Notes under the pieces: model-generated | What the model saw: the letters and a program-made list of their open reading frames with translations, nothing else | Database searches by the model: none | Told to the model about the DNA's origin: nothing | Shown here: piece by piece, positions 1-64,000 of the stretch | How the letters are laid out: each line of letters begins with the position of its first letter | Numbering within the stretch: position 1 is the first letter of the stretch | Translations under genes and position numbers: made by a program | Source of the DNA: Parietichytrium sp. I65-24A | Taxonomy: Eukaryota; Sar; Bigyra; Thraustochytrida; Thraustochytriidae | Length of the DNA: 64,000 bases | Reading direction: 5' to 3' | NCBI GenBank assembly: GCA_012862575.1 | Contig: BLSF01000024.1 | Span: 64,843 to 128,842, forward strand

Positions 1-1427
1 CTCCTGAACCCAGCAACCTCCGCCACCCTCTCGGCACCGACCTTGCCTGCCGTCGCGTAATAATTGAACCTCCTTCGCAGCTCCTCCAACTCGCGCTCCT
101 CCTCGTCCTCCTTGGCATCCCTGCGCATTTTCCGAAACGCATTTTTAGCACTCCTTTCTCTCGCATCGTGTGCATGTGCATGTGCATTATGTGCATGCTC
201 ATCTTGATCTGTTTCGTCCCCAGCTTCAAGTCGCACCTCGGCGTCCTCCGCGTGGTGCAGCACCCAGTGCAGAACGCCCGCTCCCATCTCTGCCATCTGC
301 GCCTTTGCGCCCACGCGTCCCACATTCGCTTGCCCATCCATGCGTTCACCACACATCTGCTTGGCTGTCACATCTCCAACGCCAAATTCAGTCGCGCCAT
401 CTTGTCCAACTCCATCTGCATGCTCCTCTCCTTCATTGCGTCCGTGCTCAAGCTCGTGTCCATTCTCATGCCCATTATCGTGTTCACATTCACATTCACG
501 TTCACGTTCGTATTCGTATTCATATTCATGCTCTCCGAGGAACACGGCTCCTCCTGCGCGGCAAACCTGCAGGGATACTGCGCTGGATGTGGAATATGGC
601 AGCGCAAACAACGCTTTCAACGACGACGCGCTACCGATAAAGTCCGGTTCTTCCGCGCCGTCCCGAAACGCCTGCTCCATCAGCCACCACGCGTCTTCTT
701 CCGCGAGCCGGTTCTCCACCGCAGAACCCGCCGAAGGGCCTGCAGGGCCCGCAGAACCCGCCGAAGGTGCTGCGTCCGAGCGAGGCGAGGCGGAGTCGGT
801 GGAGAAGGAGGTTGGGTTCTGCGCGGGAGAACCGGGGCGCCAGAGCCGGTTCCAGCGGTCCACGCGCGGGGAGACGTGCGCGGGTGGTGGGGGAGGGTGG
901 GACGACTGTCCGTGGAAGGCGGGTTCCGTGTCGAGATCTGGCAGGAGGAGGTCCGGCGTGGGTTCTCGGAAGCGGAACCGCTGCTGCTCGAACACCACGC
1001 TCGGGTTCCCGGGCGGGTTCTCCTGCGGGAACCACACGTCGAACGCGAGGCGGCCGTACTGCGGTTCCGACGCCTCCGACTGGCTCCCGTCGTCCGAGCT
1101 CCTGCTACTCCTACGGCTCCTGCTACTTGCACTCTTACTCGCCGAGAGCGAAGAACCGGAACCGCCCCTTGCCGTGGTTGGCGAAAGAACCGGGGAACCG
1201 GACCGCACCTGGTCCACCAGCCGCAGGCTCACCAGTCCCGAAAGGTTCCCCAGCTCGTCGGCCTCCTCCGCGGGGCCGGTTCCCGGTTCTTCAAACCGAT
1301 TCTCCTCCTCCTCCTCCTCATCATCATCATCATCATTAACACTAATCCTTTCTTCTTTTGGAACCAGAATTCTCGGCGGACCCGGGTCTGGTAACAGTCG
1401 CGCTTCATCGTCCTGCGGTGAGACCAT
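1..1427 (-). CDS. Acidic, low-complexity protein of unknown function; 3' end beyond the window
   Basis: On the minus strand an ATG at 1427 opens a frame of about 475 codons with no stop before base 1, so the C-terminus is missing. I do not recognise the family. Order of visible parts: an Asp/Glu run near residues 32-42; Ser/Arg- and Pro/Gly-rich stretches; a less biased patch around residues 130-160 containing AFDVWFPQEN; an EDAWWLMEQAF helix-like patch near residue 260; a charged His/Glu repeat near 310-340; and a basic/acidic helical segment at the edge (REL-EEL-RRRFNYYATAGKV). It has no signal peptide or membrane segment. The opposite strand also carries long open frames here (for example 340-1620). 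The minus frame is preferred because it has an ATG, amphipathic and acidic segments, and runs to the edge without a stop. Confidence 0.6.
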   Translation of the reverse strand, partial: MVSPQDDEARLLPDPGPPRILVPKEERISVNDDDDDEEEEEENRFEEPGTGPAEEADELGNLSGLVSLRLVDQVRSGSPVLSPTTARGGSGSSLSASKSASSRSRRSSRSSDDGSQSEASEPQYGRLAFDVWFPQENPPGNPSVVFEQQRFRFREPTPDLLLPDLDTEPAFHGQSSHPPPPPAHVSPRVDRWNRLWRPGSPAQNPTSFSTDSASPRSDAAPSAGSAGPAGPSAGSAVENRLAEEDAWWLMEQAFRDGAEEPDFIGSASSLKALFALPYSTSSAVSLQVCRAGGAVFLGEHEYEYEYERERECECEHDNGHENGHELEHGRNEGEEHADGVGQDGATEFGVGDVTAKQMCGERMDGQANVGRVGAKAQMAEMGAGVLHWVLHHAEDAEVRLEAGDETDQDEHAHNAHAHAHDARERSAKNAFRKMRRDAKEDEEERELEELRRRFNYYATAGKVGAERVAEVAGFR

Positions 1428-2092
1428 CGTGCGAGCTCTCCCGGAGAGAGAGCCGGCTGGCGCCGCGCGGACAGTTGAAAGTGTGCGCGAGGACGCTGTG
1501 ATGGAGGTCTCTTGGAGGGGAGGGGCGCGAGGTGCCGGTGAGAGAGCGAGAAAACACGCGAGAAAAGCGAGACTGGTGCGTGGGAGATGCGTGTCTGCTG
1601 GGACCCAGCGGGTTGGGTAGGCCTGTATAAGGCTCGCTACGACCTTCTGGAAGGTTGAAAAGGTGATAAACTTGTTCAATTGATTGAAAAGCACGTATTG
1701 CAAAGGTGAAGGTGTCTTGGGACATCTTGGGACACCGCGAGAGAACATCAATTTGGAGGCACTGCGCATTGCAATGTGTTCCTTGAGGTCCACTAATGAC
1801 CTGCAAAATTCAGTACGAGACCAAAAAATAGACTTGAGAGGACCTCAGCGAATGCACATGCATTTTTTTTTTCAAATGCAACACGCCAGCACCCGCCTTC
1901 GGCAGTCTTCGTCGTGCTTGAAAGTTGCGCCAAAAGAATGCTGCTGCCTTACGCTCAACAACCTTCGCGCGATTCTTTTCGTGCAGCTCGGCTCATTCAA
2001 ATTACAAACAACAAACAACTACAAAAATGCGAATTCATTATACACAGCAACGATTTTCGCAAGATGCTCGCGTTCAAGGGCACTGCGCTGCG
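1428..2092. other. Intergenic, 665 bp
   Basis: This lies upstream of the minus-strand acidic protein gene and downstream of XPF. I see a T-run at about 1863-1872 and no recognisable gene or RNA. It presumably holds the 3' UTR of XPF and the promoter of the left-edge gene. Confidence 0.5.
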
Positions 2093-5000
2093 TCATTCCC
2101 CGTTACCATCCGCGACCTGGTTGACCATGTATGGCGCAATAGGCGTTTGTCCGGAGGCGGAAAGCTCCGGTGGCACGAAATTAAAAAAATTATAAAGTTT
2201 GGTGCCGTTCACCTTTCCTAGAAGACCGCATATGTCCTCCTGCGACATCAGGCTGAGTTCGCGAAGGCTTTTCACCTTGCTCAAGATGAGCCCAAAGTTG
2301 TGCACATACACGCCAGGCAGCCGGCGCAAAAGCTCTTGTGCGGCAATGTTGCCCATAGGCTGTTCACCACTGCCAACCCTCGCGGCATTTCCTGGTGCAT
2401 CTGCGGAGTCAGTTTGCGATTGGGTTATTGCATTTTCGGCGCTCACTGTCTGGTCTTGTGCCTCCTCAACATCTTGGGCCGATCCCGGAACTGGGATTGG
2501 AGCGAGGTCTGGCAGATCCGGAACTCCAACACGGGCGGCGGTGGTAGCATCCGGTTGGTCATAGTTGGCCTTCATCAACTTGAAGAGCGAGACCGTGGCG
2601 ACCGGATTCGGTGACCACAGCAGCCTCAGGCGCGGAAAGTGAATCACAAGCTGAACCATTTTGGAAATAATGCTCTTGTTGCTAATTTCCCCGGAGAGCT
2701 CGGATGCAGCTAGCAGAGAAAATGGGCGGCTTTCATCGAATTCAATGAGGAGGTTCGGACGGGTGTAATATCTGCACATTGCCTCCGCCTGCGTGAAGAG
2801 TCTCCCTGAGCTGAACGACCCGTGCAAGTCCGGTATAGATTTTCTCTCTACACAAATTTCTGGAGAGAGAATGTAATCACCTACTTCCAAGGTGCTCGGG
2901 GTGACCATGATCCCACTTTTGTGCAGCATGGACGGCAGCGCACTCCTGAATTCGCGCATGTCCACAACAATATGTGGCACAACGCTTGCCTTTGCCTTAC
3001 TGGTGCGACGCAAACTGCTCTCAAATATTGGCTCACCCGTGCTCACATTATATCCCACGATCGTGTTTTGCTGAATTTTCACTTGATCTAGCATAGCCGA
3101 GGCGTTTGAGCGCTCGATCTGAGGAAGCACGAGCCCGGCTTTTTCTTCTATAAGTTTTCGAAACATTTCCTGTTCGCGCTTGAGATCAGAGAGGTATCGC
3201 TGCTCCTCCACTGAGTCTTCGTATTGGAGGAAATACATTGTGACCTTCTTTGAGGGGTGGTTCTCGGCTTGGTACACCTCAACTTCCCGCACCATCCTCA
3301 CGTCTGGGTCATAAAGAATGACGAAATCAGGGTACAGCTCTTGTAGAATAGACTCCTGCTCACCCATAGACTCGATCGGAAACACAACTATATCAGCGGA
3401 CCCAGGCCCGTCGCCTTGAAGGGCTGCCCCAGCGCTGCCCCGCTGGGTCGAGCTCACTTGGTCCAAGCTCGACGACGAAGATCTTGTGGTACGGGAGACT
3501 TCATCGCCGTGGTTTGCCACAGATTTTTCCTTCGCCTTCCTTGGCGCGCTAGCACACCACTTTCCCCGTGCGTGCCGGATGTACGCCAGACAAAGCAGGC
3601 GAAATTCTGCACTCCTACCAAACTTTACGGTTTCCTCTGTACCATTTCCGGTTTTGTGAATGTAGCTGCCTCTGTATAGCTTCTCCTCAAGGTCGTCAAG
3701 CTCTAGCTCTCTCGCACGCGATCCATCTGAGGTACCGCCCAGGTGCAGATCGTCAAACCCTTTCAAGCCGTGAATTTGGCACAATTTCTTGAACTTGCTG
3801 TGCAAGTATCCCTCAAGACGACGGTCGTCCAAACTCAGCCCCCCTCGGCCAAGCCTCTGGCGCAGCTCATCACAACTGCGTTCATCTTTGCAAAAAATAA
3901 GAGTTTTGCAACCAGCATTTGCAAATCCGGCTGTGCCCTGACTCGGCCGAGCCTTTTTACGAAGGCCTTTAGCCGTTTCCTCAATCTCCTCAAGTACCTC
4001 CCTTAACAATCCAAACTTTGGGTTCTCTTCAAACATGATGGCCAACTGCGCCATGGAGTCTGTCGAACTGTCTTGCACCGTGGGGCTGGAATAGTCCTGA
4101 CAGGTTTTCTCAGCGTCTTTTTTCCCTCGCGGCCTTCTCTTCACTTTGTACACGCGTTGCTTGGCGAGCTGCCTCATATTCTCTGCGCCGTCCGTCGCGA
4201 GCCAAAGGGGGGGCGAGGACTGCTCCGCTGCTTCGTCGCATACTGCGTCAAAGATGCGAAGGAATGATACCGCATCGAACCTGAGCAGGTCGGGCAAAAA
4301 CTTGCGCAAAACCCCGACGTCGTGAACCAACTGCTTGGTGCGGCGACTCACCTTGTGCCACATTGGGTCCAACTGACGGCGTAGGGTGACCTCGAACGAG
4401 CGAAACAGCCCGTTTTCGACGGTCAAGCTAGACACGTCCAGATTTTGAGTCTGCTTGAGCTCCTTGAGGCACATATCGATGGAGGTCACGATCTCCGACT
4501 GTATGCCATGCATTCGTGGTGTCAGGGGTTGGGACATTTCTACAACATTTAAATGACATTGGTCTAACACTGAGCGAACAGACGTGTGAAATCGGGGCCA
4601 AATGTGCACCTTCTTGGCCCCCAAAGTGGACATGATCTGAGAAAGATACCCAAACTTTGCTCCGAGTTGCTCGGGGCTGTCTGAAAACGCTTTCACGAAG
4701 CCTCGGAAGGTGGAGATGCTGTGAACGATGTTCAAGATGAACGCCTCGCTGGAGTCCTCTGACACTCTGTGGGCTTTATCCACAATGAGCCCCGTAATTT
4801 TATCCACAGGCGCGACTCCTCTGAGCAGATCCACCACCAAAATGCGAGACGTCACCAGGTAGCAGCCTCCGTTCGCGTACATCCTCGCGCGCTCCATGGA
4901 CGTGAACTTGTTGGTGATAATCACAGGCGGCGAGACGGAGCTCTCCGGCCCGCTTCCTCCTGCAACTGCCGAGCAAATCAGCTCTGCGTCTTTGGACGCG

Positions 5001-5221
5001 TTGATCACGAACACCAGCGGCCTTTTCCTCGGCGCCGCGCTCACCGTCGTCTGCGCGCCAAGCTTCGCATGGTCCACTTTCCCGCACTCCGCTTGGATCA
5101 CTTTCACGATCAGTTTGCTGCACCCGAGTCCTTTCCCAACTACCGTCAGGGAGTTCTCGCCGCTCGCTGCCACGAACATCTCCCTCAGGAATGGCAGGTC
5201 CACCATCTCGCTCATGTCCAT
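2093..5221 (-). CDS. ERCC4: XPF/ERCC4/Rad1 structure-specific DNA repair endonuclease
   Basis: Catalytic subunit of the XPF-ERCC1 type nuclease, which cuts the damaged strand 5' of lesions in nucleotide excision repair and acts on interstrand crosslinks in the nucleus. The protein is 1042 aa; human XPF is 916. The N-terminal half is a degenerate SF2-helicase-like domain: GGCYLVTSRILVVDLL near residue 120 and a DEAH-position VDKAHR near 145. The C-terminal nuclease domain (about 755-870) carries the family signature GDYILSP...VERKSIPDL, with the metal-binding GD, ERK and D intact near 781-795. A helix-hairpin-helix region follows (about 960-1020, LLRRLPGVYV and EDICGLL), as expected for ERCC1 pairing. 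No intron is needed. The start is the ATG at 5221, just before the family-like N-terminus. Its promoter lies in a gap containing a G-rich octamer repeat. Confidence 0.97.
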   Translation of the reverse strand: MDMSEMVDLPFLREMFVAASGENSLTVVGKGLGCSKLIVKVIQAECGKVDHAKLGAQTTVSAAPRKRPLVFVINASKDAELICSAVAGGSGPESSVSPPVIITNKFTSMERARMYANGGCYLVTSRILVVDLLRGVAPVDKITGLIVDKAHRVSEDSSEAFILNIVHSISTFRGFVKAFSDSPEQLGAKFGYLSQIMSTLGAKKVHIWPRFHTSVRSVLDQCHLNVVEMSQPLTPRMHGIQSEIVTSIDMCLKELKQTQNLDVSSLTVENGLFRSFEVTLRRQLDPMWHKVSRRTKQLVHDVGVLRKFLPDLLRFDAVSFLRIFDAVCDEAAEQSSPPLWLATDGAENMRQLAKQRVYKVKRRPRGKKDAEKTCQDYSSPTVQDSSTDSMAQLAIMFEENPKFGLLREVLEEIEETAKGLRKKARPSQGTAGFANAGCKTLIFCKDERSCDELRQRLGRGGLSLDDRRLEGYLHSKFKKLCQIHGLKGFDDLHLGGTSDGSRARELELDDLEEKLYRGSYIHKTGNGTEETVKFGRSAEFRLLCLAYIRHARGKWCASAPRKAKEKSVANHGDEVSRTTRSSSSSLDQVSSTQRGSAGAALQGDGPGSADIVVFPIESMGEQESILQELYPDFVILYDPDVRMVREVEVYQAENHPSKKVTMYFLQYEDSVEEQRYLSDLKREQEMFRKLIEEKAGLVLPQIERSNASAMLDQVKIQQNTIVGYNVSTGEPIFESSLRRTSKAKASVVPHIVVDMREFRSALPSMLHKSGIMVTPSTLEVGDYILSPEICVERKSIPDLHGSFSSGRLFTQAEAMCRYYTRPNLLIEFDESRPFSLLAASELSGEISNKSIISKMVQLVIHFPRLRLLWSPNPVATVSLFKLMKANYDQPDATTAARVGVPDLPDLAPIPVPGSAQDVEEAQDQTVSAENAITQSQTDSADAPGNAARVGSGEQPMGNIAAQELLRRLPGVYVHNFGLILSKVKSLRELSLMSQEDICGLLGKVNGTKLYNFFNFVPPELSASGQTPIAPYMVNQVADGNGE

Positions 5222-6553
5222 CGCTGCCTTGTGGAGTCACACATGCCCACAACTTTCCGTATCTGCCCCACTTCCCAGTCCGCGCCCGCCGTCGCTCTGT
5301 TCTGTGCTGGTACGCAGCGCTCGTTTCTCCCAAAGTCAGTCTTTTGCACGCACACGGTTGTTCACTCCAAGTTGAAGTTTTGGGTCTCCTGTTCTCCTGT
5401 GCTGAGTGACACTCTTATCTTACTTTACTTTCTTTGCAGCGATACATTCGGGTTCTTGGGTTCCTGGGTTCCTGGGTTCCTGGGTTCTTGGGTTCTTGGG
5501 TTCTTGGGTTCCTGCCAGAAGTCACAGTGAAAACCTTTGCGCTTTCTTGGTTTCGAGACGGGGTGTGTGAGTGGGTAGATTCGTCGCCAATTGAGCTTTA
5601 CAAGAAACCATGAGACTATAGTTTAAAGAATTAGAATTATAAAATTGTAAAAATTTTTCTGTTCAGCTGTGAGGCTCAAAATGCAAAACTGTCTACTCCC
5701 ACTCATATTTACCCCTAACATACGATAGATCAATCGCTAATTAAGTAAGCATTCGCGAGAGTCCTACATCTGAGATTAGCAAAAAACATACTCCATGCTG
5801 CTAACGAATCTAACGCGAGCAACAGAGGGAGAACAAGGAGAGCATAGCCTCTCCACTACGACTCCCCCCATCCCGCTACACAACCCACCTACAAAACCCT
5901 CCTTACCATTTCCTCTACCCACTCATACCACATTCCTCTAACACCATCGGTAGACTAAAATCTATCGCTAAGGGCGGGTTCTATGGCACCTGTAGCGAAG
6001 CGTAGCGCGGCGGTGATACGATTAGCGAGGGTTAGGAAAGAAGGTGAGTGGTGGGAGAGAGTTGCAGTGAGAGAGACAGAGAGACCATCGAAGAGGCGAG
6101 ACTTTCCCACTTTGCGAGTTCGTTCCTTTGGGGCACTTTCAGACCCATAACATCGACTTGACACTGCGCGTCCGTATCATTCAACGCGGTTCTGCGTGCG
6201 CGGACTGTGCTGCCGCGGGTTCCAAAGGTGCTGAGCTGACGGGTTCTGTGACCCTCGGTGTTGCTTCTGCTTCTGCTTTTGCTTTTCATACGGACGCGTG
6301 GCTGTTTGCGTTGCGCGGGTATACGCGTTCCGGGTCCCGGTCATTCCAAAAGTTGTCTGATTTGAAGGGTTTGGTGGACCGGCCCCGCGAGTGAGGGCGT
6401 GTGGCTGGCTTTGCGGCGTGTTGAGAACGGGGGCGTCTTCACTCATAGTCTGTCTCTCAGGTTGCGATACGTTAAATTACGTTGCGTTGCGTTTGAGTTT
6501 GGGATATTGTTGAGCCATTCGTGTGTTGTATTGGCGTGGGCACCCGTCGAGGG
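5222..6553. other. Divergent intergenic region between XPF and BMT5-like gene
   Basis: A 1.3 kb gap between two divergent starts, so it probably holds both promoters. It contains the GGGTTCYT repeat (5450-5514) and a TTCTGC/TTTTGC pyrimidine-rich repeat near 6265-6287. Around 5850-6060 the DNA is rich in CTACCCA-type and GTAGCGA-type words. I see no gene or RNA. Confidence 0.5.
5450..5514 (+). repeat. Octamer tandem repeat GGGTTCYT with eight GGG runs
   Basis: About eight units of 8 bp, each starting with GGG and separated by five-base loops. This satisfies the usual G-quadruplex pattern (four or more G3 tracts with loops of 1-7). It sits 229 bp upstream of the XPF start codon. The G-rich strand is the plus strand, i.e. 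XPF's template strand. Confidence 0.9.
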
Positions 6554-7375
6554 ATGGCGGACGTGGAGAACTCGAAGAGGGCGAAGGGGCGGAGGAAATG
6601 GAGACGCAAGCAAAAGAAAAGGCCTGCGGAAATGGACGGAAATGCGTTGGAGTCTGAGACCACCACGAAGAATCATGCTCGGCCCCCCAAGTCGGGGAAA
6701 CGCGCAAGAAGAGAATCGGAGAGCGCCATGGAAAAGCCCTCCAAAGTACAGAGACTGGGACTTGGGAAAGGTCATTCAAAGTACGTTGATCCATCCAAGA
6801 GAATTCTTATCCTCGGTGATGGGGACTTGAGCTTCTCGGTAGCAGTGGCGCGCTCAAGAGTTTACGGAGGAGAGGACTGTGAAGAGATTGTTTGCACCAG
6901 TTTCGACAGCGAGAAGATTGTGGAGAAGAAATACCAGCATCACGCTTCACGAAATATAGCTGCGCTGAACATGTTAACCCATGCCACTGTGCAATTTAAT
7001 GTGGACGCAACGAACATACGTCGCACGTTACAAGAGAGTGTTCTGCAAGACGGCTTCGACTTGATAGTTTTCAATTTTCCGCACACCGGTTCCCAGCGAG
7101 TCCATGAGAACCGTGCTATGCTCGCCGAATTCTTTGCGAGTGCTCGAAAAGCACTTCGGCCCGGTGGAGCAGTTGACGTGACCATGAACGAGGGAAGACC
7201 GTACTGCGACTGGGGCATTGAAAAGCTTGCCGAACAGTCCAAAATGGTGCTGGTCTCCCTGGTGCCGTTTAGCTTCGCTGACTTCCCCGGTTATCGCCAC
7301 AGAACGACTCTTCGAGGAGCTGCAACTCCGGACCCGACAAAGAGTAAAACATACAGTTTCATGCCGATTGCCTAG
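6554..7375 (+). CDS. BMT5: BMT5-like (DUF2431) rRNA uridine-N3 methyltransferase
   Basis: Predicted SAM-dependent Rossmann-fold methyltransferase of the DUF2431 family. The yeast member Bmt5 makes m3U in 25S rRNA in the nucleolus; FDXACB1 is the related animal protein. The start is taken as the ATG at 6554 (GGG ATG GCG context), because the frame further upstream contains only a GTG. The product is 273 aa. Residues 1-75 are Lys/Arg-rich, consistent with nuclear or nucleolar targeting. The SAM motif is ILILGDGDLSFS (about 83-94), followed by the acidic strand-end region near CTSFDSE, then FDLIVFNFPHTG (about 167-178) and the family motif VTMNEGRPYCDWGIEKLA (about 208-225). The exact substrate here is inferred from the family. 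Confidence 0.92.
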   Translation: MADVENSKRAKGRRKWRRKQKKRPAEMDGNALESETTTKNHARPPKSGKRARRESESAMEKPSKVQRLGLGKGHSKYVDPSKRILILGDGDLSFSVAVARSRVYGGEDCEEIVCTSFDSEKIVEKKYQHHASRNIAALNMLTHATVQFNVDATNIRRTLQESVLQDGFDLIVFNFPHTGSQRVHENRAMLAEFFASARKALRPGGAVDVTMNEGRPYCDWGIEKLAEQSKMVLVSLVPFSFADFPGYRHRTTLRGAATPDPTKSKTYSFMPIA

Positions 7376-9059
7376 CCCAGTGAATCTCCACAGTATTCCA
7401 GGCCCGCCCCCATGCGTATCAACACGCTCTGTCTTTTCCGTTGGGGCTGTCATGGATTCGGAAGATAGCGTGCCGACTCCAGCTGGCATGAACCAGCAAG
7501 CAGAAAAACGTCAATCGGTGCGTTGGAGCACTCCTATCCACTGGCCTTTGCAGAATCTGAACACTTCTCTGCCGCCCCCCTGTGTCGGTTTCACATTCTT
7601 TGCTCACAGTCAGTTCGTTTCGCTGGAACTGGCTCACAGTGCGCCCGTGCGCTCGAGCACAGCATCTTTCTGCTTGACGTGCGTTCACTATCTGTTCAGC
7701 AACTCTGTCGGCAAATTCGAGTCTTAGAAGAGGACTGACTATGAGACACTCCACCCTAGGCTGCGAATCGAAACGTTTTTTCAATCGCCGGTGAACACCT
7801 GTGCGAAAGTGTCAGCACGTACCTATTGCTCTGAACTCTCTTCCCTTTAACTTACAGTCGGTTTTAGTACCAGTCAGTGCAATTTCTCGACTGCTCTTGA
7901 ATACTTTTTATAGTAAGCGATGTAAGCGAAGCATCAAGAATGGCAAACCCACTCTTAGTGAAAAGTGCGAAAGGAATCAAGAGTCTGTGGAGATCTGTGG
8001 AGGTCCATAAGTTCAGTTCACTGTCAGCTAAACCACAATTAAGCTTAGAGCCAATCATTAACCAATACCAATTCCGATATGGCGTCGTGTGTGCACTGCC
8101 TATTCGCTTAGTAAACGTAAGAGTCCCACTTCTGAACAGAAATGCACTATTGCTGACTATGTATCTTGAGTAGTGAGCGTCAGCGAGAGGAGCAAGTTGG
8201 TCGAATACTCAGTCGCTCAGGAAAGAAGTGATTACGCCACTGGAAGAGAGCGGTCCTAAAGCTAATCATGCCGTCACTATCAGTCCTAGAGGATTGAATG
8301 ACGTCAGCTTGCAAGTGGTCGGGTCACAGAAAACCAGTGAAATCACGGAAGAAAAGTGCTCTCAGAAGTACGCCGTGAGTTCCGAGAACTTGTGAAAAGA
8401 TTGTTCTCCCGTTGTGACACATTGTGACTTGAACTACAGCTGCCGAAAGAATGGCTTCGCAGTCAGAATTTCGTTCGGTTGAAAACCGCCGAAAACGAAA
8501 CCAACTTGAGCAACCGAAGAAAGAAGTCCTAACACTCGGAGAGGAGCCAATGGGGGCCAGCGCTAAAGCAATCAGTTCGAAAAGATTGCAAAGATTCTCG
8601 CAGACTACCAGAGCAGTAGACAGAGATAGAGATAGAGAGGAGAGAGAGAATGTACTCTGTTGTTACTGACTGACATGTGACTCGGAAGACTTACTTGCAA
8701 TGGTCACTCATCTCCATTGCAGCCACATATGGGGAAAAAAGTATGTTTACGTCACTCACTCACTGTCAATCATTCATTCATTCACATTCACCTGCAAAGA
8801 AGCTTACCAATGGCCACTGTCAGATACCGTCAGCGCTAAGCAGGACATCACGAGGCGAAGAGATGTGGCAGCAGAAGGATAGCAGCAGACCCCAAACGAC
8901 GAAGCACAGTTGCGAATCACCCGCCCAAACAAGGCAAGACACAGTCAATACAAGAAAAAGTCAAAAGAAGACAAGCACGCGATCATTCGAGCAGCGCAGC
9001 GCACCAGCGGACCTCTCAGTCAGTTAATCAGTGCGAGCAAACTCTCACCCAAGGCGAAA
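7376..9059. other. Intergenic, 1.7 kb
   Basis: I found no supportable gene. There are short purine repeats (GATAGA/GAGA, about 8620-8650) and a TCACTCAC/CATTCATT stretch (about 8749-8790). A 72-codon frame starting at 8451 has no recognisable features. The distal part is presumably the promoter and 5' UTR of the TIL-protein gene. Confidence 0.45.
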
Positions 9060-9953
9060 ATGACCCGAGTCCTGGCAGTAGCTGTGGTGGCGTTGGTGGC
9101 CACTTGCGCGAATGGCGTTGTGCACGGCCAATTCCGCGGGTCGGTCTCGCCGGAGACGGACATGTGCATCGGAACGCAGGTGTGGATGGAGTGCAAGCCT
9201 TGCAACCAGGGTTGCACGACCAAGGACGAACCGTGCACGACCGAGTGCGTCCCAGGATGTGGGTGCCCAGAAACTATGCCATACTTTAACGAGGAGCATG
9301 GGGAGTGCGTGGAGGAATGCCCGACGTCCGAAGACTACACCAGCGACGACTTCGGCGGAGAAGAGTACAATACCGAGGAGAACTCCGGAAACTCCGGGGA
9401 GGAGTCGCATGAGTGCCCGAGCAACCTGGTTTATGTTGGCTGCGTCAGTTGCATGGAGACCTGTGGTGAGGGAATTGTCTGCGCCGATGAAGATCCAGAG
9501 ACTGGAAAGGGCTGCATCGCCGAGTGCGGCTGTCCTTCAGAGCTTCCTGTCTTTGACCGGGAGGCGAACAAGTGCATCGCCACTTGCGAACTTTACAACT
9601 TTACCATGCCGCCGCCTCCTTCTGAGGAATTCACCGACGCACCAACAGTGAGCGAGCCTACCGACGCACCAACAGTGAGCGAGATCTGTGAGGATGGAAT
9701 GATCCATACTAATTGCGTGGACTGCAGATCCGTTTGCTTAGAGGGCGAAGTAGTTAGAATGTGCGCCAATGGATGCCTCAGTCAGTGCCAATGCCCAGAG
9801 GACAGACCACACTATGACGAAATTAATCAGAAATGCGTTGCGCAGTGCTCTGCCGCTAACCCAGACCCGTTCACTTTGAACCAGATTGTGACCGATCTCA
9901 TCGACCGTCTTAAGCAAAAGGTGAACGAGTACACCGCGGAGCACACTTCCTAA
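9060..9953 (+). CDS. Secreted cysteine-rich protein with three TIL-like modules
   Basis: 297 aa. The ATG at 9060 begins a clear signal peptide (residues about 1-23, ending near VVHG). The open frame extends upstream only through unstructured sequence, so this ATG is chosen. Three modules with ten cysteines each follow, at about 36-87, 119-176 and 210-263. Their spacing matches the trypsin-inhibitor-like (TIL) fold, including the conserved C-x-C-P segment (CGCPETMP, CGCPSELP, CQCPEDRP). Linkers are acidic or Ser/Thr-rich, and one contains a direct repeat of TDAPTVSE. There is no membrane segment or anchor. TIL modules occur in protease inhibitors and in large extracellular adhesive proteins such as von Willebrand-like proteins. 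Which role applies here cannot be read from the sequence. Confidence 0.85.
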   Translation: MTRVLAVAVVALVATCANGVVHGQFRGSVSPETDMCIGTQVWMECKPCNQGCTTKDEPCTTECVPGCGCPETMPYFNEEHGECVEECPTSEDYTSDDFGGEEYNTEENSGNSGEESHECPSNLVYVGCVSCMETCGEGIVCADEDPETGKGCIAECGCPSELPVFDREANKCIATCELYNFTMPPPPSEEFTDAPTVSEPTDAPTVSEICEDGMIHTNCVDCRSVCLEGEVVRMCANGCLSQCQCPEDRPHYDEINQKCVAQCSAANPDPFTLNQIVTDLIDRLKQKVNEYTAEHTS

Positions 9954-11121
9954 TGCGCTCGAGGCTGAGATGCCCTTTTGCAGACCGTGATGCATAATAA
10001 GATCTAAGAGCTAAAATTGTTTTAAACTGCTTGAGCAGTCAATCCTGAGCCGACTTCTTTTAAAGAACCTCCTTTTTAATCCTCGAGTGCGGCGACCAGT
10101 TTCCGTTTCTTGCTGGTTGATTGACTTGCATTGGAGTCAAAAAGTCAGATCGCAGCTCTCTATCTCTTATTCTCATTCTTGGAGCTTACAAAAAAAAGAA
10201 GAAAATGAATCCATGTTGTGCATCACGTTGTGGAGTTTTCGCACTGGTTGACACGACGATTGCGCAATTCACCCCATCCGTTCGCATTGCCAGGACGTGC
10301 AAACCCCGACGTCCGTTCATCAAAGCCGGTCGCGGCGAACGGAATCGCGTGTCGAGATCTCCCGCCGCGGCCAACGCCGCACTCCACAGCAGCACGAGCA
10401 CGGGACGTGCAAACTTCCATTGAGTCCAACGCAAATGGCGCATGCTCCCTTGCCGAGTACCGTGGAATCGAAAGGCAGCTCGCGACCGCGCGGCCTTGTC
10501 ATCTCGCGCAGGATTCAACCATTGCTGTTGTCGCGAGTCAATTACGCTCGCTCGAAAGAGTGACCAAAGGATTCATCGCAAGAGAGGTTCGTTCGAGCGG
10601 GCAACCAACAGCGCATGCCTTCGCTCCGCCCAAAGGTTTCGGCTCTGCCAAACTTCATCAAAACCTCTCCAATCTTTAATCTTCGATCTTTTTGCCAGTG
10701 AAATTGTTCTTGAGCGTCTAGAGTACTCGCGACTCGAGTCAGCTTCGGCAAACAATCCTCCTTTAGTCTCGGGGCGCAAAGATCGTTTCTGCACCTCCTC
10801 CATGCCACGGGGATGAGCGCCAAGGTTTTAAGCCAACATTGCTGCTTGTTATTTGATTGACAGAACACAAAGAGCTGAATTGCAATTCTTGTTATTCTCA
10901 CTACAAAGGTAATTTTTTTCAAAACAAGTAAAAAAACAGAGAACAGCGGCAAAGCCAACATTGCATTTGGGTTTTTACTGGTTGCGCCAGTCCTCAAACA
11001 AAGATGGAAAGAAGCAAACAGGATTCAATCTGAAAAGCGAGGTCGAAAGAAAACGTACAGGATTGGGCGTACTAATACAAGGCTATGTGAAGAGAGGTAG
11101 CTAGAGGCTGGTTTATTTTGT
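9954..11121. other. Convergent intergenic region, 1.2 kb
   Basis: This lies between the 3' ends of the TIL-protein gene and the sulfotransferase-like gene. Several overlapping open frames of 100-150 codons exist on both strands (for example 10218-10679 plus and 10542-10997 minus). None has a recognisable motif and they overlap each other, so I call nothing. Confidence 0.45.
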
Positions 11122-13149
11122 TCAGTGCTTGCACCACTTGTGCAAGTAGTCGTTTGTAGAATGCAAGAGCTGAAGGCTCCTTTCACGCTTCAAGGCTTTG
11201 CTTGACTTTTGGTGAAAAGTAGAGTCAAAATGGCTCAGTTTGTCAAACACTTCGTCAACCTTGTCGGTCTCCAGAAGCTCGATCATTTCTGGCATGAACT
11301 TCTTTTCATGGTCTTCAAAATCGACACAGTTTGCAATAAAGCGAGGGTCGATGCTAGCGAACTGAGACAAAATGCCGAGATTGTTGCTCTGCAGAATTTT
11401 AATCTCCGAGTTTTCTGCTGCAAAATGACGATGGTCCACAGTACTTGCGATGACAGCTTCTGGGTTTCGAAACATTATGACGATGCGAAGATCGATGTTA
11501 AACTCCTCGGCAAGACGGGCTAGTGTGATCATGTTTGGCCGCTGCATATTCTTCATCTTACCCCCAAAATTTGGGTACGACATTGTCCCGCTCCATGTGC
11601 TGCAGGGGCCCTTCTTCATGTCCAAGGGATTAATAATGCCAACCTTGGACATCTCCTGGCTGGACTTCGACATGGCTGCCATGTTACCACGAAGCGCGGC
11701 CAGACCATTGTTGTATGGCTTTATCCGCGAGGCGCTGTAGATTGCGCGAAATGCTTTGTGGTCGTACAGAAATGTCGAGATCTTGCAAGCTGCGTGGAGC
11801 TCTTTGGCCCGAATAAGCGCGTTCAGGATATACTGCCACAGGTGGTGCCCGGTTCCCTCGAGCCCTACAAAAAACACGACCTTGACTCGAGGATCTTCTT
11901 TCGTAGAAAAAGATTTTTTCTCCACCTGGTACGACGTGGCGTACCTCTCCGAAACAGCGGTTCGAGAGTTCTCGGCAATGGAAAAGGTCGTTCGCAAAGC
12001 CATGTTGATATCTTCAAACACATCCTTTAGGTCTTTGGCTCCGTCCACTCTTTGCTGAAAGCTCTCCTTATTCAGCTCAACAAATCGCTGTGCATGAGGC
12101 ATGCTTACCCACGCATCCAGGGACTCCGAAGCTCCAACGAGCTGCAAGGTGTTAGTGTTGAAGATCCGGAAATACTTGGAATCCATCTGGATGAGCTGGC
12201 CCAGAAGGTGATGGAGCTCAATCTGAATTGCCTCTGCGCGTCTTAGGATCGAAAACTCTTGGCCCCGCGGATGCTTTGACCAGGCAGAGTATAAAATACT
12301 CGCATCAGACGGCAGCGGTACGAGGAAGCGAAGGTCAACGTTCGTTTCCTCGGCGAGGGCAACAAGATCCAACAGGTTGGGTGTGGTTCTCGACTCAAAC
12401 ATCGTCTCTGTGGGCGGGAACGAAAACGATAGGAACGGCTGCGATGCGGAGCACTCCCCAAACAAATTGCCAAGATACAGAGTGCTTTTATCTTGGTGCA
12501 GCGAAGCAAATCTTGCTTTAATAGCGTCGAGGCTAGCGTCATACTTTTCCACCTTCTCAGCATGAATAAAGTTCCTATCTGCGAGCTCGCAAACATTGGC
12601 ACACTTGAGATTAGCTCCGCATCGCTCGGCAAAGAGGCCTTCGAACACACTCTGCCCAGCGAAGGCCAGGCTGGTAACGATAATCACCCTAGGGCGATCG
12701 AGAGTACTCAAATCCTCAGGCGTATTGTCAAAGTCAGACTGCGTTGGTTCGTCAAGATCGTCAGCGCTATCCAGAGAATCAGGGTCGCTGGAACTGATCT
12801 CTTCTTCCACCCCAGTCTCCTCTTCGCCAATTGCGTCGTCCAATTGAACATCCTCCGAGAACTCCGGCACGTTTTCGATATCCACGGGCGCCTCTGGGCT
12901 ATCTTGAACGTAAAACTCCTGTTTGACGACGTATTTCCCGGACGCGTCTTTCGGTGTCTGCAATCTGAGCATGGATGCGCCGGAGCACTCGACGCACTGC
13001 ACGTGATAGAGGACGGCGTACATCAGAACAGTGGCAAGAAAAATTAGTGCCAGCCTCTTGCGCGACCACCAAGACAGGCTTGCGGTCTCCTCTGCACCTT
13101 CCTTCACAGTCCCGCGACCCAGCATGCTCCTTCTCTCAGGTGAGCCCAT
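11122..13149 (-). CDS. Type II membrane protein with two sulfotransferase-like repeats
   Basis: 675 aa, ATG at 13149. A short basic cytosolic N-terminus precedes one membrane helix (about 32-52, LALIFLATVLMYAVLYHV), then an acidic stalk (about 85-145). This is the layout of Golgi type II transferases. The C-terminal half carries a sulfotransferase-like core: a 5'-phosphosulfate-loop-like strand FFVGLEGTGHHLW near 425-437 and a 3'-phosphate-binding-like MFRNPEAVIAS near 556-566. The first half has the same strand order in weaker form: VIIVTSLAFAGQSVFEGLF near 151-170 and RFLVPLPSDASILYS near 273-288. It therefore looks like an internal duplication with one eroded copy. The family assignment rests on these motifs. 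The acceptor is unknown, but Golgi-type polysaccharide or protein sulfation would fit. Confidence 0.6.
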   Translation of the reverse strand: MGSPERRSMLGRGTVKEGAEETASLSWWSRKRLALIFLATVLMYAVLYHVQCVECSGASMLRLQTPKDASGKYVVKQEFYVQDSPEAPVDIENVPEFSEDVQLDDAIGEEETGVEEEISSSDPDSLDSADDLDEPTQSDFDNTPEDLSTLDRPRVIIVTSLAFAGQSVFEGLFAERCGANLKCANVCELADRNFIHAEKVEKYDASLDAIKARFASLHQDKSTLYLGNLFGECSASQPFLSFSFPPTETMFESRTTPNLLDLVALAEETNVDLRFLVPLPSDASILYSAWSKHPRGQEFSILRRAEAIQIELHHLLGQLIQMDSKYFRIFNTNTLQLVGASESLDAWVSMPHAQRFVELNKESFQQRVDGAKDLKDVFEDINMALRTTFSIAENSRTAVSERYATSYQVEKKSFSTKEDPRVKVVFFVGLEGTGHHLWQYILNALIRAKELHAACKISTFLYDHKAFRAIYSASRIKPYNNGLAALRGNMAAMSKSSQEMSKVGIINPLDMKKGPCSTWSGTMSYPNFGGKMKNMQRPNMITLARLAEEFNIDLRIVIMFRNPEAVIASTVDHRHFAAENSEIKILQSNNLGILSQFASIDPRFIANCVDFEDHEKKFMPEMIELLETDKVDEVFDKLSHFDSTFHQKSSKALKRERSLQLLHSTNDYLHKWCKH

Positions 13150-13890
13150 GGTCGCCCGCTCTATCGCCGATCCACCACTTTCTGCGAACCACTAAACCAC
13201 CACAACCCGGACAGGACCACCGACCGCGATACAACGATACAACGATACAACGGGCCCTGCTTCCTGCACAGTTCCGCAGCACTCTCCACGGCGCTCGTTG
13301 GCGACCAAGTGACGGGAGATACGGGAGTTTAGGCCTGACGATATATAACGTATGGAGCGAAGCGTGCTTTCGAGGTCTCTGCGTTCAAGCTGGTCACTAC
13401 TCAAAACAGAAGTACCAGCACGCACGTGGTCCTCTGATGTTCTCTAATGTCCTCTGATGTCCTCTGTGCCAATAGTGCCAATTGCCAAACTCTGTCTCTC
13501 TTTCAAACCTTTGATTGATTGTTTGATTGACTTTTCTTCTTCTCTGTGCCCATTGACTTTGACAGCGACTGCGAGAAGACAGAAAGAAGTTCGTTCCAAT
13601 TGGGCCACTTTCGGACACCTCGTTCTACTTCCTCCTGCAACTATTCCGCGGGGAGCGATGCGATGTACGAATATATTACCGGAGAACATAAATAAACAAT
13701 AAGACCTCCCTGCATTAGGTCTTTTCTAACGGGGGGCATAGAGAGCCTGGGGGTAGAGACGTGGCGTAGGTAGGTTTCGATTATAGTTTAGGCTATGAAA
13801 CAGTCGCGGGACGATTCTGGCCCAGTGTGAGAACAGCGAAAACCGAAAATGGTGGAGCGGATTGATGAAGGCAAGCTTTTATATATTTTT
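13150..13890. other. Intergenic upstream of the sulfotransferase-like gene
   Basis: It contains a CGATACAA repeat, three copies at about 13227-13251, 77 bp upstream of the start codon at 13149. The remainder shows no gene. Confidence 0.45.
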
Positions 13891-14721
13891 TAAGAAACCA
13901 GTTAAAAGGGAAGGCGGCAACGGCGCGTGCAAGCTGATGTGATTGTAGATTTGTCAAATCACAGAGCACACTTTTGATTCTTTGTCAACTAACCTGCGAT
14001 AATCTTATTTCGGCTCCACTCCTACTTAACGGAATCTCCTGGGTCCCATTTTGTACATCGCAGAAAATATCATCATACTTAACCTTTTTTAGTAAGCAAG
14101 GTAGAATGGGACAGGTTTTTACGTATTACGAGTCGAGGTAGATGACTGGAACTGAAAGTGACACTGATTTCTAACATTGTGGAACCCAGTACGAAACGGC
14201 ATGCGAGTCGTGGAGACGCCTGGTATCAATTAATGCGGGTACGCACGACTCACGAGTCAATGATGAGGCCAAAGAAGGTGTGTACTGACAGAAAGATGGA
14301 GTTGGCCGGGAGCAAGTTGCTTGAGAGCCCTTCGTTGTTAAAGTTGACAGGGTGAATATTGATGATCAGTTACATGACGGGAACTTCAACTGCTTTCGGG
14401 TTCCTCTGGAGAACGACAAGGTTTTGATCGATCAGCCAAACATGCCCTTGGCGGCCTTTTTCGCAGCGCCGCGTTTGCGGGAGTGATTTGCAATTCTAGC
14501 TTTGTTGGCGTCCTTGTACCGCCTGCGACCGCGATCCGAGCTGGCAGAACCGCCTTCGGCATTGGACTGCTCGTTTCCGGCTTGATCGGGCTTGCCGCCA
14601 TCCTTGCCATTACGATTCCCTCGCTTCGCTTCTCCGCCTCCAGAGGCACCTCCTCGGCCCCGACCGCGGCCTCTGCCACCGCCACGTCCACGTCCTGATT
14701 GAGGCTGCCCTCCACCTGGTG
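13891..14721. repeat. Left copy of an ~830 bp near-identical duplication ending at an N
   Basis: This segment matches about 14819-15651 with scattered substitutions and a locally divergent patch near 13998-14025. The match continues into the coding sequence of the ASCC2-like gene and stops abruptly at the single N at 14722. It is best explained as an unmerged contig or haplotype end. Confidence 0.85.
14432..14721 (-). pseudogene. Partial extra copy of the ASCC2-like C-terminus (probable assembly artefact)
   Basis: The minus strand encodes the last ~95 residues of the ASCC2-like protein (RG-rich segment, then the Lys/Arg-rich end and the same stop). The 5' part is cut at the N at 14722. The reading frame is not damaged, and one difference from the intact copy (TCA versus TCT) is synonymous. 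That fits an allele or overlapping contig end rather than a decayed gene. Confidence 0.8.
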
Positions 14722-14722
14722 N
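14722..14722. other. Single N at an apparent contig join
   Basis: The only ambiguous base in this region. Sequence to its left stops inside ASCC2 coding sequence, and sequence to its right restarts about 95 bp before the duplicated block. Confidence 0.9.
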
Positions 14723-14818
14723 GGGGGATTAGGCAGCTACCGCTGCCTTCACCGTACAGTTTCCACTTGCTGGGGGATTAGCAAATCAGGTCCGATTTTT
14801 TTAGATGTAGAATTTTTT

Positions 14819-15363
14819 TAAAGAAACCAGTTGAAAGGGAAGGCGGCAACGGCGCGTGCAAGCTGATGTGATTGTGGATTTGTCAAATCACAGAGCACAC
14901 TTTTGATTCTTTGTCATCTAACCTGCGATAATCTCGTAAAACAGCAAACACGAACTTAACGGAATCTCCTGGGTCCCATTTCGTACATCGCAGAAAATAA
15001 TCATACTTAACCTTTTTTAGTAAGCAGGTGGGGTAGAATGGGACAGATTTTTATGGATTACGAGTCGACATAGATGACTGGAACTGACCGTGACACAGAT
15101 TTCTGACATTGTGGAACCCAGCACGAAACGGCATGCGAGTCGTGGAGACGCCTGGTATCAATTAATGCGGGTACGCACGACTCACGAGTCAATGATGAGG
15201 CCAAAGAAGGTGTGTACTGACATTAAGATCGAGTTGGCCGGGAGCAAGTTGCTTGAGAGCCCTTCGTTGTTAAAGTTGACAGGGGGAATATTGATGATCA
15301 GTTACATGATGGGAACTTCAACTGCTTTCGGGTTCCTCTGGAGAACGACAAGGTTTTGATCGA
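14819..15363. other. Right copy of the duplication: 3' flank of the ASCC2-like gene
   Basis: Matches 13891-14431. It holds the 3' UTR and downstream spacer of the ASCC2-like gene and no gene of its own. Short unrelated sequence (14723-14818) with a repeated GGGGGATTA word precedes it. Confidence 0.7.
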
Positions 15364-17631
15364 TCAGCCAAACATGCCCTTGGCGGCCTTTTTCGCAGCG
15401 CCGCGTTTGCGGGAGTGATTTGCAATTCTAGCTTTGTTGGCGTCCTTGTACCGCCTGCGACCGCGATCCGAGCTGGCAGAACCGCCTTCGGCATTGGACT
15501 GCTCGTTTCCGGCTTGATCGGGCTTGCCGCCATCCTTGCCATTACGATTCCCTCGCTTCGCTTCTCCGCCTCCAGAGGCACCTCCTCGGCCCCGACCGCG
15601 GCCTCTGCCACCGCCACGTCCACGTCCAGATTGAGGCTGCCCTCCACCTGGTGGCGCTCGCGACCGGTTAAGGTTCGGTTTCATCAGCTCATCCAGTTCG
15701 GTTTCGACAATCTTCTTTCCATTAATGTCGCGCTTGACACCGTCGACATCGACCATACCCGGGCGCCAAGGCCTGCTGTTAGCACTTAGTCGAGTCGCAG
15801 ATGCGCCTTGATCATCGCTATCGCTCATTGCTTCCTCGTCTTCCTCTTCCACGTCCTCATTCGCGCTGTTCTCGTCGTCAAAACCTTCTTCGTCCTCCTC
15901 TCCTTCATCATCATCATCATCATTATCAAGAGGCTTTCTCGATGGGCTTTTATTCTTTGTTTTCTTTTTCGCAGGCTGATTCTGCTTTGCGGGTTGGCTG
16001 GTGTTCTTGACCGGGTCCTCCACGTTGTCGTCGCCAACGTCAAAGCCGCGATCATCATACGCATCGTCGTACTCATCGTCATATTCATCGTACTTCATGG
16101 CAGCCATCTTTAGCATGGCCCGCAGTTCAGGATCGCCTTCCGCGTTGTCCACAGACATCTGGTTGAAGAGATCCGCAGCATTTTGAGGGCCCCGAGAAAC
16201 CATCTTCAGCGGAGGCCCCTCTTGGGAGGTCTTGATGCTCTGCACGCTAGGAGGCAAGCGATTTTCAATAAACGCCTGGATGGCTTGTTGCGGATCTTGA
16301 CCAACAGCCTCCAAAAGCTGTTCTACGAAATAGGTACCCAAGTCTGGCAAAACCTCTTTAACTGCTCTCACCTGCTTGCTGGGGCCTCTCGAGGAAGCAG
16401 CAGACGAACTGCCTTGCCGCTGTAACGCTTCAGGATTCTTCAAGCGAAGCGAGGAGAGCTGATGCGGATCCTCCCACTTGCTAGTCTCGATAGATTGTAC
16501 AATATTCACCATATATCCAAGGCGGTCCGCAACATGCTCGGCCTCAGGTTGCTCCAGAGCTTGCGAAATCCGCAACCCCATATCATATACGAACGAGTAA
16601 TCTGCCAGAGCTAACCCCCCTTCCTCGCTCTGGACACATAGCTCAATGAATTCTGCCAGCTCTTCAAAACGCTTATGCAAGTCTTGCACAGGCGTACTAT
16701 GAACGACTTGGGCTTCCCCTTCAAAGTCCAATTTGAGGGGGCCCCAAAATTCGCAGCACAGTACGATGTGCAAGACTGATAGCAGACCCCTCCGCAGTTG
16801 CACCGTGGCTGCAAAGTCTAGGCCGGGGACGAGCGCCATCACAGCTACGCAAATTTGCTCGTACAACTCTGAGAGCTTTGCCGAGCCTTGGCTGACTCCT
16901 TCAGTTGAGACGCCAAATGCAAGATTGGCGACCCGAGCCAACGGCTCTGGCTCAAGTACCTTGATAAGCGCGTGCAGCGAGTAGGCAATGTCCCGTGCAT
17001 ACAGTGCCATGGCTAATTTCGCCCCAGAATCAGCCTCCGGCCCAAGGCCCTCGCTATCAGGACTGGGACGTAATGTAGTGAGCACAACCGGCCAGGCCGT
17101 CGTCCAAGCCTGGCCTACGGCTCGAGCCAATTGATCCAGCATCTCTGGGCTCTGACCAAAACAGGTCTGCAATAGCTGCGCTACCTTGCTCCCAAACCTC
17201 TCCCCGAACAGAGCGGCAATGTCTAGAATCCTCGCTGGAGCGAGCCAATCCTTCAGCTGTTCCTTGTCCGCTGGGACGGCCACCAAGCATCTAAACAACG
17301 CAGAGAATACAAGCTGATGCATCTCCGCAGACGAAGGGCAATCTCGTATCAGGCTCTCGTTCTCTGCCTCCATTTCCATCTCCTTGCGCAGCTCGACTTC
17401 ATCTACCGCCACGCGCTCGTCACCTCCGTCACACGCAAGCGTTTCCCACGGCCGCTTGGCAAGTCTGAGGAAGCTATCCACGAACGCCCAAAACTCTGCT
17501 CCGGTCCTGAGCTGCGCGAACCGCCCGTCATCGGCGGAGAGCATTTCCCTTAGCGCCGATGCATTGAGCGCCTGAGCAAGGCTCTGCTCCCGCGCCATAT
17601 CGCGCCATTCTACCTCCACAAACCCTGCCAT
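15364..17631 (-). CDS. ASCC2: ASCC2-like CUE-domain protein with RGG-rich C-terminus
   Basis: 755 aa, ATG at 17631. Homologue of activating signal cointegrator complex subunit 2. Its CUE domain binds ubiquitin chains, and with ASCC3 it works in alkylation repair and in disassembly of collided ribosomes. Residues 1-400 form a helical region with no obvious catalytic motif. The CUE domain is at about 418-462 (VRAVKEVLPDLGTYFVEQLL...AIQAFIENRLP). Acidic Asp/Glu tracts follow (about 560-620), with a YDEYDDEYDDAYDD repeat before them. An RG/RGG-rich tract comes next (about 657-693). The end, KARIANHSRKRGAAKKAAKGMFG in pattern, resembles the conserved basic ASCC2 tail. Its 3' part is duplicated across the N at 14722. 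Confidence 0.9.
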   Translation of the reverse strand: MAGFVEVEWRDMAREQSLAQALNASALREMLSADDGRFAQLRTGAEFWAFVDSFLRLAKRPWETLACDGGDERVAVDEVELRKEMEMEAENESLIRDCPSSAEMHQLVFSALFRCLVAVPADKEQLKDWLAPARILDIAALFGERFGSKVAQLLQTCFGQSPEMLDQLARAVGQAWTTAWPVVLTTLRPSPDSEGLGPEADSGAKLAMALYARDIAYSLHALIKVLEPEPLARVANLAFGVSTEGVSQGSAKLSELYEQICVAVMALVPGLDFAATVQLRRGLLSVLHIVLCCEFWGPLKLDFEGEAQVVHSTPVQDLHKRFEELAEFIELCVQSEEGGLALADYSFVYDMGLRISQALEQPEAEHVADRLGYMVNIVQSIETSKWEDPHQLSSLRLKNPEALQRQGSSSAASSRGPSKQVRAVKEVLPDLGTYFVEQLLEAVGQDPQQAIQAFIENRLPPSVQSIKTSQEGPPLKMVSRGPQNAADLFNQMSVDNAEGDPELRAMLKMAAMKYDEYDDEYDDAYDDRGFDVGDDNVEDPVKNTSQPAKQNQPAKKKTKNKSPSRKPLDNDDDDDEGEEDEEGFDDENSANEDVEEEDEEAMSDSDDQGASATRLSANSRPWRPGMVDVDGVKRDINGKKIVETELDELMKPNLNRSRAPPGGGQPQSGRGRGGGRGRGRGRGGASGGGEAKRGNRNGKDGGKPDQAGNEQSNAEGGSASSDRGRRRYKDANKARIANHSRKRGAAKKAAKGMFG

Positions 17632-18683
17632 CTTACACCTCGCTCAATTCCAGTCACCGTCGACCCCGATCTGCCAGCGCTGTCTCTAGCACCGACCAAA
17701 CCAACAATCACCTCGCTTCCGCCTCCTTTCGCTCCTTTCGCTCGTCGCCTTCCCACTTCTTCCAGCGCCAGATACCAGAAACCAGATACCAGATACCGCG
17801 ACCACGCTGGACACAGGCCCTGCAAGGCAAACAGACAAACAGACAATTAGACAGACGAGGCAGCAGCGTTGTGAGTTGTGAAGCCAAGCACCAAGAGCAG
17901 CAAAGGCGCCGACCTTATCGCTCGCCCGCGCGGAGGCCAGAGTTACGGGTCTGCCGCGCTTTTGTGTATCGCGCGCGCCCAGGGAAGAGGAACGCAAGCA
18001 GACACATACACAGAGAGAGAGAGAGAGAGAGACGCAGGTATAGGTCTATGGAAAGATGAAAAGATGAAAAGATGGAGATGGTGGAGAGCTGGCCACTACA
18101 CACAGAGAGACAGAGACAGAGAGACACACGGATGATCACAGATCGTTTCGGGAATGGTGGAGATGAGGATTAGAGAGTCGGGTAAGAGGGCGTTAGAAGT
18201 GGGAGGCAAAATGAGAGCGTGAAGATGGAGATGGAGATGGTTTCGGAACTGGAGCGCAAGGCTGTTGAAAGAAAGCGTGGGGTCATGTAGACGTGTGGTC
18301 GCAAGCTTTTGTGTAACGTCTCGTTTGATCTCTTTTAATTTAAACATCTGGCAACTGCAAGTCAACATTTGTCATCTGCAAGTCGCTCGAGTTCGTGAGA
18401 GCACGAGTTCTGGCAGCCATGAGTCTGCGTGCCAAGATCTACTTGCGCGGCGTGCGGCTGACTCTGGCGGCATTTCCTTGGTCTCTTAAAATTGATTGGC
18501 GCATTTCATCGTGCTGCATCGCTTCGTTGATCCGATAATAATGAAGAGAAAGTGGCTAGTGCGGACCTACAGATATCAGGACGAGAAGAGAGACTGGAGA
18601 GATGGGGTTCTGAGTTATTCTCTAAAGTCTAAAGGAACACAGGCATTATATTCGAGACCGAAATCGGAAACGGGAGAAGCAGT
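17632..18683. other. Intergenic, 1.05 kb, repeat-rich
   Basis: Upstream of ASCC2 there is a CCAGATA repeat (about 17767-17797) and a GA dinucleotide run (18012-18032). More purine-rich GAGATG/GAGACA words extend to about 18240. No gene is seen. Confidence 0.5.
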
Positions 18684-20039
18684 TTACAGGTTGACGGCAG
18701 CATTTCTCGCGGCGCGAGCAGGCCGACTGATGGAGACAAAGACATAGTACGCCACCACGGATTGGGTGAGGGCAGTGGAAAGCATGAGATTGTTATGTAC
18801 GAGCTTGACGAAGGACAAACTGGCAGGGCGGGTGAGCTCCTTCCATCCGCTTGTACTGTCAATAATTGAGAGGCCCAAGTACGAGAACATGAAGAGAGCC
18901 AACGTCACACACATGGCCACAGACGTGTTGCGAATCCGTAAGAGCATGACGTAAAACACCCCGTTCTTCATCGTCCGCGTAGAACGGAACGAGCCTTCTG
19001 ATGACACGGCTCCGGGAGCCCGCGAAGAGGCTAGCGAAGAAACGTAAGAAGGTTGGTCCAGCTGCGAATTCGAATATGCGCTTGGACGGAGAACCGTTGA
19101 GTCTACCTTGGTGTCATCGTTGTTGGTGATGTCTTTTGTGCTCTCATTCGGAATGACATAGTGGTTGCGCATGGAGGTCGAGCCTTGCAGGATCTGGGTC
19201 AGCTTGTGCGCACCGGCCATATAAGTAAAAATCACGAGGAGGATCAAGGGCGAGATGAAGTATCCCATGGAAACCTTTCCAGACATTTTCTCCGTGATCG
19301 CCCCCGAGGTGCCTAAAACAACGGCTCCACCAACAAAGCAGTACACTATCTTGCGCGTGTAATTCAACCTGTTTCTCGAAAGAGTGGTGAGCCGCCCCGA
19401 CTTGAGGGAGATCTCAATCCACATGAGAGAAATCGTCAGCATCGCCATCGCCGCAAAAAACGTGGCTATGGGAGCCACGAAATTGGACATAAAATTCCAT
19501 CGGCCCTTGTAAATATCCCGGTAGTCCTCGTAAGGAAGTAAGGGCTCTCCGCGCGTCAAGCCAGTAGACAGGGCCTGCACCAACGACCACCAGGCCGAGT
19601 TCAAGGATGAGAGGAAAGAGAAGAACAGGGTGATGCTCGTGGGGTTGAGGGACTTGAGCTTGTACTTCCCAGTCCTATTGTACTCGAGGGCGCATATGGC
19701 TAACACGGCGCAGTTAAAAAGCCCGATGCAGATGGACACGAAGCTGATCAGCACGACGACCCCTGAGAAAAGGAAAAATAGCCAGACGACATGCATGTTC
19801 GTTAGTTTCCCCGCGCTCATTCACGCCATCAAACAAACCACACCCAGCAACTTACACGTAGCCGCCGAAAATTTGTCGCAATTGTCCCCCTGCCACGCGT
19901 ACCAGGTATTGCACGCGCAATTGTCGCTGGAGTTGTATTCCTTATTGTATTCTGCAAACCATGATATATTCGTATAGCACAAGAAGTTGTCCGGACAATC
20001 AAAGTCCGTCTGGCACACCTCCACCTCTGTGCCATTCAT
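18684..20039 (-). CDS. EGF-like / seven-transmembrane receptor-like protein, two exons
   Basis: Exon 1 is 20039-19856 and exon 2 is 19762-18684, giving 420 aa. The 93 bp phase-1 intron has a GTAAGT donor, a CTAAC branch site and a pyrimidine tract ending in CAG. Reading through instead gives a stop. The N-terminus (about 60 aa) has six cysteines ending in C-x-C-x10-C with a Gly before the last pair, an EGF-like pattern, and three N-glycosylation sequons (NGT, NIS, NSS). Seven hydrophobic helices follow: about 62-86, 105-127, 150-178, 195-214, 226-248, 335-357 and 372-396. A long Ser/Asn/Asp-rich loop lies between helices 5 and 6. There is no cleavable signal peptide. I do not recognise a named receptor family, so ligand and signalling role are unknown. 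Confidence 0.75.
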
Positions 20040-21287
20040 ACTGGCACTCTCCCAGCGCCAATGCGCTCCCCGCGCGCCGCTCTCCTTTCTTCCTTTCTTC
20101 CTTTCTTCCTTTTCCGCCGTTACTTACGTTCTGTCCGCGAAGGTCCTCGCCGTATGCCACCTCTGTAGATTAAGCGAAGCGCTATGTGCCACCCTACTGC
20201 GGTTTCCGTTCTGAGGACACATTGACTGTTCAAGAACACAAACCAAAAGAGTTTACCCTTGTCGTCGGCTTACTCGACTTGTGTAATCACTCTTAAGGAG
20301 TTACTTTGTCCTTAGCAGATTGGGTATGTGCACACTAAGGCCCCATGTGCACCAATTGTTTCTAGAGTATCAATTATATACCGCGGTAGAGAGAGGAGGA
20401 GGGGGAAGTATTGGTGTGTATAGGTGATATAGTAGAAGTCAAAAGGAGCACGGGCCACACAAGGAACGCAGAGCGCGAAAACCGTGTCTTGTAATAGGGT
20501 AGTATGATGAAATTTGCAACTTTGCACAAAGAGGACAGGGCCGTCAGAGTAGGAAAGAGAGCGCGGATATTACACGGAATTGGGCGGAAGTGCACAAAGT
20601 TGGCGATGTACTATTGCAGTAGCTCTCTGCCAATCCTTTGTGTAACGCGTCTGTAGTGGGCAAGATAGCGGGAATTTGGTCCAGCGCCAAAGTTCTGTCA
20701 AAATTACATTGCAACTTTGCAACTTTGCAAACACATTGAGAACTGGAAATAGCAGCATGTGAAAGGAACAAGACCATGTCTCCCGCTTGGTCCATTTGCA
20801 GATCGTTCTAGTTGATGAAATGGTGAAATATTCGACCTCCTCGAAGACCAAATGGGGAAAAGACCATAACGACCTGTGGCAGCAAGTGCATCGGTCCATC
20901 AATTGGCTGTCAGAGTATTTCTAAGCGTTCAGGGACTTGACGAATGCGCGACACTAGATGGTTGAAAAGAAGAACAAGAAAAGAGAGAATGAGCGGCAGG
21001 TTTTTAATTCGGCTGATCTAATTGGACTGTGAGAACGCAAGATGAGCGAGTGGTGAGTGGTGCAATCATGACGGGGGTCGCATGTGCCTGAACTGGACAT
21101 TTCTCAACACCACCCAGATCACCCTTCCCTGGCGCCGCGGAGAGAACAGCCTTAACGAGCAGACGGCGAGGGCTTTACTCACTGTACAGATGTCATTTCG
21201 AGACCAGACATAATGTCTCGAGTTGGACAAGCGAGGTTGGGTTGGAACATCTTTTTGACTTGATGATCTTGATGGGCACGAGCTTTC
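20040..21287. other. Intergenic, 1.25 kb
   Basis: Includes a CTTTCTTC pyrimidine repeat (about 20085-20112) just upstream of the seven-TM gene. The open frames of 70-110 codons here show no motifs. No gene is called. Confidence 0.45.
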
Positions 21288-24200
21288 TCATATGTCTACA
21301 ACGGCGCTACTAGCGCCACTACAGACATAGTGCATTACTCTGCTGTGCGAAGGGTCAAGAATGAAAGCGTCGGTTCGAATCGTTTGGTTACATACGCTGC
21401 ATCGCGTGTCCGCTGTAATGCTCACGTTAGTCTTTTGCCGCCTCGTTAATTGGTCGCGCACCTTTATGTTTTGAGCGACGCACAAATTGCGCTCTACTCG
21501 GAGCTGCGCAAGAGATCTTATCGATCTGGCAAATATTGTGGACAGGTAGGTCTGGATATCTTTGACCGGCAAATCCGCAGGCAGCTTGGACATGATCTGC
21601 GAAGGGTCAATTTTGGCGCCGTGAGTCTCTAAAATGCGAAGTGAGGGTTCTTTGTACTTTTGCGCGTTCTCCTTTGCAAAGTAGATACAAAGCAAGTCCA
21701 AGAAAGGATTGGCGGTTTTTTCGAAACCATTTGTATTCTCTCGCTGAAAAATTTGCAAACAATACTGCTCTGCCTTCTGGTGGTCTCCCAGCTCTAAGAC
21801 AAGGATCTCGAGAGCTTTGCTGTGCCAATTGCATTTGGCAAAAAGCTGAACGCGCTCGTAGGCTAGCTGAGCGTTGAGATTCTGCTGCTCTACGTACTGA
21901 GCCACCTTCTCAGCCTCGAAAGTATCCATCTGTGCGGCAGCTGGCTCCTCCCCAGGGGCGAAATCTCGCACCACATCCTCCACCTTTCCTACCAAGGTCC
22001 TCGGGTTACTAACAAACTCCAAGAAATGTGGTTCTTCATCCTCTAAATTCCTCTGACTGATGGCCATCACATCCACAAACTCCATCCCCAAAGGAAGATC
22101 ATACGAACGCATGTTGAGCTCCACGCTCAAATGCATAAGGAACTTGAGGCGCAGTTTATTTTGCTTGGTCTTGTCATACGAATTAAGATGTTGCAAAACC
22201 TTCTCAGGATTCATGGGTTGCTTTCCTCCGCTGCCCGCGGACGCGAAAATACGGATTGCCTGATCGGGCACCTTCAGCAGAAGCCACCCTGAAAAGGTCC
22301 ATACGAGCTCTTCTTCGTCCTGCATATGCTCTCCAAGAAACTTTATGGACTCTGCAATCCCTTCCACCTCACTCGGCTTGTCCCCAGAAGAACCCATCTC
22401 GGACCAGAGCTGTAGCGCACTTCTCCAAAACTTTGTGTTTGATGAGTACAAAAGAGCCATGAGCTTCACATCGTTGTGCTGTTTGAGCTTCGAGATCTTT
22501 CCTTCCACATCGAGACTATTTGGACCGCGGAACAAAATACGCAGATCTTGCTCGGCCTCTTTGTGTTCTAGCTCATCGAATTCCGGTCGGTACAGGATCT
22601 CGAGCAAAATGTTCGCCAGCGCTTCTTCAACGCCGCTCATCACGTCTTTTTCAGCGGGAGGAGACTCCCCTGCCTGTTGAACAGCATGACTCCGAGTCCT
22701 CCATAGCAATTTCTTCAGCTCCCGGTAAAGCCTAATCAGACCCTGTTGATCAGCCTGCGTCTCTGAAGGCAGCAAGTGGCAAAGTCGGGAGTGCGGCAAG
22801 CTGTTCTTTGCGTCCCCTTTGCTTTCTTCGAACCCTTCCACCCCATCAAGTACGAACGCAGGGCGCAGGACGGTGGGCACGAAATCATCCAACAAGCCGT
22901 TGTAGTAAGCTGCAATCTCCCGCGGGTCTACCTGGCCCTTGTTGAATTGCTCAAAGGCTAGCTCGATGTGTCCTTGACGAAGAATCGACACGCCAGCATC
23001 AGCATAAAATCGCATTTTCGCGTCAGGTTGTGTGGCAGCGTAAAACATAGATGGCGACGCCATTTTGAGGTAGTTGTCTTTCAGCGCAAGATTTTGCAAG
23101 GGGTTCGTCTCAAGGTCGAAAGAAGAAGTGGCAGAAGGTTTTTTCGGAACCAGTGGCAAGATCTTTGACTGGAAAAGCTGCAGGGCCCCGGAGAGGTCCA
23201 GCTCCGCAAAGAGCTCTGCCATGCGTTCTTCTAGGGAGGTCGTCCCCAGGCGTAATATTTGAGAGGTCTGTGTACAGAGAAGCAAAACGCCCCCACCAGA
23301 GGCCAAATTCTCCAGATGCGTCCCACTCGAAGATTTTGGTGGCACGGCATTCCATGGCGCTGGGGCGAATAGGTCTGATACCGTGTACTCTAGCTGGAGC
23401 AGGTCTTCCGAGTCGGAGCTGTTCTCCTCGCTGCCTGGGACCAGCTCACCGGCCACCGAGTGCACTTCCAAGACATTGCCCGATTCGTGCAAAGATACCA
23501 CATACCCGGCAGTGTATGCTAAGAGTAAAGGCGGGGTTCTCCACGCAATGGTATTTCCCGCCGGCTCTCCTGATGACTTGATGATGATGCCAAGACTGTC
23601 GATGCAGATTACAAATCGCCCGCCCGTAAGCGGCCGAACGACTGAGCCGGGCCTTGTCTCCACGGGACTGCTAACACTCCCTCTTCGAAGCGAAGCCCTC
23701 CTCTGCGCGGGGGACGAGAGCAAGCCCGCTTGTCCCGCCCCCGATGCCCCGCTACTACCACTCTCGTGAACTTTTCTGGACGTTTGCGACGGGATGTCAA
23801 GGAGAACAATCTGCTCCTCCATTGCCACACAAATTGCCTGACCGCTCCAAGCCAGGTCTCTGGGCGGGCTAGTAATGTTGAGCGTCTTCCACGGCTCGTG
23901 CTTCTCCCCAGCCCATCGAAACAGGTGGAGCTTGTGCGAGCTCGCCAGACACAGCGCGAAATCTGGAGCGGCGTCCTCATTCACAGCAATGGCCAGCACC
24001 TCGTTCTTCACAACTACTTTGGCATCTGGTCGTCCCGTCATGCGCCTGGCGTCCACCGCCTCCACATTCCCGCCGCTCAGTGCGAACACCAATCCCACTT
24101 CGCCCATCGCCACGATTTGCGAGACGGGCCTGCCGCCGCTGACTCTAAACTCCATCCATTGGCCTCCGGAGTCCTCGTCCCCTTCCGTGTCGGCGTTTTC

Positions 24201-24359
24201 ACCGCCTCCGACTTGCTCCGGGTGGCCCACGTGCTGCGACGCAGTCACCGTCCTCAGCAGCACCCTCCCATCACTGCAGCCCACGTACAAGTTGTCGAAG
24301 AACGAGGCAACGCAGCAACCGTTCACCGGCGCCGCGCAAACCGTGTGCGTACGCAGCAT
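21288..24359 (-). CDS. Vps39/Vam6/TGFBRAP1-family CNH-domain tethering protein
   Basis: 1023 aa from the ATG at 24359. An upstream GTG is in frame but is preceded by a stop, so the ATG is the start. The family supplies the Rab-facing subunit of the HOPS or CORVET tether in endosome/vacuole fusion. Residues 1-~310 form a CNH beta-propeller-like region (DNLYVGCSDGRVLL, EVLAIAVNED, QIVLLDIPSQ). A helical solenoid follows, with the Vps39-type segment around 400-480 (AFEQFNKGQVDPREIAAYYNG). The C-terminus has the family's zinc-binding-like pair CSVCNQTI...MHYVC (about 982-1009). Vps39 is the closest match by eye, but Vps3/TGFBRAP1 cannot be excluded without alignment. Confidence 0.88.
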   Translation of the reverse strand: MLRTHTVCAAPVNGCCVASFFDNLYVGCSDGRVLLRTVTASQHVGHPEQVGGGENADTEGDEDSGGQWMEFRVSGGRPVSQIVAMGEVGLVFALSGGNVEAVDARRMTGRPDAKVVVKNEVLAIAVNEDAAPDFALCLASSHKLHLFRWAGEKHEPWKTLNITSPPRDLAWSGQAICVAMEEQIVLLDIPSQTSRKVHESGSSGASGAGQAGLLSSPAQRRASLRRGSVSSPVETRPGSVVRPLTGGRFVICIDSLGIIIKSSGEPAGNTIAWRTPPLLLAYTAGYVVSLHESGNVLEVHSVAGELVPGSEENSSDSEDLLQLEYTVSDLFAPAPWNAVPPKSSSGTHLENLASGGGVLLLCTQTSQILRLGTTSLEERMAELFAELDLSGALQLFQSKILPLVPKKPSATSSFDLETNPLQNLALKDNYLKMASPSMFYAATQPDAKMRFYADAGVSILRQGHIELAFEQFNKGQVDPREIAAYYNGLLDDFVPTVLRPAFVLDGVEGFEESKGDAKNSLPHSRLCHLLPSETQADQQGLIRLYRELKKLLWRTRSHAVQQAGESPPAEKDVMSGVEEALANILLEILYRPEFDELEHKEAEQDLRILFRGPNSLDVEGKISKLKQHNDVKLMALLYSSNTKFWRSALQLWSEMGSSGDKPSEVEGIAESIKFLGEHMQDEEELVWTFSGWLLLKVPDQAIRIFASAGSGGKQPMNPEKVLQHLNSYDKTKQNKLRLKFLMHLSVELNMRSYDLPLGMEFVDVMAISQRNLEDEEPHFLEFVSNPRTLVGKVEDVVRDFAPGEEPAAAQMDTFEAEKVAQYVEQQNLNAQLAYERVQLFAKCNWHSKALEILVLELGDHQKAEQYCLQIFQRENTNGFEKTANPFLDLLCIYFAKENAQKYKEPSLRILETHGAKIDPSQIMSKLPADLPVKDIQTYLSTIFARSIRSLAQLRVERNLCVAQNIKVRDQLTRRQKTNVSITADTRCSVCNQTIRTDAFILDPSHSRVMHYVCSGASSAVVDI

Positions 24360-24972
24360 ATCGACACCGAAGGATCCCCAATATCTCACAATCTACCACG
24401 CGAACTTCTTCGCTTTCGCGGCCTTGGCCTGTGAGCCCCACTCTTGCCTCCCGCCACCGCTCCAGCTGTGTGGGATATGTATGTTGTATGTTGTGTGTTG
24501 TGTGTTGTGTGTCGTGTCTATCTATCGCCCAAAAGTTGGAGGACGGGAGATGGAAGACTGTTATGAACGAACGAAAAGTGTGGTACTGACTGTGAGTACT
24601 GGTATCTTTGTCGACTTTTGTAGTCTTCGAATGTTTTCGACTTGGATGTCATGGAATGAATAGAATGAATGCCATGCATATGTTTGGGTGCAAGGCAAGG
24701 CAAAGCAAGGCAAGGCAAGGCAAGGCAAGACGAGATGGAGAGGTAGGAGTTGCAGATGAGGTGGTGGTCGGTGTAGGCTGGAGTCTGCTCGGGTGCACGA
24801 AAGGAATGGGAGGTATTGCATGGTCAGTTGGGTTCGAAGGATAGATGATTCAAGAACTACGTGGTACAGTGAGTGATGTGGTGTGTGGTTTGATTGGTGC
24901 CCGTGCTGCGTGTTGTCGAGTCTGCAAGGACACAGGAGCGGGAGGCGGCTCGACCTGGGCAACAGAAAGATC
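24360..24972. other. Intergenic, 0.6 kb, with two short tandem repeats
   Basis: A TGTTGTGTG repeat (about 24481-24516) and about eight CAAGG pentamers (24691-24729) lie upstream of the Vps39-family gene. No gene is seen. Confidence 0.55.
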
Positions 24973-26355
24973 TTACATAGCGTTCTTTGGAGCCAGACGC
25001 GAAGCATTGAAGACCTGAGGACCAGGCTTCTCGCGATCTGCCCAATTGGTCACCTTGTTGAAAGGGTATCCGATGATCCAGAAGAGAACGTAAAAAACGG
25101 CTAAAGCAGGGACCATGATCCAGAGTGGAATGGGCCCACTTCCCCATTTGGACTTGTCTCCGCCAATGGCTGCCATCTTCATGACTTCTTCCTCGAGATT
25201 GAGGAGACCAGAAAACCAAAATGAGTCAGAGTTGAGAGCACGCTCAATCTGTTCCCGCGTAGGTTTGTTGTAAATCGCGTTCTGAATCTCCTTGCCAATA
25301 ATTTCCTTTCTGTCAAAGTTGACCAGAAAGCCGTTCTCCCCGTGTATGACCTGGGTAGAGAACCCGGTGGCCTTTTGCACAATCACTGGCGTTCCACAGA
25401 CGTTGGCCTCCGCCACTGTCATACCTAATGTTTCAAATTCACTTGCGCTCACCAGAAAATCTGCGGCCTTGTAGAGAACTCGAAGCCTGTTCTGATCCTG
25501 CATCTTGCGGTGAACAAAGATAAACTTTTCTGGGCAATGGAGCGTCTCGATGGCGGCCCCTGCCGCACCTGGCCCATCCCCAACGATAGCAAGCGCGCAA
25601 TTAGAAGGCAGCGAGCTTGCCAATAGTTCAATGCGCTTCTCGTGACTGAAGCGTCCAGCGTAGATGAAGAGCACTCTGTCCCCGATGTCCTGGCCGTCCA
25701 CCAGCCATTTGCGCGCATCGGACACCTCTTGCTCGGAGTCTGCCTTCTCGAATACAGCCAGCTTGATCTTTGGGCTGAATACGCCATCCACGCGGTACCC
25801 GCGCTTGATTAATACATCGCGGTACGAGGGTGAGGTTGTGAACGTTTTTGCAGTAAGATTGGAGCAAAATCTGATGAAGCCGTCGCATATCGGAGCGGAC
25901 ACGTACTTGCCGAAAGGACCGGTCATTTCCAGCAGATGGCGCACGTTGGTGTGTAGGTTGAACCACAGCGGCTTCGCGTGCCAGTGGCAGAATGTGAGTA
26001 GGAATGGCATGACCGTGTTGTCAGGGCACACCACAATGTCCGCATCGCGAATGCAATTATAGAAAAGTTGAATGTTGTACAGCGTTGGAAACTGTACGGG
26101 GAAAGCAGGGTACAAGGACGAGGTGCCGTAGTCCACATTCCCCAATCGCGGGCTAAGCACCTTCACCGTGCACCCTAGCTGAATCAGCTTGTCTGTAAGC
26201 GCCCCGCAAGTAACTGCCACGCCGCCCCCGACCGTGACATGCGGTGGGAACACGGGCGTTATAATGAGGACATTATACTTTGGCTGCACTGGCGTCTGCA
26301 CCGCCCCGGCGAGGCTCATCGTCCTCGAGTTCGGGGTAAATTGATTGGGCGCCAT
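24973..26355 (-). CDS. SQD2-like GT4 glycosyltransferase with C-terminal membrane helix
   Basis: 460 aa, ATG at 26355. GT-B fold, family GT4. The acceptor-side domain starts with VLIITPVFPPHVTVGGG (about 29-45), the usual GT4 Gly-rich loop. The donor domain has AGRFSHEKRIELL (about 232-244), IVGDGPG (about 259-265) and the E-x7-E-type motif SEFETLGMTVAEA (about 302-314). The overall pattern resembles plant and bacterial SQD2 (sulfoquinovosyl-diacylglycerol synthase), but mannosyl- or other GT4 transferases share these motifs, so the product is not assigned. A single helix near 408-431 (LWIMVPALAVFYVLFWIIGYPF) followed by a basic tail suggests C-terminal membrane anchoring, which is unusual for SQD2. 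Confidence 0.8.
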   Translation of the reverse strand: MAPNQFTPNSRTMSLAGAVQTPVQPKYNVLIITPVFPPHVTVGGGVAVTCGALTDKLIQLGCTVKVLSPRLGNVDYGTSSLYPAFPVQFPTLYNIQLFYNCIRDADIVVCPDNTVMPFLLTFCHWHAKPLWFNLHTNVRHLLEMTGPFGKYVSAPICDGFIRFCSNLTAKTFTTSPSYRDVLIKRGYRVDGVFSPKIKLAVFEKADSEQEVSDARKWLVDGQDIGDRVLFIYAGRFSHEKRIELLASSLPSNCALAIVGDGPGAAGAAIETLHCPEKFIFVHRKMQDQNRLRVLYKAADFLVSASEFETLGMTVAEANVCGTPVIVQKATGFSTQVIHGENGFLVNFDRKEIIGKEIQNAIYNKPTREQIERALNSDSFWFSGLLNLEEEVMKMAAIGGDKSKWGSGPIPLWIMVPALAVFYVLFWIIGYPFNKVTNWADREKPGPQVFNASRLAPKNAM

Positions 26356-28856
26356 CTTCCTTCGTGCTGTCTTCTATATCCGCCCAGCTCTCCGCCTTCC
26401 GTTGATCCCGTGCGTTCCGCCGCCCGGCCTCAGCTCTCGCAATTCTCCTCCAACCGCCAACCTCCTCGCACAGACCCCCGTCTCCAGCACTCTCAACGTG
26501 CACTGCCGCCTCCGCCTCCGCACGCTCGAGCGCCGCAGACCTCCTGCTCGCCCACGTTCCGCACTTGCCTGTCCTACGCAACTTGTCTTCTTTCTTTAAC
26601 CGTATCTTGCTTGCAACAACGCTCGCCCAACCACGCACCCACTGCTCACTTCGTCAGTCACTCAGTCACTCACTGACTCAACAGATAGCGCACGCTCACT
26701 CTGCGCTTCTCTCTCCGCGGACACGTTCAAGCTCTGCTCTTCTATTTCCCTTATCTTGTCCTCTTGTGACGTGTTTGCTTCTCTCTCTCTGTCTTTCCAA
26801 AGGACATATCTCTTATCTCTTGCTGTTGTTGTAGTTGTTGTAGCTGTTGTTGCTGCTCTTGGGTTTCTTGGGTCTTCACACTGGGCCATTCCGGTAATGC
26901 ACGCACGCGCCTTTCCTTCTCCCCTCGTGCTGCTAGCCGCGTTATGTGCACTACTAGATTCTGAGGTAATTCATTGTTTTGAAAGGGGGCTGGTATCGTT
27001 GGAGGTAGGTGGGTGGTAGGAGCGGGTGGGTCCCTCTCACTCTCACTCTCACTCTGCGGCCCTCACACTGAACGCCTGCGTTTTTTTGTTATTTTTTGGA
27101 GGGTTAGAGGGAGGGTAGTCGTGGCCACTGGTCAGTAGCCAATGAAAGTGAGGGAAAGAGGGGAAGAGGAAAGAGTTGTGAGGAGCTCAATAAAAGATAT
27201 TTAAATTTTTTTTGAAAGTCTTCCTCCACACAGTACATAGTGGCTTTATTTAGCGGCACCGCTCGTTAGTACTTCATCATATGATGTACTACTCCTGGGT
27301 CACTTTTCGCTCCTAACCAAATGCATAGTGGAGGCGAGCCAAATATACTACGACTCCCAATCCACCGCAGCTCGAAGAGGCAACGAACACAAGAACGCGG
27401 GCATCTTATGCAACCGTGAAAAGCCCTTAGGGTGGGCGTTTTGTTTTGGAGGCACTGCATTGCAATCATTGCACTTCTCGATCGTTTCGATTGTTTCGAT
27501 TGTGTGAAGAAGGAAGATCGATATAAGATTCTATTTCTGCTTGGCTGTCTTGTTTGACTGCAAAGCTTGATTCAATTTCATTTCCATCTTCAATTTCATT
27601 CGTTTATTCAAGCATTCATGCTTTCCTTAGGTCAAGCGGCGTCAATTGAGTCGATGCAATTCGCCTTCCCTCCTTCCCGACCCTCGCGAGAGAATCTATC
27701 TCGGCTGGCTGTCTCTGCGAGGACATTTTGAAGGCGCCGGGAACTGGAGCTTTGAATCGCAGCTGTTCTTGAACCAAGTCAATCTTCGCTTCTGAGTGTC
27801 CTGTTTCATCGCACAGGTTTGCACGCCGGGTTCAGGATCCAGTCGCATCTTGCCGCTTGCGAATCTTTTCCATCATGGCAAACTTGAACCTGCCGGTTCC
27901 CTCCCACGTGCAATGAGTGTGTCGAGTGTCGAGTGCGATGTGTTTGTACTTTTCATCCGGACGAAGATTTGTCCGTCTTCGTGCGATTGTGTCCATCTAC
28001 TGGACATTGCGATGCCCGTGTCGTTCGAATCGTGTGCGAATTCTCGTGGATTTTGGACCCTCGAATCTTTTTGGTCAAGATCAAAATAGATCCAGAAGGG
28101 AAAGTTGACTTAGACTGGAACCCGCACTGGCGCACGTCTCTCATCTCTCAACGCTACGCGTGCTGATATCCTCCTTTCACAGTCGAACGAAAGCATTTCT
28201 AGTTTGTTTATTCTCGTCGGCATCGGCACTTTGTCCCACCAAAGAAAGACAAGTTCGACGAAGAAGAAGAAGAACAAGTGCTCAGTACAAGGTACTCAGT
28301 ACAGTATGCTGCGTGTGGCTCGGCGAGCGAATCTTGCGCGCTTTCTTCGAATCAAGTGAAGTTGAGGTCCCAACTCATCAATCGAAAAACGCATTACCAG
28401 CCAAACCAATCGCTCGTTTCCTCGGGGCTGGCCACCGCAAATGGCATGCAACATGCAACGTGCAACAGCGAGGAGACGACACCACGACAGAGCCAACAGA
28501 GTCTCAGAGTTGCCATCTTTCACTAGCATCGTTCCTTCGTCACCGTCGTGCAAGCAACGAACCTTCTGAACGTGCGTGCGACATGTGCCTTGTACATTGT
28601 ATCTTGTACTAATACGCAAAATTAGAGCGCATTTCAGCTAAGCTTGAAACGTTGTTCGCAGATGGCTTGCTTGGCCGCTCGCAGACGCTCTCCGGCTGGT
28701 CTATTTCTTTCAAAGTTGTTTTGCATCTCGCTGAGATTCACGGTTACTTGCTCGAGCAACTTGAACTCTGCGCGAATCTTCCTCGCACCAGACACGGCAC
28801 AGTTTGGCGCTCACTATGGTCCCGCGAGACAACTTTGCCTGGCGGCTGCTTTTCAG

Positions 28857-28938
28857 CAGACCCCGCGCAGGAAAACAGCCTCTCGCGATACGTAGTTATG
28901 CTGCATAGTGGTAATCGGAGAGTCATGCGCGGGGTCTG
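28857..28938. other. Nested inverted repeat, possible structured RNA or cruciform
   Basis: A perfect 13 bp inverted repeat (CAGACCCCGCGCA at 28857-28869, its reverse complement at 28926-28938) encloses a CTCTC/GAGAG pair and an inner TATG-CTG-CATA hairpin. It could fold as a three-level stem. It lies in the gene-poor stretch, and no function is known to me. Confidence 0.5.
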
Positions 28939-30610
28939 GTGATGGAGATGTCTTCCGTTTGCAGGTGTGGGGCGTTCCGCAAACAGCTGGCCTTTTGTAT
29001 TGCGTGTGTTTCGATCGAACAGGTGAGATACAAGAACCAGAGCTACTTGCGGTTGCAGACCGTGACTTTTAAGCCCGCTGGACACCACAACGGCAAAGGT
29101 ACTACACCGTTTCCGCTATCAAAGTTGACCTGATCTTGAGAGGGACAAAACGTTCCGCAACTTGCTGAATCTTGTCGAGATTCACTCTGCCCAAGAAAGA
29201 CAACATGATCGTGTTCATCAGAGACATTTATGTTGAAATTTCTTCACCTTTAATTTAACTACGTGTGAGGCGACGTCATTCATTCACTTGGCTTCATCCA
29301 TCAAGATTTGCATGTTCTCGTTCCAACCTGCGGAGTATCTCGATCGGCGACTCGACTCAAATTTTTGCCACCTCGAAATTGATCTCAGAAAGACGCAAAC
29401 GAAAGATACGTCCACTCGATGCTGTGTCTTTCCTCGCAATTGATGTTGAAAGGGAACGCCATAAGCGCTTTGTGTCCAGAATTCAGAATTGAGACTCTTT
29501 GCATGGATTAATCATCTCAGCCCTGAATTTGCACAAGCGAATTTGTCACTCGAGGTTGGCAAAACTCATCTGGAAAAGGATACGGAAAGATGCTCACGGC
29601 GTTTGGGACCCTGCTGAGTACTGGCAATCGCTGCCCTCGGTTCCGCCAAAGAGAACCCGCTTGGCACAGTTGTGCGAACCGGCTCCGCAGATCGGGTTCT
29701 CCTATTCCTCTCCGTTCGGGCCCACGCCAAACTGACATGTTGAATTAGCCCCAGTCGACAACAGAGCTCAGAGACACCCAACAGAGCAGTTTTCGCTGCG
29801 AGCGATGGGAGGGTATTCTCTCCTCGACATTTCCAAGTGCCTTCTCCGCGCGAATGCTCTTCGCATCGCTCCATTCGAAAAGGCTTGCACCTCTGCGAAA
29901 CCAATCTTCCATTGCAAAGCCAATCGTTTCAAGTTGATCATCGATTGCATGATATTGTATGACTGCCGCGCTGCTCAACGTTTTTGGAATGGCAATCGCC
30001 ATTGAAGTGCAATGAATGGCAATGAATGACCATGGATGACAAATGAGAGTGAAAATATGTAATGTGTGTGTATTCATTCCATCACACGAAAGAGATAACA
30101 CACCAGGAAGCAAAAGCAAACACAACACTCACAGCTGTTACATTTTACGGTAGAGGATTCTACGCAGAGAACATCGAACAAAGCACCCAACGCTGCCATT
30201 ACAAGCAGCGGCTGAAATCCGTACGAAGACATCCGCATCGTGGGTAGTGCCTCCCACAACTTACTCTAAAATACAGTTTCGTAATCCGCACCGAGACATC
30301 GGCCGCAGGTCTTGAACGCAAAAGTTTGCGGTGATTGTGCATCTTCGTGCCTTGCAACCACTTGCAATCCTCACGCCCTTCTATAAAAGTCGTGCCACGA
30401 AATCGCTGACTCTAATAGTCACTATTCGCACACGGTAGCCGCGAATCCACGTGATAAGACGGCGCGCAGGTGACCATAGAGGGATCAACCACAAGGTCAG
30501 GCGAAAGCCAAAGCGAAAGAGAGGCAAAAGCGCTCGTGAGAGGGAAGGGCCAATAATAGTGCTGCGCAAGGAAAGAGTCGCGGGCGCAAAAGGCTTTGGC
30601 GCAGGTGTGG

Positions 30611-30680
30611 GTGTTTGGTATTTGGTGTTTGGTGTTTGGTGTTTGGTATTTGGTGTTTTGTGCTGTGTGTTGTGTGTTGG
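30611..30680 (+). repeat. GTGTTTG/GTATTTG tandem repeat before the MMPL-like start
   Basis: About seven 7 bp units (30611-30657) followed by TGTGTGTTG words to 30680. It ends 6 bp before the start codon at 30686, so it is presumably in the core promoter or 5' UTR. Confidence 0.85.
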
Positions 30681-30685
30681 ACGGG

Positions 30686-33600
30686 ATGGCGGACGTTGGA
30701 GCAGAGTTGGGCGAGTTCCAATTGCAGCAGGAGCAGCAGCAACAAGAGGGAGCCGTTCATGCGGGAAATGGGGAGACGGCGGCTTTCACGCGAAAGTATG
30801 TGGCTTCTCTGAGCAGGTGGCGAAGGGCCGTGCTGGCCTTCTGGTGTGTTATGCTCCTGGTAGGTGGGTACTTTGCGCCAAAGTTCATGCAGGTCGTGAT
30901 ATTGGTCTTCGAGCCGCCCAAAGGAACGCCTGGACATGAGGCGGCCAAGGTGATGGAAGAGCAGTTTCCTGGAGTCTCTCACGAGTAAGTTGGACTGATT
31001 GGGGTTTTGGGCACCTGGAGGGAAGACGCTGACGCAGTAGCACCAAACTGTGCGTGTATGCAGATGGGATGCAATAATCGTCATTCAGACCCAAGACAAG
31101 AAGACTCCGTTGCTTGGTTTTCATGACGAGATTAAGAACTTTGTGGAGCAAGTGGCGACCCGTATTGTGACTTGGGGCCACGAGACGGCGGTGCCCAGGA
31201 CGGATTTCACAGTGGCCCACTACTTTATGCTGGAGGGCCTGCATGCTCTATCATTTGCTGATAGTTTACTCGACAGCGGCAATCCAGCTAATGCGACCGC
31301 TATGATCATAAGCGTCCACAAAAATGAAGGGTTTGAAAATGGTAGCATGGAAGGAAACAAATTTTCCGTGAGTTTGAGTACAGAGTACACAAAGAACAGG
31401 TTTTAAATGTGTCCTTCTCTTCTAACAATCTTGTTGTGCAGGACTGGCTTGACAAGGAACTTACTCGCATGCACAAGGACTTGCACCTGGAGTCGATCAT
31501 TGAAACTAGAGTGACAGGCATGATGGCGTTTTGCCGCGATATGCAGGAAGGTTCTGAAAGGGACATGCTCAAGATGGATAGCCTGTCGTTCCCTTTTGCT
31601 CTTGCAATGCTTGCGTACATGCTCAGATCCGTGCGTCTCTTGTTGATCCCGCTCATTAACATCTCAATTGGCCTCGTGGTTTCTTTCATGCTCATGTATC
31701 CTGTGGCGTTGTCGACCCGTGTGATTGCCGTGGCCCCATCTGTTATGATGTAAGTTTTCATTGGTCTCATGTGCAGCCCAAATCGCGCGAAACGCGTATC
31801 TGACAGAACCACAACCTCTCCTCAAACACTTTCTTTCTCAGGAGCGTGTTGGTAGCATTTTCAATCGATTACTCGCTGTTTCTTCTGAGTCGGTTTAGAG
31901 AAGAAGTGGTGAAGGGCTGCACTGTATATGACGCTGTGATCCTCATGGTGGACAGTGCTGGACATACGATCATGGTGAGCGGTGCAACAATCACAATTTG
32001 CTGGTTAGGTCTCTTATTTTTTCCTGTGACATTGCTCTCCACTATAGGTCTTGGCGCAGGATTGACAGTGGTTATCGCCTTTTTCGTCAACATTACATTT
32101 ACCCCCGTACTTTTGCTTACCTTCCCAGACTTCTTCACGAATTTCGAGAACTTTGGCTGTGGACTCTGCTTGTCTAGGTGGAGGCGCAACCAGCAAATTC
32201 AGGCCAATACAACTTTGGATGACTCGAACGAAGCCTCCAACTCAGAAAATCTTTTAGGGCGACAAGAGAGCAACAACATTGTGCGCATGGGCTCGTCTGC
32301 GAGTGTCTACGAATCGCCTTGCGCTTTCGATGCCTTTGGAAGGCGCTCTGTATTGTCCCCCTCGCTCCAGAGCGTTTCATCGCCGCACCAGTTTGCAACG
32401 CCAGGAAGCGTTGGAGTGATGCGTACTCCGACGTTGAACCCAGACGGGACCGTGCGTGGCCAGGTAACTAGTCCGTTGTTTGGAGTCGTCGATCCTGTGG
32501 AGGAGATCAACTTTTTGGCCAAAAACTCTACGTTTTACAAATGTGGCAACTTCTTCTTTGGGACATCGCGTCGCGCCGTAATTTCTGTTTTGGCAGTTTG
32601 CGCGGCCATCTTGCCCCTGACACCAACCGCACTGAGCTTTCATCACAGCGAAAGCTTCAAGCTGTTTACTCCTTCTGACTCTATCGCGACGAATACCGCA
32701 CTTGACATGGAAGAATTGTACGGGGGCGGCCGCCTCGCGCCCTATCAGCTGCTGATTCTACCCCCAAAACACATCCGAGTGTTTTCCAACAAATTCTTTC
32801 ATGACGTCCAGTCTCTCTTGGAGCGTGTCATTTTGCCTATAGACTATGGCGAGGACAAGCCCGTGGCCCTGAAGCGGGAGGCGATCAGTGGCATGATGAT
32901 GATGAACGGTGAAAACGTCTCATTCGCGCCATCACTAAGGACCAAGCACTCTGTCGTGGGCTGTGTGTTGAGCCCGCAAACCTTGGAGCTTGGGCTCTCC
33001 GTCTGCACAAATTCTCGTTGCTCCAGTGAAATCCAAGACTGCTCGCTTGATGAAACCTGCGAACCGGAGCTCTCGTGCTTGAATCATTGCGAAGACGTCG
33101 GGCCAATGTGTACTGCGAAATGCCTTGCGCAAAAGGGCTTGTCAACAAATCAGCCTTTCCAAAGGCTCGTGGAGTGTGCTGTGAACAAGTGCCTTTTGCA
33201 TCCATTCCCAGGAAATTCTACGCTGGAGGAGTTGTCGGAGCCCGAGCCGCAAGTGCACGATCAGATGTCGGAAGTCGACCTCGGATCTTCTCTTGTCGCA
33301 AGGACGCAGGATCGTTACACAAAGCCTGATGCGCGACACAAGCTCGACTGCCCTTCTCTCTTGGTGCAAACCTCACAATCTGTGAACGGCATTGTTCCAA
33401 AATCCACCTGGCTTACGATGAGTCTAGACATTGATCCGTTCAGCAAGGACGGCACGGAGTGGCTGGATGCCGTTCGCAAGGCGTTGACTGAGCATTCTGC
33501 TCTGAGCGGGTACGACTTTTACCTCACAGGTGGGGCTGTGAGTGGGCACGATGTGGTGAACAAGGTGTTCCAGCTCTACCCGGTCATTATGTGCATCATT

Positions 33601-34262
33601 ATTGGCGCAGTGTTCATTTTGATGGGAGTATCCTATCGCAGTGTCGTTGTCCCACTGCGCGCCGTCTTTACGATTCTGGTGACTCTTGTCTTGGTGTATG
33701 GGCTAGGGGTACTTACTTATGAGCACCGCATGTTGGAGTGGACAAAGTTTCATGCCTTCATTAACCCCGTTGGAGATTCGCTCTCTTGGCTGGTACCGGC
33801 GATGATCGCGCCTGTGGCTATCGGCCTTTCGTTGGACTATGACATTTTCTTGCTGTAAGTTTTCTTTCTCCCCACTGGAAATGCTTCTTGAATGCGCGTG
33901 CATCGCTTACGAGTCTCATTAATTCGCATCGGTGTGTGGGTGTTTCGTGTCGTTTTTTTGTACCGTGTTGCAGGACGCGAATCTTCGAGTATCGTCAAGC
34001 TGGTTTCAAGACGGACGATAGTATCATGTGCGGGCTTGCGCAGACCGGTGGCGTGATTACCGCCGCAGGGATTATCATGTTTTTCGCCTTTTTTGGACTG
34101 TCGCTGAGCTCGAATGCGTCCCTCAATCAGATGAGCTTTTTTCTCTGTGTTTCAGTCATCTCCGACACCTTCATCATCCGCACGATCCTGGTGCCCGCGA
34201 TGATGATGCTCTTCAAGGAAGCAAACTTTTGGCCCATGCGACCAGCCACGCTGGATTATTAA
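30686..34262 (+). CDS. MMPL/RND/Patched-like 12-TM membrane transporter, five exons
   Basis: Exons 30686-30984, 31064-31367, 31442-31749, 31842-33854 and 33974-34262 give 1070 aa. All four introns are 74-119 bp with GTAAGT or GTGAGT donors, and the frame is kept across phases 2, 0, 2, 2. The architecture is the RND superfamily duplication: one N-terminal helix (about 46-70), a large lumenal loop, a helix bundle, then the same again. Each half has the MMPL-type S-x-D-Y-x-x-F-L-L motif (SIDYSLFLL near 311; SLDYDIFLL near 968), whose Asp is the proton-relay position in this family. The second lumenal loop contains a compact run of ten cysteines (about 690-757). Related proteins move lipids, sterols or other hydrophobic substrates using ion gradients. 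The substrate here is unknown. Confidence 0.88.
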
Positions 34263-34534
34263 CAGTAAAAACCCGAATACATGTTTTTTTTTCTTTTTTT
34301 TTTCTTTCCATCCCTCACATCATGCCTTTTCAACAAACAGGGTGATATTCTTCTCGACTGACTGAGACAAGGTTCAGAGCTTTGCTTCTTCTTTGTTGAT
34401 TATTTCAATTCAAATGTTCGTAAATAACTGACACTACGGAGAAATTGGGCTCGACGGGGGGTCAAAGTTAGGGGTGGGGAAAAAAAAACTCGAAAGAAAT
34501 CGAAAGAGAGAGAGAGAGAGCAGAAGTAGATGCG

Positions 34535-35626
34535 TCACGCAGCCTTGACGTGCTTGGTAAAGTCTGTAAAGTGCATGACCTTGAGCAAAAAGAGGTCGAG
34601 GTGTACGATGATCGGATTCCAGACGACGAGGAAGCGAAGGGCGTCCAGTAAAGTGACCCAAAGGACACTGAGGCGCTTGGAGTTCCAGGCCCAGTCCGGT
34701 ATGAGCGCCTTGATGTCCACCTTCTCCGAGCAGAAGGGGCAGGTCTGCTTCTTGCCCACGATGCACCAGCCCATGATACAGGTTGCGTGGAACTCGTGCC
34801 CGCACGTTAGCGTGTACGTCTTGATGCTCTCGTCCGCGGCGTCCACCTCGCCCGACATGAGCTGCAGCGTGGGCTTGAGCTCTTCGCCGCACAGCGCGCA
34901 GATGTTTCTGGGCGGCGTCTCGTACCTGACGATCCCCACCGTGCTCGAGATGCGTTCAGCGCACAGCTCGGCCAAGTCCCTGCCCAGCACGGCGATGTAC
35001 AGAGCCACGAACAACACCGCGAAGCTGAGTCCGGGCACCAGCAGGAACGCGTACATGGCGCCCATGCCGCACAAGTAGCACACGTTGTGCGTCGCCAGAA
35101 ACCAGCGGTACACCTTCTCCGGAACGTTCGCGCGCAGCGGCTTGCGCAGCGCCTCGCGGACCAGCTGCAGCGAACGCGCGGACCACACCAGCCACACGCC
35201 GATCAGCACCATCACCAGGCCTTCTCCATGCTGCCGCGCTCCATTCCCATTCCCATTCACATCCACATCCACATCCGCATCCGATGGCTCGGACATGTGC
35301 CGCGACAGCGTGCGCCACGCCAGCAGCAGCGGGTACGCCCACAGCAGCGCCAGCGTCACCTCGTGGAACCTCCGCGGCCACCGCGCTTTGAAGAAGCACA
35401 GCGCGAATTGCAGCGCCACCAGGAACACCAGGAACACCAGCGACGCCGTCTCCCGCGCGCCAGCGTCACCCTCGTACGCATCGTACGCCGCGGACACCGT
35501 CCCAGTCGTCCCAGTCGTCCCAATCGTCCCACGCGTACCTTCTAGCCCCTCCAGCGCGCCCGCACCTAACGCAGCAGCTGTCCCCGCTGTCACCGAAGTG
35601 TCCGCGCTCGGCGCCCAGCTCGCCAT
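34535..35626 (-). CDS. RNF121: RNF121/RNF175-type membrane RING E3 ubiquitin ligase
   Basis: 363 aa from the ATG at 35626; the longer open frame upstream has only non-ATG codons. RNF121 is a Golgi/ER multi-pass ubiquitin ligase implicated in membrane protein quality control. Here an N-terminal Gly/Thr-rich low-complexity stretch (encoded by a GTCCCA-type repeat) precedes about five membrane helices. Next comes a RING-type domain (about 240-300): CALCGEE, CGHEFHATCIMGWC and CPFC. The diagnostic run GWCIVGKKQTCPFC is conserved in the family. The C-terminal hydrophobic segment (WVTLLDALRFLVVWNPIIVHL) also matches the family. A GA repeat lies in the 3' flank at 34503-34520. Confidence 0.93.
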   Translation of the reverse strand: MASWAPSADTSVTAGTAAALGAGALEGLEGTRGTIGTTGTTGTVSAAYDAYEGDAGARETASLVFLVFLVALQFALCFFKARWPRRFHEVTLALLWAYPLLLAWRTLSRHMSEPSDADVDVDVNGNGNGARQHGEGLVMVLIGVWLVWSARSLQLVREALRKPLRANVPEKVYRWFLATHNVCYLCGMGAMYAFLLVPGLSFAVLFVALYIAVLGRDLAELCAERISSTVGIVRYETPPRNICALCGEELKPTLQLMSGEVDAADESIKTYTLTCGHEFHATCIMGWCIVGKKQTCPFCSEKVDIKALIPDWAWNSKRLSVLWVTLLDALRFLVVWNPIIVHLDLFLLKVMHFTDFTKHVKAA

Positions 35627-36540
35627 GGCCGCGCTCGTATGCCACTGAGAGAGAATGAGAGAGAGTTTGTGTGTGCGTACGTGCGCGTACACCTGTGTAG
35701 CAGGCAGGGGGTGCGCGCGGCGTTCCCGGACCGGTGCTTGCTGGCGTCACGGTTTTTGTGGAGACACCGGTAACACGCGACGGTTTCTGCGGTGCTCGGG
35801 GCTCGTGAAAGCGCTGTTCCCGCGCTGTTCCCGCGCTGTTCCTGCGCTGTTCCGCGAGGACACTCGCTGCGAGGCCTCCAGTATCAAGTCTCAAGTCCCA
35901 AGTCTCAAGTCTCAAGTCTCAAGTCTGACGTCTGGGGAAGAGAGGTGAGTGCGTTGGAGTATTGGAGTGTTGGAGTGTGTTGGAGTATTACAATAGCAGA
36001 GAGAGAGAGAGAGAGAGAGCTTCCCTCTAGGCTTATCGGCATCATCCAAGGAGAGCGATTTCATGAAACAAAACAAAAAACATTCTCTAGTTCCTCATGC
36101 TCGCCGCTCGACATGCCCACAAAGAAAATAGAATTAATTTGTTCAATCAATGAACAAGAACTTCCAGTCTTCGACGACTCCCTTTCTTTCAACTTTGTGT
36201 TAGCAACATCCCATCCTTTGAGTGCGAAGGAGCGTTTGGGTCGTGGGGGGCGGGCTGTTTGCTGCCTCTACTTTCGCTCACTTGGTTCTATTGATTAATT
36301 GATTGGTTGATTGATTGATTGATTGGTTGGTTGGTTCTTCCTCTGCGAAAGTTGTGCGTGCACTGTCGATGGAAGACGAGCTGTGGATGAATGCGGGTCT
36401 GGATTATATTTAGTTACAGTTGTCGATGGTAAAAAGTCAGCAGGTTGTCTCTACGGTGCTGCGGGATCTGTCAGAGAAAGAGTGTGCGGAGCTCGGAACT
36501 ATCCGGGCGGCGTTCTTTCGTGATTGATACAACGGCGCGA
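35627..36540. other. Intergenic, 0.9 kb, with several tandem repeats
   Basis: Four copies of an 11 bp GCGCTGTTCCC-type unit (35811-35854), six CAAGTCT heptamers (35885-35926), a GA run (35998-36019) and GATT/GGTT tetramers (36291-36336) lie here. The first two are within 300 bp upstream of the RNF121 start. No gene is seen. Confidence 0.6.
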
Positions 36541-37359
36541 TCAAGCCATGTTATTCACCGGGTATGCGGTCTGGAGCTTTTGCTCCTGTACAGAGCTTTG
36601 CTGGCCACGGCGATACGCCACGTACAGTAGACCGCAGCCGGCTGCGACGCCGAGAATCACAAAGACCCCTGTTGCTGCCCCCGATGAGCTCGTAGAAGCA
36701 GATGACCCATCCGACATTAAGGCGGAATCTCCTCCAGACGATCGCGCAAGCACGTTCACATCTGCACATGAGTTGTAAAACTCTCCCTGGTTGAACTCCC
36801 ACCACCACATGAACGTGTACACGCCAGGCTCGAGGTCGTCTGGGATTGTGTACTCGCCAAGGCACTCAGCCGCATCCACGCCTGCTTGGTTTGGGCTGCA
36901 ATTGCTGAAAGTTTGTTCCAGTCCCGGATACTTGGCGACCCAGTCAGCTTTGCTTGTGATGTGGCTGAAATCGTCCCCAGCGCCTGGTGCTCTGGAGATG
37001 AATAGCTGCACGCCGCGCTGGGTTCCAACAGTGGCGTGATTTTTGGCCGGCCAACGCATGTTGATCTTGTTTCCTGCGGTCACGGTGCCCATCGGGTATG
37101 TGGCATCATAGCCGTCCTCAACGTTTGCATTTGCTTGCTGACGAGGCCCGCAAACCAGACCTGCAGGAACGTCCGCTCCCGGGCGCTGATCCCAACCAAG
37201 GTCTTGCGCCAGGGTGCCAGGCTGAGATTTAAAGTTGCGGCCGTAGCCATTGCATGTCTGTGTCTCGGCATTCCAGTCCAAGCAGTTGAGCCAGCTGTGC
37301 GCCTCGGCTGTGCCTGACAGCGCGGTGAACACCGTCATGACCGTAATCAAAGCTCTCAT
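36541..37359 (-). CDS. Membrane-anchored LPMO-like protein 1
   Basis: 272 aa; the start is the ATG at 37359, which opens a signal peptide of 20 residues ending SGTAEA. Cleavage exposes His21 as the new N-terminus (HSWLNCLDW), the copper-brace feature of lytic polysaccharide monooxygenases. A candidate second brace His is in WPAKNHATVG (His108), and the C-terminal part of the domain has YTFMWWWEFNQ and a conserved Tyr/Cys segment. By eye it is nearest the oomycete-type AA17 pattern, but the AA family is unconfirmed. After the domain come a short Ser-rich linker, one membrane helix (GVFVILGVAAGCGLLYVA), YRRG and a 20-residue tail ending AYPVNNMA. It lacks the TGGD repeats of the next two copies. 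Role inferred: oxidative polysaccharide cleavage at the cell surface. Confidence 0.82.
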   Translation of the reverse strand: MRALITVMTVFTALSGTAEAHSWLNCLDWNAETQTCNGYGRNFKSQPGTLAQDLGWDQRPGADVPAGLVCGPRQQANANVEDGYDATYPMGTVTAGNKINMRWPAKNHATVGTQRGVQLFISRAPGAGDDFSHITSKADWVAKYPGLEQTFSNCSPNQAGVDAAECLGEYTIPDDLEPGVYTFMWWWEFNQGEFYNSCADVNVLARSSGGDSALMSDGSSASTSSSGAATGVFVILGVAAGCGLLYVAYRRGQQSSVQEQKLQTAYPVNNMA

Positions 37360-38388
37360 CTTTTTTGCAATCTTGTGCTCGCGCAACGCGTCAATGATGA
37401 TTGCGGGTCTGCGCTCTTTCATTCAACTGCGCACACGTAAACAGGTGGCTTTTAGACTCGATTCGTAACCTACTTGAGAGACTTTTACCTTACTTCAAGG
37501 TTGATTCAGTACGTACTCTAAAGGGGCAGACAGCGTGCTCCTTGGTTGCAAAGATCACACTCAAGGTTTCACTTTTTTATGTTCACCTACCTGTGCAGCA
37601 TCAGCGAAGACTGGCGGCGTCTCAGCGCACCACTTTACACAAAGCAGACGTGCTCATCACAGGTTTTGCCATGAGCTCAAGCAACTGACTGTGAGGCCAG
37701 ATCTACAGTCATACAGTCAAGACAGTTGCTCATACTTTCTAATTTGCAATTTCGAACAAAGAGTTGCCACATTTTCTATTTTGCACGCACGCCAGTGTGG
37801 GATCATCCCCTGTTAGTCAATCTCGATAGATGCGTCTAGCCGAAGGCACACACTCGCAAAAACCTGCCCAAGTCGGTCAAAGCATCGCTAAGCATCGCAC
37901 TAGCTAGTCCCCACGATGGTGAGTCCGCTGAGAAAGCGTTTTATCATGACCGATAAGTATGAATGATAACAACCGTGAAGATCGCTTGAAAGAGGGAGTT
38001 CGATGGCATTCAAGTTCAATCTGTTCAAGTTCTTACGCGACCATGGCCACACGTATTACTTTCGTGTAAAACTTGTTCGCTTCGCTTAAAAAAAAAAGAT
38101 TTCTGAGATGGATATGGTGTTATTTGATTTGCGTTGCTTTGATAGAACGCACGTTGAAGCCGGCGTTGAAAGTCGGGAAGACTAGAAGGGAATAACGAAA
38201 CGAGGATAACGAGGGGAGCCACTGTTTCGCATTGCAGAGCAAGATCGTCGAACACCAAGTGGTTACCGATTACTTGTGCTTTGTCGAGTGAAGTTGGAGA
38301 TCATTGAACAAATTTGTCATGGTTCAAATTAATTATTATATAATATGTCAACACTTCATAATAAAAAGGAGGAGCGAAATTAAACGCG
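37360..38388. other. Intergenic, 1.0 kb
   Basis: Spacer between two same-strand LPMO-like genes. I see an A-run near 38089-38098 and no gene or tandem repeat. Confidence 0.45.
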
Positions 38389-39480
38389 TTAAACCATGTT
38401 CTGACGGTACTGGTACTGTGGATTCTGCTGGGCAACGTACTGCTGAGGATAGTTGCTGTATTGGCCCACCTGCTGCTGCTGCTGCTGTGGCATTTGAGGA
38501 TTCGCTGCTCTGGAAGCCTGGCCTCTCCTGAAAGCAAGAAACCCTGCTCCGACGACAATAGCAGCGCCGATTCCAGCGTAAAGTGGCATGTTGCTGGAGC
38601 TGGAAGTGGCGCTTGTCGTATCATCAGAGCTAGACGAAGAACCAGAGTTGGACCCAGTTCCAGTTCCAGTTCCAGTGCCAGTGCCAGTACCAGTTCCAGA
38701 TCCAGATCCAGTTCCAGTGCCATCGTCACCTCCAGAGCCAGTGTCGCCTCCGGTATCACCTCCGGTATCGCCACCAGTGTCACCGCCGGTATCGCCGCCA
38801 GTATCACCGCCGGTATCGCCACCAGTGTCACCGCCGGTGTCGCCGCCAGTACCACCACCAGCCTTTGCAACGACATTTACGTCCGCGCACGAATTGTAAA
38901 ACTCGCCTTGATTAAACTCCCACCACCACATGAATGTGTAGACGCCAGTCTGGAGATCGTCTGGGAGGGTAAACTCACCAAGACACTCTGCAGCATCAAC
39001 ATTAGCCTGGTTTGGGCTGCAGTTGCTGAAGGTCTTTTCGAGACCAGGATACTTGGCGATCCAGTCCGCCTTGCTGGTGATGTGGCTAAAGTCGTCTCCA
39101 GCGCCAGGAGCCCTAGAGATGAAGAGCTGCACGCCGCGCTGGGTTCCAACAGTAGCGTGATTCTTGGCTGGCCAGCGCATGTTGACCTTCTGACCGGCGG
39201 TCACGGTTCCCATCGAGTATGTCGCGTCATATCCGTCCGCAACATTGGCGTTGGGCTGCTGGCGAGGCCCGCACACGAGTCCGGCTGGAACATCTGCGCC
39301 TGGTCTCTGGTCCCAGCCGAGGTCCTGGGCAAGAGTTCCAGGCAAATTTTTAAAGTTGCGGCTGAAGCCATTGCACGTCTGTGTCGCAGCATTCCAGTCG
39401 AGGCAGTTGAGCCAGCTGTGCGCGTTGGCCGTGCTCGAGAGCGTGGCGAGGACGGAGAGTAGAGCGATGGCGCACTTCAT
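38389..39480 (-). CDS. Membrane-anchored LPMO-like protein 2
   Basis: 363 aa, ATG at 39480. It has a signal peptide of 20 residues (ends SSTANA), then His21 as mature N-terminus and His108 in WPAKNHATVG as the candidate second copper ligand. The catalytic domain (about 21-208) is nearly identical to that of LPMO-like 3 and clearly related to LPMO-like 1. A long linker follows: about nine TGGD tetrapeptides, then GT/GS repeats and a Ser run. The membrane helix is AGIGAAIVVGAGFLAF, followed by RRGQ and a Gln/Tyr-rich cytosolic tail of about 45 residues. The linker DNA is a 12 bp minisatellite (38739-38853). Expected topology: enzyme outside, tail inside. Confidence 0.83.
   Translation of the reverse strand: MKCAIALLSVLATLSSTANAHSWLNCLDWNAATQTCNGFSRNFKNLPGTLAQDLGWDQRPGADVPAGLVCGPRQQPNANVADGYDATYSMGTVTAGQKVNMRWPAKNHATVGTQRGVQLFISRAPGAGDDFSHITSKADWIAKYPGLEKTFSNCSPNQANVDAAECLGEFTLPDDLQTGVYTFMWWWEFNQGEFYNSCADVNVVAKAGGGTGGDTGGDTGGDTGGDTGGDTGGDTGGDTGGDTGGDTGSGGDDGTGTGSGSGTGTGTGTGTGTGTGSNSGSSSSSDDTTSATSSSSNMPLYAGIGAAIVVGAGFLAFRRGQASRAANPQMPQQQQQQVGQYSNYPQQYVAQQNPQYQYRQNMV
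38739..38853 (-). repeat. In-frame 12 bp minisatellite encoding TGGD linker units
   Basis: About nine units encode Thr-Gly-Gly-Asp in LPMO-like 2. The reverse frame reads as a PPVS/PV-rich open frame, which is an artefact of the repeat. Confidence 0.9.
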
Positions 39481-41764
39481 TTTCCCAAATCTGCTATATT
39501 TGAGCTTTCAGCTTTTGTTTGCTTTGCTGTGTTTGGTGTTTGCAGGCCGTGTTTCTTTCAACTTGCAAATGCCGCAACGGAGCTTCATCCAAGGTCTTCC
39601 ATTGCAAACTGTCATCTCCATGCTTGCCGCACATGAACTACCAGCAGGCTTTACCTTCAACCAGAGCCCCCCCCATCGTAGTACGCCGGCTGTATTTCCG
39701 TCTCCAAAGTGCGCATTCCCCCCTTCCCCCTTTGTTAGCCAGCCCCAGAGAGACGGTACAGTACTAGTTGGTATTGACAGCACACCAAAAGTGTTCGTGC
39801 GCAAGTCTCTCAGCCATCGAAGGAGCACAATCAGACGCTCGCCACTGCCTGGGTGCAATTGACAGTGAAAGCCAAGACGGAACGCAGCATTCCCGCATAC
39901 CTTTACTTACACCTTTGAACCATTTCAACCAAAAATAGAGTCGTCTGATTTGATACAAGGTGTGACTTTCATCTTATCAAATCTTTTATCTATCATCTCG
40001 CATCTCTAAACCTTTGCGCGCTCGGGGCTTAGCGAGCAAATAGCTCGAGTTGGTAAGAGCGCGACTTCTAGTTTGTGTTGTTGAATGAATAGAAGATGGC
40101 GAGTGTTGTTGAAGGAATAAAAGATGGCGAGCGTCCAATTTTTGGCGCAGATATGAAAGCGTTGGAAAGCATCGAAAGCGCCGTTGCGAGGTAAGATGAA
40201 TTACTGAGCTGAGTTGAGCGCGAGATTGTGTCGCCACGACTCAGCAAATAAAGACGGTTTCCCAAGGGTTCTATGGTTTCCCCAGTTGTATCTAGTAGAG
40301 GGAGCGCTTTCATATGCAATTTGGGGCGCATGGACAATTGGCGGTGTGGTACCTTCACAGAACGTCAACCTCTTGGACTTTTGTTTCCTCTTGCGAGCCG
40401 TATCGCAAGCCGAGTGGGCGAAGAATGCTTGGCGAGTGGCCCATTTGAGATGAGACCGAGGCTTACTTTTGCCTTCGTTTGGAGTATGTCGTGGGTAGCG
40501 ATGCAAGTCCACGAAGCCATCGAGGAACAATGTGCTTTTTGTATTTGACGTCTTGGAGCGCGTTCGTCAGGCTGGCGCCACATTTGCCACCCAGCGTGAA
40601 GACTCGACGTTCTTTGGCATCGTGCACGCAGCACACTTGACTCAAAAAGAATCCCAGATATGCGCGTGTGTCAACCCGTCCTGGACACTGTAGAGCGCAC
40701 ACCCCATTCGGGCAGTTTGTCGGTGGTGGTTGACCATTTGAGTTGCTTATTGGATGCGGATTGGCATCTGCAAGGCATTGAGGCCGCGTGTTCATGCGCT
40801 TAAGCTTGGGCAGTTGGCAAGGAAGAGTCCGCTTGGATTGGCGAGGCACTGTTCATGAATGTATCGCCAAATTAAAAGTAAATCCTCTTTTAGTGAGACG
40901 GAATGATTTGTTTTACTTTTAATTCAAGCGGAGGCAACATCAAAGCTCACTCGAGAGCGCCTTCGAGGATCATTCCTCGTCAAGAATGCCGTGCTTTCAG
41001 AGCAGATCAGCTGATCTCCATGCGACTTCTTGATGCACGTAAGGGGCGATATTTCCATCGCAGAGTTGCACTTGAATTCTTGGACACATGTAGTATCGCA
41101 TCCAAGCGAAAGTGCGTGTCAGCAGGGAAACTTGGCCCGAATAAACATCTTTTTTCTATTTCTAGATGTATTTTTCACGATCAAACTTGGTCACAACTAA
41201 GCAAGCCAAGGCCTCGTCCGAATACTATCGTCTTATGCTAAATTGTCGAGTTGAAATGGCATTATCTAACACTTCAGATGACATGGCGAGTGCGAGGAAA
41301 TTGAAAGTAAAGTTTCGACGAAGCTGGGACGGAGAGTCACTTTTGCGTAATTTATAGAATGGATTTGTTCCTTTAGCTAACAAGCGACAGTTCATCAACG
41401 CGAGCACGTTTTACTGCGTTCGCAACGTCCTGTGCGTAGAGGAACATTAGATTTACCAGTGCTTGACGATCGCGACGAAGTGCTCGCCAACGGTGTGGCT
41501 ACCTTTTAGATGGCCACGCATGTTGAGCTTTTAACCGGCAGTCACGTTTCGCATCTAGTAAGTCGAGTCCCATCCTTCCGCAACCTTGGCGTCGGGCTGC
41601 TGACGAGGCACAAACGCAAACAGGACAAGAAATGCAGCGTGTCAGGGATGACGGCCAAAGCATGGTGCGAATGTGAGGAAGAGAGAAACAAGAATCAGAA
41701 TTACAAATGTTAAGGAGATGATTGAAGAGGTTTGAAAACCCAGTTCAGAGCGGGAGAGGAGCAT
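39481..41764. other. Intergenic, 2.3 kb, with an LPMO relic
   Basis: Apart from the decayed LPMO fragment near 41455-41615 I find nothing convincing. A 128-codon frame (40463-40849, minus) has no recognisable motif. Confidence 0.5.
41455..41615 (-). pseudogene. Decayed LPMO-like gene fragment
   Basis: On the minus strand this stretch aligns by eye with the segment around the PRQQPNAN to KNHATVG region of the LPMO-like genes. A one-base loss after the first Cys shifts the frame, and two in-frame stops follow. Recognisable words remain (PRQQP, NVTAG, LNM). It lacks signal peptide, linker and anchor, and lies 150 bp beyond the 3' end of LPMO-like 3. It is a relic of an additional tandem copy. 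Confidence 0.8.
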
Positions 41765-42850
41765 TTACACCTGGTACCCATAGGTTGGTTGCTGACCCCT
41801 TCTGTACTGGTCTTTGCTCTCCCATCCGTGGTTGTCACCTCGGTACTGAGTGACAACTTGGCCTGGGGGAGACTCAGAGCCACCAATTTTCTGGCCCCGT
41901 TTGTATGCAACAACTCCTGCGACTACGATCACCGCAGCAGCAACACCAGCAAAGACAGGTAAATTATTTGGGCTTGACGATGCGGTTTGGTCTGATGTGT
42001 CAGTTTCGCTTCCAGAACCAGTTCCAGAGTCAGAGCCAGTGTCACCGCCAGTGTTGTCACCAGCGTCACCGCCAGTGTCGCCACCAGTGTCACCGCCAGT
42101 GTCACCGCCGTTGTCGCCGCCAGTGTCACCGCCGTTGTCGCCGCCAGTGTCACCGCCGTTGTCGCCGCCAGTGCCACCCCCGGTGTCGCCGCCAGTGCCA
42201 CCCCCGGTGTCGCCGCCAGTACCACCACCAGCCTTTGCAACGACATTTACGTCCGCGCACGAATTGTAAAACTCGCCTTGATTAAACTCCCACCACCACA
42301 TGAATGTGTAGACGCCAGTCTGGAGATCGTCTGGGAGGGTAAACTCACCAAGACACTCTGCAGCATCAACATCAGCCTGGTTTGGGCTGCAGTTGCTGAA
42401 GGTCTTTTCGAGACCAGGATACTTGGCGATCCAGTCCGCCTTGCTGGTGATGTGGCTAAAGTCGTCTCCAGCGCCAGGAGCCCTAGAGATGAAGAGCTGC
42501 ACGCCGCGCTGGGTTCCAACAGTAGCGTGATTCTTGGCTGGCCAGCGCATGTTGACATTTTGACCGGCAGTCACGGTTCCCATCGAGTATGTCGCGTCAT
42601 ATCCGTCCGCAACATTGGCGTTGGGCTGCTGGCGAGGCCCGCACACGAGTCCGGCTGGAACATCTGCGCCTGGCCTCTGGTCCCAGCCGAGGTCCTGGGC
42701 AAAAGTTCCAGGCTGATTTTTAAAGTTGCGGCTGAAGCCATTGCATGTCTGCGTCGCAGCATTCCAGTCGAGGCAGTTGAGCCAGCTGTGCGCGTTGGCC
42801 GTGCTCGAGAGCGTGGCGAGGACGGAGAGTACAGCGATGGTGCGCTTCAT
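41765..42850 (-). CDS. Membrane-anchored LPMO-like protein 3
   Basis: 361 aa, ATG at 42850. Signal peptide (ends SSTANA), His21 mature N-terminus and His108 are as in copy 2. The catalytic domain differs from copy 2 by only a handful of residues (for example L to Q and L to F near residues 46-50, K to N near 98, N to D in SPNQADVDA). The linker is longer and less regular (TGGD, NGGD and TGGG units). The helix is AGVAAAVIVVAGVVAY, followed by KRGQ and a Gln/Tyr-rich tail. DNA similarity to copy 2 stops sharply at the start codon and at the linker. Confidence 0.83.
   Translation of the reverse strand: MKRTIAVLSVLATLSSTANAHSWLNCLDWNAATQTCNGFSRNFKNQPGTFAQDLGWDQRPGADVPAGLVCGPRQQPNANVADGYDATYSMGTVTAGQNVNMRWPAKNHATVGTQRGVQLFISRAPGAGDDFSHITSKADWIAKYPGLEKTFSNCSPNQADVDAAECLGEFTLPDDLQTGVYTFMWWWEFNQGEFYNSCADVNVVAKAGGGTGGDTGGGTGGDTGGGTGGDNGGDTGGDNGGDTGGDNGGDTGGDTGGDTGGDAGDNTGGDTGSDSGTGSGSETDTSDQTASSSPNNLPVFAGVAAAVIVVAGVVAYKRGQKIGGSESPPGQVVTQYRGDNHGWESKDQYRRGQQPTYGYQV
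42031..42222 (-). repeat. In-frame minisatellite encoding TGGD/NGGD linker units
   Basis: 12 bp units as in copy 2 but in different number and order, with Asn and Gly variants. The DNA similarity between copies 2 and 3 breaks down at this repeat. Confidence 0.85.
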
Positions 42851-45020
42851 CTTTACGGGGGCTCGTTATTTTGGTTTTGGTGTCTGTTCACTCGTATACC
42901 ACGGAAAGTGGCGAAGGCTCACTAGATCCGACTATACAGCTATTGTGATTCATTGACAATCAGGGAGTGCAACATTTACACTGTTGGGCTTTCTAGTCCC
43001 CTGCCAATCAAGGTCAGCCCTGGTGTCGATTGATGTTGCCAAGTGCCGCCAGCGTCGCCAGTGATTTGCGAACGAGAAATTAGAAGTGGGCTCTCGTAGT
43101 TAACAGCATTATCCGGCATATTCGACTGACTGCTTCACTTGCTTCTTTTCGACGGTCGAGATTGACATCCGTCGGAGGAGTTTCAGATGTTCAAAGTGTG
43201 AGAAGAAATGATATGTTATTGACGCGACTACAGTCAGTACCAGTTCAGAGCGGCTTTTCACTCCTCTGTCCGGCCCGGCGATGCACATCGGTTGCAGAGT
43301 ACTCGTACATTGATTGTGAATGAACAAGAGCCCCAGCAACCGTTGACCTTAAACACTTCAACGCTCGAAAGCATAAAGCTCAAGCTCCCTCTCTCTATGC
43401 TAGGACACCTCAAACACATTGCCTGAGACGGCAGTACACACTCTCGTCGCACACCCAAAAATTTGCGCTTTCTACTGTATCCATTAATAAAAGAGGATAG
43501 GACCTAGTCTGAATTAATCGTAATGCAGTAATGTCCAGAAAATGGACGCGTGACCGAAAATGGGAATGGGCCAAAAAAAGTAAAAACCCAAAGTAAACAG
43601 TGAAATCAAAGGAAAACAGCACTACGCAGAAGAGGATTGGCTTGTTGGGTCTAATTGCACTGTCGCGTCTCTGGTCCTGCAACCGCTGAGGGCCAGGAGC
43701 TGCGACCAGGTGTGTATGTGAAGATCTGTGCCTCTGCGCCTCTGTGCCACGCTAAGCTCGTCGGAGATCAAGGATATGCCGGCCCCTCTCCAAGTCCTGG
43801 CTTGGGCACAGGACCAACTTTATCATAAAAACAACTTTAATCAATTTTACAGAATTCAGTAAAAAGTGAAGTAGTTTAGGTAACGATGGCAGTCGGCGAG
43901 TTCGCACTGGCGCTGCGGTAGTGGCGCTACTCAAAAACAAGTAAAATCTGAGTCAAAAGTGTTCTTACGGCTCTCGCCAAATAGTCAGCCCTCAAGGAGG
44001 GATGGATTGAAGGAAGGAGGGAGGGAGGGAACTCGATTGTGAACTAGCTGCTGGTAGTGTGGCGAAGGGAGAGGCAAGGCCAATGTTGGCGTATCGAGAC
44101 ACACGCCCTCGGCCTCACTGGCAGTTGAGCTCCCATCAGTGATCCAGTGAATCCATCCACGATCCCCCGCCGGCATACATTTCTGAGCCATTCGGTGTTT
44201 AGACCAAGTGTGGCATTGACAAGCTTGGTGGTTTTGGCTGCGTTGGCTTATGCACAGATCTTGCGCCTTGGAGGCCGGCTCAATGGCTCGCCTTCCTTGA
44301 GCCCGCGAGGGGTGTTTTGGCCAACTGATTGCTATTGTTTTGCCACAAGAGTAATCGATTTTTTGGATTGAGAGTTTTGGTCGTGCTCGTGGAGCTCAAA
44401 TAAGCATCACTGACAGTCAACCAAGAGCTAATTCTCAGTATTGTTGTTGTGAAAGATACAGACAGTGCGCTAGTGGACGCCGTCCAAGCGCCATATTATG
44501 CTGCGCTACGAGTACGCAGTACCTTGATCGCGACCCTGGTCTCCCTGGTCAGCTTGACTTTGTGTGCAGTGTTTGTGTGTACCTGACTAGTCCTATGAGT
44601 ACCGCGACGCCAAAACGTAGGATCATGCTATCTGAAAGTTTTAGCCTCGCGCGCTTGCACAATTAATGCGATACAAGTCATTGGACTTTGAACTGCATAG
44701 CTCTTGGGAATGACTTTCCCTCTGCCAGGTATAGTACTAGTTCGTGCGCGTCTGCTCACGCGCCTTGTTCCTCCCCCGTAAGAAGAACTTTCTAGCTTCC
44801 CCTCCCTTCCTTCCGAAATGTGCTCTGCTGCAATTGGCTTCTTTTGGGGGACTTTGAATGAGAGTTGTCGAGGGCGACACTCTTGTTCTCGTTGCACCTA
44901 GGGTGAAAGAACGATTAATTACGCTTCGGCTACTTTAGCCCTGCTGGTGTAAAACGTTGAGTCTGTTGAGTCTCCACGACAAACCCGAATCAAGTTGAAT
45001 ACGCCTTGGCGGTTGCAGCG
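42851..45020. other. Divergent intergenic region between LPMO and GH5 genes, 2.2 kb
   Basis: It separates the minus-strand LPMO group from the plus-strand GH5 group and so contains both outer promoters. I find no gene, relic or tandem repeat beyond a short AGGG/AAGG stretch (about 44003-44030). Confidence 0.45.
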
Positions 45021-46682
45021 ATGATGACACGGAGGATTATATCAGCTCTTGCCATCTTGGCAGTGCTTCGCGAAACCGAGGCAGAATGCACGACAGGAAC
45101 CATCGATACCGGCACGGACTGCAGGACCACCCCAGATTGCTGCCCGACCGGAACTTCATGCTATGAAAAGAATGAGTACTGGGCTGGTTGCTTGGCCAGC
45201 TGCACAGCTGGAATGACCGACGATTACGACTCCAATCCGTGGGCTTGCACATTGCTGAGTGGAACGGGCACTGGTGGAGGCACTGGATCAGGAAGCTCCA
45301 TCCCGACAACTTGCACTGGGCTGGCAAGCTATACAGGGACTGCTGCGAGTGGCGAAGGGTTTGCCACCAAGCACGGCAAACTCACCTTGAGCGGTGTCCA
45401 GCTTGTCGATGCCAGCGGAACTGCGGTCCAGCTGCGCGGCATGAGCAGTCACGGAATTCATTGGTTTCCTACATGCTACAGCAAGGAGTCCATGCAATCT
45501 ATCGTGCAAAGCTGGGGAGTCAACCTCTGGCGAATTGCTATGTACATCGGCGAGGAAGGATACGCCACAGACGCCGCAACAAATAAAGCCCGCGTTATCG
45601 AGCAGGTGCAATGGGCCGAAGAGCTCGGAATTTACGCGATCATTGACTGGCACGTTCTCAGCCCTGGCGATCCAAACGCGTGGCTCGACTCTCAGGGAGC
45701 CAGCACCGGTCTTGCGATTGATTTTTGGAAAGAAATGGCGACCAAGTACAAGGACAAGTCCCACGTTCTCTATGAAATCGCGAATGAGCCGAACGCAGTG
45801 GAGTGGACTGCAGTTCGCGCGTACCATGACGCAGTGATCTCTGCGATTCGCGCAATCGATTCGAAGACCATCATTCTCGCAGGCACCACGAACTGGAGTC
45901 AGGACATTCATCTTGCCGCAGCCAACCCAGTCTCCAACCCAACAAATGTGATGTACTCGTTCCACTTTTATGCCGGATCTCACCTCGCTTTCCTTGCTCG
46001 TGTAAATGAGTACAAGACGAAGATCCCAATCTTCGTGACAGAGTGGGGCACTTCGGAGGCATCTGGAGACGGAGGCCCGTACTTGGACAACACTAAACAG
46101 TTCTTGGAAGCCTTCACCTCTGGCGGCGTGCTTCTCAGCTGGGCTCAGTGGTCTTTGGCCGACAAGAACGAGATAAGCGCCGCCCTGACTGAAGGTGCAT
46201 GCGCAGCAAAGACATGGGATTCAACCACATGCTCTGGAACCTACGTCAAGAGTTGGCTTCGAGTCGCTGCAGCTGCTGATGGCACAGGGACTGGAGGCGG
46301 TGATGACGGCGGTGATGACGGTGGTGATGACGATGGTGGCACCGGAGGCGATGGAGGCGGTGGTGATACCGGAGGCGATGGCGACGGTGGTGACACTGGC
46401 GATGATGATACTGGCGATGATGATACTGGCGATGGTGACACTGGCGATGATGACACTGGCGATGATGACACTGGCGATGGCACGGGAGACAGTGGCAACA
46501 CTGGCAGCACAGGAGGAAGCAGCTCTGATAGCCAGGAGTCCTCCAGCAACAGCACAATTGCTATCTTTGCAGGAGTTGGCGCAGCCGCAGTCATTCTTGT
46601 TTCCTTTTTTGCATATCGCCGTGGAAAACAAGCTCGTTTGGCGTTTGAGCAAAAACAGGTGACAAGCGCCCCAAGCTACTAA
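45021..46682 (+). CDS. Membrane-anchored GH5 endoglucanase-like protein with CBM1-like module, copy 1
   Basis: 553 aa; the start is the ATG at 45021 (MMTRR...), with a signal peptide ending RETEA. A cysteine-rich module (about 23-78) contains CCPTGTSCYEKNEYWAGCL, which resembles the Cys and aromatic spacing of fungal-type CBM1 cellulose-binding modules. A Gly/Ser linker follows, then a GH5 (beta/alpha)8 domain (about 95-410). The acid/base is Glu256 in IANEP and the nucleophile is Glu341 in VTEWG; both are intact. The NEP and TEWG context fits subfamily GH5_2-like endo-beta-1,4-glucanases. A strongly acidic GDDDTGDD linker leads to a membrane helix (IFAGVGAAAVILVSFFAY), RRGK and a tail containing QKQVTSAPSY. 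Role inferred: cellulose or beta-glucan cleavage at the cell surface. Confidence 0.9.
   Translation: MMTRRIISALAILAVLRETEAECTTGTIDTGTDCRTTPDCCPTGTSCYEKNEYWAGCLASCTAGMTDDYDSNPWACTLLSGTGTGGGTGSGSSIPTTCTGLASYTGTAASGEGFATKHGKLTLSGVQLVDASGTAVQLRGMSSHGIHWFPTCYSKESMQSIVQSWGVNLWRIAMYIGEEGYATDAATNKARVIEQVQWAEELGIYAIIDWHVLSPGDPNAWLDSQGASTGLAIDFWKEMATKYKDKSHVLYEIANEPNAVEWTAVRAYHDAVISAIRAIDSKTIILAGTTNWSQDIHLAAANPVSNPTNVMYSFHFYAGSHLAFLARVNEYKTKIPIFVTEWGTSEASGDGGPYLDNTKQFLEAFTSGGVLLSWAQWSLADKNEISAALTEGACAAKTWDSTTCSGTYVKSWLRVAAAADGTGTGGGDDGGDDGGDDDGGTGGDGGGGDTGGDGDGGDTGDDDTGDDDTGDGDTGDDDTGDDDTGDGTGDSGNTGSTGGSSSDSQESSSNSTIAIFAGVGAAAVILVSFFAYRRGKQARLAFEQKQVTSAPSY
46290..46500 (+). repeat. In-frame repeat encoding acidic GDDDTGDD linker of GH5 copy 1
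   Basis: GATGATGATACTGGC-type units encode an Asp/Gly/Thr linker. It is more acidic than the TGGD linkers of the LPMO-like genes. Confidence 0.85.
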
Positions 46683-48008
46683 ACGTTCCTTTTCCATGCC
46701 GCCAGTCGTTTCGCGTCGGTGAAAACGTAGCTAATGATTTACTTGAGTATTGTAAAATTATATTTCTTTCAGAACCCAAAAAAACTTTTAGAGTTACGTG
46801 TTCGCCGAACCCTTCCACGCTTGTGGTCCGGCAAATATCGGCAATTGCTTTTCTCTGGCCCTCACAGACAAAGCATACAGCCGCGGTTGCGGTTGGCGGC
46901 ATCTGTTCTAACAGATATGCATCATCTTGCTTCCAAAAATACATGTTTCCTCTCGCAATAACGGGCTGTCCAGCACCGCCAAAATGAGCCCTGTATCTCT
47001 TTATAAATAAATTTTTCATGTCGCGGTCTGCCCTGGAGAGCATATAGATAGGCCGTCGCAGCTTGCTAAGTGACGACCGCCGTCGAGGAACTATTGCGAG
47101 AGCTGATAACAACCCACTTATAGTACCGGTACTGTACCAAAAACACAACATTGAACTTTTTCAACCCGACCTGGGCGGAGACTCACCGCTGGAGTCACTC
47201 GCGACTGGCCGGCTATTTCCAAGGTATTCAGATCTCCTCGATGCAAGCCATCACTCCCGACATCTCCCGCCGCCCCGTTGCGACGACTCCCCTACCGATT
47301 CCGAGAGAAAAGAGGATTCCATGATGAAGATAATCCCGAGACTTGCGTGTGTTGCTCGGCAACAAGCAACAAAAGATCTCACATGTCAACAATCAACCAT
47401 CAACAACCAGACGAGAAACCACCCTCTCCTCTTTTGCACAACTTGGTCTCGTGTCAACTTTTATACTCTTGCGCTAACCGTGGCAACGCTTTACCAATGC
47501 ATAGATTGCATTGATTGCATAGACCAACCAAGGGCGGAAAAAGTGGTGCACACGGTGGCTTGCCGAGTGGCGAATAGGCAAAGCGCTATGTGAGCGAGCG
47601 CAACGTTGTGAACTTCCATTACACGGTTAACTGTTCTTAGATGAGTCGACTGAGCTGTGGCGAATGTATAACTTTGTGTGAAGAGCAGTTGGATTTGCAA
47701 GATTGTCCTGACTTGCGCTGTCTCTGCCCAGCCCAAACTACTCAACAGCGGCTTTGCCTGCAAAGCTCTTTGCTAGATCGGTGTTGGTGGCAGTGCTGGT
47801 GGTAGACCAGTGCCCTCGCCTGCTTGGCGCAAGTTTGGTTTGGACGGCCTTGAGCTCGTACAGCCTCGAATTGTCAACGTACCCAGCTTCTCTCGCACCT
47901 CTCAAGCTCCGTTTTGCACGTGCAAAGCGCAGAGTGCCAAGCGGACGGCGAGGTTTCGGACTTGTGGAGTCGCGACCCTTAATTCTGCAAGGAAAAAAGG
48001 CAGGAAGG
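46683..48008. other. Intergenic, 1.3 kb
   Basis: Spacer between the two GH5 genes. A minus-strand frame (46591-47151, 186 codons) overlaps the end of GH5 copy 1 and has no recognisable motif. No tandem repeat is seen. Confidence 0.45.
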
Positions 48009-49508
48009 ATGGCCCGGAAATTGGTGACCGGGGCGCTTGGCATGCTCTGGTTGGCTGCAGTTGCTGAAGCAGAATGCACGACAGGGACCATCGATACCGG
48101 CACGGACTGCAGGGAAACCCCCGATTGCTGCCCGACCGGAAAAACGTGCTACGAAAAGAATGAGTACTGGGCCGGGTGCTTGGACAGCTGCACAGTTGGA
48201 ATGACCGACGATTATGACTCCAATCCGTGGGCTTGCACTGTTTTGAGCAGCACAGGGGGAGATACTGGCGGAGACAGTGGTGGCGACACTGGATCAGGAG
48301 GTTCCATTCCGACAACTTGCACTGGGCTGGCAAGCTATACAGGGACTGCTGCGAGTGGCGAAGGGTTTGCCACCAAGCACGGCAAACTCACCTTGAGCGG
48401 TGTCCAGCTTGTCGATGCCAGCGGAACTGCAATTCAGCTGCGCGGCATGAGCAGTCACGGAATCCACTGGTTTCCTACATGCTACAGCAAGGAATCCATG
48501 CAATCTATCGTGCAAAATTGGGGAGTCAACCTCTGGCGAATTGCTATGTACGTTGGCGAGAACGGATACGCCACAGACGCCGCAACAAATAAAGCCCGCG
48601 TTATCGAGCAGGTGCAATGGGCCGAAGAGCTCGGAATTTACGCGATCATTGACTGGCACGTTCTCACCCCTGGCGATCCAAACGCGTGGCTCGACTCTCA
48701 AGGAGGCAGCACCGGTCTTGCGATTGATTTTTGGAAAGAAATGGCGACCAAGTACAAGGATAAGAGCCACGTGTTTTACGAAATCGCGAATGAGCCGAAC
48801 GGAGTGGAGTGGACTGCAGTTCGCGCGTACCATAACGCAGTGATCTCTGCGATTCGGGCAATCGATTCAAAGACCATCATTCTCGCAGGCACCACGAACT
48901 GGAGTCAGGACATTCATCTTGCCGCAGCCAACCCAGTCTCCAACCCAACAAATGTGATGTACTCGTTCCACTTTTATGCTGGGACCCACATGTCGCTTCT
49001 TGCTCGTGTAAATGAGTACAAGACACAGATCCCAATCTTCGTGACGGAGTGGGGCACTTCGGAGGCATCTGGAGACGGAGGCCCGTACTTGGACAACACC
49101 AAATTGTTTCTGGACGAGTTCACGGCTGACGGAATTTTGATTAGCTGGGCTCAGTGGTCTTTGGCAGATAAGAACGAGATTAGTGCCGCCCTGACCGAAG
49201 GAGCCTGCACTTCCAAATCCTGGAGCTCAACGACATGCTCTGGAACCTACGTCAAGAGCTGGCTGCAAGTTTCAGCAGCTGCTGATGGAGACGGGAGTGG
49301 AACCGGAACCGGAACCGGGAGCGGGAGCGGATCGGGTTCCGACGATGACAAGTTGATTCTTGGCGAAGATCCTACAACGTTTGGAATTCTAGTTGGAGTA
49401 GGAGCTGCCTGCTTGATCTTTGTTACCTACTTTGCGTATCGCCGTGGTGTCGCCTCTTCACAAGCGAATTCCCCACAGAAGCAAGTGTCGAATTACCAGA
49501 CTTACTAA
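48009..49508 (+). CDS. Membrane-anchored GH5 endoglucanase-like protein with CBM1-like module, copy 2
   Basis: 499 aa from the ATG at 48009, chosen because it begins a signal peptide (MARKLVTGALGMLWLAAVAEA); the frame extends upstream without such features. The layout is the same as copy 1: CBM1-like module (CCPTGKTCYEKNEYWAGCL), GGDTGGDSGGD linker, and a GH5 domain with acid/base Glu262 (NEP) and nucleophile Glu347 (TEWG). Catalytic DNA is nearly identical to copy 1, but the signal peptide, both linkers and the anchor differ. A GT/GS linker, a helix (FGILVGVGAACLIFVTYFAY), RRGV and a tail with QKQVSNYQTY complete it. Its last ~175 coding bases are repeated after the N at 49585. Confidence 0.9.
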   Translation: MARKLVTGALGMLWLAAVAEAECTTGTIDTGTDCRETPDCCPTGKTCYEKNEYWAGCLDSCTVGMTDDYDSNPWACTVLSSTGGDTGGDSGGDTGSGGSIPTTCTGLASYTGTAASGEGFATKHGKLTLSGVQLVDASGTAIQLRGMSSHGIHWFPTCYSKESMQSIVQNWGVNLWRIAMYVGENGYATDAATNKARVIEQVQWAEELGIYAIIDWHVLTPGDPNAWLDSQGGSTGLAIDFWKEMATKYKDKSHVFYEIANEPNGVEWTAVRAYHNAVISAIRAIDSKTIILAGTTNWSQDIHLAAANPVSNPTNVMYSFHFYAGTHMSLLARVNEYKTQIPIFVTEWGTSEASGDGGPYLDNTKLFLDEFTADGILISWAQWSLADKNEISAALTEGACTSKSWSSTTCSGTYVKSWLQVSAAADGDGSGTGTGTGSGSGSGSDDDKLILGEDPTTFGILVGVGAACLIFVTYFAYRRGVASSQANSPQKQVSNYQTY

Positions 49509-49584
49509 ACGACTTGTTTGAAGTAAAATTTAACTCGATTTTATTTTCCAGCCTTTTCGCAGTTCTTTGGCAATAGTAGACGTT
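49334..49584. repeat. Left copy of an exact-length 251 bp duplication flanking an N
   Basis: The 3' end of GH5 copy 2 plus its 3' flank; it matches 49586-49836 base for base except for two substitutions that I can see. Confidence 0.92.
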
Positions 49585-49585
49585 N
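49585..49585. other. Single N at an apparent contig join
   Basis: It separates two head-to-tail 251 bp copies. The left copy ends and the right copy begins exactly at the N, as expected when overlapping contig ends are joined instead of merged. Confidence 0.92.
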
Positions 49586-49836
49586 GGGTTCCGACGATGA
49601 CAACTTGATTCTTGGCGAAGATCCTACAACGTTTGGAATTCTAGTTGGAGTAGGAGCTGCCTGCTTGATCTTTGTTACCTACTTTGCGTATCGCCGTGGT
49701 GTCGCCTCTTCACAAGTGAATTCCCCACAGAAGCAAGTGTCGAATTACCAGACTTACTAAACGACTTGTTTGAAGTAAAATTTAACTCGATTTTATTTTC
49801 CAGCCTTTTCGCAGTTCTTTGGCAATAGTAGACGTT
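49586..49836. repeat. Right copy of the 251 bp duplication (not a separate gene)
   Basis: It repeats the GH5 copy 2 anchor, tail, stop and 3' flank without any upstream coding region. It should be treated as overlap, not as a gene fragment. Confidence 0.9.
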
Positions 49837-50761
49837 GAATCTGACTTGATTTGCATTTAAGAAAAACATCAACGCTCTGACTTATTGCCTACGCAATGGA
49901 AGCATCGGTCTTTGAACTCAAGGAAAAGTTATTTGAATGCGACTGGTACCTAAAAGTGTATTACGCATACACAATGTAATTGATTGCATCACTGAACCGA
50001 CAACGGTGTTTTTATGGAGCGTACGCGCGTGAGCGTTTCTTTTGATTAGGGCTAGCCCAGGGTCAGGCAAAGTGATCTTTGGGTTTGCGTCAAATTGCGC
50101 CAAGATCGACCCACATGCGCTCATGTTCGAACGTGCAATAGCTAGACCTAACGAAGGTATCAAGTGGGAGTTTCCAACTCGCGAGTGACTGGGAGCCAGC
50201 CTACCTCTCCATCTCATGCCGACCTGGGCGACACGTCCCTGTAATGCATGGACTCCTCGAAACGCGGGCTACTTGCTCTAAAACACATCAGATACTACGC
50301 ATATTGCAAGTCCTCCCATCTATCTCTCCCAACTCGCAATTGGACTTGCGCCGCAATTTTTTCGCTACGAGTTTCGCACCATGCTATCCCTCAGCTACCA
50401 ACAAATATAGGAACTTCGCCTGGCAAGAGTGTGCGACTTGCAGAGCCGGCTTGCGCCACAAATGCAGTGCCTCGCATTGAGGACAGAAGAGTAGACGCTC
50501 GAAAGTTCGAGGATGTATCGGCTGAGAGCGGGTCTGAGAGAGTCGTTGCTCGATGTAGCGTGGAAAGTGTATTAACTTACTCGTTGTCAGCAGTTGGCAG
50601 TCGGCAGTCGGCAGTCAAGAGACACTATGCAGTGTCAGTGGTCATTATCGAGCAAGTCATAATGTTTGCGCCTGCTGTCGCAGTAGCTGCCGAGGAGGTT
50701 GGAGCGGAAAAGCGTTGGGCAGCTCTTGCAATCACCAAATTGGAGCGTTTTGAAATCGACT
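49837..50761. other. Intergenic, 0.9 kb
   Basis: Apart from a CAGTCGGCAGT repeat at about 50590-50612, I see nothing. It is presumably the promoter of the small surface-protein gene. Confidence 0.45.
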
Positions 50762-51232
50762 ATGTGGTTGTCAGTGCAACTCTGCTTGGCCGGCGTTCTC
50801 GCGGCTGGTTTTGCCGCTGCCTTGCAGGTGGGGCTGGATGCGGATACTGAGTTGGCATTAAACATGTACGGCTGGCAAGCCGGCGAGTCCACGCAAGAAT
50901 TAAACAGCATCGATTTTAATGAGACAGAGGGATGCAGCAGTTGTGGGCAGCGAAATGCATTGGTTCACGTGCAGCTATACCCTACAAGCATGTGGGAAAG
51001 CGCGGAAGTTTCAGTCTCACTCGATAAGACGCAGATGATGCATCAACAATTCTTGATAGAGAGTTTGAAGGAAACCGGAGTTTGCCGAAGCGCACAAGTC
51101 GGGGGATTGACTCAGATGGCTGCTTCAAGATCTCTCGAAAGTGCAGTATTTACGAGCGGGGGCAACTCCTCTGAGGCAGTGTTTGTTCCTACTGTTGTGA
51201 TTCTTTTAGCAATCGTGATCTGCGTTGCTTGA
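50762..51232 (+). CDS. Small secreted protein with GPI-like C-terminus
   Basis: 156 aa from the ATG at 50762, which starts a signal peptide (MWLSVQLCLAGVLAAGFAAA); the frame upstream lacks such features. The mature part has few cysteines (CSSCGQ and one near GVCRS) and no recognised domain. The last ~20 residues are hydrophobic right up to the stop (VFVPTVVILLAIVICVA) and follow a small-residue patch (GGNSSEA). This is the pattern of a GPI-attachment signal, without the basic tail of the neighbouring enzymes. It lies just downstream of the surface CAZyme cluster, so it may be another surface component. Function unknown. Confidence 0.6.
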   Translation: MWLSVQLCLAGVLAAGFAAALQVGLDADTELALNMYGWQAGESTQELNSIDFNETEGCSSCGQRNALVHVQLYPTSMWESAEVSVSLDKTQMMHQQFLIESLKETGVCRSAQVGGLTQMAASRSLESAVFTSGGNSSEAVFVPTVVILLAIVICVA

Positions 51233-51590
51233 TTGGTGGCTGCTTGATCAGTGACTTTTCCATGCGCAAAGACGGGCTGCCGATTGCATTTCGCAATGTC
51301 GTCCACATTGCACTTTGAGTACCTTTTATTTGAGCTTGACCTGACTTGATAAATTTTGAAAATAAGACTAGACGTGCAATTTTTACAGATCTCAGAAGCC
51401 GAGTAGACTTTTGTTTTGTGGAAGAATAAATTAAATTTCGTTGTTGGCAGTTTTCAAGTTAAAGAAAATAACTTGATGAGAGAAGAGAACATAAGCTTGG
51501 GAGTGAGATTCGATGCATTGCTTCTTGCGCTATATCTGACCCCTTGAAGATATATACAGCGCAGCAGCGCGCGATGAATTAGAAAGCGCC
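51233..51590. other. Convergent intergenic region, 0.36 kb
   Basis: Space between two 3' ends; AT-rich, no gene seen. Confidence 0.5.
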
Positions 51591-52244
51591 TCACTTTGAT
51601 CTGACATACCTCCTGTAAAGTACAAATATAAGTGCCAGGATTGCGAAGAGCACTTTGCTCTTCCGAGTTACGCCCAGCCAATTTCTCGGTTGAGGTTGCT
51701 CAGAGCTTTTATTCGCTCGTGCAATGGTTCTCTCCGAATACGACGTAGGCCTTCGTCTCGCCACAGGCTGACGCGACTCGCCTGATAGAACCTGTTGCAT
51801 GGCCTGGTCGTCTTCAACTGCATCAACAGAGGCAGAGCCTTCGTCCGCAGAAGTATCAGGACTGTCAAGTCGAAGGGAACCGTCTACGGCCTCCACCTCC
51901 TGCCAAGAAAGCATTGAAGCTTTCTTTAGCACACTTCCTGGGCCCCTTGTGAACGCCTCTTCCGCAGCTACTGACGAATCGTCATTTGAATCGTCTGCGG
52001 CGGATGCGACTGATGCCACATCGCTCAACGCCGCCCTCAAGTAAGCGTGACACGCTCCGCAAACGCGAACCTTCCTTCTTTTAAATCCCGGGACCCTCGA
52101 CGACTTAAACTCGGAGCATTTGGCGCAAAACAGCTTGCCGCACGAGCGGCAGTGATGCCTCCTACGAAACACGTTAAAGGAATCCCCGCAAGACATGCAC
52201 TCTGACGAGGCTGAATCGGGCAGCCACATTCGCCCAGCCTCCAT
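51591..52244 (-). CDS. FYVE zinc-finger protein with C-terminal tail anchor
   Basis: 217 aa, ATG at 52244. The FYVE domain fills residues about 7-70: the WLPD motif (WxxD), CMSCGDSFNVFRRRHHCRSC with the phosphatidylinositol-3-phosphate-binding RRHHCR, then CAKC and CGAC to complete eight zinc ligands. A Ser/Asp-rich region without structure follows (about 75-185). The last 22 residues are a hydrophobic helix with basic flanks (KVLFAILALIFVLYRRYVRSK), typical of tail-anchored proteins. The combination suggests a small tether, anchored in one membrane by its tail and binding PI3P on endosomes by its finger. That role is inferred. Confidence 0.87.
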   Translation of the reverse strand: MEAGRMWLPDSASSECMSCGDSFNVFRRRHHCRSCGKLFCAKCSEFKSSRVPGFKRRKVRVCGACHAYLRAALSDVASVASAADDSNDDSSVAAEEAFTRGPGSVLKKASMLSWQEVEAVDGSLRLDSPDTSADEGSASVDAVEDDQAMQQVLSGESRQPVARRRPTSYSERTIARANKSSEQPQPRNWLGVTRKSKVLFAILALIFVLYRRYVRSK

Positions 52245-53118
52245 CTCCCCTGAGCCTCAGTAAGTATCTCTTGCAATGATCCTCGCGAAGGGCCAATCCA
52301 CGCTCGAAGAGGCCGTCAGAATCCGCGCGATGCGGGACTTTGCCACGATGTCAGAGCACCACCAACCTCTGCACTCCCCACCCCGTTCCGACCTTTCAAG
52401 GCCGATGTTCCCTCACTCAGGCGCTCACAACTCACAAAGGCACCACGAATCCGCTCAACGCGCTCAGCGCTATACGCTTCGTGAACAGCTCTGCACTTGC
52501 CAGAGGCACCGTTTGCGCCAAGATACGTAGCCAAGAGCCGCGCCCAAAGTGGCGGACAGAGCGAGATATTATTACTTGCGACCCAAACACCAAACACCAA
52601 ACACGAAACAACAAACACGCACTGGCGGGTCCCTGCTCTTCCGCTAGGCTCGCTACAACACCAGCTTGCTGCTCTTGCTTGCTAACTAGTAGCGCCAGAG
52701 GCATCCAGAAGGCAGTGCGCTCTTCAATGTAGCTTCGGATTGTCAGTCGAAGACTCAGTCTGCTGCGATGCGCAACGTGCCTGCGAGTGGGATTGGGAGA
52801 AAGATGCTTATACTTCTTATTCTTCTGATCTGATCAATGACTAATACAATCTGTACACGGGTTTGAGCAAAGAGTAGCAGTTGCAAAGCATTTTCCTCGC
52901 GACACTATGGAAACGACTTGCCAATGTTTTGCTATCCTACTAGTAGACAGTAAGTACGACACCGCGATCTTGTCGATCTTGTCGGGCAAGAAGATGAAAA
53001 GTGACGGTGGAAGAATGTGTCGATGGATGGATAAATGGATGAATGGTTGAATGGGTACTTTGTGGAGTGAGGGTTGCTGATGGGGAATTTTAGTCGGCGC
53101 CTTCTAGGGGCATAGCAG
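52245..53118. other. Intergenic, 0.9 kb
   Basis: An ACACCAA-type repeat (52581-52619) lies about 340 bp upstream of the FYVE gene. Near 53018-53050 there are GATGGATGAATG words in the 3' flank of the APS kinase gene. No gene seen. Confidence 0.5.
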
Positions 53119-53961
53119 TTACAGGATCACTTTCTTCTCCTTGAGGAACTCGATGGTCTTGTTGACGCTATCTTCTACGCTCAGCTCGTGGGTTGGGAGG
53201 ACGAGCTCTGGGTTTTCTGGAGCTTCATATGGGTCATCAATGCCGGTGAAGCCCTTGAGCTGGCCTGCGCGAGCCTTCTTGTAGAGGCCCTTTGGATCTC
53301 TGGACTCTGCGACCTCGAGAGGAACATCAGCGAAGACTTCGTAAAATGGAACTCCTGCGCGCTTGTGCACCTCGCGGGCCATGTCACGGGAGCGCTTGTA
53401 AGGGCTGATGAAAGAGGTGATAGCGATGACTCCAGCATCTGCGAAGAGAGCAGCGACCTCTCCGATGCGGCGAAGATTCTCCTCGCGGTCTTCAGGGCTG
53501 AATCCAAGGCCCTTGTTGAGGCCGAAGCGAATGTTGTCTCCGTCGAGACGGTAGGCGTGGATTCCCATCTCCAAAAGCTTGCGCTCGAGAGCTGTGAGAG
53601 TACGTCCCAAGCGCGTCAGTCGCCGTATAATAAAACAAAATGGTAAAGGACAAAAGCGACGCGAGACGTCTCAAGACTTACCTGCTCCAACTGTGGACTT
53701 GCCGCTGCCACTCAAGCCGGTGACCCAAAGTGTAGCTCCGACATGCTTGGAGTCCAAAAAGGTGGCCCTCTCCTCCTTGGTCAAAAGCGCATCGCTCCAC
53801 ACGACGTTCTCATTATGGGAGGCGCGGATGTTGGTGGTGACCTCCTTGTGTCCGGTCTGCGTGTCCTTGGCGGAGGACATGGCTCTGCTTCCCAGCTTGG
53901 CTCCTGACTTGAGCAGTCCACGGCTGCCAAAAGCGCTCGATCTCGCAATAGTGCTCAGCAT
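53119..53961 (-). CDS. Adenylylsulfate (APS) kinase, two exons
   Basis: Makes PAPS from APS and ATP for sulfotransferases and sulfate assimilation. Exon 1 is 53961-53682 and exon 2 is 53591-53119. The 90 bp phase-1 intron has GTAAGT, a CTGAC branch-like site and ACAG, and the spliced frame gives 250 aa. The N-terminus (about 1-35) is basic, Ser/Ala-rich and without acids, suggesting a mitochondrial (or plastid-type) presequence. The P-loop GLSGSGKST is at 82-90, then [29 protein letters not shown], and [11 protein letters not shown], all standard APS-kinase motifs. The intron falls just after the P-loop. It is a stand-alone kinase, not fused to ATP sulfurylase. Its product is the donor that the sulfotransferase-like protein at 11122-13149 would use. 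Confidence 0.94.
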
Positions 53962-56068
53962 CTCGTTCGCCGCGTCTCCAATCTAGTACTTGTTCTGCTC
54001 AACGACTCCGATCGCGCCAAAGTAGACCCACTCCAACTTGTTCTTATCGTCCACATTGTCCACATCATTTCACATCTCTCTCTCCATCCCATCCCGTCTC
54101 CCCGCCAAGTCTTACCGCCGCACGCTATGCACCGGTAGCCCCCATCGTCACTCTGTCTACTCTGTCTATTACATCATGCCTATCCTGACTATCCTGTCTA
54201 TTCTGACTATTCAAGACATGTGCATCCTGTCCCTTGCGTCTCTCTATCTCTCTGTCTTCTACTGTCGCGGCTGTCTGGCTGGTACTCAGGATTGGGTACT
54301 CGGCACCAGTACGCGAGTACTAGAATCTTTTGGTTGGCATGTAAGCACTTTCTAATCAGCATTTGCCGAATGCCGATGTTTTCAGGACCGAGTTTCCGAG
54401 CAGCAGTCAGAGCTGTCAGAGAAGTCGGAGTAGACAGAGCAGCATGATGTTTTCCATGACCGCCGCTTTCTATGGGTTCTATATTCTTTTCGACCCAGCT
54501 AGAACTGATCTCGAGTCGATGTTTCTCGCGCAGCTTTTCCTTCCCTCCTGAACATCAATTATTCTATCTATTCTGCTCTGATGCTGATGTTTTCCCGAGG
54601 CCTTGGTGGATGTTACCGGGTATTAGCGATCGTGATAGTCTTGCTACACAGCCTACGCTTGAGCTACGCTCAGTAGCTTTAGTAGTAGTCTCCATACTGT
54701 GGGGGAGTAGTCCTTATAGTCGCCTCTCAGTCGATTCTGTGAGCGCTGTGCGTCGAGCCCGTGGTAGGGGTTTGAGACTAAGGGACACTACGGTACAAGT
54801 GTCGAGACGATGTTGTTCGTTGTATTCTTTTTGATCGCTATAGAGGATGTTATGTAAGGCTAATAGACAGGGGTTTGTCACTTGCAGCGAGAATTGGGAA
54901 GCTATCCCACGCATTCCCCACCTACAGGGCAGGGCAGAAGTCGAGCTTACCTCACATGGGGTGTACATCGTGTAAACTGTTTTCCGGAGCGGATATTGAG
55001 CGGTATCACAAGTGCGCGTAAAGGCAAAGCAAGAACCGAGAACCGAGAACCTAGAACCTGCTCTTCTGGTCTGTCGATCAGTTTCGTGCACGTCGGCTAC
55101 CATATCTCATAGAGAAAACACTAATACAGCATGAAAAGATCCAGAAGAACCGCCCATCCTTTGCTGTCTGTCACATTGTAAAACTGTCCATTGACTGTTT
55201 GTGATCGAAAAGTGCTGCACATGAAGCTCACACGAATCACCACTGTCAACAGGGGCTGCTTCGTTTCTCCCCATCATATTTTCAAGCAAGACCATGTATA
55301 AGTTCTCAATGGAGACAGCGAGAAGAGACTTTCGCATTCTGAATAAATGAATGAATTTATGTTGCGAAGAAATCACTCACTCGCTCACAGCAAGTGCAGC
55401 CGGTTCCGACTGCTACCTTGTAGCATAGTCGAGCATAGCGAAGAATAGCCAGCCATCCAATCACCACCTGGCGCCGCTGTAGGCCAAACTCCTATCTGCA
55501 CATACGCTCAGCCGGTGAGAGTATTCCACTCCAGCGCCAGGAACCAGTCGGCCTTCTCCTACCCTTTACGCTATCCATACTCTACTGGCCTACTAGCAGC
55601 GTCGACCGTGTATGGCCAGCCTTACTACCTCTTAGTAGCTCGCTACCCTCCCATGATCTTCTCAAACCTTCCTTAGCACTCACCTACCCACAGTACACCT
55701 CCTCTACCCACCATTAATACATTTCCCTTAGTCGCACTCTCCACCGATTCTTCCAGGTAGGACCCCCTAGTCCTCCATCGAATGGACGTGAGAGTAACCG
55801 CAGTCCTACTCATCTCCTATCCGCATGAGCTAGCAGTCACGTAGTCTCCCGCTAGGCGATCGGTGTAAATAAGATAGAAAAGTTACAACACAGTCCACAG
55901 TCAGTCAGTCATACTCAGTACTCGAAAGACCTCCCGTCACAGTGCGCAGCGCACATCGCAGAATAACGAAAGCGTCCTCGCTGCCACGCAGTCCGGTGCA
56001 CGAGCACAACAAGCCCAACAAGCACAGAGAGCGGGGCGGTTACGGTTAGGTTTGGGTTAGGGTTGAAG
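53962..56068. other. Intergenic, 2.1 kb
   Basis: No gene found. Pieces such as 54590-54830 and 55480-55870 are rich in CTA/TAG words and differ in feel from neighbouring sequence. CTGACTATC/CTGTCTATT words occur near 54160-54215. The right end carries the telomere-like motif. Confidence 0.45.
56045..56064 (+). promoter_or_regulatory. Telobox-like motif (GGTTAGG..GGGTTAGGG) in the 5' leader
   Basis: Two to three imperfect TTAGGG/TTTGGG units end a few bases before the start codon at 56069. In plants such short internal telomere-like boxes act in promoters of growth genes. That role here is only an analogy. Confidence 0.55.
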
Positions 56069-57481
56069 ATGTCGGGCATGTCCAAGCTTGCGATCGTGGG
56101 CGTGGCTGCGGGACTAGCGCTCGTGGGAGGAGCGCTGTACGTGCTGACTAGGCCGGCGCCTAAGCGTGAGGCGGTCGCGGGTAAGACTGGCGGCGCTGCT
56201 GGCAGTGTGTCAGATGCCGGTCAGGCGCCGCTGCAGCTGGAGACGACGATCAAAATCTTCGACAAGATTACGCAGATGATGCAGGTCGTGGTGATGAACT
56301 TGGCGGAGCACGAGCAGAAGCTGAGGCAGACGGCCGCACAGAGAGGCAAACCGCTCGCGGACAGCGATATGGAGAAGTATTTGATGGACCAGTTTAGGAA
56401 GGCCATGACGGAGGTGGAGCAGAGCGTGTACAGGGAGTTTAACACCACCGAGGAGGAGGTGCGCGTTGCTTCCCAGTTCTACGACAATGACCCAGATTTT
56501 AAGCAGTCTGTGGACAAGGTGAGTTTGCTGTGCAAGTCGGTGGTGTCCGTGGAGCTTACGAGGCCGGTGACTGACAGCAAGTGTTTGAATTGGCGTGTCT
56601 TTTCGTTTTTTTTTATTTTTACGTGCACAGCTCAAAAAGCTCTTCAAGGCTGTCACTGGCTTTCCAAACGACGAGGAGATTGAGATTCCAGATCACGTCA
56701 CCATGGACAAGACCCTGGATGTCATGGCGGAGGTACGTTGAAGAGATTTTCTGTTCTGTGTTTCCAGCGCGATCGCGATGGAGAGGATGGAGCTTTGCAC
56801 TGCGTCACGCATTCGACCAAGAGGGACCGGAGATGAGGAGAAACATTACGCTGCGTTCTTTCCGACAACCACGTTAGGGCTGATTACCCTGTGGTTCGAT
56901 TGACGATCCGTAATTCTGCAATTCTGATCCGTATTTCCTTCTTCTGGGATGTGCGAGAAGCTTTTTCGTGAGAAATTGCACCTACGCTTGTTGAGTATGT
57001 CCATGGCCTTCTCCATGCCATGGTCATAATTACAAGCGTGAAATTGATTCGTAGGGACCAGTGAACCGCCTGTGCTTAATTTCGACCCGACGCACCGGTG
57101 GCATGATCGTCCCTTCACATCCGCACAGCACTCCTCCTTGCGCTATGAACACTTTCACACTTTTACTGACTTTCCTCGTCTGTGTCGCTTGTCATTTTTC
57201 AGATTCTTGAAAACATCAATATCGCCGTCGAAACTATCTACAAACAGCTGGTTGACCAAGGTCTCTCTCCAGAGAGTGGCGAGTTCAAGATGGCTCTCCA
57301 GACCAAGTACATGAACGACGTTGCTACTATTCGCAAGGATGTCCACGAAAAGCACGACGTGACCGAGGACATCATCCACTCTGCAGTACTCAAATACCAG
57401 GACATCCCTCAATTCCGTGAGAAGCTTCTTGAGATCTCCAACGCTCACCGCGAGAGGTTGGACAAGATGGGAGGCATTTAG
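56069..57481 (+). CDS. Membrane-anchored helical protein of unknown function, three exons
   Basis: Exons 56069-56518, 56631-56732 and 57203-57481; both introns are phase 0 and the product is 276 aa. The ATG at 56069 is used. One N-terminal helix (about 6-27, LAIVGVAAGLALVGGALYVL) is followed by a basic/Pro stop (RPAPKR). The rest is soluble and mostly charged helices, including ETTIKIFDKITQMMQVVVMNLAEHEQKLRQ and a C-terminal helix ending MGGI. I recognise no domain. The predicted topology is a type II or signal-anchor protein with a cytosolic or lumenal coiled body. The second intron, 470 bp, is much longer than any other in the window. The coding sequence looks genuine because all three exons keep one frame with consensus splice sites. 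Confidence 0.75.
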
Positions 57482-57848
57482 ATTCTGTGTGACGTAGTGA
57501 AGACCTCGCCTTTTCAAGATCCTGTACCGTAATCACGTAATCTCATGAAAAGCTGGCGCGACCAAAACTTGTCATCACCTAAGGGACGATCGGTCTTGTC
57601 TTGGGCCACAGGCATGCTCGCGGGCGGGCGCGGCTGCTCGCTGAAAAAAACTTGCAATACTTGTTTTCTTCGCCATACATACAAATTATTATTTCACAAT
57701 TTGAACCTTTCTCTTTTTCCTCTTCCCCCTTGTGGCGGAAAGCTCTTGCGACTGACAAGTCATCTCAAGTTCAAAAAAAGTCACTTGATTAAAAGAGAGA
57801 GAGAGGACAAAAAATTGAGATTTTACGGTTATTTGAAACAAGGCTTCA
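57482..57848. other. Convergent intergenic region, 0.37 kb
   Basis: Between the 3' ends of the helical-protein gene and SF1. Only a short GAGAGAGA run at about 57796-57805 stands out. Confidence 0.5.
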
Positions 57849-59786
57849 CTACTTGGGAGGCGCAGGCGGCTGCGGAGGTGGCGGTGGAGGTGGCGGCCTT
57901 GGGAGCGGCGGCGCACCCATCACACCACCAGGCATACCAGGCATGGGCCCAGATCCTGGCGGACCGTTCCACATTGGTGGAGGCGGATGCATTGGTCTGC
58001 CATGGACAAATGGTTGCGGCGGGAGGCCTCCGTACATGTGTTGTGGAAAACCGTACATTCCAGGGGCGGCGCCGGGGAACATGTGTGGCATCGGGGGCTG
58101 CTGGTGGCCTGGAAATGGCATATGCGGGGCAGGGTTTGGAACAGGCGGGCTCTGCCCAGGAGGCGGAGGCGCGTGTGGCGCACTAGGTAATGGAAAGTTT
58201 GGACCTGATGGTGGCGGTGGCTGATCAGGAGGCGGGCGCCACGAAGACTCACTCCTTGGCGCTGAGTGAGGCGAGCTGGACGGCTGAGCCGGCGATGCTG
58301 CAGGAGAACGCGGCGGCTGCGGACGCTCGGAAGAAGGTTTTTCCACCTTCTCACCAAGCTCCTCCATAAACGACTGGAAGTCCTGGTCGAGCCGCTCTTG
58401 CGCGCGATCGGAGTTTCCTCCCCTGTCGTTTCCATTTTTGCGGGGACAATCGCTTGTGGGATGCGACCCATCTCCACAGATCGCACAGCGTACGTTTGCT
58501 CTTCGAAAGTCCCTGTCCGCCGTAAGCTTTGGGCACTCAAATTGTTTGTGGCCCGACATTCCGCAGTTGGTGCAGTAAGTCTCATCTCTCAACGTTCCAT
58601 TGATGAGAGCCAATTGCCGAAGCTGTTGCTGTTTGTGCTTGTTCATTGAGTCATCCAGCGGCTTTAGCAGGTCTTCAACCATCTTCACAGCCTTCTCAAC
58701 AGACTCCATAGTTGTGCCCTGAATTAAAACATGGAGATCATCCTCCAGGTCCTGGTTGTGTCGAATGCTTCGGCCGCCCCGACCTTCCTTTACTGAACCC
58801 TTGCCGCGAATTGCAACACTAGCGCCAGTTTCTGCCTCTAGTTTCTTTTGTGTGAGACCGCGCGGTCCGATAATGAGCCCGATGAAGTTATAATTTGGAT
58901 AATCCTTCACGGGGACATACACCTTGCGCTTGATTTTAACAGGCCTTTGACCACCACCATGCTGGCGAGTTCCTGGGTTCACTTTTTGCAACTCACCGTG
59001 CAAACGGGCTAGGTCATCCTCAAGCCTTGCTCTCATTCGCGCTTCTCGTGTGTTGAGGTGCTTTCCGTTGGCGTCATACATAGGCTCTGGAGACGGCGAC
59101 CGATCCGGATTTCTCGCTTCGCGGCGAGCATCCTCGGCGACAAATCGGAGTTTTTTCTGAGTCTCATCGATCTGCATCTTGAGAAGTAGAATTTTCTGCT
59201 GGTTCAAATTCGAACTTGCGTCATTATCGTTTGAATCGCCTCCGCCCCAGCGGCTTGATCTCTTACGACTAGCATTTTCATTATCGCCACTATCTCCCCA
59301 CCTGGAACGCTTCCGTGTTCCTTCGTTTCTGTCGCTTTCGCCGCGACCCTGATGACGCTCTCTGCTCCGGTCGCCCGTATCCCTGTCGTAGTTTCTATCT
59401 CGGTCTCTTTCTCTCTCGCGATCTCTCTCTCTGTCCCACCTGTCACGATCACGCTGCTCACGGCCGCTCCTTTCCCGATCGCGATACTTTTCAGAGCCCT
59501 GGTCCCTTTCTCTATCCCGCTCCGAATTGGAGTCTCTCTCTCGCTCCCTGTCTCGGCCTCTTTCGCGGTCATTGGAGTGAGAGCTGTTCCTGTCTCTGTC
59601 CCGATCTGAGTAGTCCCTCCGCTTCTGAGAACGGAGGTATTCCTCGTGCACTTGCCTGAAATGCCTCCAAGTCCCAAGCGAATGTGGCTCGGAAGGAAAG
59701 TCCCCAAACTCCCTTTGCATCCTGGAGTTCTCGTACCAGATCCTCAGCACTGGGTACACCTGTGCGGCAAGATCATGATCGGCCAT
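57849..59786 (-). CDS. SF1: Splicing factor 1 / branchpoint-binding protein (SF1/BBP)
   Basis: Recognises the intron branch sequence in early spliceosome assembly, with U2AF. 645 aa, ATG at 59786. The N-terminal ~40 residues precede a long Arg/Asp/Glu (RD/RE-rich) tract (about 50-165). The conserved SPSPEP motif is near 232, next to the typical NTREARMR helix. The KH/QUA2 domain spans about 285-390 (NFIGLIIGPRGLTQKKLEAETGA contains the GxxG-type loop). Two CCHC zinc knuckles follow: CTNCGMSGHKQFEC near 403 and CAICGDGSHPTSDC near 432. The C-terminus is Pro/Gly-rich (about 480-645). The RD tract is unusually long for SF1. A large minisatellite lies about 70 bp upstream of the start. Confidence 0.96.
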   Translation of the reverse strand: MADHDLAAQVYPVLRIWYENSRMQREFGDFPSEPHSLGTWRHFRQVHEEYLRSQKRRDYSDRDRDRNSSHSNDRERGRDRERERDSNSERDRERDQGSEKYRDRERSGREQRDRDRWDRERDRERERDRDRNYDRDTGDRSRERHQGRGESDRNEGTRKRSRWGDSGDNENASRKRSSRWGGGDSNDNDASSNLNQQKILLLKMQIDETQKKLRFVAEDARREARNPDRSPSPEPMYDANGKHLNTREARMRARLEDDLARLHGELQKVNPGTRQHGGGQRPVKIKRKVYVPVKDYPNYNFIGLIIGPRGLTQKKLEAETGASVAIRGKGSVKEGRGGRSIRHNQDLEDDLHVLIQGTTMESVEKAVKMVEDLLKPLDDSMNKHKQQQLRQLALINGTLRDETYCTNCGMSGHKQFECPKLTADRDFRRANVRCAICGDGSHPTSDCPRKNGNDRGGNSDRAQERLDQDFQSFMEELGEKVEKPSSERPQPPRSPAASPAQPSSSPHSAPRSESSWRPPPDQPPPPSGPNFPLPSAPHAPPPPGQSPPVPNPAPHMPFPGHQQPPMPHMFPGAAPGMYGFPQHMYGGLPPQPFVHGRPMHPPPPMWNGPPGSGPMPGMPGGVMGAPPLPRPPPPPPPPQPPAPPK

Positions 59787-59857
59787 GGTCTCGCTGTAAT
59801 CAACTACACCCGAACACCCGTCTTCTTTCCCGCAATTTTACTGCGACCAAAGATCCC

Positions 59858-60122
59858 ACAATCACAATCACAATCACAATCACGATATCACAATCACAAT
59901 CACAATCACGATATCACAATCACAATATCACAATCACAATCACAATCACGATATCACAATCACAATATCACAATCACAATCACAATCACGATATCACAAT
60001 CGCAATCACAATCACAATCACGATATCACAATCACAATCACAATCACGATATCACAATCACGATATCACAATCACAATATCACAATCACAATCACAATCA
60101 CGATATAACAATCACAATCACA
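59858..60122. repeat. Minisatellite of ATCACA and GATATCACA units
   Basis: About 265 bp of alternating hexamer ATCACA and nonamer GATATCACA units, in higher-order blocks of roughly 50 bp. It ends about 72 bp from the SF1 start codon. The GATATC palindromes recur. Confidence 0.95.
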
Positions 60123-60788
60123 CTCCAACACTTTCCAGCGCTCGCTTCTCTCTCCTTTCCTTCTCCGTCAAAGTCGGCTATCACAAGAAAATCCCCCACA
60201 GATGGATGATGAGTGCGCAACCACGTATTCCGGTAGCGCCAAAGCTTCCGCCACTAAAACAAGCACCGGCTCTCCGCTACCGACGGAGCCTTCTCAGAGC
60301 TAGGATGTGCGTGTCACTCGCAATTGCGCATCCCAAAATTCTGCGCTGCACAACTGTGGGCCCTCTGCTTTTCCCTCACTAACTCACTCACATTCACTGC
60401 TGCGCCACGATTTGAACCATATCTGGAGATACGAATGTCGGGTATTGTGAATATCCGCGTATCTGCAAGTACGCGTGAAGCTAGAGCTAGCTAGCAACCA
60501 AGTTCAACTTGTGGAGCGCGCGCTTTGGCGAGAGCGGGTACGCGGCGCGTACACTTTCAACGAGACAGTGCGCGTGGCATACGTTGTGGAGATTGTTGCA
60601 GCATTGCTTTTTGGACTTGGTCTGCAAAGTCGGACGTGGCAGTTGTGAACGAACGGTGGAAGTGCGTTTACTTGCACTTTGGACATCAACTGGGTGGAGA
60701 TAAAGTCGACATAGTTTAGGTGACGAGGGTCAAATTTCGCGAAAGCTGTTTCGATCGATTGATTGAAAAGTAGGTTTAGACACACACA

Positions 60789-60826
60789 AATATATATATA
60801 TATATATTTATATATTTATATATATA
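60789..60826 (+). repeat. TA-dinucleotide run next to the CWC15 start codon
   Basis: A broken (TA)n tract ends with TATATAAAAG directly before the ATG at 60831. It is probably part of the core promoter or 5' leader. Confidence 0.85.
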
Positions 60827-60830
60827 AAAG

Positions 60831-61490
60831 ATGGCGCATTCGCACAGGCCGCAGATCAATGCAGCCAGAGCAGTGGGCGATAGGTATGGTGAAGGCAGCT
60901 CTCTGTCTGTAGGCCTTGCATCGGAACGTCGCTCACAGTTTGACGGTGGAAACACTCGACTGAAGACAAGAACGGTAGATTTGCAGGAGTTTGAGCAAAA
61001 CGATGAGCAGCGAGCGGATGTGAAAGCAGTGGTGGAAGAGACGCAGGCGATTGCTGCAGATGATCGTCAGATTGAACAAGACCAAATTCCGCTTGTTGCA
61101 CGGGAGCCCGATGTGAAGCCGGAGGATTTGCTAGTGTTTGATGATCGCGATGACGACATATCTAGCGCGCCGGAACTGTCAGACTCGGAGCGCGACAGCG
61201 AGAGTGATAGTGATGACGAGGACGATGAGCAAGAGATCGCACAAGAACTGGAGAGAATTCGCCGCGAACGCGAAGAGGAGCGAAGACGGCGCGAAGCCGA
61301 AGAGCGGGAGTTGGAGGATAAACTCAACAGCGCGCCGTCCTCTTCTTCTGGCGGACTTAAACGGCGCTGGGATGCAGATGTCGTCTTCCACAATCAAGCT
61401 CCATACGAGCCCAAGAAAGCGAAACGCTTCATCAACGACACTATCCGCAACGATTTCCACCGAAGCTTTTTGAAGAAGTACATCCGTTGA
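60831..61490 (+). CDS. CWC15: CWC15 spliceosome-associated protein
   Basis: 219 aa, ATG at 60831. CWC15 (human AD-002) is a largely disordered subunit of the Prp19-related/activated spliceosome. The N-terminus MAHSHRPQINAARA matches the short conserved start of the family. The middle is acidic and Ser/Asp-rich (about 105-140) with a Glu/Arg coiled segment (about 138-165). The C-terminus is diagnostic: RWDADVVFHNQA near 178-189 and KRFINDTIRNDFHRSFLKKYIR at the end, including the conserved RFINDT and F-H-x-x-F-x-x-K-Y-I patterns. It is divergently paired with SF1, another splicing gene. Confidence 0.95.
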   Translation: MAHSHRPQINAARAVGDRYGEGSSLSVGLASERRSQFDGGNTRLKTRTVDLQEFEQNDEQRADVKAVVEETQAIAADDRQIEQDQIPLVAREPDVKPEDLLVFDDRDDDISSAPELSDSERDSESDSDDEDDEQEIAQELERIRREREEERRRREAEERELEDKLNSAPSSSSGGLKRRWDADVVFHNQAPYEPKKAKRFINDTIRNDFHRSFLKKYIR

Positions 61491-62710
61491 TCTTCTACAA
61501 TGACATCTACACTCTGCACCGGCTCTTGCGTATTGTAACTATAAACAATAATCATCTCAAAATTTACATTGACTAGCTCCTCAAACCGCGAGTTCTCGCA
61601 TCTCTCCAAACTTTGACGACCGCGAGTTCTCGCATCTCTCCGATGACGACCGCGATTTCTTAGCCGAGGTTTCTACTAACCCACCTGACAACCAACCCAC
61701 TTTACCTGACTCGATCCTGTCGCTGTCTCAATCTTGCCGAGACGATCTAGACCGCTTCGCGCGGTCAGATCTTCACAGCACTGCAATCAAACATTCGATG
61801 ACTTTCCTTCAGCCTGAAAGTCACAGTCCTGAAAGTCGCAGTGAGTGAATTTCCCCAGCTTGCAAGTCTCACTCATGCATGCTGAATCATGATTACTGGC
61901 ATCGTGATCATGATTATGGAACGTGCAACGCACACCTTGCAGTCCTTGCAGAGGATCATAGGAAGACCATCTTACTTGTCACTATCCGTCCACATCGCTG
62001 ACTCAACGTCTATTGATGTCTATTGTAACAGTCGGAGATCTTGGCTGTTTTCACGCCTCATCAACAATCAAGTTGACTGTGAAACCATCAATGAAATCAT
62101 TAGGTGGATGGAACAACAAGTGCAAGATAGTGCAAGCCTTGCATACTTTTCTTGCTCTCGCTTCTCTCATCTTGTTCTTCTGAACTGCGCACGTGGATCC
62201 GCCAGGAATTTACAGTTAGTAAAATGAGGAACGTACTGCTGACAGTGAGTTGTTTTACAATCTTGACAACTCCAAGTATCTCCAAGTGCTCAATTCTATG
62301 GCATTACCATGCTGCGCGACTGAGGAGACTGAGGAGGAATCTGTGGGAAGTTGGAAAAGGGTTAAAGCAAAATTAATTGATGATGTGTGCAAGCTGGGAA
62401 TATCCAACTTGGCTTGCGGCAGTCAAGGAATGGAAGCAAGTGCGCAGCGCAGCTCCAGTCAGCATCGCGGCAGGTTTGTATTGTGCGCCGAAAGCTAGGT
62501 TAAGCTCGAGGTTGGGCTGACTGGCAGCTCAGTATCCCGTATCTCTGGAGACGAGAGAAACGAGCCGAACGTGCTCCCGTTCCTTGACCCGCAGTAAGAG
62601 AAGAAAGGGTTGGCCAAGGCCTTGCAGCTGCTGGACTGCGCGAAACGGGATAGGCGGCATATCTTGAAAAGCGGTACAAGGTACAAGGAGGCGGACTCGG
62701 GGCATCGGAG
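61491..62710. other. Intergenic, 1.2 kb
   Basis: A short direct repeat (CGCGAGTTCTCGCATCTCTCC, twice, about 61588-61640) lies just after CWC15. The remaining frames have no motifs and no gene is called. Confidence 0.5.
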
Positions 62711-64000
62711 ATGGCGCAAGAAGGTAGAGCGGGGAGCGTGATGGGCTGGGGCTCGAACAGACACGGAGAACTGCACGTTGGTCGCGAACAGCGATGTGAT
62801 ACGCCAAGGCTCGTAACGGCGCTTGAGTCGCAAGGCATTGTGCAGGTTGCATGTGGAGACAAGTACAGTATTTGCTTGGACGAATTTGGCAATGTGTTCT
62901 CTTTCGGATCCTGCACGCAGGGGCAGCTTGGTCATGGCCAATCGAAAGAGGATTGCGTGCCTCCCACGCAAGTGGGCGGAGAGCTGCTTGCGCGAAGAGT
63001 TGTGAGCGTTGCAGCAGGGTACCTTTCCAGCGCAGCGATTACGGAACAGGGCGAGCTATACGAGTGGGGTCTTCTGCACTACACCCCGCAAGACTCGACT
63101 CATGCGTCCATTGAACTCCACGGTCTTGGGCGCAATGGGCCGCGGCCATACATGAGCGAAAAGCTAAGCAAGCTCATTAAAGACAGTACGCTGAGATACA
63201 TGACTTCCTCGGAGGAAGACGGAGTCGCCAAGAAGGCAGACACTCCTAACGCTCTGGATGGGGGGACAGGAGAGGAAGGTGGTCAGCGTGCTGACGAGGG
63301 TGTGATCAATTTGCGCATCCGGAGAAAGGTGGTACCCAACCCGCTGCGCAATCCGTCTTTGCTTGGCTTCAAGCCTGTCAAAGTCGCACTCGGAGCCGCT
63401 CATGTATCAATCGTTACAAGTGATGGAAAAATATTTTCTAAAGGATACAATGACCGCGGGCAACTTGGCTGCGGGGACCGAATTTCACGCGCCGAATTTA
63501 CCCAAGCCTGTGGGCCCGTAAACTCGTCACACTGTATAGACATTATCTGCGGCGGATCACACTGTCTTGCTTTAACAAACGACGGGCGTGTGTGGGTCTT
63601 CGGGACGAACGCGTTCGGGCAGCTCGGCCTCGGCGCCAAATATGGCGAACAAATGACTCCTGTCATGAACCATTTACTAGAGGAGGAGTTTATCACGCAG
63701 GTGGCAGCTGGCGACCATCACTCTGTTTGCCTCACTCGGGATGGCGAGGTTCTCAGTTTTGGGCATGCAGAATACGGCCAGCATGGTGGAAGAGACGACT
63801 GTGGCCATGATTTACAACCGTACGCGCATCTATTGCGCTACTTTTATTCGCCGCGTTCCGTAGAGCCTTTCTCGAAGCAGTCCGAACGACCAGTCCGTTT
63901 ACGATCCATCGCGAGCCACGCTAGATACACTCTCGGTATCGACGAGGATGGACAATTGTGGAGCTGGGGATGGAACGGGAACGGAGTGCTTGGCCATGGT
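62711..64000 (+). CDS. RCC1-repeat beta-propeller protein; 3' end beyond the window
   Basis: The ATG at 62711 opens 430 codons with no stop before the right edge. RCC1-type repeats are visible throughout: MGWGSNRHGELHVG near 11-24, FSFGSCTQGQLGHG near 65, YEWG near 118, FSKGYNDRGQLGCGD near 240, VFGTNAFGQLGLG near 300, LSFGHAEYGQHGG near 345 and LWSWGWNGNGVLGHG at the edge. Each follows a G-x-x-H/S-x-hydrophobic strand such as VACGDKYSICL or VAAGDHHSVCL. Long inserts interrupt some blades, including a Lys/Asp/Gly insert near 165-205. RCC1-like propellers act as Ran exchange factors or as scaffolds in other proteins. The unusual inserts argue against canonical RCC1 itself, and the missing C-terminus could hold another domain. 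Confidence 0.9.
   Translation, partial: MAQEGRAGSVMGWGSNRHGELHVGREQRCDTPRLVTALESQGIVQVACGDKYSICLDEFGNVFSFGSCTQGQLGHGQSKEDCVPPTQVGGELLARRVVSVAAGYLSSAAITEQGELYEWGLLHYTPQDSTHASIELHGLGRNGPRPYMSEKLSKLIKDSTLRYMTSSEEDGVAKKADTPNALDGGTGEEGGQRADEGVINLRIRRKVVPNPLRNPSLLGFKPVKVALGAAHVSIVTSDGKIFSKGYNDRGQLGCGDRISRAEFTQACGPVNSSHCIDIICGGSHCLALTNDGRVWVFGTNAFGQLGLGAKYGEQMTPVMNHLLEEEFITQVAAGDHHSVCLTRDGEVLSFGHAEYGQHGGRDDCGHDLQPYAHLLRYFYSPRSVEPFSKQSERPVRLRSIASHARYTLGIDEDGQLWSWGWNGNGVLGHG

Follow-up and report, generated by a model that had tools for sequence, protein, structure and literature searches.

Adjacent LPMO-like and GH5 genes of a thraustochytrid encode proteins with related, predicted C-terminal membrane anchors

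Introduction

LPMO biology rests mostly on freely secreted enzymes, and known GH5 endoglucanases are mostly free or modular. Surface-bound LPMO-type proteins have been described in several settings. Insect AA15 group II enzymes (LPMO15-2) consist of a signal peptide, an LPMO domain and a predicted C-terminal transmembrane domain (PMC9156745); they form one LPMO family, in animals, and the available text of that paper does not describe the tether as common to hydrolases. The bacterial, cell-wall-anchored AA10 enzyme ScLPMO10D joins its LPMO domain, through a low-complexity Gly/Asp/Ala/Ser linker, to a hydrophobic C-terminal stretch and a positive tail, and has a sortase LAETG signal and wall attachment (PMC10067821). 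GPI anchoring is reported for some AA9, AA14, AA15 and AA16 LPMOs and for X325 LPMO-like proteins (PMC8615602, PMC13353379).

Among labyrinthulomycetes, GH5_2 enzymes occur in the secretomes of Botryochytrium sp. S-28 and Oblongichytrium sp. S-429, alongside the GH9 and GH3 families of secreted cellulases; the words LPMO and transmembrane are absent from the main text of that report (PMC10101102). Aplanochytrium is described as digesting diatoms on contact, its enzymes not being released to the medium (PMC6326421). Here we describe a locus of Parietichytrium sp. I65-24A at which LPMO-like and GH5 proteins are predicted to carry a common anchor.

Results

The window, by which we mean the whole stretch of 64,000 nucleotides that was analysed, had been described in a sequence-only reading as holding three LPMO-like and two GH5 genes within 13 kb (36541-49508), each encoding a signal peptide, a catalytic domain, a linker and one C-terminal helix. 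All five open reading frames are intact there, and sequence, hydropathy and charge confirm this domain order in every one of them.

The three LPMO-like genes, all of family A, lie on the minus strand. LP1 (36541..37422; ORF of 293 aa) probably begins at the Met at 37359, later than the ORF start; its signal peptide occupies 37300-37359 and its mature chain begins with His. Behind the transmembrane segment (36619..36675; mean Kyte-Doolittle hydropathy 2.09) come AYRRG and a tail with NNMA at its end. LP2 (38389..39480; 363 aa; signal peptide 39421-39480) has its transmembrane segment at 38530..38586 (1.85), then RRG, a tail containing NPQY and the C terminus QNMV. LP3 (41765..42850; 361 aa; signal peptide 42791-42850) is similarly built, with a segment at 41906..41962 (2.57), then YKRG and a tail ending in YGYQV. 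A relic of the same gene family, degenerate and with internal stops, lies on the same strand at 41483..41611. The LP2 linker (38737..38861) consists of 12-bp/48-bp repeat DNA, as detected by Tandem Repeats Finder, that codes for Gly/Asp/Thr repeats; the LP3 linker repeat (42024..42231) holds 17.3 copies of a 12-bp unit. By DNA comparison, the LP2 linker is similar to those of LP3 and of both GH5 genes.

A gap of 2,155 bp (42851..45005), possibly a shared control region, separates these genes from the divergently oriented GH5 genes on the plus strand. GHA (45006..46682; ORF of 558 aa) probably starts at Met 45021 or 45024, with a signal peptide at about 45024-45083 followed by a Cys-rich N-terminal module, the catalytic domain and an Asp/Gly linker; its transmembrane segment (46557..46613; 2.5) precedes YRRG and a 22-residue tail. 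GHB (47754..49508; probable Met 48009; signal peptide about 48009-48071) ends in the same way, with a segment at 49380..49436 (2.23), YRRG and a 23-residue tail. The tether end of GHB lies in a direct plus-strand repeat of 251 bp (49334..49836; 249/251 identical). We gave this up as an evolutionary event, because an N between the copies, at 49585, makes an assembly artefact likely.

Topology was judged from hydropathy and charge. In all five proteins a C-terminal 19-residue segment reaches a mean Kyte-Doolittle hydropathy of 1.85-2.57, the next 12 residues carry a net charge of +1 to +3, and the tail measures 22-46 residues. As far as hydropathy tells, the five are type I membrane proteins and not GPI proteins: a GPI hydrophobic segment should end the precursor, whereas here a charged tail of that length continues beyond the helix, evidence on which we ruled out a GPI anchor. 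The proteins would resemble GPI-anchored LPMOs and X325 proteins in being surface-bound, but in place of a terminal GPI signal they have a helix and a charged, predicted-cytosolic tail. LP1-3 share the signal peptide, LPMO domain and C-terminal span of insect AA15 group II, and the linker, hydrophobic stretch and positive tail recall ScLPMO10D; unlike ScLPMO10D, the five tethers show by eye no sortase-type motif such as LAETG. An NCBIfam search gave nothing above a cut-off, LP2 matching a Gram-positive LPXTG anchor model below threshold (13 bits, cut-off 15.9), as did C13, a helical-repeat non-enzyme from elsewhere in the genome.

That GHA and GHB are GH5 enzymes is, from their sequences, certain. 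They match Pfam Cellulase at E 1.8e-53 and 3.5e-53, the best of GHA's alignments with structures of bacterial endoglucanases is to 6gjf (E 1e-78), and both proteins keep the NEP and TEWGT motifs and both catalytic Glu residues, acid/base and nucleophile. The solved GH5 endoglucanases 6gjf, 5wh8 and 1h11 ('Endoglucanase 5A'), which we take to be subfamily 2, are alike in catalytic domain and motifs, but GHA and GHB differ from them in being tethered and in having the Cys-rich N-terminal module. Pfam CBM_1 matches neither protein; the Cys spacing of the module alone resembles CBM1. A sister GH5 on C4 has a CBM1 and lacks the helix, implying that the enzyme works without need of a tether. GH5 is shared with the secreted cellulases of other labyrinthulomycetes, whereas GH9 was not found in this genome.

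The identity of LP1-3 is less direct. Pfam DUF7492 (cut-off 27 bits) is exceeded by LP1 (28.7) and LP3 (29.1) and missed by LP2 (22.2); LPMO_10 (cut-off 23 bits) is approached by LP1 (20.5) and LP3 (19.7), both below, with LP2 not listed. None of the three matches Pfam AA9, which two other LPMO-like proteins of the genome (C45 and C12) do. With the cleavage site set by eye, H1, H88 (the second His, in NHA) and YNSCADV are invariant in 4/4 family-A copies, so that the two His residues form a putative copper brace; X325 proteins have an additional Asp ligand for copper. The AlphaFold model of family A is poor (pLDDT 53.5) and its PDB TM-scores are 0.32-0.45, yet ranks 1-20 are all LPMOs; for family C, also poorly modelled (pLDDT 46.4; TM-scores 0.27-0.36), ranks 1-21 are nonetheless LPMOs. 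Profiles of the two catalytic families align with a probability of only 17%, and in that alignment the second His residues coincide. Searched against the PDB, the family-A sequence matched AA11 only (E 0.12 and 0.28), and full-length LP2 gave mostly linker-composition matches and one weak AA11 line (E 0.17). Weak scans with two short peptide patterns per family found no relatives of family A in viral or prokaryotic sequences and none of family C in prokaryotes.

The tether extends well beyond the cluster. It occurs on 16 of the 17 LPMO-like genes found without use of the tether, over three distinct LPMO types; family D, found through the tether itself, is left out of this count and brings the tethered copies to 17. 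As a control we took subtilases, of which 25 were matched and 12 inspected, five of these from one array; four of the 12 have a C-terminal helix. The difference (Fisher p 0.0009) is descriptive, since LPMO paralogues are not independent, and the control separates only partly. C13 bears a similar tether, which is thus not limited to polysaccharide enzymes. The tethered cluster of the sequence-only reading is real, but its tether is a genome-wide trait and not special to these 13 kb.

We next consider whether the anchors are related. Z exceeded 3 in 46/100 cross-family tether pairs, against 0.68% of 1,320 pairs of tethers with a background of 66 other hydrophobic segments, drawn from a six-frame set of ORFs that includes non-genes. 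This background, together with within-segment shuffles, rules out chance likeness of hydrophobic segments. With hhalign, LPMO-A and GH5 tethers scored 96.9% and LPMO-C and GH5 tethers 95.8%; the subtilase/GH5 control reached 81%, which, like the sub-threshold LPXTG matches, means that membrane anchors of any kind share some of this profile similarity. One 48-aa GH5 tether searched against the genome returned 13 matches, ten at E < 0.005 and three at E 0.02-0.07. They comprise the query, GHB and the copy in the repeat next to it, eight LPMO genes (LP1-3, C12, C68 and C11e-g), family D and a single non-enzyme. Judged by sequence, the LPMO and GH5 anchors are homologous.

The anchors have also diverged in a way that their catalytic domains have not. 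Nucleotide identity in catalytic domain and tether is 98% and 47% for LP2/LP3, 100% and 64% for C11f/C11h, and 92% and 50% for GHA/GHB. Between LP1 and LP2 the catalytic domains differ by a dS of 1.76 and a dN of only 0.06, implying strong purifying selection. Two tether versions exist, which overlap (C1L with C12, Z 5.8); LPMO families A, B and C all have both, and this argues for swapping.

Discussion

We consider it probable, though well short of assured, that the five are type I membrane proteins whose catalytic domains face outward on a stalk for contact digestion, and that LPMO and GH5 genes share their anchor as a portable module. Removal of the signal peptide would leave the catalytic domain outside on a flexible stalk, a single helix across the membrane and a short cytosolic tail. 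The LPMO domains would use a copper His brace to make nicks in crystalline polysaccharide (probably cellulose); the tethered endoglucanases would then cut the loosened chains, freeing sugar near the cell surface. The membrane concerned may be that of ectoplasmic nets, the example given in the sequence-only reading. The contact digestion of Aplanochytrium is, by analogy, the kind of phenotype to be expected. As to origin, the anchor may have moved between LPMO and GH5 genes, with the repetitive linker DNA as a plausible place for crossovers; catalytic halves may be kept similar by gene conversion while anchors drift.

The system had been called unusual, which holds in part: single tethered LPMOs are already known (insect AA15, PMC9156745; wall-anchored bacterial AA10), and what is new is an anchor common to most of the LPMO repertoire and to GH5. 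If contact digestion is correct, a near-whole LPMO set and endoglucanases on the membrane would keep copper redox chemistry and freed sugar at the cell surface, offering a molecular explanation for contact digestion in osmotrophic protists. The common anchor would also be a handle, since a single trafficking mutant might hit many enzymes. Secretome pipelines that drop proteins with a transmembrane helix may lose most LPMOs of such organisms. An extended version, which we regard as conjectural and on present evidence unlikely, is combinatorial surface digestion: a swappable anchor on a recombination-prone repeat linker would display three to four LPMO types and GH5 on a feeding membrane, C-terminal tails would act as delivery signals, and the tethered but catalytically broken GH5 paralogues of C1 and C75, whose cytosolic tails are long, would be cellulose sensors reporting food contact.

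A different fate for the same precursors deserves serious thought, although we doubt it: a protease, perhaps of the rhomboid type, might cleave them within the stalk or the Gly-rich helix and set the working enzymes free. The tether alignment shows helices rich in Gly and Ala with GxG and GGG runs, typical of rhomboid substrates, and the long Gly/Asp/Thr linkers would be exposed. Regulated shedding fits less well with the retention of helix, basic flank and tail despite sequence drift, or with the existence already of the helix-free GH5 on C4. Moreover, the ending [NHST]M[LIVA] occurs on 9/17 LPMO-like tails and on 0/105 other ORF ends, suggesting that the tail matters. The tails also bear on delivery to digestive vacuoles by Tyr and NPxY-like motifs, which we think very improbable: NPQY in LP2, NPKY in C1L and C11b and NPMY in C45 are of that kind, but by eye such motifs occur in only 4/17 LPMO-like tails, and the GH5 tails end in SAPSY and YQTY. 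Retention at the surface could also serve remodelling of the cell's own wall or coat instead of feeding. Wall turnover has been considered for ScLPMO10D (PMC10067821), and an insect AA15 is required for cuticle turnover (PMC9156745); the 17 tethered LPMO-like copies, the CBM1 modules and the endoglucanase-type GH5 would, in our judgement, fit cellulose feeding better, making remodelling unlikely.

Finally, there may be no system at all, only tandem duplication and helices that secreted proteins of this lineage carry as a neutral habit. Clustering inside each gene type is indeed mainly tandem duplication (LP2/LP3 catalytic dS 0.05; GHA/GHB 92%), the paralogues are recent and some subtilases are also tethered. 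A single search for a marker of labyrinthulomycete lineage, the FabA domain of PUFA synthase, found nothing, a result that speaks neither for nor against such an origin. The much higher tether frequency among LPMO-like genes than among subtilases nevertheless speaks against a neutral habit, which we hold to be quite unlikely. So does a second GH5/LPMO locus, on C1, with the same divergent order, a repeat expected by chance at about 7e-4 under random placement, counted post hoc. The C1 GH5 lacks one catalytic Glu; even so, the recurrence of this linkage favours a functional link between the tethered LPMO-like and GH5 genes.

A cluster of enzymes with predicted membrane anchors

The sequence-only reading had described five polysaccharide-degrading enzymes, each ending in a membrane helix, and we could confirm the positions of all five ORFs: the LPMO-like genes LP1 (36541-37422), LP2 (38389-39480) and LP3 (41765-42850), all on the minus strand, and the divergent GH5 genes GHA (45006-46682) and GHB (47754-49508), both on the plus strand. 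The helix architecture was likewise borne out by hydropathy, flanking charge and tail length. All five proteins carry a C-terminal hydrophobic 19-mer (mean hydropathy 1.85-2.57), with a net charge of 0 to -2 over the eight residues before it and +1 to +3 over the twelve after it, followed by a tail of 22-46 residues; this combination predicts that they have type I topology. The charged flank and the length of tail beyond the helix argue against a GPI signal. A small ORF adjoining the cluster (50687-51229), for which Pfam gave no match, has a GPI-like end in which the hydrophobic stretch closes the protein.

The GH5 assignment is direct. GHA and GHB match the Pfam Cellulase family (1.8e-53 and 3.5e-53), the endoglucanase structure 6gjf aligns almost end to end with GHA (E = 1e-78), and both proteins keep the NEP and TEWGT motifs. 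For LP1-LP3, good but indirect evidence from sequence and structural modeling suggests that they are LPMO-like. Pfam matches are weak: DUF7492 scores 28.7, 22.2 and 29.1 bits for LP1, LP2 and LP3 against a cut-off of 27, and LPMO_10, whose cut-off is 23, gives LP1 20.5 bits and LP3 19.7 bits, LP2 not being listed. (Elsewhere in the window, the ORF at 8883-9950 has a weak trypsin-inhibitor-like, or TIL, match of 23.0 bits; cut-off 24.5.) In all three LPMO-like proteins the signal peptide ends in AxA and is followed by His. This His1, a second His within NHA, and YNSCADV are invariant in the four members of their family, A, the fourth being on contig C1. AlphaFold modeled this domain poorly (pLDDT 53.5, pTM 0.54), and the PDB matches of the model reach TM-scores of just 0.32-0.45, but ranks 1-20 are all LPMOs (AA9, AA10). 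The catalytic domains of LP1 and LP2 differ with a dN of 0.06 against a dS of 1.76, implying strong purifying selection.

Tethering across the genome

A membrane tether (stalk, helix and tail) is common to most LPMO-like proteins that we found and to several GH5 proteins, and apparently exchangeable between them. The cluster is real and its reading as a surface system is partly supported; as a local cluster it was too narrow, since tethering extends to nearly all LPMO-like genes detected in the genome. Six-frame searches covered 42.5 Mb in 172 contigs, and the counts may be lower bounds. The fourth family A copy, on C1, is 75% identical and carries a CBM1 and the helix. Family B, which is AA9-like, has genes on C45 and C12; the C12 ORF lacks a Met upstream of the His and hence shows neither a signal peptide nor a first exon. 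Family C, with N-terminal HT[IV], has ten copies: one on C94, found via its own CBM1, one on C68, and an array of eight tethered genes within 20 kb on C11 (519828-539105; loci L014-L016). In the one copy scanned, that on C94, CBM_1 was the sole Pfam match, and family C had no PDB match by sequence; its predicted structure is a poor model, with LPMOs at match ranks 1-21. A C-terminal hydrophobic segment (1.72-2.61) and tail are present in all 16 members of families A, B and C. The sole untethered LPMO-like gene is an LPMO_10-GH18 chitinase fusion in one ORF on C4 (L013:1433-3892), which lacks a membrane helix.

Tethering therefore stands at 16 of 17 LPMO-like genes, compared with C-terminal helices in 4 of 12 subtilases inspected among 25 matches, five of the 12 being from a single array; Fisher's test (p = 0.0009) is descriptive only, because gene copies are related. 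The four subtilases are at loci L021, L025 and L026; two of their tails, and a tethered ORF nearby (L021:3395-4489), end in VVVRDV. A possible fourth LPMO-like type, family D, is a single tethered His-first protein (HARFHCPVPR; C1:572612, L018:974-2098) with neither a Pfam nor a PDB match; it does not enter this count, having been detected with the tether itself as the query.

Nine Pfam GH5 matches were found, and the ORFs of all were inspected. Five align with GHA across the domain (GHA, GHB, and those on C1, C75 and C4), and four of these have the C-terminal helix; the C4 protein has a CBM1 and no helix. At the threshold applied, the other four ORFs show no lone helix at the C-terminus: in two the helices lie close to the N-terminus, a third has three in its middle part and the last has none. 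On C1, a family A gene lies about 3.3 kb from the GH5-like gene, divergent as in the window; the chance of an LPMO within 5 kb of any of the three outside GH5-like loci is about 7e-4, assuming random placement and calculated post hoc. The tethered C1 and C75 proteins (L001:5240-6754 and L004:1243-3099) have altered catalytic motifs, GAP for NEP in the former and LGWKAT for TEWGT in the latter. Both ORFs are open, and their predicted cytosolic tails, 122 and 113 residues long, each include a PVFxF stretch. Our guess is that they might bind or sense cellulose, making them candidate sensors.

A shared anchor, probably with a history of its own

Tethers on different catalytic domains resemble one another, with Z up to about 11 against shuffles that preserved composition separately within stalk, helix and tail. 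Z exceeded 3 in 46 of 100 cross-family pairs, compared with 0.68% of 1,320 tether-background pairs (maximum 5.2). Profile comparison gave 96.9% for LPMO-A/GH5 and 95.8% for LPMO-C/GH5; subtilase anchors, as a control, gave 81%, so any such score partly reflects a general resemblance among membrane anchors. Sub-threshold matches of Gram-positive LPXTG anchor models to LP2 and to a non-enzyme on C13 also imply a partly generic score. By these comparisons, the anchor is a predicted module shared across LPMO and GH5 proteins.

It occurs in two versions. A YRRG-like tether is carried by LP1-LP3 of family A, by C12 of family B, by C68 and six of the eight C11 copies of family C, and by GHA and GHB; a tether with CBM1 and YKK is carried by the C1 copy of A, the C45 gene of B and the C94 copy of C. 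This crossed distribution argues that catalytic domain and tether have had separate histories. The versions are not sharply apart (C1 and C12 give Z 5.8). The copy C11a fits both poorly, and C11c is closest to the YKK group, yet has no YKK. The GH5-like proteins on C1 and C75 have helices with no clear relationship to the other tethers.

The two halves have also diverged unequally. Catalytic DNA is 98.2% identical between LP2 and LP3 and tether plus tail 47%; between C11f and C11h the figures are 100% (catalytic, 705 bases) and 64%, and between GHA and GHB 92% and 50%. Relaxed constraint alone could be proposed for the tethers, but explains them poorly because synonymous change differs between the halves too: dS is 0.048 in the catalytic part versus 3.6 in the tether for LP2/LP3, and 0 versus 0.67 for C11f/C11h, the tether values being rough, as the alignments are short and diverged. 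Conversion of the catalytic half while the tether drifts, or replacement of the tether, would give this pattern. Repeat DNA common to the linkers of LP2, LP3, GHA and GHB (71-87% identity) is a plausible crossover site. At 49334-49836 the window also has a direct repeat of 251 bp, its copies separated by an N, possibly an assembly join.

Possible function

Facing outward on one membrane, LPMO and endoglucanase would most probably attack crystalline cellulose jointly, at a distance that the cell can reach. Ectoplasmic nets of Schizochytrium aggregatum were reportedly studied by Iwata and Honda in 2018, in work that may anticipate a membrane-held cellulase. Aplanochytrium reportedly digests diatoms on contact, its enzymes not being released into the medium (PMC6326421). 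A search of the present genome for FabA, a marker of that lineage, was negative. Precedents for a single tethered LPMO are insect AA15 group II (PMC9156745) and wall-anchored bacterial AA10 (PMC10067821), and GPI-anchored members are on record in AA9, AA14, AA15 and AA16 (PMC8615602). Among the papers listed in our searches of open-licence literature, none describes a protist whose LPMO set is tethered.

The tails may contribute a sorting signal. With family D added to the 16, the LPMO-like tails number 17, and nine of them, those of LP1, LP2 and seven members of family C, close with [NHST]M[LIVA], compared with none of 105 other ORFs of at least 200 aa, although some of the latter are not genuine genes and the C11 array consists of related copies. 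The C13 non-enzyme, a protein of helical repeats (L019:1546-3000), has an LPMO-like tether, YKKRKQQ, with NPQY in its tail.
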